Below, piece by piece: positions 1-64,000 of a stretch of DNA of 64,000 nucleotides. The stretch covers positions 6,014,001-6,078,000 of the forward strand of contig NZ_CP027706.1 in assembly GCF_003850565.1 (NCBI RefSeq), read 5' to 3'. The notes below the pieces were generated by a model. The model had not been told where the DNA came from. It worked only from the letters and a program-made list of their open reading frames with translations, and searched no databases. Within the stretch, counting starts at the first letter, position 1; the number at the start of each line of letters is the position of its first letter. The DNA comes from Pseudomonas sessilinigenes (GTDB taxonomy: Bacteria; Pseudomonadota; Gammaproteobacteria; Pseudomonadales; Pseudomonadaceae). Made by a program: the position numbers and the translations under genes.

Positions 1-1
1 C

Positions 2-385
2 GAACAACTGAGCCAGCACGAATGCATCATCTGCCACAGCATCGGCCGGCCGGAGAGCCATTGGCGCTTCCATGCGCCGGGCCAGGTCGAGGACGTGCGG
101 GTACAGGGGCACTTCTGCTGCGACGACGGCGACGCCGCGCGGCGCTGGGCGGTGGCCGGCCACGGTGTGGTCTATCTACCGTTGTTGAACGTGGTCGAGG
201 ACCTGTTGGCCGGGCGCCTGCTGCCCCTGCTTCCGGGCTGGCAGGCCGACGCCGCGCCCTTGAGCCTGGTGGTGTCCCATCGCTCGCAAATCACCGAGTC
301 GCTGCGGGCCCTGCACCAGTGCCTGGCGCAACACTGCGCGCAGCGCATGGCGCGTTATCAGGAACTGATCCGGGCCGCCAGCTAG
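2..385 (+). CDS. fitG: LysR-family regulator, C-terminal part (FitG-like), 5' end outside window
   Basis: Only the last 127 residues are present, read in frame from base 2. They look like the second half of a LysR effector-binding domain, with the run AGHGVVYLPLLNVVEDLLAGRL typical of the region just before the C-terminus (segment AGHGVVYLPLLNV). The DNA-binding half lies beyond the left edge. It converges on fitF, and the two stop codons share the tetranucleotide CTAG at 382-385. In known fit loci a LysR activator, FitG, lies next to fitF, so the name rests on position plus family. FitG is known as an activator of toxin expression in P. protegens. The other known regulator, FitH, is not in the window. 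Confidence 0.75.
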   Translation, partial: EQLSQHECIICHSIGRPESHWRFHAPGQVEDVRVQGHFCCDDGDAARRWAVAGHGVVYLPLLNVVEDLLAGRLLPLLPGWQADAAPLSLVVSHRSQITESLRALHQCLAQHCAQRMARYQELIRAAS

Positions 386-3300
386 CCCTGGGCCATGCCC
401 CGCTCGACCAACAGTTCATGGGCCTGCCGGAACTCCAACCGGTAGATCCGCTCCTGCAGCGCGCGCAAGGCAGTGCAGCGGCTCTGCTCGCAGAGTTCAT
501 CGATCAGCCCCAGGGCCTGTGCATTGTGATCGCGCAGCAACTCGGCCAGGCGCTGCAGCTTGAGCCGTTGCTGATGATCCAGCCGCTGGTGCGCCGCTGC
601 CGGCGCAGCCACCCCGGGCAAGTTCGCCAGCTCCGCCAGCAGCGGCTCCAGGCACTGCGCCAACTGCTGGATCGACAGCGCCAGGTCGCCCCCTGCGGTG
701 CACTGCGCCTCCAGGTGCCTGGCGGCCTCGGCCAGGGCCGTGGCGCCGATGTTGCCGGCGGCGCCCTGCAGGCCATGGGCGAGAAAGCCGATGCACTGCA
801 AGTCGCCGGCGGCGTGGGCCGACCACAAGCGCTGGAGGGTTGGCCGCTGGTCATCGCGAAAATCCGCCAGCAGCTTGTGGTGCAGCGCCAGATCCTGGTT
901 CACCACCGCCATGCCCAGCGCCGAATCGATGCCCGCATGATCCGGCGCGGGAACAGCCCCGGGCAACTCGCGCGCAAGCGCCTGCAGCGGCAACTCCCGG
1001 CGCTTTATCCAGCGCACCAGGGTCCGGTAGAACGCCATGACCTCCAGGGGCTTGCTCACCAGGTCATCCATGCCGGCAGCCATGACCCGGCCCTGGACAT
1101 CGGCCTGGCTGCTGGCGGTCACCGCAATGATCGGCAGCGAACGCAGGTGGGCGTAACCGCGGATCTTGCGCGTGGTGCCATACCCGTCCATGACCGGCAT
1201 CTGGCAGTCCATCAGCACCGCGTCGAAATGCGCGTCCTCAAGCAGTAGCCCCAAGGCCTCGGCGCCGTTGGCAGCCAGCACCACCCGAGCCCCGGCACGC
1301 TGCAACAGGCCCTGCAACACATCCTGGTTCAGGCGATTGTCCTCGACCACCAGCACCCGCGATCCCGCCAGCAGTTGTCCGTGCTCGTTGTCCCTGAACA
1401 GCACCGCCGCGGGGCTCGCCGAGGGCGCTGGCAATTGCACCTGCGCCGCTCGGGGCAGGATCAACTGCACATTGAACTTGAATACCGCCCCCTGCCCCGG
1501 CGTGCTGCGTACCCAGATATCACCCTGCATCATCTGCACGAGCTTCTTCGCGATGGTCAGCCCCAGGCCACTGCCGCCGTAGCGCCGGCTGATGGAGCGG
1601 TCCGCCTGGACGAAGGCATCGAACAAGCGCAGCTGTTGCTCCTGGCTGATGCCCACGCCACTGTCGGTGACGCTGAAGCACAACAGCACCTTGTCGTCCC
1701 ATTGGCGCACCAGGCACACACCGATACAGACATCGCCGACCTCGGTGAACTTGATCGAGTTGTCCACCAGGTTGGTCAGCACCTGGGCCAGGCGCGCGGG
1801 GTCGCCGAGGTAACAACGCGGCAGCGCGGACGGAATGTCCAGGCGCAGTTGTAGCGCCTTCTCTTGCGCACGCTGGCGCACCAGCAGCAAGACATCGTCC
1901 ACCAACTGCCGCAGGTCGAAGCAGACCTGCTCCAGGCCAAGCTTGCCGGCTTCGATCTTCGACAGATCGAGCACGCTGTTGATGGTGCCCACCAGGTGCC
2001 TGGCGGCGCGGTCGATCTTCTCGATGCAGTCGCGCTGCGCCCGCTCCAAGGGCATGTCCTGCACCAGGTGGGCCATGCCGATGATGGCGTTCAGCGGGGT
2101 GCGGATCTCATGGGACATGCTGTCGAGGAATTCCGACTTGGCCTGGGTGGCCAGCTCGGCATCGCGCCGCGCGCGCTGGACCAGGGCTTCGGCCGCCTTG
2201 CGCTCGCTGATGTCGAAGATCACCCCGTCCAGGTACTGCGGTACGCCATCCACGACGATGGTCTGGCCCTTGTCATAGACCCAGCGCACCTCCTGGCTGG
2301 CGGTGATGATCCGGTACTCCAGCATGTAGCTGGCATGGCCCAGGCAACGGTCGAATGCTTCCAGGTCATCGGGGTGGACCCGCTCGCGATAACTGTGCCC
2401 GGCCAGGAAATGCGCCGCCGTGAAACCACAGAGGCCGTCGATGGCATCGCTGACGAACACCATGGTCCGCGCGGCATCCGGCAGGCTGCGAAACACCACC
2501 CCGGGAATGTTGGCGATCATCGATTGCAGCTTGCCCTGGCTGTCGACGATCGACTGCTGCACTTGCACTGCCTCGCTGATGTCCTGCAAGACCCCGGTGA
2601 CCCGGATCGGTGCGCCAGTGGCATCGCGCTGCATGACCCTGCCGATGTCCAGCACCCACAACCAGCGCCCGCTCTTGCTGCGCATGCGGTACTCGGCACG
2701 GTACTCGGGCGCTTCGCCGTCCAGGTGCGCCTGGAGCCGGGCCAGCACCGGCCCATGGTCCTGGGGATGGACCAGGCAGGCCCAGCGGTCCAGGCCATGG
2801 CCGAAGGCCTGGTCCAGTTCTTCCTTGCTGTAGCCGAGGATCCGCAACCAGACATCGTTGTTGATGACGATGCCCTGGCTGACATTCCAATCCCACAGCC
2901 CCAGCGCCCCGCTTTGCAGGGCCAGGTCCAGGCGCCGTTCGCTCTGCTCGATCCGCGCCAGGTCGGCCTTGTGCCGCCTGGCATCGCCCAGGCGCCGCAC
3001 GCCGCCCCACAGCAACAACAGGAACACTGCGGCGCTCACACCCTCGATCAGCAGCACTTGCCCCACCGGCAGCACCCCGTCCAGATCGCCCAGGGTGACC
3101 AGGGTCCAGGGACCACTGGGGTCGTTCCAGTCGAACTCGACCCGGGACAGGCTGTAGCGTCGCCCATCCAGCTTGACCAGGGGCTCGTGGACATCGAATG
3201 GCAGGCGTTCGGGAACGCCGTGGGCGAATGGGTAATCGCCGAACTGGCCAGCGGACTGCGTATTGAAGTCGGATAACGACCAGGCGCGGTCAGCCTTGAG

Positions 3301-3984
3301 CAGGAACTCTGGAGCGCTGGCGGCCACTACCACCCCACCGGGCGACAGCAGCATCTTCAGGTCGTCGCCATACTGCTTGCCCAGGCGGGCATCGAGCTGC
3401 TCGCCGTCGAAACGCACCACCAGCGCCCCGATCACCCGGTCCTGGCGGGTGCGCGACTCATAGACCGGAACCGCCATGTAGAACATCCGCGTACCGGTGC
3501 TGCGGCTGATCGCGCCATAGACACTGCTGCCCCCCGCCAGCGCCACCTTGAAGTAGGGCCGGAAGGCCACGTTCAACCCCAGCGGCGCCTGGCCCTGGTG
3601 ATCATGGGCGGCCACCACCACGCCGTCCCGGTCAAGGACGAAGGCGTGATTGGCGCCCAGCACCATGGTCAGCGCCTTGAGCGGGATAGCCGCGCGCTCC
3701 AGCAGCTCGGCGCGGGGCTCGCGCTCCAGGATCACCTGCTTCAGCGAGGGGGTATGACGCCCGAGAATGGACAAGGCGCCAATGGCAAAGCCATCGGACT
3801 TCCATTGCTGCAGGTCCGCCGCGTACTCCCGGGCCTGCATCTGGCTGCCGGCCCGGTAGACGTCCTCGACCTGCAGGCGATAACCGTTGCCCAGAACCAC
3901 GGCGGCAGCGACCGCGAGCACCACGCCCAGTGCATAGCAACAGCCCCTGTGGCTGTCGAAGAAGTTGGTCAACCTGTGCAACAC
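382..3984 (-). CDS. fitF: FitF-like hybrid sensor histidine kinase / response regulator
   Basis: A 1200-residue membrane kinase. A transmembrane segment at about 16-34 and a second at about 305-327 flank a periplasmic dCache-like sensor domain. Two PAS domains follow (about 345-475 and 485-605), then HisKA with phospho-acceptor His625 in SHEIRTPLN, an HATPase domain with an N box (NLVDNSIKF) and GGSGLGL, a receiver domain with Asp926 in LMDCQMPVMDG, and a C-terminal HPt domain with His1070 in AHGLQGAAGN. The His-Asp-His relay therefore looks intact within one chain. The start is not ATG: GTG at 3984 or the next codon TTG at 3981, behind GAGGGG. It lies downstream of fitE on the same strand and matches FitF, the insect-environment sensor of fit loci. 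The ligand cannot be read from the sequence. Confidence 0.9.
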   Translation of the reverse strand: MLHRLTNFFDSHRGCCYALGVVLAVAAAVVLGNGYRLQVEDVYRAGSQMQAREYAADLQQWKSDGFAIGALSILGRHTPSLKQVILEREPRAELLERAAIPLKALTMVLGANHAFVLDRDGVVVAAHDHQGQAPLGLNVAFRPYFKVALAGGSSVYGAISRSTGTRMFYMAVPVYESRTRQDRVIGALVVRFDGEQLDARLGKQYGDDLKMLLSPGGVVVAASAPEFLLKADRAWSLSDFNTQSAGQFGDYPFAHGVPERLPFDVHEPLVKLDGRRYSLSRVEFDWNDPSGPWTLVTLGDLDGVLPVGQVLLIEGVSAAVFLLLLWGGVRRLGDARRHKADLARIEQSERRLDLALQSGALGLWDWNVSQGIVINNDVWLRILGYSKEELDQAFGHGLDRWACLVHPQDHGPVLARLQAHLDGEAPEYRAEYRMRSKSGRWLWVLDIGRVMQRDATGAPIRVTGVLQDISEAVQVQQSIVDSQGKLQSMIANIPGVVFRSLPDAARTMVFVSDAIDGLCGFTAAHFLAGHSYRERVHPDDLEAFDRCLGHASYMLEYRIITASQEVRWVYDKGQTIVVDGVPQYLDGVIFDISERKAAEALVQRARRDAELATQAKSEFLDSMSHEIRTPLNAIIGMAHLVQDMPLERAQRDCIEKIDRAARHLVGTINSVLDLSKIEAGKLGLEQVCFDLRQLVDDVLLLVRQRAQEKALQLRLDIPSALPRCYLGDPARLAQVLTNLVDNSIKFTEVGDVCIGVCLVRQWDDKVLLCFSVTDSGVGISQEQQLRLFDAFVQADRSISRRYGGSGLGLTIAKKLVQMMQGDIWVRSTPGQGAVFKFNVQLILPRAAQVQLPAPSASPAAVLFRDNEHGQLLAGSRVLVVEDNRLNQDVLQGLLQRAGARVVLAANGAEALGLLLEDAHFDAVLMDCQMPVMDGYGTTRKIRGYAHLRSLPIIAVTASSQADVQGRVMAAGMDDLVSKPLEVMAFYRTLVRWIKRRELPLQALARELPGAVPAPDHAGIDSALGMAVVNQDLALHHKLLADFRDDQRPTLQRLWSAHAAGDLQCIGFLAHGLQGAAGNIGATALAEAARHLEAQCTAGGDLALSIQQLAQCLEPLLAELANLPGVAAPAAAHQRLDHQQRLKLQRLAELLRDHNAQALGLIDELCEQSRCTALRALQERIYRLEFRQAHELLVERGMAQG

Positions 3985-4002
3985 CTAGCCCCTCTACCCC
4001 AT

Positions 4003-4047
4003 GAACCCGTATCTGCTGGACCTGTGCCTGGTGAACCTGTACCTGGT
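4003..4047. repeat. three imperfect 15-bp tandem units in the fitE-fitF gap
   Basis: Units at 4003-4017, 4018-4032 and 4033-4047 follow the pattern GAACCTGTACCTGGT with a few changes. They fill most of the 78-bp gap between the fitE stop and the fitF start, so copy number could alter spacing or the fitF leader. Confidence 0.6.
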
Positions 4048-4062
4048 GTCCGGCCCATGACC

Positions 4063-5571
4063 TCAGCGCGCCGCCAGCCGGCGTGGAAACTCCGGCGGCA
4101 AGAAATCGCGGTCAGGATCGTAGTCGGCCTTGAGGTAATCACAAAGCGCCTTGAGGTCCTCGGGCGACAAGGTTCCCGCCGCTTGCTTGAGCCGCAGGGT
4201 GTCGAGAATGTAGTCGTAGCGGCTGTCGTTGTACTGGCGCACGGCGTTGTACAACTGGCGCTGGGCCTCCAGCACATCGACGATGTTGCGCGTGCCGACC
4301 TGCAAGCCCAGCTGCGAAGCCAGCACCGCGCCCTGGTTGGAAATGATCGATTGGCGCCGGGCCCGGACCTGGTCGGCCCCGCTGTTGAGGCCGCGATGCA
4401 GGTTGCGGGTCTGCTCCACCACCTGGCGCCGCAGGTTGTCGTTGAGGGACTCGCGCTGGCTCATCCGCTGATAGGCCTCGCGCACCTGGGAGGAGGTCTG
4501 GCCGCCACTGAACAACGGAATGTTCAATTGCAGGCCGACGGAACGCTGCTGGACATTGCCACCGTAGCCACTGCCACGGATATCGCTGTTGCCATAACCC
4601 AGGTTGTCGTTGTCGCCCACCTGGTAACGCAGCACCGCGTCCAGGGTCGGAGCGTGCCCGGCCTTGCGCGCCTTGAGGGTCTGCTGCGTCGCCTCCAGGG
4701 CGTACTGGCTGGCCTGCAAGGTGAGGTTCTGGCGTACCGCACTGTCGACCCAGCGCCGGGCATCGTTGGGCTCGGGCAGCAGCACCGGCATGTCGTGCCG
4801 CAGGCCCTGGAGGGCCGGGTATTGCTGGTGCGTCAAGGTGTCCAGGGCCTCGAAGGCATCGTCGGTACGCTTGCGCGCAACAATCCGGTTGGCCTGCGCG
4901 GTGTCATGCCCGGCCGCGGCCTGGAGCACATCGGTGCGGTCCGACAGGCCCAGTTGCAAGCCCCTCTGGGCCAGAGCCAGCTGGCGCTTGAGCGCCGCCT
5001 CTTCGGCGGTGGCTGCGGCCAGGGCGTCCTGGGCCTTGAGCAGGCCGAAATAGGCCTGGGCGCTGTCGAGCATCAGTTTCTGCTCGGCCGCCGCCAGCTC
5101 CAGCATGGCCTGCTGGTCCTCGGCCTCGGCGGCCTTGAGGCCGAACCAGCGCTCGGCACGAAACACCGGCTGGTTCAGCACCGCCTGGTAGCTGGTGCCA
5201 CTGCGCCGAGTGGCTTGCCGCGGCTGTTGCAGCGAGGTGCTGGTGCCGTTGTGCTCGGCGCTGGCCGACAGCGTAGGCAACAGCCCGGCACGGGCCTGGG
5301 GCACCGCCTCGGCACGGGCAGCCTGGTCGGCACGGGCCGCAGCCAGTTCGCTGTTGTTGTGCCGGGCATCCTGGTACACCCGCCACAGATCGCTGGGCAT
5401 GGCCTGGGGCTCTGTCGCCCGGACCAGGCCGGCGAACGGCGACAACAGTATGAGCAAGCAGCCGGCCAGGGCTCGCCGCGATAAATGCATGGATTCGGTC
5501 ATGGTCTGTTCTACGTAGGGAAAATCATTCGGCCGTAGCCGGGAAATGCAGCCACGGGACAGGAGAGGCAT
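4063..5571 (-). CDS. fitE: TolC-family outer membrane protein of the Fit type I exporter
   Basis: A 502-residue outer membrane efflux protein with a signal peptide (hydrophobic run GCLLILLSPFAGLV) and two repeats of the TolC alpha-barrel pattern, including VLEAQRQLYNAVRQYNDSRYDYILDT-like helices near the C-terminus (LEAQRQLYNAVRQYN). It would form the outer membrane channel for toxin export with FitA/B/C. The first ATG at 5571 has a very good ribosome site (AGGAGG, 7 bases upstream) and gives an unusually long 36-residue stretch before the hydrophobic core. The alternative ATG at 5502 gives a normal signal peptide but has a poor ribosome site. It starts 31 bases after the fitD stop, so it is probably co-transcribed. 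Confidence 0.9.
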   Translation of the reverse strand: MPLLSRGCISRLRPNDFPYVEQTMTESMHLSRRALAGCLLILLSPFAGLVRATEPQAMPSDLWRVYQDARHNNSELAAARADQAARAEAVPQARAGLLPTLSASAEHNGTSTSLQQPRQATRRSGTSYQAVLNQPVFRAERWFGLKAAEAEDQQAMLELAAAEQKLMLDSAQAYFGLLKAQDALAAATAEEAALKRQLALAQRGLQLGLSDRTDVLQAAAGHDTAQANRIVARKRTDDAFEALDTLTHQQYPALQGLRHDMPVLLPEPNDARRWVDSAVRQNLTLQASQYALEATQQTLKARKAGHAPTLDAVLRYQVGDNDNLGYGNSDIRGSGYGGNVQQRSVGLQLNIPLFSGGQTSSQVREAYQRMSQRESLNDNLRRQVVEQTRNLHRGLNSGADQVRARRQSIISNQGAVLASQLGLQVGTRNIVDVLEAQRQLYNAVRQYNDSRYDYILDTLRLKQAAGTLSPEDLKALCDYLKADYDPDRDFLPPEFPRRLAAR

Positions 5572-5601
5572 TGCGCCCCTCCTGTGGTCATTGCCGTGTC
5601 G

Positions 5602-8600
5602 TCAGGTCAGTGGTGGTGCCAGCAGCGCCTGGGTGGCCTGGCGGTTCTGCGGCAGGTGTTCACGAGCGCCACCGGTGTCGGCGAAGGCCGCCATGGCCCC
5701 GCTGAGCTTGGCCAGGCTCGGACCTTCGGCATCGACCAGTGCCGCCAGGTCATTGCTCTCTGGCAAGGCCGGGCGCTCACGCGACGCCAGCTCGAACAAC
5801 CCGCCCTTGCTCGATCCGGTCTGGGCGAAGCCCTGCAACAGCTGCTCGACGCTGATCACCGCCGAATCGCCCTGCAGCTCGATCTGCAAGTGGCCATGCG
5901 CCGCGGCCTGGCTGCCCAGCACCTGGCGCAGCACCAGGGCCGAGCCGGTGCCGGCGTCGGTGAGCAGCACATCGTCGCCCTGGCGGCTGACCAGGATGTC
6001 CTTGGCATCGGCCACCGGCATGATCAGGCGATCCAGGGCCTGGCCAGGGTCATCGTTGTCGATCACCACGGTACGGTAGTGCGCCCAGGTCTGCGCACTC
6101 AGGCGATAGGTATCGTCAGCACTGCCGCCGTGCAGCACGACACTGTCGATCCCGGCGATCAACGGCGGCACCAGTTCATCCTGGCGGCCGTCGACACCGC
6201 CGCCTTGCAGCAGCAGCGAAGAGCCCACTCGCTGGACGTTGCCGTAGTGGCCAAGCTTCTGCGCGCCCTGCGGCTGGACCTGGTACAGCGCCTGCTCCGC
6301 CGGGCTGTAGACGTAGGCCGAGTTCGGCGATTCGGCCGCCACGCCGATAAAGCGCAGGTCGCTGGCCGCGGCGATACCGTTACTGGCGAACATCTGCGCG
6401 CTGGCGACATCGAACCAGCCCTGGGTGCCGTCACCTTGCAAGGTCAACACGCCCTGGGCCCGCCAATGCCCTGCCACCTCGGCCAGCGCCTCGGGCAAAT
6501 TGCCCAGCCGCTCGCGCTGCCAGCCCTTGTCCAGCGCCACCAACTGCACCTCGCCCGCATTATTGCGCAGCAGCACCTCGCCCTTGGCCGTGGTCAGCCG
6601 CAACCCGGCATCCACCTGCACCGCAGAACGCAGCGGCACGTCGGACAGCAGCGCCGTGGCCGCCGGCACCTGCGCCGAGGCCACGAGCACCTGGTCTGCT
6701 GCGAACGCCGTCGCCAGCGCCTCGGCGGACATCGGTGCCTGCAGGTAAAGCTTGCCGCTCTCGGGTTCGAACAGCCGGGCGCTGGCACTGGCGTCGTCGA
6801 AGCCGAGGAACTGCAGGGATTTGCCGTGCAACGCAGGTGACGCCACCACCACCTGGCCATTGTGATACCAGACCGGCAACGCCCCCTTGCCATCGGTGGT
6901 CTTGGCCCCGAACACCGCCAAGGTCGCACTGCTGCCGTTGACGCTGGCCAGGTCTTGCCACCAGGTCGCCCGCCCCTTGAGCCAATGCTCGTTGACCGCC
7001 TCATAGGCCAGCTGGCCCGAGGCCTCGATGCGCGCCACGCGCCCATCTTCGGTCACGGCCACCAGGTGCCCGTTGAGCTCCAGCACGTTGGCCAGGGCCG
7101 GCAGGGCCAGGCGCAAGGCGCTCGGCTGGCTGCCGTCGAGGACCTTCTGCCCCGCGCCCTCCTGGCGGAACACCACCTTCTGCTGCTGGCTGTAGAAGAA
7201 AAACACCTCCGGGCCTGCGGGCTGCAACATGCTGCCGGCGAACACCAGGTCCGGTGGAATCGGCCAGGCGCTGCGGGGCTGGCCCTGGGCATCCGGTGCG
7301 GGTTGCTCACCCTCGGGCGGGGCCAGGTTGGGCTTGATCAGGGTGCCGTCGCTGGTGCGTACCCAGTAGCGGTGCGCCACCTTCGCGTCGTCCAGGCCAA
7401 ACACCGTCACCAGGGCCGCGGCGCTGGGCTCCAGCATCGGCGCACCGAGGCTGTAGACCGGCGTGGCACGCTCGGTGGCCTGCTCCTGGTAGCCCTGGAG
7501 CAAGGTCTTGAGCGTATCGCCATGCTGCTGGCTACGGGCCGACAGTTGCAGCAAGGCATCATCGCCTACCACGCCCACCAGCTCCATGCGATCGCCGAGG
7601 ATGCGGAAGTTCAGCTCGGCCTCGCGCTCCTTGAGCTGGTAGCGCCGGGCCAGGTAGACCGCGTCGCCCTCTTGCCAGAATCGGCTGATGCGTCCGGCGC
7701 TCTGGTTGAACGAGGGCGCGAACTGCGCGTCCACCTTGCCGGTGGCGATCTCGACACGCCAGGCCGCGGCGTTCTCGGCATCGACGAAGTAGGCATGGTC
7801 GCCGACCACCGCCCCCAACTGGGCATTGCGAGCCTGCTCCACCTGGGTGTCGGTGAACAGCATGCGCTCCTTGGCGACGTCGTAGAACGCCCGGCCGACA
7901 TTGCGCCCGCCATGGCTGTAGTTTTCCACCGTCACATACTGGCCATGCAACTGGTGAGCCTTGGCCAACTCGCTCAGGTGCTGTTCGATACGCTGGCCCG
8001 GCACCTGCCATTTGCTCGCGTCTTCTTCCACCACCTGGGTGCTCAGGCTCGTGAAATCGACTTCACGCACCTCGCCCTTGGCGTTGACCAGCAGCACCTG
8101 GCCGTTGTGCGCCGGATCGAGCTTGACCACCACGCCGCCAACTTTCAGCTGGTCCTTCGCCACGCTGATGGACTGGTCCGCCAGTTGGCTGGTGTCGATG
8201 ATCCAGCGCGACGCAACCGTGCCGGCCTCGCTGGCGAGTTCGACCTGGGCGCCTTCGTTGAGCCCCACCAGATAGCGCCCGCCGGAGCCCTTGACCTGGT
8301 AGTTCAGGTAGCCATGCAACTCCTTGGGCAACTCGGGGACGATCAACTGCCGGTCGCTTGAGTCCAGCAGCACCTCGACCGGGGTCCAGACGTACTCCTG
8401 GCGAATCCGCCGGATGGTCTCCTCGCTGGGGAAGATGTAGAAGTCGTAGTCGAAGCGCCGGTCCTCCTCGAGCCTTCGGATCACGTCGAAACCGGTGTCA
8501 TGCCGGGTGGTGGCCCCGGGCAGGATCATGTACTCGTAGCTGATGTAGGACTTGGGCGTGCCCGGCAGGATCAGCGCCCTGCTGTCGCCATGCTCCAGGG

Positions 8601-11600
8601 CCTTGGTGTCCTGGCCGTAGCCGATGCCGCTGCGCACCTCGATCGCCTGGTCACGGTCGTGGATCATCCGCGGGAAGTCCCCGGCCCAGAAGAAGTAGTT
8701 GATCGCCCCGGAACCGGTGGAGCCATGGTGGGTACGGTAGATGTACTGGCTGTCGAAACCGATCTGGTTGTTGCGCAGGTCCAGGCGCTTGACCACAGCT
8801 CCAGCCAGCGGCACCAGCACCTGCTTGTCCGCATCGTAGCGATAGCCGTTGCCCTTGTAGGCCTGGTCCAGCGCGTCGAAGTAGCGCCCGACCGCCTTGG
8901 CGTCCTCGGCCACCGCGCCGAAGGCCTGGGCCAGCGCCGTGAAGCCCACCGCCAGGCCGCCGAGGATCACCCCCGCGCCACCCAGGGCCGCGGCCGCCGT
9001 CGAGGCGCCCAGCAGCCCGGCGCCAACCCCGGCGGCGCCGGTGACGAAACTGGCCGAATCGAACGCCAGCTGGGTGCCGAATACCGCCTTCTGCACATCG
9101 TTTTCGGCGTGGGCCAGCTCATAGGCATCGAGGCCGACCATGGCCCCGCCGAACAGCAGGCCCGCCCCTTCGTTGACCGTGTGGCCCAGGGTCGAGGCGA
9201 AGTCTCTGAGCGAGGTCTGGGCGGCCATGGCTTCGCCACGCAGCGCGGTGCGCACCAGCTCGGTGACCTTGGCCACATCCTGCAAGGTGCCATGGCCGAT
9301 CTGCGCCAGGCCCAGGTAGCTGTGGATCTTCAGCGCAGTGGCCAGGTCCGGTGCGAGCGTTCCCTGGGCGGCCTCCTGGCGGTTCTTGTCGGCGAACCAC
9401 TGGATCAGCGTCTGCACCGCGAACCCGGCGTTCAGGCCATCCACCGCCGGTGCTTCGCCGACGCCGGCACGGGGGCGGATCTGCCCGTGCTCCAGGGTGA
9501 AGTGTTCGTTGAACACGCGCATGTGCTCATCGACGAACCGGCGAAATTCGACGAAGGTGCCGTCCTCGGTGGCCAGCCAGCGGGGCTCCAGTTGCGGTTG
9601 ATCGCGGTTGATGAACTGCACCCGATAGCCGCCCTCCTTCGGCTCCTCGAGGGTGCCGATGATCGGTATCCAGTGACCGTCCAGCTGGTGCTCGGCGGCC
9701 AGGCGGATGCTGGCGGCCTCGAAGCGCGCGCCCCACTGTTCGGCGTCGAAGGTGGTCAATGCCGCGCCCAGGCGCAGGTCCTCGCTGACCCGCTGCTGGG
9801 CGCCCACCGCCTGCTCGACCTGGCGGCGCTGGCCAATGACCCCGGCCAGCTCCTGGGGACGGGACAGATCGGCGACATCCAGGCCGTTGCCCACCGGCAC
9901 CTGGGCCATCTTGGCGGTGTCGATCTGTACGAGGTTGAAGGCCGGCTGCGACTGGCTGCCGAACGATCCGTAGTGCGCGGCCAGCTTGCGCGTCACCAGG
10001 TGCTGCTGCATGGCACTGGCCAGCGCCTGGGTGGAATCGAAGGCAAAGATGCCCACGTTCGGGTCGTAGAAGTAATAGCGCTGGCCTTCGGCCCCTTGTG
10101 TGCTGCCTACCATCATCGAGTGATTCTGGGTATTGAGGGCGAACATCGCCGTGCCCTTGCTGGCGGCCAGCCGCGCCACCACCTCGGACAGCTTGAGTTG
10201 CCCCACCTCGGTCGAAGCCTGCACCGCGTCGACATTGGAGTGCAGGCGGATCAGGCTGTTCTTGAGCAGGGTCGAACTGCCCGCCTCGGGGTCGGCGGAG
10301 GCCAGGAACAGCTTCTGCACCAGGCTGTTGACGCCGGCCTCGCCGCCACTGGCCAGGGCCACGGCCATCGCCCGCACCAGCGGGTAGCAGCGGCCACCGG
10401 AGCGGTCGCCCACCAACGACAGGTAGAAATCCTGGGGCGCCAGCTGGCCGAAGACGCTGCCGGCCTTGTGGAAGTCTTCACTGAACACTGCGGTCTGGCG
10501 CAGCACCTTGTCGATGTATTCGGCCTGTGCGGTCTCGCTGATGCGTGCGCTCAGGGCACCGCGCTGCTGGGGCGTGAGCGAACCGTCGAGGAACAATCGC
10601 TTCATCTCCAGGGACGACATCTTGTCGTCCACCCCGGGAATCTTGATCTGGCGAAAATCCCGCAGGCCGTCGTTGAACGCCGTGCCCCGCGCACCGCGCT
10701 GGTAGGCCTCGGCAATGGCATACCGCTCACCGATGCTGCTGGTGCGCTCCTCGCCTCCGCCCTGGATCGCACTATCGTCGGTGCGCACCACCGCGGCGCT
10801 GCCCTGGCTGGCCTTGATCTGCTGCCAGAGCCAGGTCTTCTCCACCGAGCCGGCTTCACGCAGGACCGGGTCGTACTGCGCCCGGTAGTAATCCTGGGTG
10901 AGATTGAGCTGCTTGATCTGCTGGTCGATCAGGCCCTTGTCGCTGGCCGTGCGCCGCCGATCCTGGAGCTCGAAGCGCTGGTCGACCACCTGCTGGATAT
11001 CGGCGTTGACCTTGGCCTGGACCTCCTCGCGCAGCCGGTTCCAGGCGGCGATCGCCGGATGATCGGGAGCGAAGTCCCCGCCGCTGTAGACGCCGTCGGC
11101 CACCCCGTCGCTCGCCACCCCGAACTGGGCCGCGACCTTCTTCAGGTTCTGGTGCACCTGCTCGCGGTAGGCGGCGAACTCGCTGTGGTTGCGCGCCTGC
11201 ACCTGGGCATCGGCGGTCTGGATCGCCAGGGGCTCGGCGCCCGCACGCAACTTCGGCCAGACCGTGTGGCCCTCGCGCTGGTACTCCTGACGCTGGAACA
11301 CCAACTGCCACTGGCCATCGAGGTACTGCATGTAGGCCGCGGCCAGGCCTTCGGCGGTGCCGGCGACCTGATAGTCCTTGTAGTCGACCGCCATCACCAC
11401 GTTGTCGTACAGCAACGAGCTGTTGACCCGGCCATCGTGGTAGACCCTGAAGGTATCGGCATCCAGGCTGGTCACCACCAGCGAGCAACCGGACAAGGTG
11501 CCGGTGAACAGGAAGCTGCCTGCTGCCGCGTGCTTGGGAATGTCCACATAGGCCGGCGCGGCATTGGCCTGGTTCGGCCCGTTGTAGCCGAGGAAGTACG

Positions 11601-14592
11601 CCGGCACGCTGTCGCCGCCAGCGGCGATCTCGTTGCTGCCATGCTCGGTATATTCGAGCTCGTACAGGTTCGCCGCGACCTTGACCAGTTGCACGTCGCC
11701 CTGGGCCGGCAAGCGCCCCGCCTTGACCAGCGCCTCGGCACTGAGGGCGTGGGTCTTGGCGAACTGCACGGGGTCGGCGGCGAACTGCTGGATGTCGGCG
11801 CTGCCCTGGCGCGGTTCGAAACCGCTGCCCAGCGATTCCAGCCCGGCCTTGAGCTGCAAGTCCTTGGCAGCCTGCCCCAGCAACGAGGGCATCGGGCCGA
11901 TGCTGGTAAAGCGCGGAGGGTGGAACTGTTCGCTGGCGGGCAGGCCTTCGTTGACGATGGGCAGCACGCGGGCCATGACCCCGTCGTACAACTCGCCCTG
12001 CAATGCCTGCTCGTGGCCTTTGGTTTGGAAGCGGTCGAACATCTGCAACAAGTCCTGGCCAATGCTGCCCGCGCCCTGGGGCTCGTAGCGGGCGGCGACA
12101 TACAGGGTCTCGAAGAACGAGTGATAGCCGTTGCGGATCATGAAGGCCGCATTGGCCATCTGGAACTGCCAGTACTGTTTGACGCTCAGCGCGCCACCGA
12201 ACAGCTCCGGCAAGGCATTGCTGACGGTCTGGGTGGTGCCGGAAATCCCGCCCACGAACGGCGTGTCCAGGTCGTTCATGTAGCGGGTGGCGACATTCTC
12301 CGGGTCAGGACGGAACTGGTTGTAGCTGCGGTACTTGTCGTCCTCCACCAGCCAGGTGGCAGCGGCCTGGGCCTGCTCCGGGTGGGTATTGAGGATCAGG
12401 TAGGGATCGGGCTGGTTCAGCCGGTTGTTGATCACCACCTTGTCGGCGCCACCGGGCGGGGCCAGTTGGGCATGGGCATTGATCGGTGCCGCAGCCTTGC
12501 CCAGGCTGTCGGCCAGCGGGCGCAGGGCATGGAACAACGCCTGCTTGCGCAGGCTGCGGCCCTGCTCGCTGGCCAGCAACTGCTCGACCGCCGGGCGTAG
12601 CGATGCATCGATGGGTTCCAGGATCGCCGGGCCGCGTAACAGCAGGTCCAGCACCTTGGCGTCCAGGGCACGCTGCACCGCCACGGCATCGAACAACTGT
12701 ATTCGCGGATTACCCGGATGCTGCGCCGCGTTGGCCGCGGCCACCCGCTGGTTCTCGGTATCGACCGCACGCGCCTGCCAGGGCTCGTACAGCGGCGCCA
12801 GCAGCAACCTGGCCTGGGCGATGTCGCTTTGCACATAACCACCGTCCAGGGCCTTGGCCAGTGCCGGATCGTCCGCCAGGCGGGCTGCCAGGTCGAACAG
12901 CAGTGCGTCGCCGTCGGCGCTGTGCCAGGCCGACGCGGCGAACGCCTGCTCCCAGAGCACCTTGTTCAGGTTGTTGCCCTTGATATCGCGCAGGCTGGCG
13001 CGGCTGTGTTCCGGCTTCAACACCCCGGCCGGGGTGATGTGGTTGCGTTCGAGCAAGCGGCCCAGTTGCTGGACGAAAGTCGCGCGTTCGCTGCTGCCCT
13101 CGAACAGGCGGCTGGCCTTGATACCACCGTTGCGCAATTGCTCCAGCTTGTCGAAGAACGCCGCGTTGTATTGATACAGGGCATCGGTCTGCGCCTGGCT
13201 CAGGTGGCTGCTGCTGACCTTGTCGCCCTCGACGGTGATCAGGGCAAACGGCGTTGCCGCGCGGTAGCCACCGTCCTGGGGCATTTCCAGCAGGTACTGG
13301 CGCTCGGTGAAACCCACCGAGCGCTCCAGCTCATGGATGTTGACGAAAACGCCGTCACGATCGGGGTGGTAACCGTGCTGGCGATAGTCTTCAAGGCCAA
13401 TGGTCTGGAAGCTGGCGATATCCGCGTTCTGGTTGATCAGCTCGCTCAAGGCGCTCCCCAGCGGCACTTCGCGGCTGACGCTGGTGCCGGGCGACTGGCC
13501 GGAAACCTGGATACCGACCTGGTTCGGCACCTTGCGATCGACCCCGGTCAGCAACAGTTTGCGGCCGTTACCCAGCACCTGGGCCTTGAAGCCTTCACGC
13601 AGGGTGCTCTCCGACACCAGGTGGTTGGCGAAGTACTGCTCGACGAAGGCGGTCTTGACCAGCACCGAGCGGATCGGCGCGTAGGTCGGCGAACGCCGGG
13701 ACGGCGGCTCGCTCTTCAGGCGGTACTGCTGCTGCCAGGCCAGGGAGCGGGCCGCGGTGCCGAAGGAGAAGTTCAGCACGCCGTCGGTGGGCACCACCAG
13801 CTTGCCGTGGTCGAGGAAGAAATCCTTGAAGCGCCCGTCGGTGCTGGGACTGACCAGCGCCACGTTCATGCGGATGTAGCCGGGACGTTCCTCCATCAGC
13901 AGCAGCGAGAGGTTCACCGGCAGCTCGTCGGAACTGCGCGGCGGCTTGGCCAGCACTGCCAGGCTCGCAGCCTGTTGCGCGGGCGCGGCGTCGAGCAGGC
14001 TCGCGTAGCGGGCACTGACGTCCTTGTAGGCCTGCAACTCGGAAAACAGGGTGACGTAGGACTGGCTGAAGGTGGAGTCGGCCACCTGGATGGCCAGCTG
14101 CTGTTCCAGGCGTTTGATCCGTCCCTTGAGTTTGTCCTGCTTGGCCTGGGCACTGGCCACCAGGCTCTTGTGCTCCAGGCGCTTGGCGCCCTCGGGGCTG
14201 AGCACGCCCAGGGCCTTGAGCCAGGTCCGCTCGTAGTGGCTGGTGGCCGTCTGCTGGCGGCTGTAGAGCAGGATGTCGCGGTCCAGTTGCTGCTTGTAGG
14301 CGCTGGTCGCCGGGGTGTCGGCAATGGCGTTCATCTGCTCGCGTCGTTGTTGCAGGGTCTTGAGCTGGTCACCGATCGAGACCGGGTTGTCCTGCATCTG
14401 GTAGTGCTGGGCGGCCAGCACGCTGAGGGTGCTCTGCTGCATGTCCAGCAGGCGCTCGCCGACCTCGGCGATGTAGCTGGCGCGCTCGTCGGCACTCATG
14501 TTGAACCATTCGGTCTGCCTGCCGGACGCCTTGATCTGCTGGTCGACCAGGGTATTGAGCAGGCGCGTGAAGTCCTTGGACATAAAAGCCAT
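5602..14592 (-). CDS. fitD: FitD, Mcf-type insecticidal toxin (2996 residues)
   Basis: The very large size, the TcdA/TcdB-like helical N-terminus (KDFTRLLNTLVDQQIK) and the position inside a type I secretion operon identify the Fit toxin, a relative of Photorhabdus Mcf1. Internal landmarks: a Cys1036-His1052 pair in LSGCSLVV and VYHDGR, which resembles CNF-type deamidase centres; a C58-like cysteine protease pattern with Cys1402 (GGRCYP), His1491 (QNHSMM) and Asp1510 (YDPNVG), likely the autoprotease known in Mcf1; a glycine/alanine-rich hydrophobic stretch at about 1810-1903 suited to membrane insertion and translocation; and a long beta-rich C-terminal third. I see no GGxGxDxx RTX repeats. 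The start ATG at 14592 has GAGGA 8 bases upstream; an in-frame ATG lies 9 bases later. By family the toxin kills insects after injection or ingestion. Confidence 0.95.
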   Translation of the reverse strand: MAFMSKDFTRLLNTLVDQQIKASGRQTEWFNMSADERASYIAEVGERLLDMQQSTLSVLAAQHYQMQDNPVSIGDQLKTLQQRREQMNAIADTPATSAYKQQLDRDILLYSRQQTATSHYERTWLKALGVLSPEGAKRLEHKSLVASAQAKQDKLKGRIKRLEQQLAIQVADSTFSQSYVTLFSELQAYKDVSARYASLLDAAPAQQAASLAVLAKPPRSSDELPVNLSLLLMEERPGYIRMNVALVSPSTDGRFKDFFLDHGKLVVPTDGVLNFSFGTAARSLAWQQQYRLKSEPPSRRSPTYAPIRSVLVKTAFVEQYFANHLVSESTLREGFKAQVLGNGRKLLLTGVDRKVPNQVGIQVSGQSPGTSVSREVPLGSALSELINQNADIASFQTIGLEDYRQHGYHPDRDGVFVNIHELERSVGFTERQYLLEMPQDGGYRAATPFALITVEGDKVSSSHLSQAQTDALYQYNAAFFDKLEQLRNGGIKASRLFEGSSERATFVQQLGRLLERNHITPAGVLKPEHSRASLRDIKGNNLNKVLWEQAFAASAWHSADGDALLFDLAARLADDPALAKALDGGYVQSDIAQARLLLAPLYEPWQARAVDTENQRVAAANAAQHPGNPRIQLFDAVAVQRALDAKVLDLLLRGPAILEPIDASLRPAVEQLLASEQGRSLRKQALFHALRPLADSLGKAAAPINAHAQLAPPGGADKVVINNRLNQPDPYLILNTHPEQAQAAATWLVEDDKYRSYNQFRPDPENVATRYMNDLDTPFVGGISGTTQTVSNALPELFGGALSVKQYWQFQMANAAFMIRNGYHSFFETLYVAARYEPQGAGSIGQDLLQMFDRFQTKGHEQALQGELYDGVMARVLPIVNEGLPASEQFHPPRFTSIGPMPSLLGQAAKDLQLKAGLESLGSGFEPRQGSADIQQFAADPVQFAKTHALSAEALVKAGRLPAQGDVQLVKVAANLYELEYTEHGSNEIAAGGDSVPAYFLGYNGPNQANAAPAYVDIPKHAAAGSFLFTGTLSGCSLVVTSLDADTFRVYHDGRVNSSLLYDNVVMAVDYKDYQVAGTAEGLAAAYMQYLDGQWQLVFQRQEYQREGHTVWPKLRAGAEPLAIQTADAQVQARNHSEFAAYREQVHQNLKKVAAQFGVASDGVADGVYSGGDFAPDHPAIAAWNRLREEVQAKVNADIQQVVDQRFELQDRRRTASDKGLIDQQIKQLNLTQDYYRAQYDPVLREAGSVEKTWLWQQIKASQGSAAVVRTDDSAIQGGGEERTSSIGERYAIAEAYQRGARGTAFNDGLRDFRQIKIPGVDDKMSSLEMKRLFLDGSLTPQQRGALSARISETAQAEYIDKVLRQTAVFSEDFHKAGSVFGQLAPQDFYLSLVGDRSGGRCYPLVRAMAVALASGGEAGVNSLVQKLFLASADPEAGSSTLLKNSLIRLHSNVDAVQASTEVGQLKLSEVVARLAASKGTAMFALNTQNHSMMVGSTQGAEGQRYYFYDPNVGIFAFDSTQALASAMQQHLVTRKLAAHYGSFGSQSQPAFNLVQIDTAKMAQVPVGNGLDVADLSRPQELAGVIGQRRQVEQAVGAQQRVSEDLRLGAALTTFDAEQWGARFEAASIRLAAEHQLDGHWIPIIGTLEEPKEGGYRVQFINRDQPQLEPRWLATEDGTFVEFRRFVDEHMRVFNEHFTLEHGQIRPRAGVGEAPAVDGLNAGFAVQTLIQWFADKNRQEAAQGTLAPDLATALKIHSYLGLAQIGHGTLQDVAKVTELVRTALRGEAMAAQTSLRDFASTLGHTVNEGAGLLFGGAMVGLDAYELAHAENDVQKAVFGTQLAFDSASFVTGAAGVGAGLLGASTAAAALGGAGVILGGLAVGFTALAQAFGAVAEDAKAVGRYFDALDQAYKGNGYRYDADKQVLVPLAGAVVKRLDLRNNQIGFDSQYIYRTHHGSTGSGAINYFFWAGDFPRMIHDRDQAIEVRSGIGYGQDTKALEHGDSRALILPGTPKSYISYEYMILPGATTRHDTGFDVIRRLEEDRRFDYDFYIFPSEETIRRIRQEYVWTPVEVLLDSSDRQLIVPELPKELHGYLNYQVKGSGGRYLVGLNEGAQVELASEAGTVASRWIIDTSQLADQSISVAKDQLKVGGVVVKLDPAHNGQVLLVNAKGEVREVDFTSLSTQVVEEDASKWQVPGQRIEQHLSELAKAHQLHGQYVTVENYSHGGRNVGRAFYDVAKERMLFTDTQVEQARNAQLGAVVGDHAYFVDAENAAAWRVEIATGKVDAQFAPSFNQSAGRISRFWQEGDAVYLARRYQLKEREAELNFRILGDRMELVGVVGDDALLQLSARSQQHGDTLKTLLQGYQEQATERATPVYSLGAPMLEPSAAALVTVFGLDDAKVAHRYWVRTSDGTLIKPNLAPPEGEQPAPDAQGQPRSAWPIPPDLVFAGSMLQPAGPEVFFFYSQQQKVVFRQEGAGQKVLDGSQPSALRLALPALANVLELNGHLVAVTEDGRVARIEASGQLAYEAVNEHWLKGRATWWQDLASVNGSSATLAVFGAKTTDGKGALPVWYHNGQVVVASPALHGKSLQFLGFDDASASARLFEPESGKLYLQAPMSAEALATAFAADQVLVASAQVPAATALLSDVPLRSAVQVDAGLRLTTAKGEVLLRNNAGEVQLVALDKGWQRERLGNLPEALAEVAGHWRAQGVLTLQGDGTQGWFDVASAQMFASNGIAAASDLRFIGVAAESPNSAYVYSPAEQALYQVQPQGAQKLGHYGNVQRVGSSLLLQGGGVDGRQDELVPPLIAGIDSVVLHGGSADDTYRLSAQTWAHYRTVVIDNDDPGQALDRLIMPVADAKDILVSRQGDDVLLTDAGTGSALVLRQVLGSQAAAHGHLQIELQGDSAVISVEQLLQGFAQTGSSKGGLFELASRERPALPESNDLAALVDAEGPSLAKLSGAMAAFADTGGAREHLPQNRQATQALLAPPLT

Positions 14593-14620
14593 TGCGGTGA
14601 TCCTCTGTCTGTCTTACGGC

Positions 14621-14643
14621 GGCCCTTGGTGTCGCCAAGGGCC
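14621..14643 (-). promoter_or_regulatory. perfect hairpin between fitC and fitD
   Basis: A perfect 9-bp stem (GGCCCTTGG / CCAAGGGCC) with a 5-base loop lies 29 bases before the fitD start. No T-run follows, so it is not a standard terminator. It may protect or delimit the toxin mRNA segment. Confidence 0.6.
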
Positions 14644-14706
14644 CTCTAGGGAGATGCGGGGTGGGGAGACATGGCTGGTTGGTGAGCCCTCCTGCCGTTG
14701 GTGGAA

Positions 14707-16848
14707 TCAATCGTTCATCTGCAAGGCCCATTGCCGGGCGTACAGGCCGTCCAGGGCGAGCAGTTGTTCGTGGGTGCCCTGTTCGAGTACCCGCCCCTGG
14801 TCGATGACCAGGATGCGGTCGGCGTGGCGCAGGGTATTGAGGCGATGGGCCACGCTGATCACCGTGCGGCCGCGGGCGATGTCCCGCAGGTTGGCCATCA
14901 CCGCGGCTTCCGACTCGTAGTCCAGGGCGCTGGTGGCCTCGTCCAGCAACAAGATCCCGGGGTTGCCCAACAAGGCCCGGGCCAGGGCGATGCGCTGGCG
15001 CTGGCCGCCGGATAACTGGCCGCCCCGCTCGCCGACCTGGGTCTCGTAGCCCTGGGCCAGGGCCTCGATGAAATCGGCCGCGCCCGCCAGGCTGGCCGCG
15101 TGCCGGACCTCGGCATCGCTGGCCTGGGGCCGGCACAGGCGGATGTTCTCGGCCACGCTGCCGGCGAACAGCACGCTTTCCTGGAGCACCACGCTCATGT
15201 TGCGACGCAGGGCCACCGGGTCGGCGATGGCCAGGTCGATGCCGTCCACCAGCACCTGGCCGTGCTGGGGCACGTAGAGCCGCTGCAACAGGCGGGTCAG
15301 GGTCGACTTGCCGGAACCCGAAGGCCCGGTGACGCCGACGAACTCCCCCGGACGGACCTCCAGGTCGAGGTTGCGCAGGATCTCCTGGCCGTCTTCCTCG
15401 TAGCGAAAGCGCACGCCCTGGAACTTCACCGCGCCCTGCAACGCCGGCACCGAGGCCAGGCCGCCGCTGCCGCTCTCGCATTCGGTGTCGAGGATGTCGC
15501 CCAGGCGCCGCAGGGAAATCAGCGTGTGCTGGAAGTCCTGCCAGACCTGGGCCAGGCGCAGGATCGGCTCCACCACATGCCCGGCCAGCATGTTGAAGGC
15601 CACCAGTTGCCCCGGGCTCAGCCGCCCGTCCAGCACCAGCATCACCCCCCACCACAGCAGCAGCGCAGAACACAGCTTCTGGATCAGGCCAATGCCCTGC
15701 CCGGCCCAGATACCGACGATGCGGGTGTGGAACGCCGCACGTACATAGGCCGCCAGTTGCCGTTGCCACTGTTGCTGGAAGCCGCTCTCGATAGCCCCGG
15801 TCTTGATGGTCTCGATGCCGGTCACGGCCTCGGTAAGAAATGCCGTGTTGGCCGCATTCAACTCGTACTCCCGCAGGGCCCGGCTACGCAGCAAGGGCCC
15901 CACGCACAACCAGAACAGGAAATACAGGGCCAGGGAGCCCACCACCACCCAGGTCAACAGCGGCGCATAGGCGTACATCACGGCGATGAACAGCCCGCAG
16001 AAGGCCAGGTCCAGCACCAGGGTCAGGGCCGAGCCGGTGAGGAACTGGCGGACCTGCTGCATCTCGCCGACCCGGGCGATGATCTCGCCGGTCTGCCGGC
16101 CCTGGAAGTATCCCAGTGGCAGCTGGACCAGGTGCTGGTACAGGCGCGCGGACAACTCGGCGTTGATCTTGCTCGCCACGTTGCTGAACAGCCAGGAACG
16201 CAGCAGGCCGAACAGCGGCTCGAACAGCGCCAGGGCCAGCATGGCGATGCCCAGCACTTGCAGGCTGGACATACCGCGGCTGACCAGGACCCGGTCGATG
16301 ATGTTCTCGAACAGCAACGGCGTGACCAGCGCCACCAGTTGCAGCATCAGCGAGACCAGCAATACGCTGCGAAACTGCCGTGCGTGCTTGAGGATCGAAG
16401 GCAGGAACCAGCCGACTCCGAAACCCTGGGTCCGGGGCTCGACATGCCGCTCGGCCAGCAGCAGTACCCGGCCATGCCAGAGCCCGGCAAGCTCCTCGCC
16501 GGACAGGCTCTGGCACTGCCCCTGCAACGGCCAGAACAGCCGCAGCCGGTCACCGTCCACCGCGTCCAGCACCGCCCAGCCCCGGGTAGTCTCCAGCAAT
16601 GCCGGCAACGGCAGGTTGTGCAGGCGCCCCAGGCGGCTGTGCACCGCCCGTGCCCGCAGGCCGATCCAACCGGCGCAGCGCCGCAGGTCGAGGCTGTCGG
16701 CCAGGCCCTCGACCCGGCCCAGGCGGTGCTGCAACTGCGCCACGCTGATGCTCAGGTCGAATCGTCTGGCGGCCCAAGCCAGTGCATGCAGGCCAGTATC
16801 GAGCATCGTCGGCGCCTGTTCGACGGCGGGATTGAAGGCTGTGCTCAT
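14707..16848 (-). CDS. fitC: type I secretion ABC transporter FitC
   Basis: A 713-residue fused ABC exporter. The N-terminal 130 residues resemble a C39-peptidase-like domain without a catalytic cysteine, as in HlyB-type exporters of large proteins. Six membrane segments follow (about 150-430). The nucleotide-binding domain has Walker A GPSGSGKST (Lys514), signature LSGGQRQRIALARAL and Walker B ILLLDEATSALD, all intact. ATG at 16848 was chosen, with GGGAG 8 bases upstream; a TTG at 16854 overlapping the fitB stop is also possible. The fitB stop is only 2 bases before this ATG, so translation is coupled. Together with FitA it is one of two complete ABC proteins in the operon. Confidence 0.9.
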   Translation of the reverse strand: MSTAFNPAVEQAPTMLDTGLHALAWAARRFDLSISVAQLQHRLGRVEGLADSLDLRRCAGWIGLRARAVHSRLGRLHNLPLPALLETTRGWAVLDAVDGDRLRLFWPLQGQCQSLSGEELAGLWHGRVLLLAERHVEPRTQGFGVGWFLPSILKHARQFRSVLLVSLMLQLVALVTPLLFENIIDRVLVSRGMSSLQVLGIAMLALALFEPLFGLLRSWLFSNVASKINAELSARLYQHLVQLPLGYFQGRQTGEIIARVGEMQQVRQFLTGSALTLVLDLAFCGLFIAVMYAYAPLLTWVVVGSLALYFLFWLCVGPLLRSRALREYELNAANTAFLTEAVTGIETIKTGAIESGFQQQWQRQLAAYVRAAFHTRIVGIWAGQGIGLIQKLCSALLLWWGVMLVLDGRLSPGQLVAFNMLAGHVVEPILRLAQVWQDFQHTLISLRRLGDILDTECESGSGGLASVPALQGAVKFQGVRFRYEEDGQEILRNLDLEVRPGEFVGVTGPSGSGKSTLTRLLQRLYVPQHGQVLVDGIDLAIADPVALRRNMSVVLQESVLFAGSVAENIRLCRPQASDAEVRHAASLAGAADFIEALAQGYETQVGERGGQLSGGQRQRIALARALLGNPGILLLDEATSALDYESEAAVMANLRDIARGRTVISVAHRLNTLRHADRILVIDQGRVLEQGTHEQLLALDGLYARQWALQMND

Positions 16849-16850
16849 GC

Positions 16851-18233
16851 TCAACGCTCCCGCAACGCTTCGGACTGGTACTCGCGGATCGGCCCCAGCA
16901 GGTAGTTGATCACCCGCCGTTCACCGGTGCGGATCTCACCCGTGACGCTCATCCCGGCTTGCAGGGGCATGGGCTGCTGTCCCTCGGCCAGCGTCTCGCG
17001 CGCCAGGCGGATACGAGTCGGAAACACCAGGCCCAGCTGTTCATCCTTGATGGCGTCGCCGGAAACATGCTCCACCGTGCCGCGCAGGGTGCCGTAGCGG
17101 GTGTAGGGAAAGGCGTCGACCTTGAGCTCCACCGGCTGGCCGGCCCTGACGAAACCGACGTCCTTGTTCAGCACCATGACCTCGGCATCCAGCTCGGCGC
17201 CTTCAGGCACTATCACCAAGAGTTGCTGCGCCGGCTGTACCGCGCCGCCCAGGGTGTGTACCGCCAGTTGCTGGACCACACCGTCCACCGGTGCCAGCAG
17301 GGTCTGCAGGCGCTGGCGGTCACGGCCACGGATCAACTGCTGCTCGAGCACGGCGACATCCTGGCGACTGCGGTTGAGCAACTCGTGCTGCTCGCGCTGG
17401 GTCCGGGCCAGGAAGCTGTCGCGCTGTTCCCGGCGGTTCTGCGCCTGGGCCTTGAGCACCTGCAGCTCGGCATGCTGCTGGGCCAGGGAGCGCTCGACCT
17501 CCAGCTGTTCCTTTTCCTGTTCGAGCAACTCGACCCGGGGCATCAACTGTTCGGCGGCCATCGCCCGGCGCGCATCGAGGCGCCGGCGCACGTTGCCGGC
17601 CAGCTTGCCCAGAGCGGCGATCTCGCTGTTGCGGGCCCGTTGGCTGGCCTGGTTGATGGCGATCTCGGCATTGAGGCTGTCGAGGTTGGCGCGGATCTCC
17701 TTCCAGCTGCTGGCCAACTGTTGCCGCGCTGCCGCGACCTGCTCCGCATCCAGGCCCGCAGGTGGCTGGTAGCTAGCCAGCGGGTCCTCGCTCAGCAAGG
17801 CGCGGGCCCGGGCCAGCTCCAGGCGCTTGAAGGCCAGTTGCGCACGCAACTCACTCAGCTCGGCATCGATGCCGATGGGGTTGAGCGCCACCAGCACGTC
17901 GCCGGCCTTGACCCGTTGCCCATCGCGTACGTGGATCGCACGGACTTCGCCGGCTTCGTGGGCCTGGATCACCTTGGTGTAGCTGGAGACCATCAGGCGC
18001 CCGGCGGCACTGGCGTGGATGTCGAGGAAACCGAGAATGGCCCAGCCCAGGGCCAGGGCGATGCTCAGGATCAGCAGCAGGGCCGTGCCTCGGGCCCAGG
18101 GTGCGGGTGGGCGCTCGACGATCTCCAGGTAACCGGGCTGGAATTCGTATTCGTCGCGGCTGCGTTGCACCAGGGCCGGGGCCGCGCGCAACAGTTGCCA
18201 GGCGCGCCGCCAGGCAGTCAGCAGGCCTTGCAT
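16851..18233 (-). CDS. fitB: HlyD-family membrane fusion protein FitB
   Basis: A 460-residue periplasmic adaptor. One transmembrane segment at about 46-64 (LLLILSIALALGWAILGF), then a biotinyl-lipoyl-like domain (SSYTKVIQAHEAGEVRAIHV region), a long alpha-helical hairpin rich in Leu, Gln and Glu (about 130-330), and a C-terminal beta-barrel typical of HlyD/LktD (RTGERRVINYLLGPI near the end). It would link the inner membrane ABC proteins to FitE. The ATG at 18233 overlaps the fitA stop as TAATG and has AAGGAGG 6 bases upstream. The longer open frame starting at 18365 is rejected because it overlaps fitA by 130 bases. Confidence 0.92.
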   Translation of the reverse strand: MQGLLTAWRRAWQLLRAAPALVQRSRDEYEFQPGYLEIVERPPAPWARGTALLLILSIALALGWAILGFLDIHASAAGRLMVSSYTKVIQAHEAGEVRAIHVRDGQRVKAGDVLVALNPIGIDAELSELRAQLAFKRLELARARALLSEDPLASYQPPAGLDAEQVAAARQQLASSWKEIRANLDSLNAEIAINQASQRARNSEIAALGKLAGNVRRRLDARRAMAAEQLMPRVELLEQEKEQLEVERSLAQQHAELQVLKAQAQNRREQRDSFLARTQREQHELLNRSRQDVAVLEQQLIRGRDRQRLQTLLAPVDGVVQQLAVHTLGGAVQPAQQLLVIVPEGAELDAEVMVLNKDVGFVRAGQPVELKVDAFPYTRYGTLRGTVEHVSGDAIKDEQLGLVFPTRIRLARETLAEGQQPMPLQAGMSVTGEIRTGERRVINYLLGPIREYQSEALRER

Positions 18234-20398
18234 TATTCGCCCTCCTTGCGCAGCGTCTGTTGCAGCGCCCACAAGCGCGCATAGCAACCACCGTTGGCGA
18301 GCAATTGCTGATGGTTGCCCGATTCGCTGATGCGCCCGTGTTCCAGGGCGATGATCCGCTGGCAATGACGTACCGCGGACAGCCGGTGGGCAATGATGAT
18401 CACGGTGCGCCCCTTTGCGATGCGCGCCATGTTGTCCTGGATCAGCGCCTGGGATTCGTCGTCCAGGGCGCTGGTGGCCTCGTCGAAGATCAACAGCCGC
18501 GGGTCGCCCATCAGTGCCCGGGCGATGGCGATGCGTTGCCGCTGGCCGCCGGACAGCGAGCTGCCGGCCTCGGCCAGTACCGTGTCATAGCCCAGGGGCA
18601 GGCGCAGGATGAACTCATGGGCACCGGCCAGGCGCGCCGCCTCGATCACGCTCTCCAGGGACGCGGTTGGCTGGCGCAGGGCGATGTTGTGCCGCACGCT
18701 GCGGTTGAACAGGTAGTTTTCCTGCAGCACCACGCCGATCTGGCTGCGCAACCAGGCCGGCTGCAACTGCTGCAGCGGTACACCGTCGATCAGGATGCGC
18801 CCGGCGTCCGGGGTGTAGAGCTTTTGCAGCAGGCGGGTGAGCGTGCTCTTGCCAGAGCCGGACGGCCCCACGATACCCAGGGTCTGGCCGGCGGCGATGT
18901 GCAAGTCCAGGCCCCGCAGCACCAGCTCCAGTTCCGGGCGATAGCGGAACGCGAGGCGCTCGATCCTTACCTCGCCGCGCAAGGCCTGCGCCGGGCGTCG
19001 ATCGCCCTCGGCCTGCTCCACCGGCAGGTTGAGCATGTCGCCCAGCTTGTCCACCGACACCCGGACGCGGACGAACTGCTGCCAGACCTCGATCAGCTTG
19101 GCCACCGGCTGGCTGACGTGGGACAGCATCATGTTGAAGGCGATCAATTGGCCGATGGTCATCTGCAGGTCGATGACCTTGCTCGCTCCCCAGCAGATCG
19201 CCGCCACCGCCGTGACCTTCTGCAACAACGTCACCACCTGGCTGATGGCGCTGCCCAGGGTCTGGCTGGCAAACCCGGCCTCGACCATCTGCGCCGTCTG
19301 CGCCTCCCAGCGCCTTTGCATGCGCGGCTCCACCGCCAGGCTCTTGATGGTCTCGCTGCTGCTCACGCTCTCGTTGAGAAAGGCGCTATTGCGCGCCGCG
19401 CTGTAGAACTGCTGCTCGATGCGCTTCTCCAGCGCGCCGGTGCTGGCCCAGGCCAGGAGTGCGTAGAGCGGCAGGGTCAGCAGCACCAGCAGGGTCAGCG
19501 GCCAGGAGATCCAGGCCATCACCGCGAAGAACACCAAGGTGAAGGCCACGTCCACGCACAGGGTCAGCAGGGAGCCGGTGAGGAATTCGCGAATGCTGTC
19601 CAGCTCCTGCACCCGCGTGATGATCGCGCCTACCTGGCGCTGCTTGAAGTACAGCAGGGGCAGCCCCAGCAGATGGCGGAACAGCTTGACCCCGAGGCCG
19701 ATATCGATGCGGTTGGCGGTGTGCGCCGAGAGGTATTCGCGCAGCCCCTTGAGCAGCACCTCGAACAGGCCGACCGCCACCAGGGTCATCACCAGCACAT
19801 CGAGGGTCGACAGCGCCCGGTGCACCATGACCTTGTCCATGACCGCCTGGAAGAACAACGGAGTCGCCAGGGCCAGCACTTGCAAGACCAGGGAACACAA
19901 CAACACTTCGCCGAGTATCCGCCGGTGGCGCAGCAGTTCCGGCACGAACCAGGACAGGTCGAAACGCAGGCTCCCCTGGCGCAAGCGAATCACCTCGCCG
20001 CTCCAGGCCTCGGCCAACTCTGCGCGCTCGAGCACTTGCGGGGTCGGGGCAGTCGGGCGTTGTACCAGGGCCTGGGCTTCGCTAAGCCGGGCCAACAGGA
20101 CGAAGGCGCCGCTGCGGTCGCGCCAGACCAGGGGCAGCATCTTCGGGGTCAGGCGCTTGAGTGCCAGGCGCTCCAGGCGCAGGTCGACGCCAGCCTCCCG
20201 AGCGTAGCCCTTGAGCGCCTGGCGCAGGTTGTGCCCGCCTGCCGCGGCGCTGGCTCGTGGCGCGCGCTCCTGGGTCAGTTGCAGCAGCAATTGGCAACAG
20301 GCCAGGGCGCACTGGATGGTGTCCGTGGCGTCGGCCTGCGCCATCGCAGGACGTTCGCCAAGAAGTGGCGATGCAGGGGTTTGGGGATTGACTGGCAT
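18233..20398 (-). CDS. fitA: type I secretion ABC transporter FitA
   Basis: A 721-residue ABC exporter, the first gene of the fit operon. The N-terminus is a degenerate C39-like domain lacking an evident active-site cysteine. The membrane domain spans about 160-440. The ATPase domain has Walker A GPSGSGKST (Lys517), signature SGGQRQRIAIARAL and Walker B LLIFDEATSALD. Hence both FitA and FitC look ATPase-competent, and a heterodimer or two separate roles are possible. The ATG at 20398 has only a weak ribosome site (GAGCGG), and ATG at 20344 is a fallback start. The 237-base region upstream should hold the promoter controlled by FitG/FitF. Confidence 0.9.
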   Translation of the reverse strand: MPVNPQTPASPLLGERPAMAQADATDTIQCALACCQLLLQLTQERAPRASAAAGGHNLRQALKGYAREAGVDLRLERLALKRLTPKMLPLVWRDRSGAFVLLARLSEAQALVQRPTAPTPQVLERAELAEAWSGEVIRLRQGSLRFDLSWFVPELLRHRRILGEVLLCSLVLQVLALATPLFFQAVMDKVMVHRALSTLDVLVMTLVAVGLFEVLLKGLREYLSAHTANRIDIGLGVKLFRHLLGLPLLYFKQRQVGAIITRVQELDSIREFLTGSLLTLCVDVAFTLVFFAVMAWISWPLTLLVLLTLPLYALLAWASTGALEKRIEQQFYSAARNSAFLNESVSSSETIKSLAVEPRMQRRWEAQTAQMVEAGFASQTLGSAISQVVTLLQKVTAVAAICWGASKVIDLQMTIGQLIAFNMMLSHVSQPVAKLIEVWQQFVRVRVSVDKLGDMLNLPVEQAEGDRRPAQALRGEVRIERLAFRYRPELELVLRGLDLHIAAGQTLGIVGPSGSGKSTLTRLLQKLYTPDAGRILIDGVPLQQLQPAWLRSQIGVVLQENYLFNRSVRHNIALRQPTASLESVIEAARLAGAHEFILRLPLGYDTVLAEAGSSLSGGQRQRIAIARALMGDPRLLIFDEATSALDDESQALIQDNMARIAKGRTVIIIAHRLSAVRHCQRIIALEHGRISESGNHQQLLANGGCYARLWALQQTLRKEGE

Positions 20399-20478
20399 AG
20401 ACCGCTCGTTTCAAGACCCCGGGCTACAAGAACACGGGGACAGGGAGATTCGAGGCCAGTCTGCGGCAGCTATCCGGG

Positions 20479-20512
20479 AATGATAATCAGCCGCACGATT
20501 GAAAGCTTTCAA
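20479..20512. promoter_or_regulatory. candidate fit operon operators: AATGATAATCA and a 14-bp palindrome
   Basis: The perfect palindrome TTGAAAGCTTTCAA lies at 20499-20512 and has the T-N12-A geometry often seen for LysR-type sites. Next to it, 20479-20489 reads AATGATAATCA, which matches the core of a Fur box but has GC-rich flanks. Both lie about 80-115 bases upstream of fitA in the only AT-rich part of the gap. Binding is inferred, not shown. Confidence 0.45.
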
Positions 20513-20600
20513 GCAAAACTTAAGCAATCAAAGCCTGCTTTCGAGGGTCGAACAGGCGCGCGCAGCGGGGGGCCAGGCATAGACCAGGCATGGACCGGGC

Positions 20601-20628
20601 AAAAAAAAGCCGGACTCGCATCCGGCTC
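20601..20628 (-). terminator. rho-independent terminator after the TerC/CBS gene
   Basis: On the minus strand AGCCGGA, a short loop and TCCGGCT form a 7-bp stem followed directly by eight T residues. It sits 8 bases after the stop at 20636 and insulates the fit promoter region. Confidence 0.85.
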
Positions 20629-20635
20629 TGTCACC

Positions 20636-22204
20636 TCATGGATCTGGCGGATCCTGCCGGTGCATCCGCACCCGGGTCACCCGCCGCTCCTCGACCGTCA
20701 TCACCTGGAGGCTCCAGCCTTGCCACTCCAGGCAATCACCCTTGACCGGCAAGCGGTCCAGCAGGCTCATGACCAGCCCCGCCAGGGTCTGGTAGTCCTC
20801 GGTCGGCTCGGCGGCGAAGCCGGTGCGCTGGCGGATCTGCGCCAGGTTCAAGGCACCGCTGACCAGGAACCCGCCCTGCTCCTCGACGATGTCCGGACCT
20901 TCGATTTCGCTGGCGTCAGGCAATTCGCCAGCGATGGACTCGAGGATGTCGGTCATGCTCAGGACGCCGACGAAATCGCCGAATTCGTTGATCACGAAGG
21001 CGATGTGGGTCGAGGCCTTGCGCATCTGCTCCAGGGCATTGAGGATCGTGAAGCTGTCCAGCAGGTTGATCGTGGTCCGCGCCAGGTGCGCAAGGTTCGG
21101 CTGGTTGCCGGCCAGGTACTCCTTGAGCAGCTCCTTCTTGTGCACGAAGCCCAGCGGCTCCTCCACCGCACCGTCGCGAATCAGCGGCAGGCGTGAGTAG
21201 GACGAATGCATCAGTTTCTCGCGGATGCTTTCAGCATCGTCGGCCAGGTCGATGTAGTCGACGTCGGCACGTACCGTCATCAGGCTGCGGATCGGGCGTT
21301 CGGCCAGTTGCAGCACGCCGCTGATCATCACCCGCTCGCGGCGGTCGAACAGCTCGTTGGGCGCCATCTCGTCGCCTTCCACCAGGTCGGCGATATCCTC
21401 GCCCACCTCCTCCGCTGCCAGCTTGCGCCCGCCCAGCAGGCGCATCACCGCGTGGGCCGTACGCTCGCGCATCGGCCGCAGGCCCTGCATGGACTTCTTG
21501 CGCCGGGCCCGGGCGATCTGGTTGAACAGCTCGATCAGGATCGAGAAGCCGATGGCCGCGTACAGGTAGCCCTTGGGAATGTGGAAGCCCAGGCCTTCGG
21601 CGGTCAGGCTGAAGCCGATCATCATCAAGAAGCCCAGGCACAGCATGATCACCGTCGGGTGGCTGTTGACGAAGCGGGTCAGCGGCTTGCTGGCCACGAT
21701 CATCACGCCAATGGACACCACCACCGCGATCATCATCACTGCCAGCTCGTCCACCATGCCCACGGCGGTGATCACCGCGTCCAGGGAGAACACCGCATCG
21801 AGCACCACGATCTGCGCCACGATGGGCCAGAACAGTGCGTAACCGGCGTTGCCGGCCCGCTGGCTGACATGGCCTTCCAGGCGCTCGTGCAACTCCATGG
21901 TGGCCTTGAACAACAGGAACACACCACCGAACAGCAGGATCAGGTCACGGCCCGAGAAGCTCTTGCCCCATACCTCGAACAACGGCTGGGTCAGGGTCAC
22001 CATCCAGGAAATACTGGCCAGCAGGCCCAGGCGCATCAACAGCGCCAGGGACAGGCCGATGATCCGCGCCCGATCGCGCTGATGGGGCGGCAACTTGTCG
22101 GCCAGGATGGCGATGAACACCAGGTTGTCGATGCCCAGCACCAGTTCCAGGACGATCAGGGTCAAGAGGCCAAGCCAGGCCGTGGGGTCTGCGATCCATT
22201 CCAT
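20636..22204 (-). CDS. TerC-family membrane protein with CBS pair and CorC/HlyC domain
   Basis: A 522-residue protein. Residues 1-240 form the TerC membrane domain, with the ion-binding type motif [16 protein letters not shown] at about 18-33 and a second [14 protein letters not shown] segment (about 144-157). A pair of CBS domains follows (about 300-420), then a CorC_HlyC domain ending the protein. By family it resembles E. coli YoaE/YegH, proteins linked to metal ion handling, but its substrate is not known. ATG at 22204 was chosen because the membrane domain begins at once and GAGGA lies about 10 bases upstream; the frame extends upstream to 22276 without family-like sequence. It appears monocistronic and ends in its own terminator. 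Confidence 0.88.
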
Positions 22205-22693
22205 ACGATTCAGGTTCCTCAGGCGGCCAGGCGCGACACGGCGCCAAGGCGCAAGGCCTCGGGGACGTTCTGGCAAGGGTGGGAAGCGGCGGATGCCGGG
22301 AAAACGTGGCTACTGGCATGGCAGCCTGGGCGCCTGCGCCTCAGGATGACGCAGTGGCGTGGGAAAGCAGGGGGTAAGGCGGAATGAGAGCGCCGATTGG
22401 GGGGCTCCGAGAGCGTGTTCATGCAAGTCCTGAGTGAAAAAACGGATTTGGAGATTACAAGGCATGGGCCTCGTAGCCCCAGCGGCAAATCATTACAAGA
22501 TTTTATCCGCCTCCAAGGACGCTGAGTGTAGCCGCTGCCGCAGGCTGCGCACGGCTCGGTACGAGCCGTGCGAATGGGGTGCGCAGTTGGCCTGATACAA
22601 GGCTGGAGCCGCTACGCACCCGTGTGCAGCCTCGCAAGCCCGGCAACGGCTACACGAGGATTTGCCGGGGCAAAGCGGTTGCCCCAGTGACGG
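22205..22693. other. 489-bp intergenic region
   Basis: It holds the leader and promoter of the TerC-family gene and a 130-bp inverted-repeat element at 22526-22655. I looked for a yybP-ykoY (manganese) riboswitch, which often precedes TerC genes, and did not recognise one. The 89-residue open frame at 22219-22488 has no family resemblance. Confidence 0.6.
22526..22655. repeat. REP/BIME-like intergenic repeat, copy 1
   Basis: It starts with GTGTAGCCG and ends with the inverted CGGCTACAC. Inside are further palindromes such as CACGGCTCG..CGAGCCGTG. A diverged second copy lies at 60652-60776, with the same order of blocks at both ends. Such elements are common between genes in Pseudomonas. Confidence 0.75.
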
Positions 22694-23569
22694 TCAGCGG
22701 CGGTATTCGCGGCGCACTTGCTCGATATAGCGAGTCACCGCCGGGGCCTGCTCGAAACGCCGATGGACCAGCGACAACCAGGAAGAGGCCGAGCTACCCA
22801 GGATCGGTCGGTACAGGACATGGGGCAGGCTGACATGGCCCACCACCGACTCCGGCACCACGGCGACACCCTGCCCCAGGGATACCAGGGCCAGCACTGC
22901 CACCAGGCCACCGGGCTGTACACCGAGCTTGGGGGCATAGCCGCCCTCGGCCGCCACCTGCAGGGTGCCGTTGATCTGCTCCGGCAGGATGAAGGTTTCA
23001 TTGAGCAGGTGCTCGCAGGCGATCTGCGGCAAGCGGCACAACCAGGACTCGGCCGGCAGTGCCAGGACAAACCCTTCGGCATCCAGGCGAATGGCCTCGA
23101 CACCCTCCGGCAGGGTCATGGGCGCACGGATATAACCCACATCCAGGCGCCCGTCGGCGATCCGCGCCGGCAAGGTGGCCATGGGGCATTCGCGCACGCT
23201 CAGGCTGACATCAGGGCAATCGCGGGCGAACGCCTGGACCTGCTTCTGCAGCAATCCCGAGTACATCGCCGAGGCCACGTAACCCAACTCGATATGGCCG
23301 ATCTCGCCACGTCCGGCACGTTGTGCATTGCGCTGGGCGAACTCGAACTGACGCACCGTGGCCTCGGCCTCCAGGAGCAACGTGGCCCCGGCCTCGGTGA
23401 GGCTGACCTCACGCTGCTGGCGCACGAACAAACGGGTCCCCAGCGCCTTTTCCATGTCCTGGATCTGCCGGCTCAGGGTCGGCGGCGCGATGCCCAGTTG
23501 CTCGGCGGCACGGGTGAAATTGCGCTGGCGGGCCACCGCCAGGAAGTAGCGAAAGTGACGAATGTCCAT
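22694..23569 (-). CDS. LysR-family transcriptional regulator
   Basis: 291 residues with a LysR winged helix at 1-60 (RNFTRAAEQLGIAPPTLSRQ) and a full effector-binding domain. It belongs to the BenM/CatR-like branch by its start MDIRHFRYFLAVA and the RQIQDMEKALGTRLF segment. It is divergent from the GlcG-like gene and MFS exporter, with 103 bases between the starts, so it most likely controls that pair. The ligand is unknown. Confidence 0.88.
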   Translation of the reverse strand: MDIRHFRYFLAVARQRNFTRAAEQLGIAPPTLSRQIQDMEKALGTRLFVRQQREVSLTEAGATLLLEAEATVRQFEFAQRNAQRAGRGEIGHIELGYVASAMYSGLLQKQVQAFARDCPDVSLSVRECPMATLPARIADGRLDVGYIRAPMTLPEGVEAIRLDAEGFVLALPAESWLCRLPQIACEHLLNETFILPEQINGTLQVAAEGGYAPKLGVQPGGLVAVLALVSLGQGVAVVPESVVGHVSLPHVLYRPILGSSASSWLSLVHRRFEQAPAVTRYIEQVRREYRR

Positions 23570-23672
23570 AAATGCATTAGCTCAAAGGTAATGAACTAGC
23601 GGTCAGTGGCTAACGAACCACGCCAACGACCGGGATAAGCTCGACGGACCTCCACACTAGAGAGAGCGTGCC

Positions 23673-24170
23673 ATGCGCGTCAAACCCCTGCTTCTGGCAA
23701 TGATCACCTGCTGCAGCCTGCAAAACGCCGTGGCCGCAGAGACCCAACCCATTGTTGCCCACAAGGCAATCCTTACGCTGGAGCGCGCCCAGAACCTGCT
23801 CAAGGCCGCCCAGGAAACTGCCCAGGCCAAAGGCTGGCCTTGTGCAGTGGTGATTGTCGACGACGGCGGCTGGCCGATTATCGGTGCGCGCATGGACGGC
23901 GCCCCGGTAGTCGCCGGCATCGAACTGGCCCAGGGCAAGGCCCGCACCTCGGCGCTGTTCCGCCGCCCCTCGGGCGACCTGGAGAACGCGATCAACGGCG
24001 GGCGCCCGGCGGCCCTCAGCGCAGGCCTGCTGATGATGAAGGGAGCCCAGCCGATCATCGTCGATGGCCAGGTCATCGGCGCCATCGGAGTCAGTGCCGA
24101 TACTCCGGCCCATGACGATGAAATCGCCCTGGCGGCACTGGCTACTCTCAACCGCCAGAGCGCGCCATGA
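23673..24170 (+). CDS. exported GlcG/HbpS-family (DUF336) protein
   Basis: 165 residues: a signal peptide (MRVKPLLLAMITCCSLQNAVA) followed by one GlcG/HbpS domain, recognised by WPCAVVIVDDGGWPII, the AGIELAQGKARTSALFRRPSG region (AQGKARTSALF) and the closing IGAIGVSADTPAHDDEIA. Family members bind haem or small ligands, or are cofactor-like proteins of unknown role. It overlaps the MFS gene by 4 bases (ATGA), so the two form an operon. The periplasmic location suggests a binding or sensing role beside the exporter. Confidence 0.82.
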   Translation: MRVKPLLLAMITCCSLQNAVAAETQPIVAHKAILTLERAQNLLKAAQETAQAKGWPCAVVIVDDGGWPIIGARMDGAPVVAGIELAQGKARTSALFRRPSGDLENAINGGRPAALSAGLLMMKGAQPIIVDGQVIGAIGVSADTPAHDDEIALAALATLNRQSAP

Positions 24171-25708
24171 ACCGCCCACTGAACCCGCGCCTGACCCTGC
24201 TGACGGCGTCCGGGGTGTGCTCGCTGATCGTCCTGGACACCAATATCGTCGCGGTGGCCCTGCCCAGCATCGCCCGGGACCTGGGGGCCGATTTCGTCGA
24301 TATCGAATGGGTTGTCAGCGCCTACATGCTGGCCTTTGCCGCACTCCTGCTGCCCGCCGGCAGCCTGGCCGACCGCTTCGGCCGCAAACGCACCCTGCTC
24401 TGCGGCCTTGGCCTGTTCATCCTCGCCTCCCTGGGCTGCGGCGCCGCGCCCAACGCCCTGGTCCTGGACATCGCCCGGGCACTCAAGGGCGTCGGCGCAG
24501 CCCTGCTGCTGACTTCGGCCCTGGCCACCATCGGCCATACCTTTCACGACGAGATGGAGCGCGCCAAGGCCTGGGCCTTCTGGGGCGGCTGCATGGGCCT
24601 GGCGATGACCGCCGCGCCCACGGTCGGCGGATTGCTCACCGAGTACCTGGGTTGGCGTTGGATCTTCTACTTCAACCTGCCGGTGGGTGCACTGCTGCTA
24701 TGGAGCGTGCTGCGTAACGTCGAGGAGTCCCGCGATACACGGGCCGCCCGCCTGGACCCCTGGGGTAGCCTGGCCTTCAGCGCCAGCCTGCTCTGCCTGA
24801 TCTGGGGCCTGATCGACGCCAACCGCATCGGCTGGAGCCATCCGGTCACCGTTATCAGGCTACTGGCCGGCCTGGTGCTGCTGGGACTGTTCGTACTGGT
24901 CGAGCGCATGCAACAACGCCCCATGGTGGACCTGCAACTGTTTCGCCATCCGCGCTTCATCGGAGCCTTGCTGGGCATGTTCGCCTACGCCGGTTGCGCC
25001 CAGGTGATGATGACCCTGTTGCCTTTCTACCTGCAGAACGGCCTGGGCTTCTCGGCCATCGCTTCGGGGCTGGGCATGCTGCCTTTCGCCTTGACCATGC
25101 TGGTCTGCCCACGGATCGGCGCACGCCTGGCCGGACACTATCCGCCCGCCACCTTGATGGCCGCCGGGTTGACCCTGGTGGGCAGCGGCAACCTGCTCAG
25201 CGCCTGGGCGGTGCATGCCGGGGGCTACCTGAACTTCGCCCTGGCGATTGCCGTGACAGGTGCCGGTGCCGGCCTGCTCAACGGCGACACGCAGAAGAAC
25301 ATCATGGCCTGCGTGCCCCGGGAACGTACCGGCATGGCCTCGGGGATGAGCACCACCATGCGCTTCAGCGCCATCATGCTGGCCATCGGCGTGTTCGGTG
25401 CCGTGCTGGGCAATCAGACCCGACAGCTGTTGCAAGACAGCCTCAGCCAAGTGCCTGGGCCCTGGCTGGCGAAAGCACCGGGTATCGCCTCACGGGTAGT
25501 GGCGGGCGACATGCAAGGTGCCCTGGCCAACCTTCCGGACAGCGCCAGGGCACTGCTCGAGCCCCTGGCCCTGCAGGCCTTTGTCGGCGGATTCACGCGG
25601 GTACTGGCGGTGGCCGGCTGCCTGGCCCTGCTGGGGGCGTTGTGCGTGGGCCGGTTGATGCGCAACCCCTTGCCCCAGGCCCAGGGCGTGGCCTTGAAGT
25701 CCTCCTGA
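24167..25708 (+). CDS. MFS exporter, DHA2 (EmrB/QacA) family
   Basis: 513 residues with about 14 hydrophobic segments. Motif C-like and motif A-like signatures are present: LDTNIVAVALPSIARDL in helix 1 and GSLADRFGRKR between helices 2 and 3. By family it is a proton-driven drug or metabolite exporter of the inner membrane. It is translationally coupled to the GlcG-like gene and probably under the divergent LysR regulator. No partner membrane fusion protein is adjacent, so it may act alone. Confidence 0.9.
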   Translation: MNRPLNPRLTLLTASGVCSLIVLDTNIVAVALPSIARDLGADFVDIEWVVSAYMLAFAALLLPAGSLADRFGRKRTLLCGLGLFILASLGCGAAPNALVLDIARALKGVGAALLLTSALATIGHTFHDEMERAKAWAFWGGCMGLAMTAAPTVGGLLTEYLGWRWIFYFNLPVGALLLWSVLRNVEESRDTRAARLDPWGSLAFSASLLCLIWGLIDANRIGWSHPVTVIRLLAGLVLLGLFVLVERMQQRPMVDLQLFRHPRFIGALLGMFAYAGCAQVMMTLLPFYLQNGLGFSAIASGLGMLPFALTMLVCPRIGARLAGHYPPATLMAAGLTLVGSGNLLSAWAVHAGGYLNFALAIAVTGAGAGLLNGDTQKNIMACVPRERTGMASGMSTTMRFSAIMLAIGVFGAVLGNQTRQLLQDSLSQVPGPWLAKAPGIASRVVAGDMQGALANLPDSARALLEPLALQAFVGGFTRVLAVAGCLALLGALCVGRLMRNPLPQAQGVALKSS

Positions 25709-25724
25709 GCAACGCCTGGCAACG

Positions 25725-25756
25725 GCTACAGGTGCGCTGCCAAAGGCGCCTGTAGC
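25725..25756. terminator. hairpin after the MFS gene
   Basis: GCTACAGGTGCG pairs with GGCGCCTGTAGC around a short loop, 17 bases after the MFS stop. No T-run follows, so it may be a REP-type or rho-assisted end. Confidence 0.45.
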
Positions 25757-25861
25757 TCGCTTGCAATTTCATAACATTGCGCAAATTGCCCGGCTCACGC
25801 CCCGCGGTTAAGGTGCGCCCAGCCAATCCCCCTCCACCCCAACGCCTGGAGACACCCGCCC

Positions 25862-26428
25862 ATGAGCCCCGTACCACCTGCCGCCACGACGTTGCCGGTG
25901 CCGATCAAGGTCGAGCTGCGCCCTCACGATCCGCAATGGGCCGAGCAGGCTCGCCGGGTCGCCGGCACCCTGCACGCAGCACTGGGCGACAATCTGCTCC
26001 AGGTCCATCACATCGGCTCCACCGCCATTCCCGGCATCGTCGCCAAGCCGGTGCTCGACCTGCTGCCGGAAGTCCGCTCGCTGGCCGAGCTGGATGCCTG
26101 CCAAAAAGCCTTGCAGGAACTGGGTTATGCCTGGCGCGGCGAGCTGGGACTGCCCGGGCGGCGTTATTGCAGCCTCGACGATCCGGACAGCGGTCAACGT
26201 CTCGTGCAGTTGCATTGCTATGCCCAGGGCTCGCCGGAGATCGAGCGGCACCTGGCCTTTGCCGACCACTTGCGCCAACACCCGGGCATCGCCCAGCAAT
26301 ACCAGCAGGAAAAACTTCGCTGCCAGGCCCTGCACCCTGGCGACTCCCATGCCTACAGCGACTGCAAGGATGCCTGGATCCAACGGGTACAGGCCCAGGC
26401 ATTGGCCGAACGGCAGCGCAACCACTGA
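25862..26428 (+). CDS. GrpB/UPF0157 family protein
   Basis: 188 residues matching the GrpB nucleotidyltransferase-fold family: VELRPHDPQWAEQARR at the start, HHIGSTAIPGIVAKPVLDLL at about 56-75, and the YSDCKDAWIQ end. The GSTAIPG block is the family hallmark. The function of the family is not settled. It is followed 18 bases later by an FAD oxidoreductase on the same strand, so the two are likely co-transcribed. Confidence 0.88.
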   Translation: MSPVPPAATTLPVPIKVELRPHDPQWAEQARRVAGTLHAALGDNLLQVHHIGSTAIPGIVAKPVLDLLPEVRSLAELDACQKALQELGYAWRGELGLPGRRYCSLDDPDSGQRLVQLHCYAQGSPEIERHLAFADHLRQHPGIAQQYQQEKLRCQALHPGDSHAYSDCKDAWIQRVQAQALAERQRNH

Positions 26429-26446
26429 CCACAGGACGAGGTGAAC

Positions 26447-27508
26447 ATGAACCATCCACGGATCGTTGTACTGGGCGCGGGCATCGTCGGCGCCTCCATC
26501 GCCTACCACCTGGCCCGCCAGGGTGCCGAGGTGACCGTACTGGAGCAGTCCAGCCCCGGCTCCGGCGTCACCGCTCATTCATTCGCCTGGATCAATCCCC
26601 TGGGGGAGTTTCCTGCTGCCGCACGCCCCCTGCGCACCCAGGCCCTGGCCGACTACCGGCGCCTGGAGCAGGAACTACCGGACTTGCAGATCAACTGGTC
26701 CGGAGCGCTGTGCTATCACCCGGAAGATGTCCCCTCGGCAGATGACCAGCAGCCCGGGCTTGCACGCCAGTGGCTGGATCAGGATCGGATCGGCCAATTG
26801 GAGCCCAACCTGCGCCAGCCGCCGGAACGGGCCAGGTTCGCCCCGGGCGAAGGCAGCCTCGACCCGCTAGCCGTCACCGACTGCCTGCTTGAAGGCGCTC
26901 GGCGCCATGGGGCTCGGATACTGCTCCAGACGGCGGCGCTGGAGTTACAAGTGCAGGGGCAGGAACCCGTCCGGGTCATCACCTCGACCGGGGTCCATCA
27001 GGCCGACCACGTGGTGCTGGCCACAGGCTGTGGCACGCCAGCCCTGCTGGCGCCCCTGGGCATCGAACTGCCGGTCCAGCCTTCACCGTCGATCCTGCTG
27101 CGCCTGGATGCCCCCCCTGGGCTGGTCAAGACCCTGGTTTCCAACGACCTGCTGGAGATACGCGAAGCCAGCGATGGCAGCCTGCTGGCGGCCGAGGACT
27201 ATATCGACGCCCAAGGGCCCCAAGGGCCACAGGCCATCGCTGAACAGGCCCTGGCCAGCATCCACCAGTCATTTCGCGGCGCCGAGTCGGTAACGCTGCG
27301 TAGCGTGGAGGTGGGCCAGCGCCCGATGCCTGTCGATCAACTGCCGGTTATCGGTCCATGCCACACGCATCCAAGGCTCTATCTGGCCGTGATGCATGCC
27401 GGCGTAACCCTGGCACCCACCGTCGGGCGCCTCATCTGCCAGGAGTTGCTGCAGGCGCGTCAGTGCGCCGAACTCGCCCCTTGCCGCCCGGACCGGTTCG
27501 GTCATTAA
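26447..27508 (+). CDS. FAD-dependent oxidoreductase (DAO family)
   Basis: 353 residues. An N-terminal Rossmann FAD-binding motif (VVLGAGIVGASIAYHLARQG) and a C-terminal DAO signature with RPMPVDQLPVIG and VMHAGVTLAP. It resembles glycine/D-amino acid oxidase-type enzymes that oxidise amines. The substrate cannot be told from sequence. ATG at 26447 was chosen because GAGG lies 5 bases upstream; the GTG at 26441 is less likely. It converges on the TonB receptor gene, whose stop is 29 bases away. Confidence 0.85.
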   Translation: MNHPRIVVLGAGIVGASIAYHLARQGAEVTVLEQSSPGSGVTAHSFAWINPLGEFPAAARPLRTQALADYRRLEQELPDLQINWSGALCYHPEDVPSADDQQPGLARQWLDQDRIGQLEPNLRQPPERARFAPGEGSLDPLAVTDCLLEGARRHGARILLQTAALELQVQGQEPVRVITSTGVHQADHVVLATGCGTPALLAPLGIELPVQPSPSILLRLDAPPGLVKTLVSNDLLEIREASDGSLLAAEDYIDAQGPQGPQAIAEQALASIHQSFRGAESVTLRSVEVGQRPMPVDQLPVIGPCHTHPRLYLAVMHAGVTLAPTVGRLICQELLQARQCAELAPCRPDRFGH

Positions 27509-27537
27509 CCCGTCGCAGGACACCCGCAGCCGAGTCA

Positions 27538-29745
27538 TCAGAACGCCGCCTTGGCGCTCAAGCGCAGGCTGCGCGGCTCGCCCCACAAGCCTTGGCTGTA
27601 GAAGCCGATCTGCTCGTAGTAGCGCTTGTCGAACAGGTTATCCAGGTTGGCACTGACCGACAGGTTGTCATTGACCTGGTAACGCGCCATCAGGCTGGTC
27701 AAGGCATAGGCGCCCTGCCCCACATCGGTCAGCCCCCCGGGGCTGGGTACCCGGTTGCGCGAGGTCCGGCTGTTCCAGGTAGTGCCACCGCCCAGGGTCA
27801 GTCGGTCCAGCACACCCGAGAGCCGATAGGTGGTGAACAGCTTGAACTGGGTCCTGGGAAACTCAGTGTTGATCGCCCGGCCATCGCCATTGCGCGCAAT
27901 GAAGTGGGTATAGCTGGCGGACAGGTTCCAGTCGTCGCTCAGTTGGCCGCTCAGGTCCAGGTCGAATCCGTCGACCCGCGCCCCGGTGCCTGCCTTGTAC
28001 GCCTGCTCGTTGGGTCGACCTTGCACGTTCACCCCGGGGATGGCCTCGGCGAGCCCCTCCTGCTGGGTACGGTAGACCGCCAGCGCGGCATTGAGCCGCC
28101 CCTCCAGGTAGGCCGCCTTGAGTCCCACTTCGTAGCTGTCGCCAGTCACTGGGTCGAGGATGCTGCCATTGGCCGTACGCGCGTTCTGCTGGTTGAAGAT
28201 GCTGGTGTAGCTGGCGTAGGCGCTGTAGGTCGAATCGATGTCGTAGATCAACCCGGCATAGGGCGTGACTTCATTCTTGTAGCGGTACTGGCGCTGGGCG
28301 CCGTAGTAGTTCTGGTCGATCCGCCAGTCGCTGATCCGCGCGCCGAGGATCAAGTGCAACGGGTCGGCCAGGGACAGCCGGGTGACCAGGTAGCCGCCCG
28401 TCTGTCGGGTATGGGTGGCATCGCCAGAGGACCGGGTGCGTGACCACACCGGCTCGGGAATACGCCCGTTGCGCCAGTCGGTGAAGCTGCCGATCGCCGG
28501 AGTTTTGCCAGCGGGCTGGAACTGGTCGATGTTCAGGTCGTCGTCGATGCTCATCCAGCCCAGGCCCAGTTCATGCTCGCGCCCCAGTAACTGGAACGGG
28601 CCGCTGGCCGTCAGGTGCCAGGTATCGCGGCTGCGCTCGCCATCGTAATTGAGGAAGTTGACCTTCATGCCCAAGCCGGTGGCACGGTCCGGATAGCCCC
28701 CGCGAAACAGCGAGTGCATGCCGTAGTTGCCCTCGTAGCGGCTGTAGGCCGTACGCAGCTTCCAGTCGTTGTCCAGGGTGTGTTCCAGGTCGACGAAGGC
28801 CGTGGTGGACTCACTGCCGGTACGGCTCCAGCGGGTATTGTTGGCGGTCGAGCGGCCGAAATCGGTGCGCGAGCCATCGCTGTAGAACAACGGAAAACCG
28901 CTGCCCATGCCCCGCACACGGTTGCGCTGGTACTCCAGGCTGGTGGTCAACCGGGTGCTGGGGGTCAGCTCGGCGCTGACGACCCCATAGAGCGTGCGTG
29001 AGTCATTTTCCAGAAAGCGGGTGTAGCTGTCTTTTTCCGAATAGGCCGCCACCACCCGCGCCGCCACTCTGCCGTCCGCCGCCAAGGGTAGCGACAGGTC
29101 GAAGTCGCCACGTCGCTCGCCCCAGCGTCCGGCCCCCGCTGAGCCGCTGATGGCGAAATCCGCCAGCGGCTTTTTGCGCACGAAATTCACCGCCGCCGAG
29201 GGATTGCCGGCGCCGGTCAGCAACCCCGTGGAACCACGCACGATTTCCACCCGATCGTAGATGGCCGAGTCCATGTCGGTGGCGCCGAAGTTCCACAGGT
29301 TGTTGATGGGCGATGCCAGGCCATCGAACTGGAAGTTGTCGATGGCGAAACCTCGTGCGGAGAACGCCAGGCGATTGCTGTCGCTGCGGGTATAGGAAAT
29401 CCCCGGGGCGCTGGCCAGGATCTCGGCGGTGGTGGCCAGGCCCTGGTCTTCGATGCGTTGGCGGGTGACGACGCTGACCGATTGCGGGGTCTCGCGGATC
29501 GACAGCGGCAGGCCGATGGCCGTGGACATGGCACCGGTGGTGTAGCTGCCAGAGTCTTCGGTGGTCTCGCCCAGCGCCTGCTCGCCCTGCACTTTCAGGG
29601 TGGGTAGCACCAATGAGGCGTTCGGCCTGGAACGGCTGTCGGGTTCTTCAGCCGAAGCCGAAAGGGACACCAGCAAGCCACCGAACACGGCGACGGGCAG
29701 GCAATGGGCACGACGCGGGAACGCGCGGGAGTCTGGGCAATACAT
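27538..29745 (-). CDS. TonB-dependent siderophore receptor (FhuE-like)
   Basis: 735 residues: a long signal peptide region, a TonB box-like segment, a plug domain (ETPQSVSVVTRQRIEDQG, DRVEIVRGSTGLLTGAGNPS) and a 22-strand barrel ending in LRLSAKAAF with the terminal Phe. The plug resembles hydroxamate or coprogen receptors such as FhuE. There is no N-terminal signalling domain, so control by a sigma/anti-sigma pair is unlikely; an AraC regulator lies immediately upstream on the same strand. The receptor would bring a ferric siderophore across the outer membrane. Confidence 0.9.
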   Translation of the reverse strand: MYCPDSRAFPRRAHCLPVAVFGGLLVSLSASAEEPDSRSRPNASLVLPTLKVQGEQALGETTEDSGSYTTGAMSTAIGLPLSIRETPQSVSVVTRQRIEDQGLATTAEILASAPGISYTRSDSNRLAFSARGFAIDNFQFDGLASPINNLWNFGATDMDSAIYDRVEIVRGSTGLLTGAGNPSAAVNFVRKKPLADFAISGSAGAGRWGERRGDFDLSLPLAADGRVAARVVAAYSEKDSYTRFLENDSRTLYGVVSAELTPSTRLTTSLEYQRNRVRGMGSGFPLFYSDGSRTDFGRSTANNTRWSRTGSESTTAFVDLEHTLDNDWKLRTAYSRYEGNYGMHSLFRGGYPDRATGLGMKVNFLNYDGERSRDTWHLTASGPFQLLGREHELGLGWMSIDDDLNIDQFQPAGKTPAIGSFTDWRNGRIPEPVWSRTRSSGDATHTRQTGGYLVTRLSLADPLHLILGARISDWRIDQNYYGAQRQYRYKNEVTPYAGLIYDIDSTYSAYASYTSIFNQQNARTANGSILDPVTGDSYEVGLKAAYLEGRLNAALAVYRTQQEGLAEAIPGVNVQGRPNEQAYKAGTGARVDGFDLDLSGQLSDDWNLSASYTHFIARNGDGRAINTEFPRTQFKLFTTYRLSGVLDRLTLGGGTTWNSRTSRNRVPSPGGLTDVGQGAYALTSLMARYQVNDNLSVSANLDNLFDKRYYEQIGFYSQGLWGEPRSLRLSAKAAF

Positions 29746-29753
29746 AGGAATGG

Positions 29754-29823
29754 TTATCCGATGAATACTATTGTCGGATGCGCATTATTCACATCCGTAC
29801 CCTACCCAGGTTTTGCCGGATGC
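29754..29823. promoter_or_regulatory. three direct repeats before the siderophore receptor gene
   Basis: TTATCCGATGA (29754), TTGTCGGATGC (29771) and TTGCCGGATGC (29813) occur in the same orientation between the receptor start and the AraC gene end. The last two differ at one base and are 42 bp apart. Such direct repeats suit an AraC-type activator. An AT-rich stretch around 29780-29792 also resembles half a Fur box. Confidence 0.45.
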
Positions 29824-29886
29824 CGAGGATGTTATGGGCGATGCCGGTTCCGACGCGAACCCGCGGCGCCAAGCCGTCGCTGGCGT

Positions 29887-30837
29887 TCAACCGCAACTGC
29901 CGGGGGCTATGCCGAAGCGCTGGCGAAAGGCCGTGGTGAAATTGCTGGCATGGCGATAACCCACGAAATGGGCGGCCTGCTGCACCGACCAGCCTTGCTG
30001 CAGCTGCGCATAGGCCACATCCAGGCGGCGCCCACGCAGGTACCCGAACACCGTTTGCCCATAGGCCGCTCGGAACTTGCTGCGCAGCGAGCTGCTGCTC
30101 ATGCACGCCAGCTGAGCCAACTCAGTGAGCGAGTGTTCCTCGCCGGGAGCCTGGTACAGGCGCTCGCGAACCCGCTCCAGCAGTTGTCGGTCGCGGGGGG
30201 TCAAGGCGCCGCCCTGGGTCTCTCCTGCCGACAACCCGGCCAGGGTATGGGCCAGCAGTTGCAGGGCCACCCCCTGGCATAGCAGTTGTTGCAGGCTGCC
30301 ATGCCAACGACCGTTGCCAAGGTCGTCGATGGCCTGGCGCACATGCAACGGCAGCGAGTGACAGGTCATCTGCGACCCACCGCGCCGCAAAGCGTCATGC
30401 AGCCGCTGGGCCAATTGCGCATCAGGCAGGTCTTCGGGGCTGTTGAGTGCAAGGTTCAGCCCGCGCAACCGGGGACCGGCAAAATGCAGCGCCGACAGTG
30501 GCCGGTCGTCGGCACACAGGGTCGCGATGCAGTGGCCGGGTAACAGCGCCTGCTCCCGAGTGAAGCTCAGCGCGGCACGCCCTTCGAGCACCAGTGCCAG
30601 GCTCAGGCATGGCATGCGCAGCGAGTCGACCCGGTAGCTGTGGAACGGCAGCACGTCGGAATTCACCAGCACCAGCCCGCCAGGCAGGCGGTGTTCAGTG
30701 ATAAGCCCTTGCATCAGGCAGATATCGTCGTGCTCGACGCTTAGCCCAGGCAGGCTGTAGTGCACGGCATGGCGTTCGCCGAGCTGGCGGAAGTCGCGCA
30801 GGAAGTAGCGCTGGTCCAGGTGGGATGGTGGGTGCAA
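29887..30837 (-). CDS. AraC-family regulator (PchR-like)
   Basis: 316 residues with an AraC double helix-turn-helix at the C-terminus (LTELAQLACMSSSSLRSKFR and VQQAAHFVGYRHASNFTTAF). The N-terminal part matches the PchR/YbtA/AlcR type that senses a ferric siderophore. No ATG fits; the start is probably TTG at 30837. It stands upstream of the receptor gene on the same strand, with a Fur-like box 35-56 bases ahead. By family it would activate the receptor when the cognate siderophore is present. Confidence 0.82.
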   Translation of the reverse strand: MHPPSHLDQRYFLRDFRQLGERHAVHYSLPGLSVEHDDICLMQGLITEHRLPGGLVLVNSDVLPFHSYRVDSLRMPCLSLALVLEGRAALSFTREQALLPGHCIATLCADDRPLSALHFAGPRLRGLNLALNSPEDLPDAQLAQRLHDALRRGGSQMTCHSLPLHVRQAIDDLGNGRWHGSLQQLLCQGVALQLLAHTLAGLSAGETQGGALTPRDRQLLERVRERLYQAPGEEHSLTELAQLACMSSSSLRSKFRAAYGQTVFGYLRGRRLDVAYAQLQQGWSVQQAAHFVGYRHASNFTTAFRQRFGIAPGSCG

Positions 30838-30871
30838 GGCCGGCGCTCGCAGAGGAAAATTCGGACACCGA

Positions 30872-30893
30872 TATTAGCATTAATTCTCATTTA
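30872..30893 (-). promoter_or_regulatory. Fur-box-like site between the AraC regulator and poxB
   Basis: On the minus strand TAAATGAGAATTAATGCTAA matches the GATAAT-repeat form of a Fur box (AATGAGAATTAATG). It fits iron repression of the AraC gene. It also lies 84 bases upstream of poxB. Confidence 0.6.
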
Positions 30894-30976
30894 CATAAGT
30901 TTCATGGAATCATCCGCCCTCACCCACTGTCCCCTGCTGATCACACTGTTTTCCCATCCGACGGCAGGAGCACGCC

Positions 30977-32746
30977 ATGGCGAACATCAGCATTGCCCGA
31001 CAACTGGCACAGACCCTCGAACAAGCCGGGGTCAAGCGCATCTGGGGGCTGACCGGCGACAGCCTCAACGGCCTCACCGATGCCCTGCACAGCATGCAGA
31101 GCATCCAATGGATGCACGTGCGCCATGAGGAAGTGGCGGCCTTCGCCGCTGGCGCCGAAGCGGCCATCACCGGACAGCTGGCGGTGTGCGCCGGCAGTTG
31201 CGGCCCGGGCAACCTGCACTTGATCAACGGCCTGTTCGACTGCCACCGCAGCCGGGTGCCGGTGCTGGCCATCGCCGCACAGATTCCGTCCTCGGAGATC
31301 GGCCTGGATTACTTCCAGGAAACCCACCCCCAGGAACTGTTCAAGGAATGCAGCCACTTCGTCGAACTGGTGAGCCATCCGGCGCAGATGCCCGAGGTGC
31401 TGCACCGGGCCATGCGCAGTGCGATCCTCCAGCGCGGCGTGGCGGTGGTGGTGATCCCCGGGGACGTGGCCTTGCAGCAGGTGCCGGCGGCCGGCAAGCC
31501 ATGGCCACCGTTACACGCCCCACGCACCCTGCCGGCGCCCCACGACCTGGACCGCCTGGTGGAACTGCTCAGCCACAGCCAGGCCGTGACGCTCCTGTGC
31601 GGCAGCGGTTGTGCCGGGGCCCATGACCAGGTCGTGGCCCTGGCCGATGCCTTGGGCGCGCCGGTGGTGCACGCCCTGCGCGGCAAGGAACATGTGGAAT
31701 GGGACAATCCCTTCGATGTCGGCATGACCGGCTTGATCGGCTTCAGTTCCGGTTATCACGCCATGCTCAACTGCGACACCCTGGTACTGCTGGGCACCGA
31801 TTTCCCCTATCGCCAGTTCTATCCGACGGACGCTTGCGTGATCCAGATCGACCGCGATCCACAGGCACTGGGCCGGCGGGTGCCCCTGGACCTGGGCGTG
31901 GTCGGTGACGTCCGCGAGACTCTCGCGGCCTTGCTGCCACGCCTGCCCTACCAGGGCAATCGGCGTTTCCTGGAAACCTCCCTGGAGCACTACGCCAAGG
32001 CTCGCCAGGGCCTGGACGACCTGGCCCGCCCCGACGCGCCGGGACGGCCGGTGCACCCGCAGTACCTCACCCACTTGGTCAGCGAACTGGCGGACGCCGA
32101 CGCCATCTTCACCGCCGATGTCGGCACGCCCACGGTATGGGCCGCGCGCTACCTGAAGATGAACGGCCAGCGACGCCTTTTGGGATCGTTCAATCACGGT
32201 TCCATGGCCAACGCCATGCCCCAGGCCATCGGCGCCCAGGCCGCCTGCCCCGCGCGCCAGGTGATCGCCCTGGCCGGCGACGGTGGTTTCAGCATGCTGA
32301 TGGGGGACTTCATCTCCCTGGCCCAGCTGAAGCTGCCGGTGAAGATCATCGTCTACGACAATGCCTCGCTGGGTTTCGTCGCCATGGAAATGAAATCCGC
32401 CGGCTACCTGGACACCGGCACCGACCTGCACAACCCGGACTTCGCCGCCATGGCCAACGCCATGGGCATCCTCGGCCTGCGGGTCGAGGACTCCGAAGGC
32501 CTGGAAGGCGCCCTGCGCACCGCCCTGGCCCACGACGGCCCGGTGCTGGTGGACGTGATCACCGCCACCCAGGAACTGGCCATTCCGCCGACGATCAAGC
32601 TGGAGCAGGCCAAGGGTATGAGCCTGTACATGCTCAAGGCGGTGATGAGCGGCCGCGGCGACGAGGTGGTGGAACTGGCCCGGACCAACTGGCCCAAGGG
32701 CGGCTGGCTCAGCCGCAAGCTGGGCCTGGACGGGTCCAGCCAATAG
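30977..32746 (+). CDS. poxB: pyruvate dehydrogenase (quinone), thiamine diphosphate enzyme
   Basis: 589 residues with the three domains of PoxB. The N-terminal TPP domain has the catalytic Glu in [13 protein letters not shown], the FAD domain is in the middle, and the C-terminal TPP domain has the [12 protein letters not shown] motif ending with Asn in [11 protein letters not shown]. The tail [13 protein letters not shown] resembles the membrane-binding helix of E. coli PoxB. It oxidises pyruvate to acetate and CO2 and passes electrons to ubiquinone at the inner membrane. ATG at 30977 follows CAGGAG. The EFNHG-like and [10 protein letters not shown] segments favour PoxB over acetolactate synthase. 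Confidence 0.9.
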
Positions 32747-32859
32747 CGGACCTAAAGACTTCGTAAAAAATGCCGCACCCTGGCTGCCAGCCGGCCGTGA
32801 ATACGCTTGAATGGAAGCTGAGCCGGGCCGCTGGCGCCTGGTCTTTCCTGGAGAAGCCC

Positions 32860-33309
32860 ATGGGTAACTTGGCCATGCACCTGCAGGAGGAGGACATCCT
32901 CCTCGCCGTCAATCCGTCGAACAAGCATCGGTTGTTCCAGCAGATCGGCCAGCATATGCAACATACCTGGCAGTTGCCGGGCGACTGGGTGGCCGCAAGC
33001 CTGGCCCGTCGCGAGGAGGCCGGCAGTACCGCCATCGGCGCGGGCGTGGCCCTGCCCCATGCGCGGCTGGAGGAACTGGACGCGATCCACGTCCTGTATC
33101 TGCGCCCCCAGGCGCCCATGGCCTTTGCCGCCCCCGACCAGCAGCCGGTGCGCGACATCCTGGTGCTGCTGGTACCGGCCCCTGCCGAGCAGTCGCACCT
33201 GGACCTCTTGGCCGAAACCGCCCGGCTGTTCGCCGACCAGCGCTTCCGGCAGGCCCTGCACGACTGCCGTGAGGCGCGCCAGGTCAAGCAGTTGTTCGAC
33301 CGCTGGTAG
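32860..33309 (+). CDS. PTS EIIA type-2 (PtsN-like) domain protein
   Basis: 149 residues forming one EIIA/PtsN-like domain, with the phosphorylatable His67 in GVALPHARL. There is no adjacent EIIB, EIIC, HPr or EI gene. Such stand-alone proteins have regulatory roles; this one follows poxB by 113 bases on the same strand. ATG at 32860 was chosen because GGAGAA precedes it and the domain begins directly; the frame opens 90 bases earlier without family-like sequence. The canonical PtsN of Pseudomonas is next to rpoN, so this is probably a paralogue. Confidence 0.82.
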   Translation: MGNLAMHLQEEDILLAVNPSNKHRLFQQIGQHMQHTWQLPGDWVAASLARREEAGSTAIGAGVALPHARLEELDAIHVLYLRPQAPMAFAAPDQQPVRDILVLLVPAPAEQSHLDLLAETARLFADQRFRQALHDCREARQVKQLFDRW

Positions 33310-33312
33310 CCT

Positions 33313-33332
33313 GCCGGGCGCTAAGGCCCGGC
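33313..33332. terminator. hairpin between convergent EIIA-like and Mop genes
   Basis: GCCGGGC and GCCCGGC form a perfect 7-bp stem with a 6-base loop, 4 bases after the EIIA-like stop and 20 bases from the Mop stop. It lacks a T-run but suits a shared end for both genes. Confidence 0.5.
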
Positions 33333-33351
33333 GAGCCTACCGATGGGTGTT

Positions 33352-33780
33352 TCAGGCCGGTACGCCGAGAATGATGTGCGAGGCCTTGATCACCGCAGTG
33401 GCGCTGGCGCCCGGGGCCAGGCCCAGTTCGTCCACGGCATCGCGGGTGACGATGGAGTAGACGCGGCTGCCACCACTGAGCTCGAGCACTACCTCGGCAT
33501 TCACCGCACCGTCGGTGACGCTGATCACCCGGCCTTGCAGGCAGTTACGGGCCGACAGGCGAATGCCTTCGGCGTCGGTCATCAGCATCACCCACGGCGC
33601 CTTGACCAGGGCCAGGGCCTCGGTGCCCGGGGCGATCCCAAGGCTGCGCAGGCTTTGCAGGGTCACCACCGCCACCAGTTGCTCGCCGCCTTCGAGCGAC
33701 AGCACCACCTCGGCATTCACCGACCCCTCTTCGACCTGGCTGACCCGGCCTTTGAACACGTTGCGCGCACTGACTTTCAT
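33352..33780 (-). CDS. molybdate-binding Mop/TOBE protein
   Basis: 142 residues made of two Mop domains in tandem (about 2-67 and 74-140), each with the SARN..GRV..V..G.VNAEVVL pattern. By family it is a cytosolic molbindin that stores or buffers molybdate. ATG at 33780 follows AAGGAAAG. The longer open frame to 34104 overlaps the neighbouring monooxygenase gene and has no family resemblance. No modABC genes lie beside it. Confidence 0.88.
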   Translation of the reverse strand: MKVSARNVFKGRVSQVEEGSVNAEVVLSLEGGEQLVAVVTLQSLRSLGIAPGTEALALVKAPWVMLMTDAEGIRLSARNCLQGRVISVTDGAVNAEVVLELSGGSRVYSIVTRDAVDELGLAPGASATAVIKASHIILGVPA

Positions 33781-33913
33781 CGAGACTTTCCTTGCTTGAT
33801 TTCCAGGGTGGGTATTGGCCAGGAATGATCCGCGGCCCGTTGTGTAGAAACAACCATAGCGCGCTGTCATCCGGACCGTACCCCGCTTACCTGCCTGGCT
33901 TACCTGCCTGGCT

Positions 33914-35224
33914 TCAGCCTTGCTCCTGCAAGTGTTCCATGAAGGTGCTGGCGCTATAGCGCTCGCGGAACAGCCCGGCCTGGACCAGCAGCGGTACGAC
34001 TTGCTCAAGGAAGATGTGCATCGAGCGGATCGAGCCGCCCGGGGCGGCGATGAAACCGTCCATGGCGCCGGCCTCGGCCCAGTCGGCGATCTGTTCGAAG
34101 GCATCCTCGGCGGTGCCGATCACTTGCCAGTGGGCTGCGGAAATCACCTCCGGACGCAGCAACAGCTCGTCCAGGCGCAAGGTCTCGCGCTCGATCAAGC
34201 GCCGCAGCAGGTTGGTATGGGTACGACTGCCGGGGTTGGACGACGGCGGCGGCAGGTCCGCCGCGCTCACCAGGCGATCCAGTGGCCAGTCGCTGAGGTC
34301 CAGGCCGATGGTCTGCTTGATGGAGGCGAACTTGCGGCTGTTGTCCGGGTTGCCGTGGGTCTGCATGAACAGCTGGCGCGCCTCTTCTCGGGTCGGCGCC
34401 AGGTACAGGCTCAGGCCCGGCAGCAAGCGGATATCGCGCGGGTCCCGGCCATGGCTCAACGCCCGTCGGGACAGGTCGTGGCGCAGTTCCAGGGCGGCCT
34501 CCTTGTCCGGGGTCGGGGCGAACACCAGGTCGGCCACCGAAGCGGCGAAATCACGGCCGGTGTCCGAGGCGCCAGCCTGTACCAGGGGGATTCGCGGCCC
34601 GGGATAGGCCGGCAGGTTCAGCGGGCCACGCACTTTGAAATGCGCCCCCTCATGCTCCACCGGATGTACCTGGGAGCGATCGGCGTAGCGACCGTTCTCG
34701 CGGTCGATCAACAGCGCAGCGGACGGGTAGCTGGCCCAGAGCTCATGCACCAGGCTGGTGAACTCCGCGGCCCGGGCGTAACGCTCGTCAGCACCGGGCA
34801 TGGCCTCCAGGCCGAAGTTCTCGTGGCCTTGCAGCGCGGTGACGATGTTCCAGCCCGCGCGGCCATTGCTCACCCAGTGCAGCGATTGCAACTGGCGCGC
34901 CACCACGTAGGGCGGGAAAAAGGTAGTGGACACCGTGGAGACCAGGCCGATATGCCGGGTCTCCCGGGCCACTGCCGCCAGCAGCACCGTGGGGTCGAGG
35001 CTGGCGAAACCCGAGCCGCTTTCCAGGCCGTCCATGTTCAGGTAGCTGACGTCCGGGCGAAACACGAAATCCAGGTGGGCGGCCTCCGAGCGCTTGGCGA
35101 TGTCCACGGCGAAATCGCTGCTGTAGATGCCCTCGATGTTGCTGTCCGGCTGGCGCCAGGCATCGCCGCTGAGCCAGGTGGGCGCCAGGGACATGCCGAT
35201 GTGCAGGCGTTTGCGGTTACTCAT
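33914..35224 (-). CDS. LLM-class flavin-dependent monooxygenase (NtaA/SnaA/DszA type)
   Basis: 436 residues of the FMNH2-dependent luciferase-like family, NtaA/SnaA/DszA branch: HIGMSLAPTWLSGDAWR start, HIGLVSTVSTTFFPPYVVARQ and GRAGWNIVTA motifs. Relatives oxidise chelators such as nitrilotriacetate and EDTA, sulfur compounds, and siderophore-like amines, using FMNH2 from a separate reductase; none is encoded in this window. It lies 64 bases downstream of a TonB receptor gene on the same strand, so substrate uptake and oxidation are probably co-expressed. Confidence 0.88.
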   Translation of the reverse strand: MSNRKRLHIGMSLAPTWLSGDAWRQPDSNIEGIYSSDFAVDIAKRSEAAHLDFVFRPDVSYLNMDGLESGSGFASLDPTVLLAAVARETRHIGLVSTVSTTFFPPYVVARQLQSLHWVSNGRAGWNIVTALQGHENFGLEAMPGADERYARAAEFTSLVHELWASYPSAALLIDRENGRYADRSQVHPVEHEGAHFKVRGPLNLPAYPGPRIPLVQAGASDTGRDFAASVADLVFAPTPDKEAALELRHDLSRRALSHGRDPRDIRLLPGLSLYLAPTREEARQLFMQTHGNPDNSRKFASIKQTIGLDLSDWPLDRLVSAADLPPPSSNPGSRTHTNLLRRLIERETLRLDELLLRPEVISAAHWQVIGTAEDAFEQIADWAEAGAMDGFIAAPGGSIRSMHIFLEQVVPLLVQAGLFRERYSASTFMEHLQEQG

Positions 35225-35288
35225 CTGTTGTCAATCTCCTGTAGGGGAATGAGGCCGGCGGCCCTGGCAGGCGCCGCCGGGGGCCGGG

Positions 35289-37373
35289 TCAGAAAGCGCC
35301 CTTGATACCGATACCGAGGGTGCGTGGTTGGGTCATGCTGGCTTCGGTGCCGCCGATGCCGCGGTTCTCTTGCATGTAGGTCGGGGAACGGTCGTCGAAC
35401 ACATTCTTGACGTAGCCGTAGAGCTGGACCTGATCGTTGAAGCGATAGCTCATGCGGGCGTCGGTGAGGGTGTAGGGCTTGACCGAGTAGCTGGAGGTGT
35501 TGGCCACGTCGGAGTAGTAGCCGTCCAGGTAGCGCACCTGGGCATTGAGGTTCAGGCGCTCGGTGATGTCCCAGCTGGGACCGAAGCTCAGGGTGTAGCC
35601 CGGCGAGCGGGCGAACTCGTTGTGGGCGTAACCGGCGTTGCTGGAGATCTTGTCGATGCGGGTGCGCAAGGTACCGGCACTGGCCTTGAGCCGCAGGTTG
35701 TCCAGCAGGCGGTAGTCGAAGTCCAGTTCCAGGCCGTAGGCATGGGCCTTCTCGGCGTTGATGGTGTAGGACTGCGCCACGCCCGGGGAGATCACCACCG
35801 GGATGTTGTACTGGGCATCCTTGAAATCCATGTAGAACAGGTTGGTGTTGATCAGCAGCCGGTCGTCCAGCAGGCTGGCTCGGCTGAACAGCTCATAGTT
35901 CCAGATCGACTCTTCCTTGAAGTACGCCCATTGCCGGGTACTCAGGTTCAGCGACACGCCGCCGGGGTTGTAGCCACGGCTGACCATGGCGCCCACGGTC
36001 CACTGCGCGGTGGCGGCGTAGGCCAGGGACACCTTGGGCAGCAGCGCCGAGAAGGTCTTGTCATAGTTCAGCGCCCGTGGCGCCAGCACCGAATTGCCGT
36101 CGCGCTCGACATGGTCCTGCTGGTAGCGCAGGCCGGTGCTCAGGGTCCACAAATCGCTCAGGCGGTAATGCAGCTCGCCGAAGATCCCGAGGTTGGTCTT
36201 GGTGTCATCGAAGATCGAGCGGCCACGCAGGTTCAGGCTTTCATCGGTGCGGGTGCGAGCGTAGTAGACACCTCCCATGCCGCTGAACACGTCCTGTTGC
36301 TCGCCGAAGCTCAGGCGGGTTTCGTTGGAGCCGTTCCTCTGGCGGATATCCGCATCGCCCTCGCCTGCCGCCCCGGTCACCCGGTGCACCGACGACAGCG
36401 AATACTGCGCCTGGTTGTGCAGCTTGAGGCCGCCGCCCAGCTCATAGGACACATCGAGGATGCTGGTGTTGGTGTCCTGTTCCCAGGACGGCATGGTGGT
36501 GGAGCGGTGGTTGAGCTTGTGGAACGGCGCGGTGGCCGCTTCCTGGGTCGGTCGGTTGCTGTCGGTGTGGGAGAAGGTGAACTTGCTTTCCAGGCCGGGG
36601 ATATCCGTGGGCAACCACAACAGCTTGGCCCGGGCATTGAGGTTACGAAAATCCTGGTCGGTCTTGCTGCCCTGGAAACGCGGGTTGTCGTAGTCGATGA
36701 AGGTATCGCGAGCCGAGTAGTCCACCGCCAGGCGCCCGGCGAAATCCTCGGCCAATGGCCCGGACACCGCCACCGAGCTGCGACGCGAATGGTAGCTGCC
36801 GATCTCGGCCTGGTAGGCCGCCTCGGGGACGAAGGTCGGGTCCTTGGTGTTGACGATGATCGCCCCGGCGATGGCGTTGGCGCCCTGGGAAGTGGTCTGC
36901 GGCCCACGGAAAACTTCGATGCTGTCCACGTCCCAGACCGACGTCGCACCGAAGAACATCTCGTTGTAGTTCAGGTAGTGGCCATCGAGGTTGATGGTGG
37001 CCCGCGGCACGGTACCGCCCCAGAACACGTTCTGCCCGTTGTTCGGGCCCTGGGTGTCCTGGCCACGAATGACCGGCGCACCCACCGAGTCGGTGTAGAT
37101 CACGTTGGGCGTGCCGTTGATCACCTCTGCCACCGACGCATCGCCGGTCTTGCTGCGCTCGATATCTCGGTCGGTGATCACCGAGACCGACGACGCGGTG
37201 TTCTTCAAGTCCCGCTCGAGTTTTTCCCCCGTGACCACCAGCGACTCCAGGGCCAGGCTGCCCTTCTGTTCGCCCTTGGCCTCTGTCTCGGCCAGCGCCG
37301 AGGGCGCCGCCAGCAGGCTCGACAGGGTGAGAACGCCAATACCGTGACTCAATGTGCGATGCGTAAGGGCCAT
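35289..37373 (-). CDS. TonB-dependent receptor of the IclR-linked iron-chelate locus
   Basis: 694 residues: signal peptide ending ALAE, plug domain (SVSVITDRDIERS, DSIEVFRGPQTTSQGANAIAGAI) and beta-barrel ending in terminal Phe (GIGIKGAF). No signalling domain is seen. ATG at 37373 follows GGGAGG 5 bases upstream, better than TTG at 37376. A Fur-like box at 37389-37408 and a 31-bp palindromic operator at 37447-37477 lie upstream, between it and the divergent IclR gene. It is followed by the flavin monooxygenase. The ABC importer on the other side of IclR supplies the inner membrane step, so the ligand is likely a ferric or other metal chelate. Confidence 0.9.
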   Translation of the reverse strand: MALTHRTLSHGIGVLTLSSLLAAPSALAETEAKGEQKGSLALESLVVTGEKLERDLKNTASSVSVITDRDIERSKTGDASVAEVINGTPNVIYTDSVGAPVIRGQDTQGPNNGQNVFWGGTVPRATINLDGHYLNYNEMFFGATSVWDVDSIEVFRGPQTTSQGANAIAGAIIVNTKDPTFVPEAAYQAEIGSYHSRRSSVAVSGPLAEDFAGRLAVDYSARDTFIDYDNPRFQGSKTDQDFRNLNARAKLLWLPTDIPGLESKFTFSHTDSNRPTQEAATAPFHKLNHRSTTMPSWEQDTNTSILDVSYELGGGLKLHNQAQYSLSSVHRVTGAAGEGDADIRQRNGSNETRLSFGEQQDVFSGMGGVYYARTRTDESLNLRGRSIFDDTKTNLGIFGELHYRLSDLWTLSTGLRYQQDHVERDGNSVLAPRALNYDKTFSALLPKVSLAYAATAQWTVGAMVSRGYNPGGVSLNLSTRQWAYFKEESIWNYELFSRASLLDDRLLINTNLFYMDFKDAQYNIPVVISPGVAQSYTINAEKAHAYGLELDFDYRLLDNLRLKASAGTLRTRIDKISSNAGYAHNEFARSPGYTLSFGPSWDITERLNLNAQVRYLDGYYSDVANTSSYSVKPYTLTDARMSYRFNDQVQLYGYVKNVFDDRSPTYMQENRGIGGTEASMTQPRTLGIGIKGAF

Positions 37374-37388
37374 CAAGGCCTCCCTCCA

Positions 37389-37408
37389 AATGAGAATGAT
37401 CCTCTTTC
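37389..37408. promoter_or_regulatory. Fur-box-like site upstream of the TonB receptor
   Basis: AAATGAGAATGATCCTCTTT closely follows the usual Fur pattern (AATGAGAATGAT) and lies 16 bases upstream of the receptor ATG. It suggests iron repression. Confidence 0.6.
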
Positions 37409-37446
37409 ACGATTAGGCTATCACGCTGATATCAAATTCCTCAATA

Positions 37447-37477
37447 CAGAATTAATTCTGCAAAACAGAATGAACTG
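37447..37477. promoter_or_regulatory. 31-bp operator-like sequence, copy 1 (TonB/IclR promoter)
   Basis: It contains the perfect palindrome AGAATTAATTCT, then CAAAACAGAATG. 23 of 31 positions are identical to the copy at 39277-39307. It sits between the divergent TonB receptor and IclR genes, so it is a good candidate IclR binding site. Confidence 0.7.
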
Positions 37478-37597
37478 TGTTCGATGTCCAGGCACAACCC
37501 GCCCCGGCGACGCCAGGGAACCGCTATCATGGGCACCGCCGCGCGGCCCCGATCCGCGCAACACCCGCAGCCGGACAGTGGTGAGGAGACCAAGCCG

Positions 37598-38416
37598 TTG
37601 AACACTTCGCAGAACCCGCTGGATGACACCCAGGACCCGCCCTCGGAGAAACGCTCCGGGGTGATCCAGTCGGTTTCCATTGCCGCGCGCTTTCTCAATA
37701 CCCTGGCCAACGCCGAAGGCGAGCTGGCCCTGGGGGAAGTCGCGCGCCGCACCGGTACCGGCGGTTCCACCGCGCACCGCTACCTGCAGAGCCTGGTCAA
37801 GGAAGGCCTGGCCAAGCAGGACCCGGCCAGTGGCCTGTACGACCTGGGGCCGGCGGCCTTGAGCATCGGCATCGGCGCACTCAAGCGCATCGACGCGGTG
37901 GATATCGCCGCCCGGCACATGAAGGCCCTGGCCCAGCAACATGCGGCCAGCGGTGGCGTGGCGATCTGGACCGATCGCGGACCAACCCTGGTGCGCTGGC
38001 ATCGCAGCGCCTACTTCTCCATCAACCCCCTGGCCCTGGGGGACATCCTGCCCATCGACAACACTGCCTGCGGCCTGGTGTTCCAGGCCTTCCTGCCCAA
38101 GGCCGTGATCGATGCCGCACGCAAGCAACAGCCGGCGCACTTTCGTGGCACGCCGCCCACTGCCGCGGTGCTGGAACAAGTGCGCCAGGCGCACTGGGCC
38201 GAGATGACCAGCCACCTGCTGTCCAACGTCACCGGGCAGGCTGCGCCGGTATTCGATGCCCAGCAGGAAATCGTCTGCGTGATGACCACCGTCACTGACC
38301 TGGGGCAACTGCAGGCCCCCGAAGACCGCCAGGCGCTGTTCCACGAAGCCGCGCTGGTGAACCAGGCCACCGGTGGCCGCATGGTGCCCCAGGTGCCGCC
38401 CGCCCCTCGGCGCTGA
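37598..38416 (+). CDS. IclR-family transcriptional regulator
   Basis: 272 residues from TTG at 37598, which has GAGGAG 9 bases upstream. ATG at 37484 would add 38 low-complexity residues, has no ribosome site, and would start only 6 bases after the palindromic operator. The helix-turn-helix lies near the start (LALGEVARRTGTGGSTAHRYLQSL), followed by the IclR effector domain with its GDILPIDNTACGLVFQAF segment. It is divergent from the TonB receptor and converges on the ABC ATPase gene. Identical operators in both flanking promoter regions make it the likely local regulator. The effector may be the chelate or a breakdown product. Confidence 0.88.
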   Translation: MNTSQNPLDDTQDPPSEKRSGVIQSVSIAARFLNTLANAEGELALGEVARRTGTGGSTAHRYLQSLVKEGLAKQDPASGLYDLGPAALSIGIGALKRIDAVDIAARHMKALAQQHAASGGVAIWTDRGPTLVRWHRSAYFSINPLALGDILPIDNTACGLVFQAFLPKAVIDAARKQQPAHFRGTPPTAAVLEQVRQAHWAEMTSHLLSNVTGQAAPVFDAQQEIVCVMTTVTDLGQLQAPEDRQALFHEAALVNQATGGRMVPQVPPAPRR

Positions 38417-38423
38417 AGCCGCC

Positions 38424-39230
38424 TCAGGCTCCGGACGAGTCCGGTGCCCCTGCCCGGCCCAGGGGCACCATCAGCGGTGTGCCGCTGACCGGGTCGGCGA
38501 TGATCAGCGCAGGCAATCCGAACACCTCCTGTACCAGCGCCTCGGTGAAGATTCGTGCCGGTGCGCCCTGGGCGACGATGGCGCCGTCACGCAGGGCGAT
38601 CAGGTGGCTGGCATAGCGGCAGGCCTGGTTCAGGTCGTGCAGCACCGCGACGATGGTGCGGCCCTGGCGATTGAGTTCGGCCAACAGTTCCAGCAGCTCG
38701 ATCTGGTGGACGATGTCCAGGTACGTGGTGGGCTCGTCCAGCAGCAGGATCGGGGTTTCCTGGGCCAGGACCATGGCGATCCATACTCGCTGGCGCTGGC
38801 CGCCGGACAACTCGTCGAGCAAACGTTCGGCCAGGGTGTCGACCCGGGTCGCGGCCATGGCCGCCACTACCGCCCGTTCATCGTCCGGCGACCACTGGCG
38901 CAAGAACGACTGGTGCGGATAACGCCCCCGGGCCACCAGCTCGGCCACGGTGATGCCGTCCGGCGCCATGGCGCTCTGCGGCAACAGGCCCAGGCGCCGG
39001 GCGACCTCCCGGGCCGGCAGTTGGCGAATGTCCTTGCCGTCGAGCACCACCTGGCCCTTGGCCGGGACCAGCAAGCGCGACAACGCCGCCAGCAGGGTGG
39101 ACTTGCCGCAGGCGTTGGGACCGACGATGACGGTGAACGACCCATCGGGGATGGCCAGGGAAAGGTCCTGGGAAATGATTCGCGCGTCATGGCGCAAGGT
39201 CACGGCATCGGCATGCAAGCGGTGAGTCAT
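38424..39230 (-). CDS. ABC transporter ATP-binding protein, FecE/FhuC type
   Basis: 268 residues with Walker A GPNACGKST, Q-loop LLPQSAMAPDG, signature LSGGQRQRVWIAMVL, Walker B ILLLDEPTTYLD and H-loop VLHDLNQACRYA. These are typical of iron-siderophore importers. It is transcribed away from the binding protein and permease genes, an unusual split of one importer over a divergent promoter. ATG at 39230 is used; TTG at 39236 has better spacing from AGGA and is possible. Confidence 0.92.
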   Translation of the reverse strand: MTHRLHADAVTLRHDARIISQDLSLAIPDGSFTVIVGPNACGKSTLLAALSRLLVPAKGQVVLDGKDIRQLPAREVARRLGLLPQSAMAPDGITVAELVARGRYPHQSFLRQWSPDDERAVVAAMAATRVDTLAERLLDELSGGQRQRVWIAMVLAQETPILLLDEPTTYLDIVHQIELLELLAELNRQGRTIVAVLHDLNQACRYASHLIALRDGAIVAQGAPARIFTEALVQEVFGLPALIIADPVSGTPLMVPLGRAGAPDSSGA

Positions 39231-39276
39231 GGGCAAGAAGATTCCTGGATACCTGGGGTGTGAAAGGTTGCAATTG

Positions 39277-39307
39277 CGGAATTGATTCTACAATATGGAA
39301 TGCATTG
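39277..39307. promoter_or_regulatory. 31-bp operator-like sequence, copy 2 (divergent ABC importer promoter)
   Basis: GGAATTGATTCTACAATATG and the bases after it align with the copy at 37447-37477 without gaps, 23 of 31 identical, including the GAATT.ATTCT core and GAATG. It lies 47 bases before the ATPase gene and 93 before the binding-protein gene. Confidence 0.7.
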
Positions 39308-39328
39308 CATGAGAAGCATTATCATATG
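39308..39328. promoter_or_regulatory. Fur-box-like site in the divergent ABC importer promoter
   Basis: CATGAGAAGCATTATCATATG resembles a Fur box (GAGAAGCATTATC) and touches the end of the 31-bp operator. Joint iron and IclR control is inferred. Confidence 0.55.
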
Positions 39329-39399
39329 CATCATACGATCCGGACCCAGCAAGCTCCACCGAAGGCCCTGCCACTGCCACCCCATCACCCGACGGACCC

Positions 39400-40305
39400 A
39401 TGATGAATCCACGTCTCGCCACTCGGCTGCTCAGCGCCGCAATCCTGGCCCTTTGCAGCCAACTGGCCTGCGCCGCTGCCGCCATGCCTGCGCGCATCGT
39501 CTCCACCAGCCCCAGCGTCACCGGGATCCTACTGGCCATGGAGGCGCCCCTGGTGGCCAGCGCCGCCGCCACCCCCAGCCGCCTCACCGACTCGCGCGGG
39601 TTCTTTTCCCAGTGGGCGCAAGTGGCCGAGCAACGGGGGGTCCAGGTGCTGTATCGGAACCTGCAGTTCGACATCGAGGCAGTGATCGCCAGCGATCCCG
39701 ACCTGCTGGTGCTGTCCGCCACCGGAGCCGACAGCGTGATCGCCCAGCGTGGCGAACTCCAGGCCCAGGGCATCCGTACCCTGGTGGTGGACTACTCGAA
39801 CCAGAGTTGGCAGGACATCGCCACCGAGCTGGGTCGGCACACCGGGCTTGAGCGACAGGCCCAGGCCGCGATCCAGCGCTTCGACCAGTACGCCGCGCAA
39901 ACCGCCGCCGCCATCAAGCTGCCAGCGGGGCCGGTCAGCGTGGTGGGCTACAACATCGCGGGCAGCTACTCCATCGGCCGCCTGAACAGCCCCCAGGCGC
40001 GCCTGCTCGGCGCCCTGGGGTTCAAGGTCGCGCCGCTGCCCGAGGCCTTGGCGGCAAGCGTCACCCGCGCCTCGGACTTCCAGTTCATCTCCCGGGAGAA
40101 CCTGCCTGCCGCCATCACTGGCGACAGCGTGTTCCTGCTCAGCGCCGATGAACAGGATGTGCAGGCGTTTCTTGCCGACCCGGTGCTGGCCAACCTGCCG
40201 GCGGTGATCCACAAGCGGGTATATGCCCTGGGCCCGAGTTCGTTTCGTATCGACTACTACTCCGGGCGCCAGATGATCGATACCGTCGCCGCGCAGTTTC
40301 GCTGA
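39400..40305 (+). CDS. periplasmic iron-chelate-binding protein, FepB/FecB type
   Basis: 301 residues. A signal peptide (LLSAAILALCSQLACA) is followed by a class III substrate-binding fold: PARIVSTSPSVTGILLAM at the start, DPDLLVLSATGADSV, and the closing IDYYSGRQMIDTVAAQF. By family it delivers a ferric siderophore or chelate to the two permeases directly downstream (3-base gap, then a 1-base overlap). ATG codons at 39400 and 39403 are both usable. Confidence 0.9.
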   Translation: MMNPRLATRLLSAAILALCSQLACAAAAMPARIVSTSPSVTGILLAMEAPLVASAAATPSRLTDSRGFFSQWAQVAEQRGVQVLYRNLQFDIEAVIASDPDLLVLSATGADSVIAQRGELQAQGIRTLVVDYSNQSWQDIATELGRHTGLERQAQAAIQRFDQYAAQTAAAIKLPAGPVSVVGYNIAGSYSIGRLNSPQARLLGALGFKVAPLPEALAASVTRASDFQFISRENLPAAITGDSVFLLSADEQDVQAFLADPVLANLPAVIHKRVYALGPSSFRIDYYSGRQMIDTVAAQFR

Positions 40306-40308
40306 ACC

Positions 40309-41358
40309 ATGGAGCTGCTCGCCCAGGGCGCTGCTCCAGCGCTGGCGCTTTCGCGGCGCCACAAGACTCGTCGCTGGGGCCTGCTGGCCGGGCTGGCGGT
40401 CCTCGCCGGCCTGGCCCTGCTGAGCTTGGCCAGCGGCTCGCGCAGCATCGCCCCGGAGGTCGTCTGGCAGGCTGTGTTCGCCTTCGATCCAAGCAACGAC
40501 CAGCACCTGATCCTGCATGAGCTGCGCCTGCCGCGAACCCTGGTCGCGCTACTGGCCGGAATGGCCCTGGGTACCGCCGGAGCGCTGATGCAAGCCGTAA
40601 CCCGCAATCCCCTGGCCGAACCTGGGCTGCTGGGCATCAATGCCGGCGCGGCCCTGGCGGTAATCAGCGGCGTGGCGCTGGGGCAGTTGACCAGCATGCT
40701 CCAATCGCTGTGGCTGGCCTTCTGCGGGGCCGGGCTGGCCGGGGCCCTGGTGTTCCTGCTGGGCCGGGCCCACGAGACCGGGACCAACCCCGTGCGCCTG
40801 GTGCTGGCCGGAGCGGGGTTGTCGGTGATGCTGGCCTCGCTGACGGGAATCATCGTGCTCAACTGCCCACCGCAGGTGTTCGATCATTTTCGTCATTGGG
40901 CCTCGGGCTCCCTGGCCAGCACCAGCCTGGCCCTGTTGCCGCTGCCGGCCATGGCCGTTGCCTGCGGGCTGGGGCTGGCCCTGGCCATCGGCCCGCGGCT
41001 CAATGCCCTGGCCCTGGGCCACGAGCTTGGCCGGGCCCTGGGCGTGAACCTGCGCCTGACCTGGCTGCTGGCCTGCCTGGCGGTGATGCTGCTGGCCGGC
41101 GCGGCCACCGCCATGGCCGGCCCCATAGGCTTCATCGGTTTGGTGGCGCCGCACCTGGCGCGGATGCTGGTGGGTCCGGACTATCGCTGGATCCTGCCCT
41201 ATTCGGCGCTGATGGCGGCGAGCCTGCTGCTGGCCGCCGACATGCTCGGCCGCGTGCTGGTGGCGCCACAGGAACTGGCCGCCGGGATCATCACCCTGTT
41301 GCTGGGTGGCCCGTGCTTCATCGTCCTGGTCAGGCGCTTTCGCCTGAGCCGCCTGTGA
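40309..41358 (+). CDS. FecCD-family permease, first subunit (FepD type)
   Basis: 349 residues with about ten hydrophobic segments. Family motifs: RLPRTLVALLAGMALGTAGALMQAVTRNPLAEPG and the ATPase-coupling region TAMAGPIGFIGLVAPHLARM. It pairs with the next gene to form the inner membrane channel of the iron-chelate importer. It starts 3 bases after the binding-protein stop. Overlap TGATG with the next gene indicates coupled translation. Confidence 0.92.
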   Translation: MELLAQGAAPALALSRRHKTRRWGLLAGLAVLAGLALLSLASGSRSIAPEVVWQAVFAFDPSNDQHLILHELRLPRTLVALLAGMALGTAGALMQAVTRNPLAEPGLLGINAGAALAVISGVALGQLTSMLQSLWLAFCGAGLAGALVFLLGRAHETGTNPVRLVLAGAGLSVMLASLTGIIVLNCPPQVFDHFRHWASGSLASTSLALLPLPAMAVACGLGLALAIGPRLNALALGHELGRALGVNLRLTWLLACLAVMLLAGAATAMAGPIGFIGLVAPHLARMLVGPDYRWILPYSALMAASLLLAADMLGRVLVAPQELAAGIITLLLGGPCFIVLVRRFRLSRL

Positions 41359-42386
41359 TGCGCCGCCACGCCCTGCGCCTGGGCTCGCTGTCGGTGGCTT
41401 GGCAACCGCGTACGCTGCTGGTCTGTTGCGCCCTGGTGCTACTGGCCCTGCTGCTCTGGACACTGTTGCTGGGCAGCGGCAGCCTGGCCCTGTCCCCCGG
41501 CGAAGTGCTGGCCAGCCTCCTGGGTCAAGGCCAGGACGCCACCGCCCAACGCGTCATCCAGCGGGTGCGCCTGCCCCGGACCCTGACGGCCACCCTGGTG
41601 GGCATGGCCCTGGGCATGGCTGGGGCAATCTTCCAGTCCATTTCCCGCAATGCCCTGGGCTCGCCGGATGTGATCGGCTTCACCACCGGTGCCGCCAGCG
41701 GCGCCATCGTGCAGATCATGCTGTTCGACTCCGGCCCGCTGGCGACTGCCCTCGCCGCTCTAGTTGCCGGGCTGTGTACCGCATTGGCAGTGGTGCTGCT
41801 GGCGCGCAAGGCGGGAACCACCGGGGGTTACCGCCTGGTACTGGTGGGGATCGGCGTCGGCGCGAGCCTCTCAGGGCTGAACAGCCTGCTGCTGGTGACC
41901 GGCAACCTGGACCAGGCGATGTTCGCCCAGCTGTGGCTGGCCGGCTCGCTCAACACCCGTACCTGGTCCCATGTGGTGCCCGCCGCCATCGGCCTGCTGG
42001 CGATCGCGCCGATCGCGCTGTACCACGCCCGACAAGTCGACCTGCTGGAGATGGGCGATGCCAGCGCGACCCAACTGGGAGTCGCGGTGGAACGCACGCG
42101 GCTGACGATGGTACTGGTGGCCGTCGGCTTGACCGCCATCGCCACCGCCGCCGCTGGCCCCATCGCCTTCATCGCCCTGGCCGGCCCGCAGCTGGCCAGG
42201 CGCCTGACCCGTGGCTGCGGGGTGCCATTGCTGTCCGGTGCCTTGATGGGTGCGGTATTGCTCCTGATGGCCGATCTGCTGAGCCAGCGCCTGGCCGAGC
42301 GCGTCAACCTGCCCATCGGCCTGATGACCGGCCTGCTGGGCGGCTTCTACCTGCTCTGGCTGCTGGTGCGCAGCCGGCGCATCTGA
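41358..42386 (+). CDS. FecCD-family permease, second subunit (FepG type)
   Basis: 342 residues, also about ten membrane segments. RLPRTLTATLVGMALGMAGA, the RNALGSPDVIGFTTGA segment (typical of FepG) and AAAGPIAFIALAGPQLARRL are visible. The ATG at 41358 overlaps the previous stop by one base, and the longer upstream open frame is a shadow of the first permease gene. It is the last gene of the importer operon and converges on the serine hydrolase gene. Confidence 0.92.
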   Translation: MRRHALRLGSLSVAWQPRTLLVCCALVLLALLLWTLLLGSGSLALSPGEVLASLLGQGQDATAQRVIQRVRLPRTLTATLVGMALGMAGAIFQSISRNALGSPDVIGFTTGAASGAIVQIMLFDSGPLATALAALVAGLCTALAVVLLARKAGTTGGYRLVLVGIGVGASLSGLNSLLLVTGNLDQAMFAQLWLAGSLNTRTWSHVVPAAIGLLAIAPIALYHARQVDLLEMGDASATQLGVAVERTRLTMVLVAVGLTAIATAAAGPIAFIALAGPQLARRLTRGCGVPLLSGALMGAVLLLMADLLSQRLAERVNLPIGLMTGLLGGFYLLWLLVRSRRI

Positions 42387-42414
42387 GGGATGCGCCAGCA
42401 GGCAATACCCAGGA

Positions 42415-44031
42415 TCACTTGGCCTCGGCGCGCACGAACCGCAGGTTGCGTGCCAGGCTGCTGGTCAGCACCCGGCCATCCTGCTCGAAGCGAATCACTC
42501 CCAGGTCCTGGGCACTGAATCGCTCTGCCGCCAGCGGCTGCATGGGATAGGTGTGTTTGCCGATGCGAATGTAGAGCTTGCCTTGCTTGGGGTAGACCTT
42601 GAGCTGCCCGGATGAGGTCTGCAACTTGTAGATCCCCACATACCGCTGGATATCCTGGGGCTTCCAGGGAGCGGCCAGGGTGTAGGTCGAGGCCGGGTTG
42701 GTGGACACGATGCGCGCTCCCGAAGTCGCAGCCAGGTAGATCGGCGAGCCTTCGTTATCGGCCGCCATCAGGTGCTCGCTCAGCCGGGACAGCGCCAGCG
42801 TGTCGGGGAAGGTATTGAGGGTAAAACGGTTGTCGCTGCGTTGCAGCTGGAACTGATGCCCCGAGTCGTCGAGGTAGGTACCGGCCACCAGGGTGTTCAA
42901 CGGAACCGGTGGAACGGCCTTGATACTGGGTACCGGTGGCGGGATATCGTGGCCCGGGGACGGATTGGGCGAGCCCAGTACCGTGTCCATCAATGCATAG
43001 CCACGCGCCGAAGCATCCGGGACCGGCGAATTGCACAGCACCACGGTGGCCAGGTCCATCTTCGGGTACCAGGCGACATGGGTGTTATAGCCGGCCCAAC
43101 CACCGCTGTGGGACACCTCATCGAACCCGCGATAACGCGAGAGGCCAACACCCATGCCGTAGTAGCCGGGATCGCCGTCGGCCAACGGCTCGGTCTGGCG
43201 CATTTTGCCCACCAGCGCCCGGCCTCCTACCTGCCCGGTGGACAGGTTGCGCATCCAGCGCATCACGTCCATCACGGTGCTGTGCACCTGGCCATCACCG
43301 GTCTGCTCCCAGCGCACATCCACGAACTCATAGGCCTTGGTCTCGCTATCAAGCTCGTAACTCTCGGCCAGGTTCGGCAGTCGCAGCGGATACTGGTCGA
43401 CGATACGCGTACGGGTCATGCCCAGGGGCTTGAATATCTGGGTTTGCGAGTAGGCCTTCAGGGGCATCCCCGACACTCGCTCGGCGATGGTGGAAAGCAA
43501 CAGATAGCCACTGTTGCTATAGCTGAACTCAGCGCCGACGGGGAACATCGTGGCGTTCTGCTTGAACAGCATCTGCAAGGCCTGCTGCTGGGTGAAAGGC
43601 TCGGAATAGCCGATGCCCGACAGCTCGGCCAGCAACATGTAGTCCTGTAGCCCCGAGGTGTGGTGCAGCAGGTGGCGGATCTTGATGTCCTGGGCGTAGG
43701 CCGGTAGTTCGGGGATAAAACGCCGGATCGAATCGTCCAGGCTCAGGCGCCCCTGGGCTTCGAGCTGGAGAATGGCAAAACCGGTGAACTGCTTGGACAC
43801 CGACGCCAGGTTGAATAGCGTATCGGTCCTGATCGGGGCACCGGTCTGCAGGTTGGCGATGCCGTAGCCGGCACTCCAGACGACCTTGCCATCACGCATG
43901 ACCCCCGCGGCGCAACCGGGCTGGTCCGGTTTCAAATCACGGAACACCTGGTCAAACGCCGGGGTCGCCGCGGCATTGGCCAGCGTCGTGCTCCCCAGGG
44001 AGATCAGCAAGGTTGCAAGTATTGAACGCAT
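42415..44031 (-). CDS. exported serine hydrolase, beta-lactamase/EstB class C fold
   Basis: 538 residues: signal peptide (LLISLGSTTLANA), then a class C beta-lactamase-type domain with Ser77-x-x-Lys80 (SVSK), Tyr171-Ser-Asn173 and His308-Ser-Gly310. These equal the SxxK, YxN and KTG-like motifs of penicillin-binding esterases. About 170 extra C-terminal residues form a beta-rich domain. It may be an esterase, D-aminopeptidase or cell-wall hydrolase; true beta-lactamase activity is unlikely because HSG replaces KTG. It ends 28 bases from the FepG-type gene. Confidence 0.85.
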   Translation of the reverse strand: MRSILATLLISLGSTTLANAAATPAFDQVFRDLKPDQPGCAAGVMRDGKVVWSAGYGIANLQTGAPIRTDTLFNLASVSKQFTGFAILQLEAQGRLSLDDSIRRFIPELPAYAQDIKIRHLLHHTSGLQDYMLLAELSGIGYSEPFTQQQALQMLFKQNATMFPVGAEFSYSNSGYLLLSTIAERVSGMPLKAYSQTQIFKPLGMTRTRIVDQYPLRLPNLAESYELDSETKAYEFVDVRWEQTGDGQVHSTVMDVMRWMRNLSTGQVGGRALVGKMRQTEPLADGDPGYYGMGVGLSRYRGFDEVSHSGGWAGYNTHVAWYPKMDLATVVLCNSPVPDASARGYALMDTVLGSPNPSPGHDIPPPVPSIKAVPPVPLNTLVAGTYLDDSGHQFQLQRSDNRFTLNTFPDTLALSRLSEHLMAADNEGSPIYLAATSGARIVSTNPASTYTLAAPWKPQDIQRYVGIYKLQTSSGQLKVYPKQGKLYIRIGKHTYPMQPLAAERFSAQDLGVIRFEQDGRVLTSSLARNLRFVRAEAK

Positions 44032-44207
44032 GGATGTCTTCCTCTTCTCACGTGGCGGTCCTTCATGCTCCTTCGGAGCCTGGCCAGTATCCCGAGGGCA
44101 TCCGTTGCAATCTGTCGCAAGTCAGTGATTTTCTGTGAAGAAGAGTGCATCGATGCGCAGGCCAGGCGCCGGCGCCTGGAACGGCCGCCCCCGGTCACGC
44201 CTGGGTC

Positions 44208-44753
44208 TCAGCGCAACAGGCGCCGCAGTCCGGCCTCGAAGGCCCCGGCAAGCGGTGGCGCGCCCTCCCCGGCCAAGGCCAGCGCCAGGGCGTGGCCGTG
44301 GGTGTAGTCCACCAGCAGATCGAACAGCAGCTCGGGCTCGGCATCGAACTGCCGCACTTCATGGCGCAGGCGCTCGCTGAAGGCCGACAGCGAACCGCCG
44401 AACAACCGCGGGTCACCGAATACGCACAGGGTCAATGCCGGATAACGTCGTACCCGGGCCATGTAGTGCCCCAGCAATACCTGGACCCGCAGCACCGCCG
44501 GCATCGATTCGGCGGGCTCCTCCAGCGGCTCGCCGTGCACCCGCTCCACCAACAACTGCATCAGTTGTTGCTGGTCGCCCACGTGGTAGATCACCGACAT
44601 CGGTGTAATCGCCAGTTTCCGCGCCAGGGCCCTGATGCCGAATCCCTGGGCGCCAAGCTCCTCCAGCAGCTCCAGGCCGGCGTCCAGCACTTGATCCAGG
44701 CTCAGGGCATGACCGGCAGCCGGACGACCGCTGCGCTTGCGTGTTTCAGTCAT
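44208..44753 (-). CDS. TetR-family regulator
   Basis: 181 residues with a TetR helix-turn-helix at about 35-55 (FGIRALARKLAITPMSVIYHVG) and a TetR_C-like C-terminal domain. ATG at 44753 overlaps the end of the DHFR-like gene by 8 bases, so the two are co-translated. Since it follows its partner, it most likely controls the shared promoter, where a CATAC-AGC-GTATG palindrome is found. Confidence 0.85.
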   Translation of the reverse strand: MTETRKRSGRPAAGHALSLDQVLDAGLELLEELGAQGFGIRALARKLAITPMSVIYHVGDQQQLMQLLVERVHGEPLEEPAESMPAVLRVQVLLGHYMARVRRYPALTLCVFGDPRLFGGSLSAFSERLRHEVRQFDAEPELLFDLLVDYTHGHALALALAGEGAPPLAGAFEAGLRRLLR

Positions 44754-45303
44754 GGCAGTGGCCCGGCTGCGCAGGCTCCAGGCGATAGCGGCTGCTGACC
44801 AAGCCGTTGGGGTATTGCCGAGTGTCGAGGCACTGCAGGCGCAAGTCCTGCTCCAGAAGGCCGAACAATGGCCGGCCACTGCCGATCAGCACCGGCACCC
44901 GGGTCAGGACCATCTCGTCGATCAGTCCCGCCCGGAGAAAAGCCCGGATCAGCGTACCGCCATCGATATAGGCCTGGCGCCAACCCTCGGCCTGCAACTG
45001 CGCCACCAGGTGCGCCGGCTCGGCGCCACTGATGCGCAGCCGATCAGCCAGGTGCTCCGGCACATCGGCGGGGTCCAGGGTGCGGCTCATCACCACCACC
45101 GGTTTGGTGAACGGCCAGGGCTCGAACCCCAGCACCGTGTCGTAGGTGCCACGCCCCATGACGATGCCATCCACCGAGGCCATGAAAGCCGCATAGCCAT
45201 AGTCTTCCCCGGGCTCGCCGGGTGGCAGCCAGTCGATGCGGCCATCGTCGCGGGCGATGAACCCGTCTACCGAAGTGGCGATGAATACCTTGCCGAATGC
45301 CAT
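44746..45303 (-). CDS. dihydrofolate reductase-like protein (RibD C-terminal family)
   Basis: 185 residues of the RibD_C/YwjB family: FIATSVDGFIARDDGRIDWL, VMGRGTYDTVL, and the GGTLIRAFLRAGLIDEM segment that binds NADPH in this fold. Stand-alone members are reductases of unknown substrate. ATG at 45303 follows GGGAGG 9 bases upstream. It is the first gene of a two-gene operon with the TetR regulator. Confidence 0.87.
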   Translation of the reverse strand: MAFGKVFIATSVDGFIARDDGRIDWLPPGEPGEDYGYAAFMASVDGIVMGRGTYDTVLGFEPWPFTKPVVVMSRTLDPADVPEHLADRLRISGAEPAHLVAQLQAEGWRQAYIDGGTLIRAFLRAGLIDEMVLTRVPVLIGSGRPLFGLLEQDLRLQCLDTRQYPNGLVSSRYRLEPAQPGHCHD

Positions 45304-45327
45304 GTCGCAGTGCCTCCCGGGAATAAA

Positions 45328-45340
45328 CATACAGCGTATG
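45328..45340. promoter_or_regulatory. candidate TetR operator CATACAGCGTATG
   Basis: A perfect 5-bp inverted repeat with a 3-base centre (CATAC-AGC-GTATG) lies 25 bases upstream of the DHFR-like gene, inside the AT-rich promoter. Autoregulation by the co-transcribed TetR protein is inferred. Confidence 0.5.
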
Positions 45341-45377
45341 ATAATTCACCCGTGGAGCATCCTGGCAAGCAGCGATT

Positions 45378-45866
45378 TCAATTCAAGCTGTAGGACTGCA
45401 ACACGCCCTGCTTGAAGTACAGCTGCAGCATGTGCGCCGGGCCGCTGGGCTTGCCCATCAGTTGGTTGGTCATGCCATTGACCACGCCATTGCCGCCCGT
45501 GGCCAGGTTGTATTCGTTGGCTGCAGCGCCGGTCACTTCGTTGGACGGCACATGGCTCCAGGCCTTGGCGAGCATCTGCTGCATGGTCGAGCGTCCCGGT
45601 GCGTAGCCGCCGTTCGCATCGCTGCGGTAGGTCCAGTACTCGGTGCCATCGGAGGCGTAGCGTTTTTCCGGGGTATCGCCGCACAGGCGCTGCACATCGT
45701 CCGGCGAAGTCTTGCCCACCACGAAGTTGCGCTTGGCGAACGAAGCGTCATAGATCTGCGCCTGGGGACCTTGGCCCTGGGCCAGGCCGGGGAGATTCAG
45801 CCCGCCATTGCCGTTGCACGCAGAGACCAGGGCCAGGGTCGCGATGCACATCAGTCGAAGTTTCAT
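45378..45866 (-). CDS. lipoprotein of unknown function (OmlA/SmpA-like)
   Basis: 162 residues. A signal peptide with lipobox LVSAC predicts acylation at Cys17 or close to it. The mature part has FVVGKTSPDDVQRLCGDTPE and GTEYWTYRSD, resembling the small OmlA/SmpA (BamE-like) fold, and ends in LYFKQGVLQSYSL. ATG at 45866 follows AGAGGA; upstream residues to 45905 are not family-like. No conserved neighbour hints at a role. Confidence 0.8.
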   Translation of the reverse strand: MKLRLMCIATLALVSACNGNGGLNLPGLAQGQGPQAQIYDASFAKRNFVVGKTSPDDVQRLCGDTPEKRYASDGTEYWTYRSDANGGYAPGRSTMQQMLAKAWSHVPSNEVTGAAANEYNLATGGNGVVNGMTNQLMGKPSGPAHMLQLYFKQGVLQSYSLN

Positions 45867-46030
45867 AACATCCTCTTCACGTATCCAGGAGCCCTCATGT
45901 CCCATGAGTGGCTCGTCCAGGGGATTCCTTTCGCGGTCGACCGCTCGCGCGGCTCGGCCTGGAAATGGGCGAAAAAGATGCTATCAGCGGCCACCGGGGC
46001 CGATTGACCTGTGGGTCTCCAACACTGTGC

Positions 46031-47089
46031 TCAGCGTCTCAAACGCACCTGGGTGTCGAGTCGGTCAAGGACCTCGAGCAGCGACCCCGGACCTTCGACG
46101 CTCACGGCTCCAGCCTTGGCAGGTAGCGTGGCCGGGCGCCGGTCGCGGGCATCCCGGGGTGAATAGCCGAAGGCCTGGCGAAACACCCGGCTGAAGTGCG
46201 ACTCACTCTTGAAGCCATGGTCGAAGGCCAGGGTCGAAATGCGCTGGTGGGCGCCAAGGGGGCTTTCCAGGATGCGCCGCACCCGGTCCAGGCGGCATTG
46301 CTGGATGTAGGCCACCACTCCGGCCTCCTGGGCGAACAAGCGGTACAGCTGGGCCCTGGAGATACCGACTTCGCGACAGACCAGCGATGGGGTGAGCTCG
46401 GGGGAACGCAAGTGTGCCTCGATGAAACGTCGTACCCGCTGCACCAGCGTATGGTTGATCGGGGCTTGGGCCTCTGCCAGGGTCGCGGCACTGGGCGCCA
46501 GCGCCGCCGTGACCATGGCCAGGGTCGCCTGCTCGACCTCCACCAGCTCCTCGCCACGCAGCAGCGGCAACTGCCGACGCAAGCTACGCAGGTAGTCACC
46601 CAGTAGGCTGCCCAAGGGGCCCTGGACCAGGCTGCCGTGCAGGTTGGCCGCACGCAGGCGTGGGCTGAGCAGGTCCCGGGCCAGGGTCAGGATCACCGTG
46701 TCGCCTGCAATGATCTGCGAGTCCAGCTCCCGGGCCAGGTCCAGCACATAGATGCTCGAAGGCCCGGCCTGCAATGGGGTCCGGCCAGCCATGCCGTGCA
46801 ACGAATGATTCAATCCCAGGCAGAGGTACAGGTGGTCCAGGCCATCGCGGCGAATCATCTGCTGCGGGCGGCGGACGCCATAGGCCACTGGCTCGCCAGC
46901 ACCGGCCCAGGTACCACAACCCACAAGAATCGAGCCCACGTAGCCGGTGCTCAACTGGTAGTTGAAGCGCGAGGCCAGCGCCTGCTCGATGCTGATCTGG
47001 AAGATCGCATTGACCTCCTCGCGCCACATGTCGAAGCGGTGTGCGGGCGCATAGGCCTGGCTGGAGAACTGAAAGAGATGGGGATTCAA
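46031..47089 (-). CDS. AraC-family transcriptional regulator
   Basis: 352 residues. An N-terminal AraC_binding_2-type sensor domain (FDMWREEVNAIF) and a C-terminal AraC double HTH (VCREVGISRAQLYRLFAQEAG; LAFDHGFKSESHFSRVFRQAFGYSPRDAR region). The start appears to be TTG at 47089; no ATG is in range. It is not divergent from an obvious target: the MHS transporter upstream is on the same strand, 307 bases away, so the targets are unknown. Confidence 0.85.
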   Translation of the reverse strand: MNPHLFQFSSQAYAPAHRFDMWREEVNAIFQISIEQALASRFNYQLSTGYVGSILVGCGTWAGAGEPVAYGVRRPQQMIRRDGLDHLYLCLGLNHSLHGMAGRTPLQAGPSSIYVLDLARELDSQIIAGDTVILTLARDLLSPRLRAANLHGSLVQGPLGSLLGDYLRSLRRQLPLLRGEELVEVEQATLAMVTAALAPSAATLAEAQAPINHTLVQRVRRFIEAHLRSPELTPSLVCREVGISRAQLYRLFAQEAGVVAYIQQCRLDRVRRILESPLGAHQRISTLAFDHGFKSESHFSRVFRQAFGYSPRDARDRRPATLPAKAGAVSVEGPGSLLEVLDRLDTQVRLRR

Positions 47090-47396
47090 GGCCGGTCCCT
47101 GGCTGGACTACTCGGGCTGTCGCGCCTGGGATGCACCCCGGGACGCATCCAGTGCCGCCGCTTACCTTAAACCAATACCGTGAGCTTGCCGACAGGCCGC
47201 GACGTGCGGGCCTGATGCTGCCAGTGCCCATGGCGGGCCGACGCAAAGACAGGCCTGGGCAGATCGAAGGATGTGTCCAGCCCCCCAGCGAAGCACCGGC
47301 CGGGTATCCGCTGCAAGGCCCGAAAAAGGGCCTTGCAGGCATGACGGGACCAGGTGGGTGGAAGGCCCAGGTGCGAGCGCCAGGGCGGGCGCGTGG
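47090..47396. other. 307-bp intergenic region
   Basis: It contains the hairpin at 47311-47338 after the MHS transporter gene and the upstream region of the AraC gene. I see no further gene; the open frames here have no family resemblance. Confidence 0.6.
47311..47338 (-). terminator. strong hairpin downstream of the MHS transporter
   Basis: CTGCAAGGCCC and GGGCCTTGCAG form a perfect 11-bp stem around GAAAAA, 59 bases after the stop. It lacks a T-run on the minus strand; likely a transcript end or stabiliser. Confidence 0.5.
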
Positions 47397-48731
47397 TTAT
47401 GGATTGGCCAGCAGCGGTGACGCTGGGAGTTCCTGGTGCCGAGCGTCGCGGCTGCAAGCCACGAAGTCCTCCTTGCGCAGCACCACCAGGGCCAGCAGCG
47501 ACGCGACCCCAGTGGCTACATAGAAGTACCAGGGCGAGGAGATATCACCGGTGAGCTTGATCAGCCAGGTGGAAATCAGTGGAGCACTGCCACCGAACGC
47601 GGCGACAGGGATGTTGTAGGCCACGGCAATACCGGTGGAGCGAATGCGGGTCGGCAGCAGTTCGCTCATCAGGGCATAGGTCGAGGACGCATAGAGTCCG
47701 AACAGGATCGCCACCGCCATCAGTGGCCAGAACAGCGTGGCCGGCGTGGCAGTGGGCGCGACCTTGAAGAACCAGTACATGGCCAGGGTCGCCAGGACAC
47801 CGATCACCATCAAGAACGGCTTGCGCCCATAGCGATCGGTGAACGCGCCGCCAAAGGGCATCACCACCGCCGCCGAAAGGCTGGCGACGAACACATAGAG
47901 CAAGGTGGTGCCACTGTCGAACTTGAGGGTGTTGGACATGTAGGTCGAGGCGAAGGTCAGCACCAGGTAGAAGATCGAGCTATGCAAGGTAATGATGAAG
48001 AACACCAGGGCGATCGAGCGCTTCCACTGCCAGACTTCGCGCAAGGGTGCCTTGGAGGTCTCTCCGGCATGTACCAGGGCCAGGAACTCCGGGCTGTCTT
48101 CCAGCTTCAGGCGGATGTACATGGAGATGAAACCCAGCGGCCCGGCGACCAGGAACGGGATTCGCCATCCCCAGTCCTGCATCAGTTCGGCGCCCAGGAC
48201 CCAGGTCATGCCATTGGCCACCGCGCCGCCCAGGAGCAGGCCGAGCACCGCAGTGACCATCAGCCAGCAGGTGGCGAAGCCCCGGCGTCCGGGGCCGGCG
48301 TATTCGGCAATGAAACTGGTGATGGTGCCGATCTCGCCGCCGGCGGAGAACCCCTGCACACAGCGAACCAGAATCAGGATGATCGGTGCGGCGATGCCGA
48401 TGCTGGCATAGGTCGGTAACAGGCCCAGCAGGCAGGTGGAGCCGGCCATCATCACCAGCACGGTGATCAGGGTCCGGCGCCGGCCGATCTTGTCTGCCAG
48501 GGGACCAAAGAACAGGCCGCCCAGGGGACGGATGAAAAAGCTCAGGGCAAAGGCGGCAAAACTGGCCAGCAGGCTGCTGGAGGGATCATCGGAGACGAAG
48601 AACGCCTTGCCGATATACACGGCCAGGAAGCCGTAGACGCCATAGTCGTACCACTCGATCAAGTGGCCGGAAGTCGCGCCGATAAAGGCCCGGCGCCGCT
48701 GGCGCTGGGGGTTGGTGTGTGACAAGCCCAT
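47397..48731 (-). CDS. MFS transporter, metabolite:H+ symporter (MHS) family
   Basis: 444 residues with 12 hydrophobic segments, the MHS family start FIGATSGHLIEWYDYGVYGFLAVYIG (GHLIEWYDYGVYGF), and motif A FGPLADKIGRRRT. Related proteins import dicarboxylates, aromatic acids, betaine or shikimate with protons. ATG at 48731 follows CAGGAG. It lies directly after the acyl-CoA ligase and thiolase genes on the same strand and likely brings in the substrate of that pathway. Confidence 0.9.
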   Translation of the reverse strand: MGLSHTNPQRQRRRAFIGATSGHLIEWYDYGVYGFLAVYIGKAFFVSDDPSSSLLASFAAFALSFFIRPLGGLFFGPLADKIGRRRTLITVLVMMAGSTCLLGLLPTYASIGIAAPIILILVRCVQGFSAGGEIGTITSFIAEYAGPGRRGFATCWLMVTAVLGLLLGGAVANGMTWVLGAELMQDWGWRIPFLVAGPLGFISMYIRLKLEDSPEFLALVHAGETSKAPLREVWQWKRSIALVFFIITLHSSIFYLVLTFASTYMSNTLKFDSGTTLLYVFVASLSAAVVMPFGGAFTDRYGRKPFLMVIGVLATLAMYWFFKVAPTATPATLFWPLMAVAILFGLYASSTYALMSELLPTRIRSTGIAVAYNIPVAAFGGSAPLISTWLIKLTGDISSPWYFYVATGVASLLALVVLRKEDFVACSRDARHQELPASPLLANP

Positions 48732-48771
48732 GCTGGGAACTCCTGTTGTACTGCTTCCATGGAAAAACGGT

Positions 48772-50310
48772 TCAGAGGTTGCCGACCTCCACTGGGTCTT
48801 GCAAGCTCTGGCGCAAATGGGTCTTGAGAATCTTGCCGTAGCTGTTCTTCGGCAACTCGGTGCAAAACAGGTATTTCTTCGGTTTCTTGAACGACGCCAT
48901 ATGCGCCAGGAACCACTCGTTAAGTGCCTGGGAGTCGAGGCTTCCAGGGGAACGCAGGACCACGAAGGCCACCACCGACTCCCCCCAGTGGGCATCCGCT
49001 TCGCCCACCACGCAGGCTTCGAACACCTCGGGGTGCTGGACCAGCACCTCTTCCACTTCCCGTGGATAGATATTGCTGCCCCCGGAGATGATCACGTCCT
49101 TGGAGCGATCGGTCAGGGTCAGGTAGCCCCGGGTATCCAGGAAGCCGATATCGCCGGTGAGCAGCCAGCCACCCACCAGGGCCGCCTGGGTGGCTTGGGG
49201 ATTGTCCCAGTAGCCGAGCATCACCGGGGCGCCTCGCACGGCGATTTCCCCCGCTTCGCCTGGTGCCAACACACGCCCCTGGGCGTTGATCACCTGCACC
49301 TCAACGCAAGACTGCGCGCGGCCCACGGAAGCCGCAATGGCCGGCCAGTCGGGATTGTCACGGTCGGCGATGGCCTCCCGGGCCAGGGCACTGATGCTCA
49401 TCGGACACTCGCCCTGGCCGTAGATCTGCACCAGGCGCGGGCCGAAGGTTTCCAGGGCCTGGTCCAGGTCTGCCAGGTACATGGGAGCGCCGCCGTAGAC
49501 GATGGTCTTGATCCCCTCGCCGGCATACCCCTGCTGCCGGGCCTGCTCCACCATGCGCTTGACCATGGTCGGCGCGGCGAACAGGCTGACCGGTCCCAGC
49601 TCCTGCGCCAGCTCGAACAGCTCCGCTGCCTGGAACCCCCGCGACGCCGGCAATACGTGCCGGGCACCACAGCGCACATGAATGAAGTTGTAGAGCCCGG
49701 CGCCATGGGACATCGGCGCGGCATACACCACCGCATCGCCGCCATCCACAGGATCGACATCCAGCGGGTAGCACAGCGACATGGCCATCAGGTTGCCGTG
49801 GGACAGCATCACGCCCTTGGAGCGACCGGTGGTGCCGGAGGTATAGAACAACCAGGCCAGGTCCGTGTCCTGGCGTGGCCATGGCTGCGCCAGTTCCGCC
49901 ACTGCGGACTCAGGAGCAGCCGACAGCTCGTAGCCGCAGATCTCGCGACAGTCGCCGGGCAGGTTTCCCGAGCCGAAGACCTGGCCGTCATCGGTATAGA
50001 TCAACCGGGCGCCGGCATTGCCCGCGATCCAGGCCGCTTCCAGGCCGTGCAGCTTGCTGTTGATCGGCACCGCTACCGCCCCGCTCCACCAGATGGCATA
50101 GAGCAGTTCCAGGTAGTCGCAGCTGTTTTTCATCAGCAACGCCACCCGGTCTCCCGGGGCGATGCCCTGCTCGTGGCGCAGCTGCAATGCCCGCTGGCGA
50201 ACCCGTGTGGCAAATGCCTGGTAGTCGGCCACCTGGCGGTTGCCGTCGAACAGTGCCGCGCGCTGCGGCCAGCGTTGGGCTGCGTCGAGCAACCAATGGG
50301 CGATGTTCAT
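48772..50310 (-). CDS. AMP-dependent acyl-CoA synthetase/ligase
   Basis: 512 residues. ANL family motifs: FYTSGTTGRSKGVMLSHGN (P-loop-like), YGQGECPMS, the TGDIGFLDTRGYLTLTDRSKD hinge and the catalytic Lys of NSYGKILK. It activates a carboxylic acid to its CoA thioester with ATP; chain length or aromatic nature cannot be fixed. The thiolase gene ends 2 bases upstream and the MHS transporter follows after 40 bases, indicating an uptake-activation-cleavage unit. Confidence 0.92.
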   Translation of the reverse strand: MNIAHWLLDAAQRWPQRAALFDGNRQVADYQAFATRVRQRALQLRHEQGIAPGDRVALLMKNSCDYLELLYAIWWSGAVAVPINSKLHGLEAAWIAGNAGARLIYTDDGQVFGSGNLPGDCREICGYELSAAPESAVAELAQPWPRQDTDLAWLFYTSGTTGRSKGVMLSHGNLMAMSLCYPLDVDPVDGGDAVVYAAPMSHGAGLYNFIHVRCGARHVLPASRGFQAAELFELAQELGPVSLFAAPTMVKRMVEQARQQGYAGEGIKTIVYGGAPMYLADLDQALETFGPRLVQIYGQGECPMSISALAREAIADRDNPDWPAIAASVGRAQSCVEVQVINAQGRVLAPGEAGEIAVRGAPVMLGYWDNPQATQAALVGGWLLTGDIGFLDTRGYLTLTDRSKDVIISGGSNIYPREVEEVLVQHPEVFEACVVGEADAHWGESVVAFVVLRSPGSLDSQALNEWFLAHMASFKKPKKYLFCTELPKNSYGKILKTHLRQSLQDPVEVGNL

Positions 50311-50312
50311 CC

Positions 50313-51491
50313 TCAGGCCCGGACGGCTTGCAGGACCGAGGCATAGTTGGCCACCGCCATGCCTCCCATGTTGAACAGCAAGCCGAACTCGGCCCGGGGG
50401 ACACCCAGGCCAATGGGCTGGCCGATCAGTTGGCGAAAGCCCAGGGCATGCATCGATACGCCGGTGGCTCCCACTGGATGCCCCTTGGCCTTGAGGCCGC
50501 CGGACAGGTTCACCGGCAGGCGACCGCCGTGGCGTACGGTGCCGTCATCCAGGGCTCGATGCCCTTCGCCCTTGGGCGCCAGGCCCATGGCTTCGTAGAT
50601 CAGCAGCTCGGCAATGGTGAAGCAGTCATGCACCTCGGCAAAGCTCAGGTCGCCCAGGGTCACTCCCGCTTCGCGCATAGCGCCGTGGATAGCCCGTTGC
50701 GGCCCTTCGAAGGCCAGGACGTCGCGGCTCGACAGGGGCAGGAAATCGTTCACCTGGGTCATGGCCCGGATCGCTACCTGGCGTTGCATGGAACGCGCGC
50801 GCCGTGGCGAGGCCAGGATGACCGCCGCCGCACCGTCGCTGATCAGCGAGCAGTCGGTAAGCCGCAGGGGCTGGGCGATCACCGGGTTGCTCTGGGAGAT
50901 GTTGTTGCAATGCTCGAAGTCCATGACCCGGTGCATCTGCGCCAAGGGATTGGACATCGCATTGGCATGGTTCTTCACCGCGATCGCCGCCATCGAGGCC
51001 AGTGGGCTGTGATAGCGCTCGGCATACTGCTGGGCCACTTGGCCAAAGAGCTGCGCAAAGCTCAGGCCGGCCTCCCGCTCATCGTGCTGGTAGCCGGCAC
51101 CCGCCAGGGCCCGGGTCACGTCGGCGGTGCTGTTGCTGGTCATTTTCTCTGCGCCGACCACCAGCACCAGTTCTGCCGCGCCACTGCGGATTGCATTGAT
51201 CCCGGCCTGGATCGCCGCCGACCCCGAGGCACAGGCGTTCTCGCAGCGGGTCGCAGGCTTGAAGCGCAATTGCGGATCGGCCTGGAGCATCAGCGATGCG
51301 GCAAAACCGTCGGCCGCCAGGCCGGAATTGAAGTGACCGAGAAACAGGGCGTCGATCTCGGCGGCATCGATGGCGGCGTCCGCCAGGGCGTCACGGGTGA
51401 CCTTGACGATCAGGTCCTCGAGATTGATGCCATCCAGGCGCCCAAATGGGCTGTGGGCGGCAGCGACAATGGATACGGAATCATGGGTCAT
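50313..51491 (-). CDS. thiolase-family protein (acetyl-CoA acetyltransferase type)
   Basis: 392 residues. Active-site Cys87 is in ENACASGSAA and the C-terminal GGLKAKGHPVGATG contains the catalytic His, matching SCP-x/thiolase-like enzymes. The second catalytic Cys region is less like a biosynthetic thiolase, so it may cleave a special 3-ketoacyl-CoA. ATG at 51491 was chosen because the domain begins there; 20 extra upstream codons are not family-like. It leads the thiolase-ligase-transporter operon. Confidence 0.88.
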   Translation of the reverse strand: MTHDSVSIVAAAHSPFGRLDGINLEDLIVKVTRDALADAAIDAAEIDALFLGHFNSGLAADGFAASLMLQADPQLRFKPATRCENACASGSAAIQAGINAIRSGAAELVLVVGAEKMTSNSTADVTRALAGAGYQHDEREAGLSFAQLFGQVAQQYAERYHSPLASMAAIAVKNHANAMSNPLAQMHRVMDFEHCNNISQSNPVIAQPLRLTDCSLISDGAAAVILASPRRARSMQRQVAIRAMTQVNDFLPLSSRDVLAFEGPQRAIHGAMREAGVTLGDLSFAEVHDCFTIAELLIYEAMGLAPKGEGHRALDDGTVRHGGRLPVNLSGGLKAKGHPVGATGVSMHALGFRQLIGQPIGLGVPRAEFGLLFNMGGMAVANYASVLQAVRA

Positions 51492-51635
51492 GGTGATTTT
51501 CTTCTGTCCTTGAAGCAGGTATTCCATACAATGATCCAGCGCCCGAATCACACGCTAGTTGGGGCAACTACGTACATCAGTAAGTAGTACCTACACGTAC
51601 CAGAGCGTCTCAATGACCACGAGGCAGGATGCCCA

Positions 51636-52208
51636 ATGACCGTACATGCCCAACAACTCCAGGATCTTGAGTGCCTGGCCTTCCAGGTCTCGCCGGCACC
51701 GCAACTGATCACCGGGCACCGGCACATGCTCGATTGCAACCAGGCCTTCGAGCGCCTGTTCGGTTATGAGCGCAAGTACCTGCAGAATCACCTGACCCTA
51801 TTGCTGTACCCCTCCCAGGCCGATTACCAGAGCATTGGCGAGCGCAGCGAACACTGGCTGCGCAACGGCCCCAGTGCCTCGTACTCCGACGAACGCTTCA
51901 TGCAGCACCGCAATGGCGAGGTGTTCTGGGCCCGGGCCCACGGCTTTTCCCTGACCCCACAAGACCCGTTCAAGCTGATGGTCTGGCATTTCGAGCGCCT
52001 GGATCGCCAGCCGGCGCCGACGATCCAGTTGACCCCCCGCGAGCGAGAGATCTCGCTGCATATCGTCAACGGCCTGACCTGCAAGGAAATCGCACGCAAG
52101 CTGGGTATCTCCCACCGTACCGTGGAGGTGCACCGCGCCCGGCTGATGAAGAAGCTTCAGGCCAAGAACAGCGCGGAGCTGGTATCCAAGATCATCTTCA
52201 TCAGTTGA
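51636..52208 (+). CDS. PAS-LuxR transcriptional regulator
   Basis: 190 residues: a PAS domain (about 15-115; ITGHRHMLDCNQAFERLFGY) and a LuxR/GerE helix-turn-helix (about 128-190; LTPREREISLHIVNGLTCKEIARKLGISHRT). There is no receiver domain. It is divergent from the thiolase operon, 144 bases apart, with GTAC-rich repeats in the gap, so that operon is its likely target. ATG at 51636 follows GAGGCAGG. Confidence 0.87.
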   Translation: MTVHAQQLQDLECLAFQVSPAPQLITGHRHMLDCNQAFERLFGYERKYLQNHLTLLLYPSQADYQSIGERSEHWLRNGPSASYSDERFMQHRNGEVFWARAHGFSLTPQDPFKLMVWHFERLDRQPAPTIQLTPREREISLHIVNGLTCKEIARKLGISHRTVEVHRARLMKKLQAKNSAELVSKIIFIS

Positions 52209-52212
52209 ATGC

Positions 52213-52749
52213 CTAGGCCAGCATGTCGCTGGCGCTGATGCGCAGCAACTGCAACGGGCCCACCGTCGCCCCTTCCACCGTGCCGCCCTGCGTCAAGATC
52301 CGGTCCACCGCATCCATCTCGGCGCTACGGCCGGCAATCATCTGGTAAGTGCTACGTGGCAACTCATCGGTGAATCCCTGCTCGACGGTCCAGTAGGCCA
52401 GCGTCAGCGCGGCGGTGAAGTAATGCTGGCTGGAGACCGGGATCCGCACTTCTTCATCGTTATCGTCATAGGCGATGAAGTGTCCGACGAAAGACTCCAC
52501 GCCCAAGCGCTTGAGCATTGGCCAGCTCAGGGCCGCAGGCACGAAGGCATTGAGCTTCTCGGCAACGATTGGCGAATAGCCACGCTCCTGCAGCAACTCG
52601 ACGATCCTGTCCTCATCGGCCTCGGGGTGGGCCGCAATGACGCTCAGGGCATCGAGCACCGCCTGGTGGGCGGTTTCATGATCGACGTCGGGAGAACAAT
52701 GGGCGCAATCTGGTGGGCAGGTATCGGTCATGGGAGGTCGAAGGTCCAT
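52213..52749 (-). CDS. unknown protein, tandem paralogue B
   Basis: 178 residues, soluble, acidic; not a family I recognise. It shares long blocks with the next gene: HPEADEDRIVELLQERGYSP, VAEKLN.FVP.AL.WP, LKRLGVE and the IPVSSQHYF.AAL.LAY segment. The N-terminus holds a CPPDC-x-HC-like cysteine cluster, possibly metal-binding. The C-terminal half has no evident motif. The stop is 4 bases from the LuxR stop, so the genes converge. The start could be ATG at 52749 or 52731; neither has a clear ribosome site. Confidence 0.7.
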   Translation of the reverse strand: MDLRPPMTDTCPPDCAHCSPDVDHETAHQAVLDALSVIAAHPEADEDRIVELLQERGYSPIVAEKLNAFVPAALSWPMLKRLGVESFVGHFIAYDDNDEEVRIPVSSQHYFTAALTLAYWTVEQGFTDELPRSTYQMIAGRSAEMDAVDRILTQGGTVEGATVGPLQLLRISASDMLA

Positions 52750-52782
52750 ATCGGTCGTGGAAAACGGGCGGCAGGGTAACCC
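52722..52782. repeat. 61-bp duplicated leader, copy B
   Basis: 58 of 61 bases match 53328-53388, covering the start codons and about 30 bases upstream. It shows that the gene and its leader were duplicated together. Confidence 0.8.
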
Positions 52783-52809
52783 TGAGCCTGCCCAGGCGCC
52801 AGTCCCGTG

Positions 52810-53355
52810 TCAGCCGACTACCGTGTCCAGCAGGTCGCTGGCGCGAATGCGCAGTACCTTCAACGGCCCGAGCGTGCCCCCCTCTACACTCACGTCCTGG
52901 GCCAGGGCCTTGTTCACGGCGTTGATTTCGGCACTGCGCCCGATGACGTGCTCATAGACCTGGAGCGGCAAGTCTTCGCTGTAGCCGTGCTCCAGCGTGC
53001 AGTAAGCCAGCTTCAATGCGGCGATGAAGTAGTGCTGGCTGGACACCGGGATCTGTACCTCTTCATCAGCCTCGTCATAAGCGATGAAGTAGCCACCGAA
53101 AGGCTCCACGCCCAGGCGCTTGAGCAGTGGCCAGCCCAGGGCCGTGGGCACGAAGACATTGAGCTTTTCGGCAACGCTCGGCGAGTAGCCACGCTCCTGT
53201 AGCAACTCGACGATCCTGTCCTCATCGGCCTCGGGGTGGGCACCCATGATCTGCAGGGTGTCGAGGACGGCCCGGTAGGCGCTTTCATGATCGGAGGAAG
53301 AACAGTAAGGACAGCCTGGCGAGGAGATATCGGTCACGGGAGGTCGAAGGTCCAT
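52810..53355 (-). CDS. unknown protein, tandem paralogue A
   Basis: 181 residues, homologous over its full length to the gene at 52213-52749 and preceded by the same leader. Cysteines CPYC near the N-terminus differ from CAHC in the copy, but both keep a CxxC-like pair. The central part with PVSSQHYF is the best conserved. It resembles no family I know. A short 60-bp gap separates the two copies, consistent with a recent tandem duplication inside the catabolic cluster. Confidence 0.7.
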   Translation of the reverse strand: MDLRPPVTDISSPGCPYCSSSDHESAYRAVLDTLQIMGAHPEADEDRIVELLQERGYSPSVAEKLNVFVPTALGWPLLKRLGVEPFGGYFIAYDEADEEVQIPVSSQHYFIAALKLAYCTLEHGYSEDLPLQVYEHVIGRSAEINAVNKALAQDVSVEGGTLGPLKVLRIRASDLLDTVVG

Positions 53356-53388
53356 ATCGAGCGTGGAAAACGGGCGGCAGGGTAACCC
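53328..53388. repeat. 61-bp duplicated leader, copy A
   Basis: The matching copy of 52722-52782, with three mismatches. Confidence 0.8.
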
Positions 53389-53442
53389 CTTTGGCCGCCC
53401 GGATTCCAGCAGGCTATCGGCCTCGCGCTCCTGCGTGCCCCT

Positions 53443-54414
53443 CTACTTGATCACCACCGGGTTCACCGGGGCCCCGCTGCCACCGACGATCTTCAACGGC
53501 GCGGCGGTGTAGAGGAAGGTCCACTGGCCATCGGCCGCGCAGTCCTCGGCCAGGTCCTCGAGCAGCACGATCTCGGTGAAGGCGATACCCAGGTTGCGCA
53601 TCAATGCACAGTGCAGCGGGATCTGCACCCCCGACGACGGATCGGTGATCACCTCGTTGGCGATGGTATCGGTCACCAGGTTGGGGATCTCCATCTGGTC
53701 GAACCACTCCACCAGCTCGCGACTGTAGGTCAGCCCCGGCTCCACCAGGTCCTTGAAGAACTCAGTCTTGCCGTACTCGTAGAAGGCACCCATGGAGCCG
53801 GTGCGAATGATCAGGATGTCGCGCTTCTCGATGGCCACTCCCTGGGCCTTGGCCGCGGCCATCAGGTCCCGATGGTCGAAGGTCTCCCCACGGCCCAGGT
53901 ACTTCTTGCCCCGATGACGGGCCATGTCGATCAGCACCGCTCGCCCCACCACCCCGCGTTCGGCGATCGGCAGTACGCTGGCCTTGGCCATCCCACCCAC
54001 CGTGGTATTGGCGTCGTAGCCGTTCCACAACTGGTTGTCGTACCAGGCATGCCCCAGGGCGTCGTACTGGGTCGAGCCTTGCAACTGCATGAAGATCACA
54101 TCGTCGCAGTACTCGGCGCCACCAGTCATCGAGGGCTGCTTGCCGGCCTGGTAGTGGCTGCGGTCCAGGGTGTTGAAGCGCATGGACGGACTGCGCGCCG
54201 GCCACATCGGGTCGCCACCTGGATGGCCGATCTGCACTTGCAGGGTGAAGGTCTTGCCCTGGCGCACCGCGGCAACGCCACGCAACACCTCGGCCTGCTG
54301 CAGGTAATTGAGGGCGCCGACTTCGTCGTCAGGCCCCCACTTGCCCCAGTTCCTGGGCAGGCCTTCGAGGAGTTTCGCGGTGTTGGGCTGGTTGTTGTGG
54401 TCGATCCCGCACAT
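53443..54414 (-). CDS. cyclase-family protein (kynurenine formamidase-like fold)
   Basis: 323 residues of the cyclase/KynB-type family: start LPRNWGKWGPDDEVGALNYL, the DALGHAWYDNQLWNG segment, and TGSMGAFY. The metal-binding HxGTHxDxPxH of canonical members is replaced here by GSTQYDALGH, so only some metal ligands (Asp, His) are kept. By family it could hydrolyse an amide or lactone. It is the last gene of the dehydrogenase operon; the SDR gene ends 44 bases upstream. Confidence 0.85.
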   Translation of the reverse strand: MCGIDHNNQPNTAKLLEGLPRNWGKWGPDDEVGALNYLQQAEVLRGVAAVRQGKTFTLQVQIGHPGGDPMWPARSPSMRFNTLDRSHYQAGKQPSMTGGAEYCDDVIFMQLQGSTQYDALGHAWYDNQLWNGYDANTTVGGMAKASVLPIAERGVVGRAVLIDMARHRGKKYLGRGETFDHRDLMAAAKAQGVAIEKRDILIIRTGSMGAFYEYGKTEFFKDLVEPGLTYSRELVEWFDQMEIPNLVTDTIANEVITDPSSGVQIPLHCALMRNLGIAFTEIVLLEDLAEDCAADGQWTFLYTAAPLKIVGGSGAPVNPVVIK

Positions 54415-54458
54415 GTCGATTGCACTCCGTAGCTTGGGTTGGTACCGCCGGATGCTCT

Positions 54459-55217
54459 CTATACACAACGTCCGCCATCGACTTCAAGGCAGGTGCCGGT
54501 AATGAAGGCTGCCTCATCGCTGGCCAGGTACAGGCAGGCATTGGCCACGTCCTGGGGCGTGGAGAAGCGTCCCAGGGGGATGCCGGCCATGAATTTCTCG
54601 CGGTTCTGCGGGGTGTCCGGCACGCCCATGAACTCACTGAGCAACGCCGTGGCACCGACCACCGGGTTGACGCAATTGACCCGGATATTGTCCGGCCCCA
54701 ACTCGGCGGCCATGGTCTTGCTGATCACCACCACCGCGCCCTTGCTGCCGTTGTACCAGACCAGCCCGGGCCGTGGCCGGACCGCCGCGGTGGAGGCAAT
54801 GTTGACGAACACCCCGCCACCCTGCCCACGAAAATGCGGGACGAAGTGCCTGGCACTCAGGAAGATGCTTTTGACGTTGACCGCGAACACCCGGTCGAAC
54901 TCGGCCTCGTCCACCTCCAGCATCGGCCGGTTGCGGTGGGTGGTGCCGGCGTTGTTGACCACGATATCCAGGCCCCCGTACTGCTCCAGGGTGTCGCGCA
55001 ACAGCGCAGCGACGCTGGCATCCTCGGCCACATTGACCTGGACAAAATGGGCCTGGCCCCCGGCGGCACGGATCTCGTCCGCCACTCGTTGGCCGCCCGT
55101 GGCATTCAAGTCGGCGACGATCACTTGCGCCCCTTGCTGGGCGAAGGTCTTGGCGATGCCTTCGCCGAAACCGGAACCGGCGCCGGTGACGATGGCTGTC
55201 TTGTTGGCTAGACGCAT
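54459..55217 (-). CDS. short-chain dehydrogenase/reductase (SDR)
   Basis: 252 residues of classical SDR type: cofactor motif TGAGSGFG (11-18), NNAG (88-91), catalytic Ser142, Tyr155 and Lys159 (YNGSK). An acidic Asp36 after the second strand favours NAD over NADP. It would oxidise a secondary or primary alcohol. Gene order, ALDH then SDR then cyclase, indicates alcohol to aldehyde to acid oxidation. Confidence 0.9.
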   Translation of the reverse strand: MRLANKTAIVTGAGSGFGEGIAKTFAQQGAQVIVADLNATGGQRVADEIRAAGGQAHFVQVNVAEDASVAALLRDTLEQYGGLDIVVNNAGTTHRNRPMLEVDEAEFDRVFAVNVKSIFLSARHFVPHFRGQGGGVFVNIASTAAVRPRPGLVWYNGSKGAVVVISKTMAAELGPDNIRVNCVNPVVGATALLSEFMGVPDTPQNREKFMAGIPLGRFSTPQDVANACLYLASDEAAFITGTCLEVDGGRCV

Positions 55218-55262
55218 GGGAGTGACTCCTGATCTTGTTGTTGTCTGCCGCGGTGGCGGCTT

Positions 55263-56711
55263 TCAGTCGTGACGGATAGCGATGGTCTTCAAGGTGGTGA
55301 AGCCCAGCAGTGCCTCGAAGCCCTTTTCCCGGCCATAACCGCTGGCCTTGACCCCTCCGAAGGGCAACTCGACGCCACCGCCGGCGCCATAGTTGTTGAT
55401 GAACACCTGGCCACAGCGCAGCTTGTGGGCCATGCGCATCTGGCGCGCGCCATCACGGGTCCAGACCCCCGCCACCAGGCCGAAGGCGCTGTCGTTGGCC
55501 AATCGGATGGCATGGGCCTCGTCCTCGAAAGGCATGACCGCCAGCACCGGGCCGAAGACCTCCTCCCGGGCCAGGCGGCTGTCGGCCGGTACATCGCGAA
55601 ACAGCACGGCCTGCTGGAAGAAACCAGCATTGCCCGCCTCGGGCACTACCACGCCACGGGCCGCCACCGGAATCCCCGCGGCCTCGGCTTCGCGCACGAA
55701 CTCACGTACCTGTCGCAGCTGCTTCTGGTTGATCAGCGGCCCCATGTCCAGGTCCAGCTCCGAGGGGCCGGCGCGCAACTGGCTGAAACCCTGGGCCAGG
55801 CGCTCCAGCAGCGGCTCGTAGAGGCTGCGCTCCACCAGCAGGCGACTGCCGGCGGAGCAGGTTTGCCCGCAGTTCTGCACGATGGCGTTGATCAATACCG
55901 GTAATGCGCGATCCACATCGGCGTCGGCGAAGACGATCTGTGGCGACTTGCCGCCCAGCTCCAGGGTCACCGGGCAATGGCGCTCGGCAGCGGCCTTGGC
56001 TACCAGGGCGCCGGTACCGGTGGAGCCGGTGAAGGAAATATGCGCCACCCCGGGATGAGCGCACAGGGCTGCGCCGGCCTCATGGCCATAACCGCTGACC
56101 ACGTTCACCGTGCCCTTGGGAAACCCGACCTCGGCGGCCAGTTCCGCCAGCCGCAGCAGGGACAGGCTGGCGTCCTCGGCCGGCTTGATCACGCAGGCAT
56201 TGCCTGCGGCCAGGGCCGCGCCGACGCTGCGCCCGAAGATCTGCATCGGGTAGTTCCAGGGAATGATGTGCCCGGTCACGCCATGGGGCTCGCGCACGCT
56301 CAGCACGGTGTAACCGGCCTGGTAGGGCAAGGTCTGGCCGTGAAGCTTGTCCGCAGCGCCGGCGTAGTACTCGAAGTAGCGCGCCAGGGCCGTGGCATCG
56401 GCCCGGGCCACCTTGAGCGCCTTGCCGGTATCCCGGGCCTCGATCTGCGCCAACTGCTCATGGTGCTCCAGCACCGCGGCACCGAGACGGGCCAGCAAGC
56501 GCCCGCGCTCCAGGGCCGAAAGAGCGCCCCAGGGGCCGTCGAAGTTCTCCCCCAGGGCCCGCTGTGCTGCGGTCACCGCCAGGTCGATATCTTCGGCGGT
56601 GCCCCGGGCGATGCGGGCATAGGTGGCGCCGCTACTGGGGTCCAGTACCGGGATGTCCTCGCTCCAGGACGAGGCCTGCCATTGGTTGTCGATGTAGTGT
56701 CTGTGCTGCAT
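55263..56711 (-). CDS. NAD(P)-dependent aldehyde dehydrogenase
   Basis: 483 residues. Catalytic Cys285 in GQTCSAGS, the ELGGKSP motif with the general base Glu, and WNYPMQIFGRSVG are all intact. It resembles betaine aldehyde / gamma-aminobutyraldehyde dehydrogenases. ATG at 56711 has GGAGGGGAG upstream and lies 2 bases after the stop of the dehydrogenase gene, so the two are coupled. The true substrate is unknown. Confidence 0.92.
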   Translation of the reverse strand: MQHRHYIDNQWQASSWSEDIPVLDPSSGATYARIARGTAEDIDLAVTAAQRALGENFDGPWGALSALERGRLLARLGAAVLEHHEQLAQIEARDTGKALKVARADATALARYFEYYAGAADKLHGQTLPYQAGYTVLSVREPHGVTGHIIPWNYPMQIFGRSVGAALAAGNACVIKPAEDASLSLLRLAELAAEVGFPKGTVNVVSGYGHEAGAALCAHPGVAHISFTGSTGTGALVAKAAAERHCPVTLELGGKSPQIVFADADVDRALPVLINAIVQNCGQTCSAGSRLLVERSLYEPLLERLAQGFSQLRAGPSELDLDMGPLINQKQLRQVREFVREAEAAGIPVAARGVVVPEAGNAGFFQQAVLFRDVPADSRLAREEVFGPVLAVMPFEDEAHAIRLANDSAFGLVAGVWTRDGARQMRMAHKLRCGQVFINNYGAGGGVELPFGGVKASGYGREKGFEALLGFTTLKTIAIRHD

Positions 56712-56713
56712 GT

Positions 56714-57820
56714 TCAGCTCCCCTCCAGGCATTCGGCGATGGCACGCCCGACTTCCACGGTGCTGGCGGTACCGCCCATTTCCCGGGTACGCGGACCGTC
56801 TGCGAGTACGGTCTCGATACTCTGTACGACGGCGGCGGCCGCCCGTTGGTAAAGCTCGTCGCCCTGCCCCAGGTGCTCGATCATCAAAGCTGCCGACCAG
56901 ATCTGGCCGATAGGGTTGGCTACGCCCAGCCCGGCGATGTCCGGCGCCGAGCCGTGCACGGGTTCGAACAGCGAGGGATACAGCCGCTCAGGGTTGAGGT
57001 TGGCCGAGGGGGCGATACCGATGGTGCCGGTACAGGCCGGGCCAAGATCGGAAAGGATGTCGCCGAACAGATTGGAGGCCACCACCACATCGAACCAGTC
57101 CGGATGCTGGACGAAGTGCGCGCAGAGGATATCGATATGGAACTTGCGGCTGGCGACCTCGGGATAGGCCTTGGCGATGGCGTCCAGGCGCTCGTCCCAA
57201 AACGGCATGGTGATGGCGATACCATTGGATTTGGTGGCCGCCACCAGGTTGCGCCGAGGCCGGCGGCTGGCCAGTTCGAAGGCGTACTTGAGCACCCGGT
57301 CGACGCCATGGCGGGAAAACACCGACTCCTGCAAGGCGATCTCCCGAGGCGTGCCCGGCCACATGCGCCCGCCGACACTGGAGTACTCGCCCTCGGTGTT
57401 CTCCCGCACCACGATGAAGTCGATGTCGCCCGGCACCCGCCCGGCCAGCGGACAGGGCACGCCGGGCATCAGGCGCACGGGGCGGATGTTGACGTACTGG
57501 TCGAACTGGCGACGGATCTTGAGCAGCGAGTCCCAGACCGCCACATGGTCGGGAACGATATCCGGGGCTCCCACGGCGCCGAAGAAGATCGCTTCGTGAT
57601 TGCCGATCTGCTCGGACCAGTCCTCGGGCATCATGCTGCCGTGGGCCTGGTAGTGCTCGCTGCACCAGTTGAAATGATCGAAATGCCAGTCGATGCCGAA
57701 GCGCCGACCGACCGCATCGAGCACCCGCAGGCCTTCGGGCACCACTTCGCGGCCGATACCATCACCGGCGATCACCGCGATGCGGTGGACGGGTTTTACA
57801 GGGGGATTGATCCTGGACAA
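56714..57820 (-). CDS. tartrate/isopropylmalate-type decarboxylating dehydrogenase
   Basis: 368 residues of the isocitrate/isopropylmalate dehydrogenase family: IAVIAGDGIGREVVPEGLRVL start, FFGAVGAPDIVPDHVAVWDSLLKIR and VRENTEGEYSSVGGR, as in tartrate dehydrogenase and D-malate dehydrogenase DmlA. It would oxidatively decarboxylate a 2-hydroxy-dicarboxylate with NAD and a metal. The start is TTG at 57820, 7 bases after AGGAG; the nearby ATG at 57825 is out of frame and stops at once. Confidence 0.88.
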   Translation of the reverse strand: MSRINPPVKPVHRIAVIAGDGIGREVVPEGLRVLDAVGRRFGIDWHFDHFNWCSEHYQAHGSMMPEDWSEQIGNHEAIFFGAVGAPDIVPDHVAVWDSLLKIRRQFDQYVNIRPVRLMPGVPCPLAGRVPGDIDFIVVRENTEGEYSSVGGRMWPGTPREIALQESVFSRHGVDRVLKYAFELASRRPRRNLVAATKSNGIAITMPFWDERLDAIAKAYPEVASRKFHIDILCAHFVQHPDWFDVVVASNLFGDILSDLGPACTGTIGIAPSANLNPERLYPSLFEPVHGSAPDIAGLGVANPIGQIWSAALMIEHLGQGDELYQRAAAAVVQSIETVLADGPRTREMGGTASTVEVGRAIAECLEGS

Positions 57821-57930
57821 GCCATATCTCCTGGTCTGACGTGTTGTTGTTATCGAGGCAGGTCAAGCGGACAGGCGCGCCCATTCTGGCCACAGAGCCG
57901 GGCCAGTGGGAATTGCTCATTACGGAAACC

Positions 57931-57951
57931 GCCTTCGAAAAATTCGAAGGC
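57931..57951. promoter_or_regulatory. 9-bp inverted repeat ahead of the dehydrogenase operon
   Basis: GCCTTCGAA-AAA-TTCGAAGGC is a perfect palindrome 111 bases upstream of the dehydrogenase start and 17 bases after the LysR stop. It may be the LysR operator or, because of the T-rich loop on the minus strand, a weak terminator of the LysR gene. Confidence 0.5.
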
Positions 57952-57968
57952 CGGATGAGCGATTACTG

Positions 57969-58883
57969 CTACCGATCGCCCTCACGAGCCACTGCCCCGT
58001 CCTGCTGGAAGCCTGCCAGGTAGTCAAACAGGGCGTGACTGGCCAGGGACGGCGGCTCACGGCGGCGACACAAGTACATCTGGCGATCGGCCCAGGGGTC
58101 ATCGATTTCGATAAAACGCAAGTCCATTTCCTTGCGGAAGATCTGTACCGCACCCTGGGGCAACACACCGACCCCCTGCCCTGCGGCAATCAGCCGGCAC
58201 ACGGCCTCGAAGCTGCGAACCTGCACCCGCAGGCGCAAGGGCATGCTCACGGCGGCAGCGGCCTCGGTAATCAGCGGGGTAATGGCGGCGTTGTCCTCCA
58301 GGCCGACGAAGTCGTAGCCCAACAGGTCCTCGAAACGTGCATGGCTCATCTTGAACGGATGCCCCTGGGGCACGATCAGGCACAGGCGGTCGCGACAATA
58401 CGCCTTGAAATACAGGTCCCGCGCCTCAGGCAACGTGGTGACGATACCGACATCGGCCACCCCGTCACGCACGGCCAGGAGAATCTCGCGACTGCGCTCC
58501 TCGCGAATGTCGATGCGAATGCCAGGATGCAGCTCGCTCCATTGGGTCAGCTGCCTGGGCAGTTCCTGGCTCATGGCCGAGCTGTTGGCGTAGAGGCTGA
58601 CCCGGCCCGTGGCCCCCTTGGCGAAGTCGGCAAGGTCGGCATGCATCACATCCACGGCCCGCAGGATGCTCCGCGCGTGATCGGCCAGGGCCTGGCCCGC
58701 TGGCGTGGGCTGCACCCCGGTGGACGTGCGCACCAGGAGCGCCACCTTGAAATGCTGCTCCAGCAAGGACAACCGGCGGCTGGCGGCCGACAGCGACAGA
58801 TGCGACTGCTCGGCAGCCCGGGACAGGTTGCCCAGGGTCAGGGCCTTGAGGAACAACTCGATGGAGGTCAGGTCCGGAGACAT
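57969..58883 (-). CDS. LysR-family transcriptional regulator
   Basis: 304 residues with an N-terminal LysR helix-turn-helix (LGNLSRAAEQSHLSLSAASRRLSLLEQ) and a full effector domain. It is on the same strand and directly upstream of the tartrate-type dehydrogenase operon, 148 bases away. It likely controls that operon, using the palindrome at 57931 as a site, but divergent arrangement is absent, so this is only an inference. Confidence 0.88.
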   Translation of the reverse strand: MSPDLTSIELFLKALTLGNLSRAAEQSHLSLSAASRRLSLLEQHFKVALLVRTSTGVQPTPAGQALADHARSILRAVDVMHADLADFAKGATGRVSLYANSSAMSQELPRQLTQWSELHPGIRIDIREERSREILLAVRDGVADVGIVTTLPEARDLYFKAYCRDRLCLIVPQGHPFKMSHARFEDLLGYDFVGLEDNAAITPLITEAAAAVSMPLRLRVQVRSFEAVCRLIAAGQGVGVLPQGAVQIFRKEMDLRFIEIDDPWADRQMYLCRRREPPSLASHALFDYLAGFQQDGAVAREGDR

Positions 58884-58975
58884 GGCGGGGTCCTTGTGCG
58901 CAGTCGCTGAAACCTACGCAGTCACCCGCCGATGTGCAACCTGCGCAAGCTTCTCGCCAAGCTGGGCACCTTGCT

Positions 58976-60622
58976 TCAACGCCCGGAGAAGCGCAGGCGC
59001 GAGAGCATGCGCAAATCGCCTGCGAGGTAGTAATCGTTGCTCCAGCTATCGTCCGCCGCCAAGGGCTGGACCTGCTTGAGCGCCAGTTGCCTGGCAAAGT
59101 AGCGGAACCGGTAATGCTCGTAGAAACGCAGCAGTTCCAGGCCGTAGCGATCCGCCAGGTCGGTGTCGCCACGGATGATCAGGAAGTTCTCATCGTTGCT
59201 CTGGCTGGCGCCGACGCTGAGGTTGTGGCTGCCGCTGATGATCACCGGGGCGTCGCTGGTGAAGTCGGTGACCACCGCCTTGGTATGCACCAGCAAGTTG
59301 CCCTTCTGCCCCTTGAGGCCTTCCTTGAGCCAGCCTTCCAGGCCGTTGTTGAGCAACGCGGTGGCGGCGAACTCCGCCGTGCGGTCGGCATGGAAACCGG
59401 TGATGCGGCTGGCGGTGTTCTGCAGGCCATAGCGCAACACGTCGTCGTGGGGCTGGCCGAGCAAGGCATCGAGGATCCGGTCGGGCAAGGCGAAGGCGGT
59501 GACGAACAGCAAATCGCGACGGGCGCCGTTGATGATCCCCACGAACTCGTCGAGATCCCCCTGGCCACTGCGCGGGGAAAAACCGGCGAACAGCGCCGCC
59601 TCAGGCTGCATGGGGTTGGTCTGGGTCAACCATTTGCGAGTGGCACCGACATCCGCCGGGGCGGCCCAGATCTGCTCGAACACCTGTAGGTAGCGGTTGG
59701 CGATGCCCGGGTTGTCCAGGCAATGCAATACGTTGGCCTGGCGGTAGACACCGTTGCCCGTGAAGTTGGTGCTGCCACAGAGCACCGCGACGCTCTGGCG
59801 CCCACCGCCCTGCTCCAGGCGGCTGAGGACGATGAACTTGTCGTGGAAGATGGCATGGGTCACCCGTCCACGTTTGCTGTCTTCGGGCAGGTGCTGCAGG
59901 CTGGCCTGGTTCATCGTGGTGTCGGCATCGCCGGGGGCGGCGTGGTACAGCACCCGGACCTTGGCCCCGCGATCGAAGGCCGCGTTGACCGCATCGACAA
60001 TAGCTGGCAACTGGTACTCGTAGATGGCGATATCCAGGCTCCAGCTGGCGTCGCTGGCACGTTGGATGAAACCCAGCAACTGCTCCAGCAGGCCGTTCTC
60101 CAGCCATTGCCGGGGCGCCTCTGGCCAGGCCTCGATGGGCAGGTTCTTGTTGGCGCTGAGCAAAGTGTCCAGTTCGGGAAACTTGCGCGAGAACGCCTGG
60201 CTAGCGGCCACTGCACGATTGAAGATCACCCGCTGCCCGGGAGGCTGGCCGTTGTCGGCGGTGATGCATAGCTGCAGCATTTCTCCCAGCTGCGGCGCGG
60301 CGGCGCTGCCATAGACCAGGTACACCCGATAGTTGAGGTTGGCGCCCGGGTTGACTGCATAGTCGGCCCAGCGGAACTTCTGCAATGGCGCCTGGTTGCT
60401 GGGCGTGGCGTTGTACTGGGGGAAGGTGTGCGTCTTGCCGGGGAAAGTCAGGCTATTGAACAGGAACAGCCAGGGTTTGCTGCCGGTCTGTTTTTCGATG
60501 GCGAAACCCAGCAAGCCCTGGCGCCGGCTGGCATCCAGGTCCATGGCCAGGAGCACGCCATTGGTGCCGGCGTAGGCCTTGACCCGAAAATCGTCCTTGT
60601 CGTTGTGCACCAGTACCCGCAT
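58976..60622 (-). CDS. phospholipase D-like protein
   Basis: 548 residues with two PLD-type active-site repeats: HDKFIVLSR (His260, Lys262) followed by GSTNFTGNG, and HTKAVVTDF (His446, Lys448, Asp453) followed by GSHNLS. The first repeat lacks the usual Asp at the expected spacing. No signal peptide or membrane segment is evident. It may cleave phosphodiester bonds of lipid or nucleic acid, or be a secreted effector; no neighbour clarifies this. It has its own upstream region with a REP-like repeat. Confidence 0.85.
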   Translation of the reverse strand: MRVLVHNDKDDFRVKAYAGTNGVLLAMDLDASRRQGLLGFAIEKQTGSKPWLFLFNSLTFPGKTHTFPQYNATPSNQAPLQKFRWADYAVNPGANLNYRVYLVYGSAAAPQLGEMLQLCITADNGQPPGQRVIFNRAVAASQAFSRKFPELDTLLSANKNLPIEAWPEAPRQWLENGLLEQLLGFIQRASDASWSLDIAIYEYQLPAIVDAVNAAFDRGAKVRVLYHAAPGDADTTMNQASLQHLPEDSKRGRVTHAIFHDKFIVLSRLEQGGGRQSVAVLCGSTNFTGNGVYRQANVLHCLDNPGIANRYLQVFEQIWAAPADVGATRKWLTQTNPMQPEAALFAGFSPRSGQGDLDEFVGIINGARRDLLFVTAFALPDRILDALLGQPHDDVLRYGLQNTASRITGFHADRTAEFAATALLNNGLEGWLKEGLKGQKGNLLVHTKAVVTDFTSDAPVIISGSHNLSVGASQSNDENFLIIRGDTDLADRYGLELLRFYEHYRFRYFARQLALKQVQPLAADDSWSNDYYLAGDLRMLSRLRFSGR

Positions 60623-60651
60623 GGCGTCGCTCCCCTTGATTGGCGCAGGCA

Positions 60652-60776
60652 GTGTAGCCGCTGCACCGGCTGCGCATGGCTCGATACGAGCCCTTGGAGC
60701 AACAGGTATATCGCGCTACCAAGCCTTGCGGCCGCTGCGCGCCCGTACGCAGCCTCGCCAGCTCGGCACGAGCCAC
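60652..60776. repeat. REP/BIME-like intergenic repeat, copy 2
   Basis: GTGTAGCCG and the following bases GCTGCGCATGGCTCGATACGAGCC-like blocks match the copy at 22526 (shared motif GGCTGCGC.TGGCTCG.TACGAGCC). Ends are similar, with a different middle. It fills most of the gap between the PLD and ChlD genes. Confidence 0.7.
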
Positions 60777-60789
60777 AGGGTTTGGGACG

Positions 60790-61449
60790 CTACCGGTCGA
60801 TATGGTGGTAGTCGGCGCCCAGGCGTTGCGCCAGTTCCCGGGCGCGACCGAGGCGGATCGGGCTGCGTTCGATATCCAGCAACAGGGTTGGACAATGCAG
60901 AGGGGCGACCGACGGCAAGGTTTTCAGGCGCCCGTCGGTGATCAGCAACACCCGCTGCTGCTCCGCCGGCCAGCGCCGTTGCCGCTGCTCCAACCACTGC
61001 CGGGCCTCGGCCAGGGCCTGGGGCAATGGCGTACCACCGCCGGCGCCCAGGCCATCGAGCCAGTGGCGCAGGTCCTTGGAAGCCTTGAGCCCCTGGACCT
61101 GCCAGCGGGGCGCACGACCGCTGGCGGTGAGCAAGGCCAGGCGCGCCCGTTGCCGGTAGGCATCGTCGAACAGTTGCGCCAGCAGGCCCTTGGCATCGCT
61201 CAGGGCATGGTGCCGGCGTGTCGAGGCCGAGGCGTCGACGATTACCAGCCACAACTCATGGGGCGTGCGACTGCGCAGTTGCCACAACAGGTCCTCGACC
61301 ACGCGTGGGCGGCCCTTGAGCAAGGTGCCGGGCCAGTTGATGCGACCGCAACTCGCCGCCCGGCTGCGGCCTTGTCGTCCCTGGTCCAGGCGCCCCGGCC
61401 GGGGCTTGGCATCCGCCCCCAGGCCAGAGCGGGAACGGATGCCTAGGGC
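60790..61449 (-). CDS. chlD: ChlD-type VWA part, read in the -1 frame after chlI
   Basis: A von Willebrand A domain with the MIDAS motif DASAS, GAGGGTPLPQAL and LLITDGR, as in the medium subunit of magnesium/cobalt chelatase. The frame is open from 61449 with recognisable ChlD linker sequence (GLGADAKPRPGRLDQGRQGRS) but has no ATG, GTG or TTG until 61323, well inside the conserved part. The preceding chlI frame ends in CCA AAA AAG CCC TAG, and a -1 slip on A AAA AAG leads exactly into this frame. The joined product would be 554 residues. The AAA+ and VWA fusion is the normal ChlD form. Confidence 0.85.
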   Translation of the reverse strand, partial: ALGIRSRSGLGADAKPRPGRLDQGRQGRSRAASCGRINWPGTLLKGRPRVVEDLLWQLRSRTPHELWLVIVDASASTRRHHALSDAKGLLAQLFDDAYRQRARLALLTASGRAPRWQVQGLKASKDLRHWLDGLGAGGGTPLPQALAEARQWLEQRQRRWPAEQQRVLLITDGRLKTLPSVAPLHCPTLLLDIERSPIRLGRARELAQRLGADYHHIDR

Positions 61450-61455
61450 TTTTTT
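61408..61455 (-). promoter_or_regulatory. programmed -1 ribosomal frameshift signal
   Basis: The slippery heptamer A AAA AAG (61455-61449) is in frame with chlI, as in dnaX. After CCCTA (5 bases) comes a hairpin at 61443-61408: GGCATCCGTTCCC and GGGGGCGGATGCC form a 13-bp stem (two G-U pairs) with a 10-base loop. The stop of chlI (TAG, 61445-61443) overlaps the foot of the hairpin. Such signals are known in chlD genes. Confidence 0.88.
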
Positions 61456-62453
61456 GGCCAGCTGGGCACTTCGCGCCGGACGCCGGTGGGCAGTGCCTGG
61501 GCCGGCATGTCACCCCATTGGCCCGCGCCTTCGCTGGCCTCGCGCTGCGCCCCGGACTGCTGCGGTACCGGCGACTGGGGCTGCTGCGCCGGTGCGGCAG
61601 GCGCCTGTCCACGGCGATGGCGCAAGGCGAATTCCGCCACCGCGTCGATATCGTCCTCGGTGATGGCCGAAGCGCCACGCCAGGCGGCATGGGCCCGGGC
61701 GGCCCGCAACCAGACCAGGTCGGCACGCAGGCCATCGACCCCGGCAGCGAAGCAACGCTCGGTGATCTGCGCCAGGGCCTGGTCATCCAGGGCGATACCT
61801 TCCAGCAGCGTCCGCGCCTGCTGGCAGCGCTGGCGCAGTTCGGCCTGGGCCTGGGCCCATTGGTTGCAGAACCCCTGCGGGTCGCTATCGAAATCCAGGC
61901 GCCGGCGGATGATCTGCCCGCGTTCCTGGGGCAGGACCTGGCCGCTCAAGGCCACGTTGAGACCGAAGCGGTCCAGCAGTTGCGGGCGCAACTCGCCCTC
62001 CTCCGGGTTCATGGTGCCGATCAGCACGAACTTCGCCGAATGCCGATGGGAAATGCCATCGCGCTCGATGAGGTTGGTGCCACTGGCCGCCACGTCCAGC
62101 AGCAAGTCCACCAGATGGTCGGGCAGCAGGTTGACCTCATCGACATACAACACCCCGCCGTCGGCCTTGGCCAGAACGCCCGGGGAGAACTGCGCCCGCC
62201 CCTCGCCCAGGGCTGCATCCAGGTCCAGGGTACCCACCAGCCGCTCTTCGCTGGCCCCCAGGGGCAAGGTGACGAACTGCCCGCTGGCCAGCAAATCCGC
62301 CAGTCCCCGGGCGAGGGTCGACTTGGCCATGCCCCGTGGCCCCTCGATCAACACGCCACCGATCTTCGGGTCGATGGCGGTCAGGCACAGGGCCAGCTTC
62401 AAGGCATCGGCGCCGACCACGGCCGACAAGGGGAAATGCGGGGTGTCGCTCAT
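61443..62453 (-). CDS. chlI: ChlI-type AAA+ chelatase subunit (0-frame product)
   Basis: 336 residues: Walker A GPRGMAKS, Walker B VLYVDEVNLLPDH, sensor 1 IGTMNPEEGELRPQLLDRFG with the arginine finger region. A Pro/Gln-rich linker (about 280-310) leads to the stop. By family, in cobalamin producers lacking cobST, the AAA+ subunit drives cobalt insertion by CobN. Ordinary translation gives this protein; frameshifting gives the ChlI-ChlD fusion. It lies 241 bases downstream of cobN, with a MITE-like element between. Confidence 0.9.
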   Translation of the reverse strand: MSDTPHFPLSAVVGADALKLALCLTAIDPKIGGVLIEGPRGMAKSTLARGLADLLASGQFVTLPLGASEERLVGTLDLDAALGEGRAQFSPGVLAKADGGVLYVDEVNLLPDHLVDLLLDVAASGTNLIERDGISHRHSAKFVLIGTMNPEEGELRPQLLDRFGLNVALSGQVLPQERGQIIRRRLDFDSDPQGFCNQWAQAQAELRQRCQQARTLLEGIALDDQALAQITERCFAAGVDGLRADLVWLRAARAHAAWRGASAITEDDIDAVAEFALRHRRGQAPAAPAQQPQSPVPQQSGAQREASEGAGQWGDMPAQALPTGVRREVPSWPKKP

Positions 62454-62538
62454 CTGGGGTTCTCGCTTGGGTCTGGGTGTCCCGAAGGACGATTTCGCGA
62501 GCCGTCTCGCGATCGAGTGCGCAGCATTCGCCGCCTCA

Positions 62539-62694
62539 GGGCACCTCTAAAAACGTAGGCGAGGCAGTCAGCGCAAGGCAAAAACAGGCGAAAAAGCGCC
62601 GTTTACAAGGGGTCAATGTGTATTTTGACCGGGCTGGCGCACCAGCCTGTTTTTAACGCAGCGATGACAACGCAGGTAGTTTTTAAAGGTGCCC
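62539..62694. mobile_element. 156-bp MITE-like element between cobN and chlI
   Basis: Terminal inverted repeats GGGCACCTCTAAAAAC (left) and GTTTTTAAAGGTGCCC (right) match at 15 of 16 positions. TCA occurs on both outer sides, as a 3-bp target duplication would. Internal AAAAACAGGC and GCCTGTTTTT also pair, so the whole element can fold on itself. It codes for nothing evident. The right TCA is the cobN stop codon. Confidence 0.7.
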
Positions 62695-64000
62695 TCAGGA
62701 GTCTTCTTCTATATCCAGCAGCAGATGCTCCAGGGCCTCGCGATAGGCTCCGGGCTCCTGCCACAGGCCGCGCTGCTGGGCCTCCAGCAAACGCTCGGTC
62801 ATATCGCGCAAGGCGTGGGGATTATGCTGGCGAACGAACTCGCGGGTCGAGTCGTCCAGCAGGTAGGCATCGGCCAGCAAGGCGTACTGGTGGTCGTCGA
62901 TCAGTTCGGTGGTGGCATCGAAGGCGAACAGGTTGTCCAGGGTCGCAGCCATTTCGAAAGCCCCCTTGTAACCGTGGCGCTTGACCCCCTCGATCCATTT
63001 CGGGTTGACCGCCCGGGAACGGATCACCCGGTTGAGCTCTTCCTTGAGGCTGCGGATCTTCGGCAGGTCGGGCTGGCTGTGATCACCGTGGTAGCTGGCG
63101 ACCTTGGCCCCGCCCAGGCTTTCCACCGCCGCCAGCATGCCGCCCTGGAACTGGTAGTAGTCGTTGGAATCCAGCAGGTCGTGCTCGCGGTTGTCCTGGT
63201 TCTGCACCACCGCCTGGACCCGGCCCAGGCGAGCGGCGAACTGCTCGCGGGCGGCGGTGCCTTCATCGCTGCCGCCGTAGGCGTAGCCGCCCCAGTTGAG
63301 GTAGACCTCGGCCAGGTCCTCGCGGCTCTGCCACAACCGGCCATCGATGGCGCCCTGGACCCCGGCACCATAGGCCCCGGGCTTGGCCCCAAAGACCCGC
63401 CAGCCGGCCTGGCGCGCCGCCGCTTCCGGGTCCAGGCCGCTAGCCTGCAAGGCTTCGCGTTCGGCACGGACCCTGGCTGCCAGGGGGTTCATGTCGGCTG
63501 GCTCGTCCAGGGCCGCCACCGCCTGCACCGCCGCGTCGAACAGGCGGATGAGGTTGGCGAAGGCGTCGCGGAAGAACCCGGAAATCCGCAAGGTCACATC
63601 GACCCGGGGCCGATCCAGCAGGCTCAGGGGCAGGATCTCGAAGTCGTCGACCCGCTGACTGCCAGTGGCCCAGACGGGCCGCACGCCCATCAGCGCCATG
63701 GCCTGGGCGATATCGTCGCCACCGGTGCGCATGGTGGCCGTGCCCCAGACCGACAAGCCCAGTTGCAGCAGGTGATCGCCGTGATCCTGCAGGTGGCGCT
63801 CGAGGATCAGGTTGGCCGACTGGAAACCGATGCGCCAGGCAGTGGTGGTGGGCAGGTTGCGCACATCCACCGAATAGAAATTGCGCCCGGTGGGCAGCAC
63901 GTCCAGGCGTCCGCGACTGGGCGCGCCGCTGGGGCCCGCCGGCACGAAGCGGCCTTGCAGGGCATCGAGCAGGCCGCGCATCTCCGCCGGGCCGCAGGCA
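62695..64000 (-). CDS. cobN: cobaltochelatase subunit CobN, C-terminal part, 5' end outside window
   Basis: The last 434 or so residues of CobN; the gene runs off the right edge. Family motifs CGPAEMRGLLDAL, PTGRNFYSVD, and TMRTGGDDIAQAMALMGVRPVW, TLRISGFFRDAFANLI are visible. CobN is the large subunit that inserts Co2+ into hydrogenobyrinic acid a,c-diamide in aerobic B12 synthesis. It is followed on the same strand by chlI/chlD. The stop TGA abuts a MITE-like element. Confidence 0.93.
   Translation of the reverse strand, partial: ACGPAEMRGLLDALQGRFVPAGPSGAPSRGRLDVLPTGRNFYSVDVRNLPTTTAWRIGFQSANLILERHLQDHGDHLLQLGLSVWGTATMRTGGDDIAQAMALMGVRPVWATGSQRVDDFEILPLSLLDRPRVDVTLRISGFFRDAFANLIRLFDAAVQAVAALDEPADMNPLAARVRAEREALQASGLDPEAAARQAGWRVFGAKPGAYGAGVQGAIDGRLWQSREDLAEVYLNWGGYAYGGSDEGTAAREQFAARLGRVQAVVQNQDNREHDLLDSNDYYQFQGGMLAAVESLGGAKVASYHGDHSQPDLPKIRSLKEELNRVIRSRAVNPKWIEGVKRHGYKGAFEMAATLDNLFAFDATTELIDDHQYALLADAYLLDDSTREFVRQHNPHALRDMTERLLEAQQRGLWQEPGAYREALEHLLLDIEEDS

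Follow-up and report, generated by a model that had tools for sequence, protein, structure and literature searches.

Programmed −1 ribosomal frameshifting very probably allows a single gene downstream of cobN in Pseudomonas, chlI, to supply both ChlI and a ChlI-VWA fusion (ChlD) for the aerobic cobalt chelatase. This reading is favoured because the slippery heptamer at the end of chlI is kept in 170 of the 174 Pseudomonadaceae genomes in which the junction can be read, because the −1 frame beyond it bears the mark of coding selection, because silent change is low at the position of a downstream stem, and because that stem recurs in relatives. A single gene would then account for the Pseudomonas DNA beside cobN, which reads as if it encoded ChlI on its own and, separately, a VWA protein that lacks its front part. 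The principle, the gene and the genus are already published, so that the finding is a known one and, as principle, adds nothing to that work; what is added here is a coding test, a comparison of the stem and its coupling to an Asp/Asn exchange, for which we claim priority only within the literature searched.

The chlI gene occupies positions 61443–62453 on the minus strand of the window (the whole 64-kb stretch of DNA that was analysed) and encodes a 336-aa AAA+ ATPase, the presumed small chelatase subunit, whose TAG stop codon lies at 61443–61445. Direct reading of the minus strand gives TGG CCA AAA AAG CCC TAG for the 3′ end of the gene, in agreement with the first-pass annotation, which had recognized there a dnaX-type heptamer, A AAA AAG, in the correct phase for the 0 frame (61455–61449). 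The five-base spacer that follows (CCCTA, 61448–61444) holds the start of the 0-frame stop codon and leads into a stem of 13 pairs, two of them G-U, in which 61443–61431 pairs with 61420–61408 around a 10-base loop (61430–61421), all on the minus strand. The same annotation had described such a 13-bp stem after five bases, and both folding and the comparison of relatives support it; the 55-nt stretch with the stem folds at −36.1 kcal/mol (z −2.84), with one of 200 shuffled sequences equally good. The −1 frame (60790–61455, minus strand) runs from the heptamer through a linker and a VWA domain and is open to a stop codon at 60790–60792, as had been claimed, and the joined product has the predicted 554 aa, of which the −1 frame contributes 219 aa after the KK.

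In profile searches the −1 frame matched the VWA_2 domain (E 1.4e-10), and the 0-frame protein matched the Pfam families AAA_lid_2, AAA_5 and Mg_chelatase and scored 408.6 bits against TIGR02442 and 333.3 bits against TIGR02030 (profiles for ChlI and for a putative cobaltochelatase), both below the curated cut-offs. The 554-aa fusion scored 480.5 bits against TIGR02442, below the cut-off of 779.45, which we counted against the frameshifting explanation. A ChlI-like open frame followed by a VWA open frame in the −1 frame is the layout of fs-chlD genes, the frameshifted chlD genes of cobalamin producers. Note that chance would supply such a heptamer, two copies having been observed in the window against 1.07 expected; it is the phase of the heptamer, its placement beside the stem and its conservation that go beyond chance.

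Conservation of the junction had been proposed as a check of the frameshift and was examined in relatives. A ChlI homologue at E 1e-60 was present in 280 of 298 genomes of the genus and in 84 of 148 genomes of a family sample; loci were read from 177 of 354 matched genomes, and in 174 of these the junction lay on the contig. (Left out of the counts were L169, L175 and L176, whose contigs end before the junction, L066, a second copy of the L014 genome, and L002–L006 and L036, which are other ATPases.) Among the 170 in-phase heptamers, 167 are exactly A6-G and three are longer runs (L101, L088 and L087), and the A-run comprises six A in 169 of the 173 genomes that have a run. The codon that carries the first A varies (CCA, GCA, CTA, ACA, TCA, CAA or AAA) and ends in A in 172 of these 173 genomes, L182 being the exception. 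A conserved in-phase A-rich heptamer, as in fs-chlD genes, is thus present in the relatives read. The 0-frame stop lies one codon past the heptamer in 169 of the 170 genomes. In the remaining one, L106, the usual stop has become CAG, and the 0 frame continues for six more codons to a stop within the stem (KKPQASALD). Seven codons then separate heptamer and stop, so that an immediate stop is not essential.

A sequencing error in the A-run, or a gene in decay, would also produce a broken frame. Frame breaks are a common type of error, and the junction is broken or altered in four of the 174 readable genomes: L180 reads GAAAAG, L182 has A5 and further breaks in its frame, and an intact heptamer follows a broken upstream frame in L170 and L181 (in L181 by a run of N). 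However, an A6-G junction is found in 169 genomes, including L007, a relative with a 98% identical ChlI, and the VWA codons are under strong constraint (pN/pS 0.046; see below). Conservation of this kind refutes error or decay in practice, and we give this explanation a negligible probability.

A second survey covered 80 named loci whose species overlap with those of the first set. The chlI gene ended in A6-G in 64 of them, namely 63 of L191–L256 and L263 (P. benzenivorans), and in A7 in five (Caballeronia, Paraburkholderia and Cupriavidus); three loci end early, and L266 (Litchfieldella) is masked. The record titles of L191–L256 are Pseudomonas with the exception of a Paucimonas MAG, a Pantoea record and a Pseudomonadaceae MAG. 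The Pantoea record (L244, Pantoea sp. Cy-639) has a chlI that is 75% identical to that of the window and a Pseudomonas-type junction, and its genus name may be wrong. In L221 (Pseudomonas koreensis) a TAA 0-frame stop follows AAG immediately, with zero codons between, an arrangement in which it differs from the other Pseudomonas loci listed.

In seven of the 80 loci (two Motiliproteus, two Neptuniibacter, two Psychromonas and one Marinomonas) the VWA domain continues the ChlI frame without any shift. In 16 genomes, namely the seven in-frame ones, masked L266 and eight with the frameshift signal, a search at E 1e-30 gave one ChlI homologue each. For the seven in-frame genomes and L266, a CobS-like gene was detected at 426 to 533 bits in three (below the cut-off of 558.55) and at 21.8 bits in one, and in four there was none. 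Five of these loci, L258 and L259 (Neptuniibacter), L260 and L268 (Psychromonas) and L261 (Marinomonas), thus have ChlD fused in frame. No sign of a frameshift was seen in them, a second ChlI was absent at E 1e-30, and the single 21.8-bit match was the only CobS-like sequence. A dnaX-like slip that would yield a short product from the fused genes found no counterpart, there being no such A-rich heptamer in the part of the sequence output read for L257–L262 and L268 (L266 was masked by N in this search).

If the −1 frame is translated by way of a frameshift, then it should evolve as protein from the heptamer onwards. We compared 297 pairs of at least 80% identity among 129 gapless sequences; the pairs are not independent and their shared ancestry is ignored in the ratios that follow. 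Counting the heptamer as codon 0 of the −1 frame, linker codons 16–43 gave a pN/pS of 0.109 in the −1 frame, and the other two frames gave 2.35 and 2.30 there. Codons 44–72 gave 0.096 and VWA codons 73–150 gave 0.046, both in the −1 frame. Codons 16–43 lie upstream of the first possible start codon of the window. Judged by these ratios, the linker evolves like coding sequence when read in the −1 frame, even though no start codon precedes it in the window. Silent change, moreover, amounts to a pS of 0.087 in the stem region versus 0.319 in the linker, so that, by this measure, it is restrained where the stem lies.

These ratios bear on internal initiation, according to which a separate VWA protein would be made from a TTG or GTG inside the −1 frame. 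The first-pass annotation was mistaken in stating that the VWA protein has no start codon of its own before its conserved region: the −1 frame of the window holds TTG at codon 44 (61323), GTG at codon 51 and TTG at codon 56, all ahead of the metal-binding motif of the VWA domain (DASAS, codon 73) and of the VWA core. The VWA profile match, furthermore, starts at residue 55 of the scanned piece, and a protein begun at TTG 61323 would contain all of it. These starts are not conserved, however; in 22 of the 153 loci where the metal-binding motif can be recognised, no such start lies more than eight codons ahead of it. (The start-codon survey also left out L090, L051 and L063, and the 3-aa frame that it returned for L088 is an artefact of the fixed offset at an A7 run.) Moreover, selection on the protein acts in the −1 frame already in the part of the linker that precedes the first start, and internal initiation leaves both the heptamer and the stem unexplained. 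We therefore consider internal initiation very improbable. Note that possible starts occur nearer the heptamer in the linker of certain relatives, so that the coding test has most force for loci like that of the window.

Frameshifting could also take place in the transcript. RNA polymerase may add an A within the A6 run and so make an mRNA in which the two frames are fused; an A-run is slippage-prone, and in PMC3711429 the efficiency of E. coli reporters of this gene family grows with the length of the run (10% for A7, 40% for A9 and 63% for A11). The six A seen in 169 of 173 runs, however, fall below the n > 7 that PMC3711429 gives for A-runs in transcriptional slippage. Furthermore, a stem that recurs at a set distance and the reduced silent change at its position point to the ribosome. 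Transcriptional slippage is thus improbable as the source of the fusion. Note that one extra A would give the identical PKKALG peptide, so that mass spectrometry of the KK-ALG junction cannot separate ribosomal from transcriptional slippage.

The first-pass annotation had also suggested looking for the hairpin in homologues, where the stem does recur, with some compensatory change, mostly at one pair. A stem folds at the equivalent position in many relatives, and six or all seven of the outer pairs are preserved, in the register of the window, at 142 of 173 loci. Among the 31 loci that do not, L046, L109, L112, L118, L125 and L067 fold, by eye, stems of other lengths, and L085–L087, L089, L090 and L177–L179 have no clear equivalent. 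Two alignments were examined for covariation, one of all 106 distinct sequences that pass a pairing filter (A2) and one of 51 hand-picked long stems from among them (A1). Pairing is kept in 98.2% of cells in A1, a value doubly biased by the way in which its rows were chosen, when partners slid along the alignment pair in 43 to 53%; the corresponding values for A2 are 85.4% versus 38 to 49%. Four of the 13 pairs vary on both sides in A1. Covariation was 0.170 in A1 as compared with 0.132 in shuffled alignments and 0.122 in A2 as compared with 0.088, and none of 500 shuffles reached the observed value in either case, although these statistics ignore shared ancestry. When further pair types were counted the A1 signal was weaker, 27 of 500 shuffles reaching it. 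Moreover, partners slid by −3 columns in A2 scored 0.123, and the covariation in A2 thus fails to single out the stem and rests mainly on one pair. The downstream RNA structure characteristic of fs-chlD genes is accordingly recognized here by its presence and its pairing, with A2 covariation not above that of one slid control.

The pair in question is formed by columns 11 and 36, which in A2 are C-G in 77, U-A in 15 and U-G in 14 of the 106 sequences and C-A in none; in A1, too, C-G, U-A and U-G are present and C-A never occurs. On a tree of the upstream part of chlI, the 51 sequences show 10 changes among these three states. In the protein, one side of the pair is a silent Ile codon (ATC/ATT), whereas the other side exchanges Asp and Asn. 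RNA pairing therefore appears, from the aligned sequences, to steer an amino acid. It is conceivable, as a long shot, that the stem is a regulated switch, in which Co2+ or a B12 intermediate would alter its stability and so set the ratio of ChlI to ChlD; if this were true, RNA pairing would even dictate protein, as the Asp/Asn swap suggests. (The best match of the stem to a known RNA family was PtaRNA1 at 21.9 bits, with a gathering threshold of 47 and an E value of 0.21, which we took as chance.)

In keeping with a cobalt chelatase, cobN and cobW lie directly upstream of chlI. The 3′ end of cobN, which encodes the large cobaltochelatase subunit, occupies 62695–64000 on the minus strand and extends beyond the window (TIGR02257, 1742.1 bits; cut-off 822.05), and cobW is upstream of cobN (TIGR02475, 532.4 bits; cut-off 332.1). 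The first-pass annotation had reported no separate cobS or cobT in the window, and at the sensitivity of the profile models this holds for the 6.9-Mb genome, in which CobT had no match and CobS had none above its cut-off, the one weak match scoring 28.1 bits against 558.55; the curated cut-offs for CobS and CobT class membership are thus not reached. The genome contains one ChlI homologue at E 5e-222, the next best being at E 7.7e-7, and thus no separate small-subunit gene, as in fs-chlD genomes. The only match in the genome to BchH, the large subunit of the chlorophyll enzyme, was the same CobN at 670.5 bits, below the cut-off of 829. Here again the genome resembles those with fs-chlD, in that cobN is present and the chlorophyll large subunit is absent.

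We propose that one gene downstream of cobN gives rise to two chelatase subunits as follows. Ribosomes that stay in the 0 frame would stop at the TAG one codon past A AAA AAG and release ChlI, the 336-aa AAA+ motor. Other ribosomes would run into the 13-bp stem with one Lys-tRNA on AAA in the P site and another on AAG in the A site; the two tRNAs could then slip back in tandem by one base, from AAA-AAG to AAA-AAA, and −1 reading onward would join ChlI to the VWA domain in a 554-aa product, the medium subunit ChlD. ChlI and ChlD, together with CobN, would form the aerobic cobalt chelatase. The sequences show the anatomy, its conservation, the coding selection and the recurrence of the stem; that slippage happens in this strain, how efficient it is and which role each subunit has, we infer. 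A pattern search for tRNA-Lys gave two exact matches, each carrying the UUU anticodon, and four one-mismatch matches with other anticodons; no tRNA-Lys with anticodon CUU was found with a looser pattern, though either pattern could miss a tRNA whose sequence is unusual. Work on dnaX indicates that reading of AAG by a UUU anticodon favours slippage. Because the heptamer is fixed and the stem recurs, the signal should be directly testable in a reporter.

The signal resembles that of E. coli dnaX in that A AAA AAG is followed by a stem and in that two subunits of one AAA+ machine come from one gene. It differs in that the shifted product is shorter in dnaX (PMC3711429) and longer here, and in that the window is without a strong Shine-Dalgarno-like element. 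The best such stimulator in the window is weak (−2.9 kcal/mol at −20 to −15). Sites below −5 kcal/mol at −20 to −18 occur in 28% of the set versus 7.9% of the background, and also in 21–28% at −34 to −29; we rejected a dnaX-like upstream element, given its weakness in the window and its lack of positional specificity across the set.

Much of this has precedent, and the first-pass annotation was right to call the locus a local instance of a known principle. PMC3711429 (2013) describes a cluster of Mg-chelatase genes that share a −1 frameshift, 23 in number and with Pseudomonas represented. The shift rates of its E. coli reporters, given above, speak for the frameshifting reading, but those reporters carried A11, A9 and A7 runs and not the A6-G of the window, which counts against it. 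PMC5009743, a 2016 review, lists A_AAA_AAR in genera including Pseudomonas and quotes a stem from P. protegens, CTAGGCATCCG...CGGATGCCAAG. It describes the sequence of the stem as 'not strongly conserved' and proposes a triplex and the binding of divalent cations. The quoted stem differs from that of the window in the loop and inner stem; in our family set at least six of the seven outer pairs are retained at 142 of 173 loci. PMC9227772 (2022) attributes the small and medium cobalt chelatase subunits of P. aeruginosa (stage 8 of its table) to a frameshifted chlD. The window agrees with fs-chlD (Antonov et al. 2013; Kuznetsov et al. 2022) in the gene, the genus, the −1 shift at an A-rich heptamer with downstream structure, and the apparent origin of small and medium subunits from one gene beside cobN, and departs from it only in the sequence particular to this strain. 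With CobNST systems, in which cobS and cobT are separate, it shares the adjoining CobN large subunit and differs in that CobT had no match in this genome and CobS stayed below its cut-off. Antonov (2020) is also reported to have described fs-chlD genes. Our literature search found no paper naming PA2942, and among the papers listed on frameshifts in magnesium chelatase genes beside cobN, PMC9227772 is the one that, by its title, deals with this gene.

The gap between cobN and chlI, measurable in 73 of 178 loci, ranges from 1 to 475 bases. In the window it contains a 154-bp element (62540–62693, minus strand) with terminal inverted repeats, GGCACCTTTAAAAA / TTTTTAGAGGTGCC, flanked by a 5-bp CTGAG duplication (62694–62698 and 62535–62539). 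The element is present in L007, and L009 has an empty site; seven other places in the genome match 123–146 bp of it at 81–93% identity, and it is a MITE-like repeat. In L008 and L009 the gap holds a TGTAGGAGCGAGCTTGCTCGCGA-like sequence, which we take to resemble repetitive extragenic palindromes. In L066 (G176), cobN and chlI lie in one open frame of 1582 codons (the ORF from base 1543) in which the A6-G heptamer is conserved; this single genome, which may reflect an assembly error, could make a CobN-ChlI-ChlD polyprotein.
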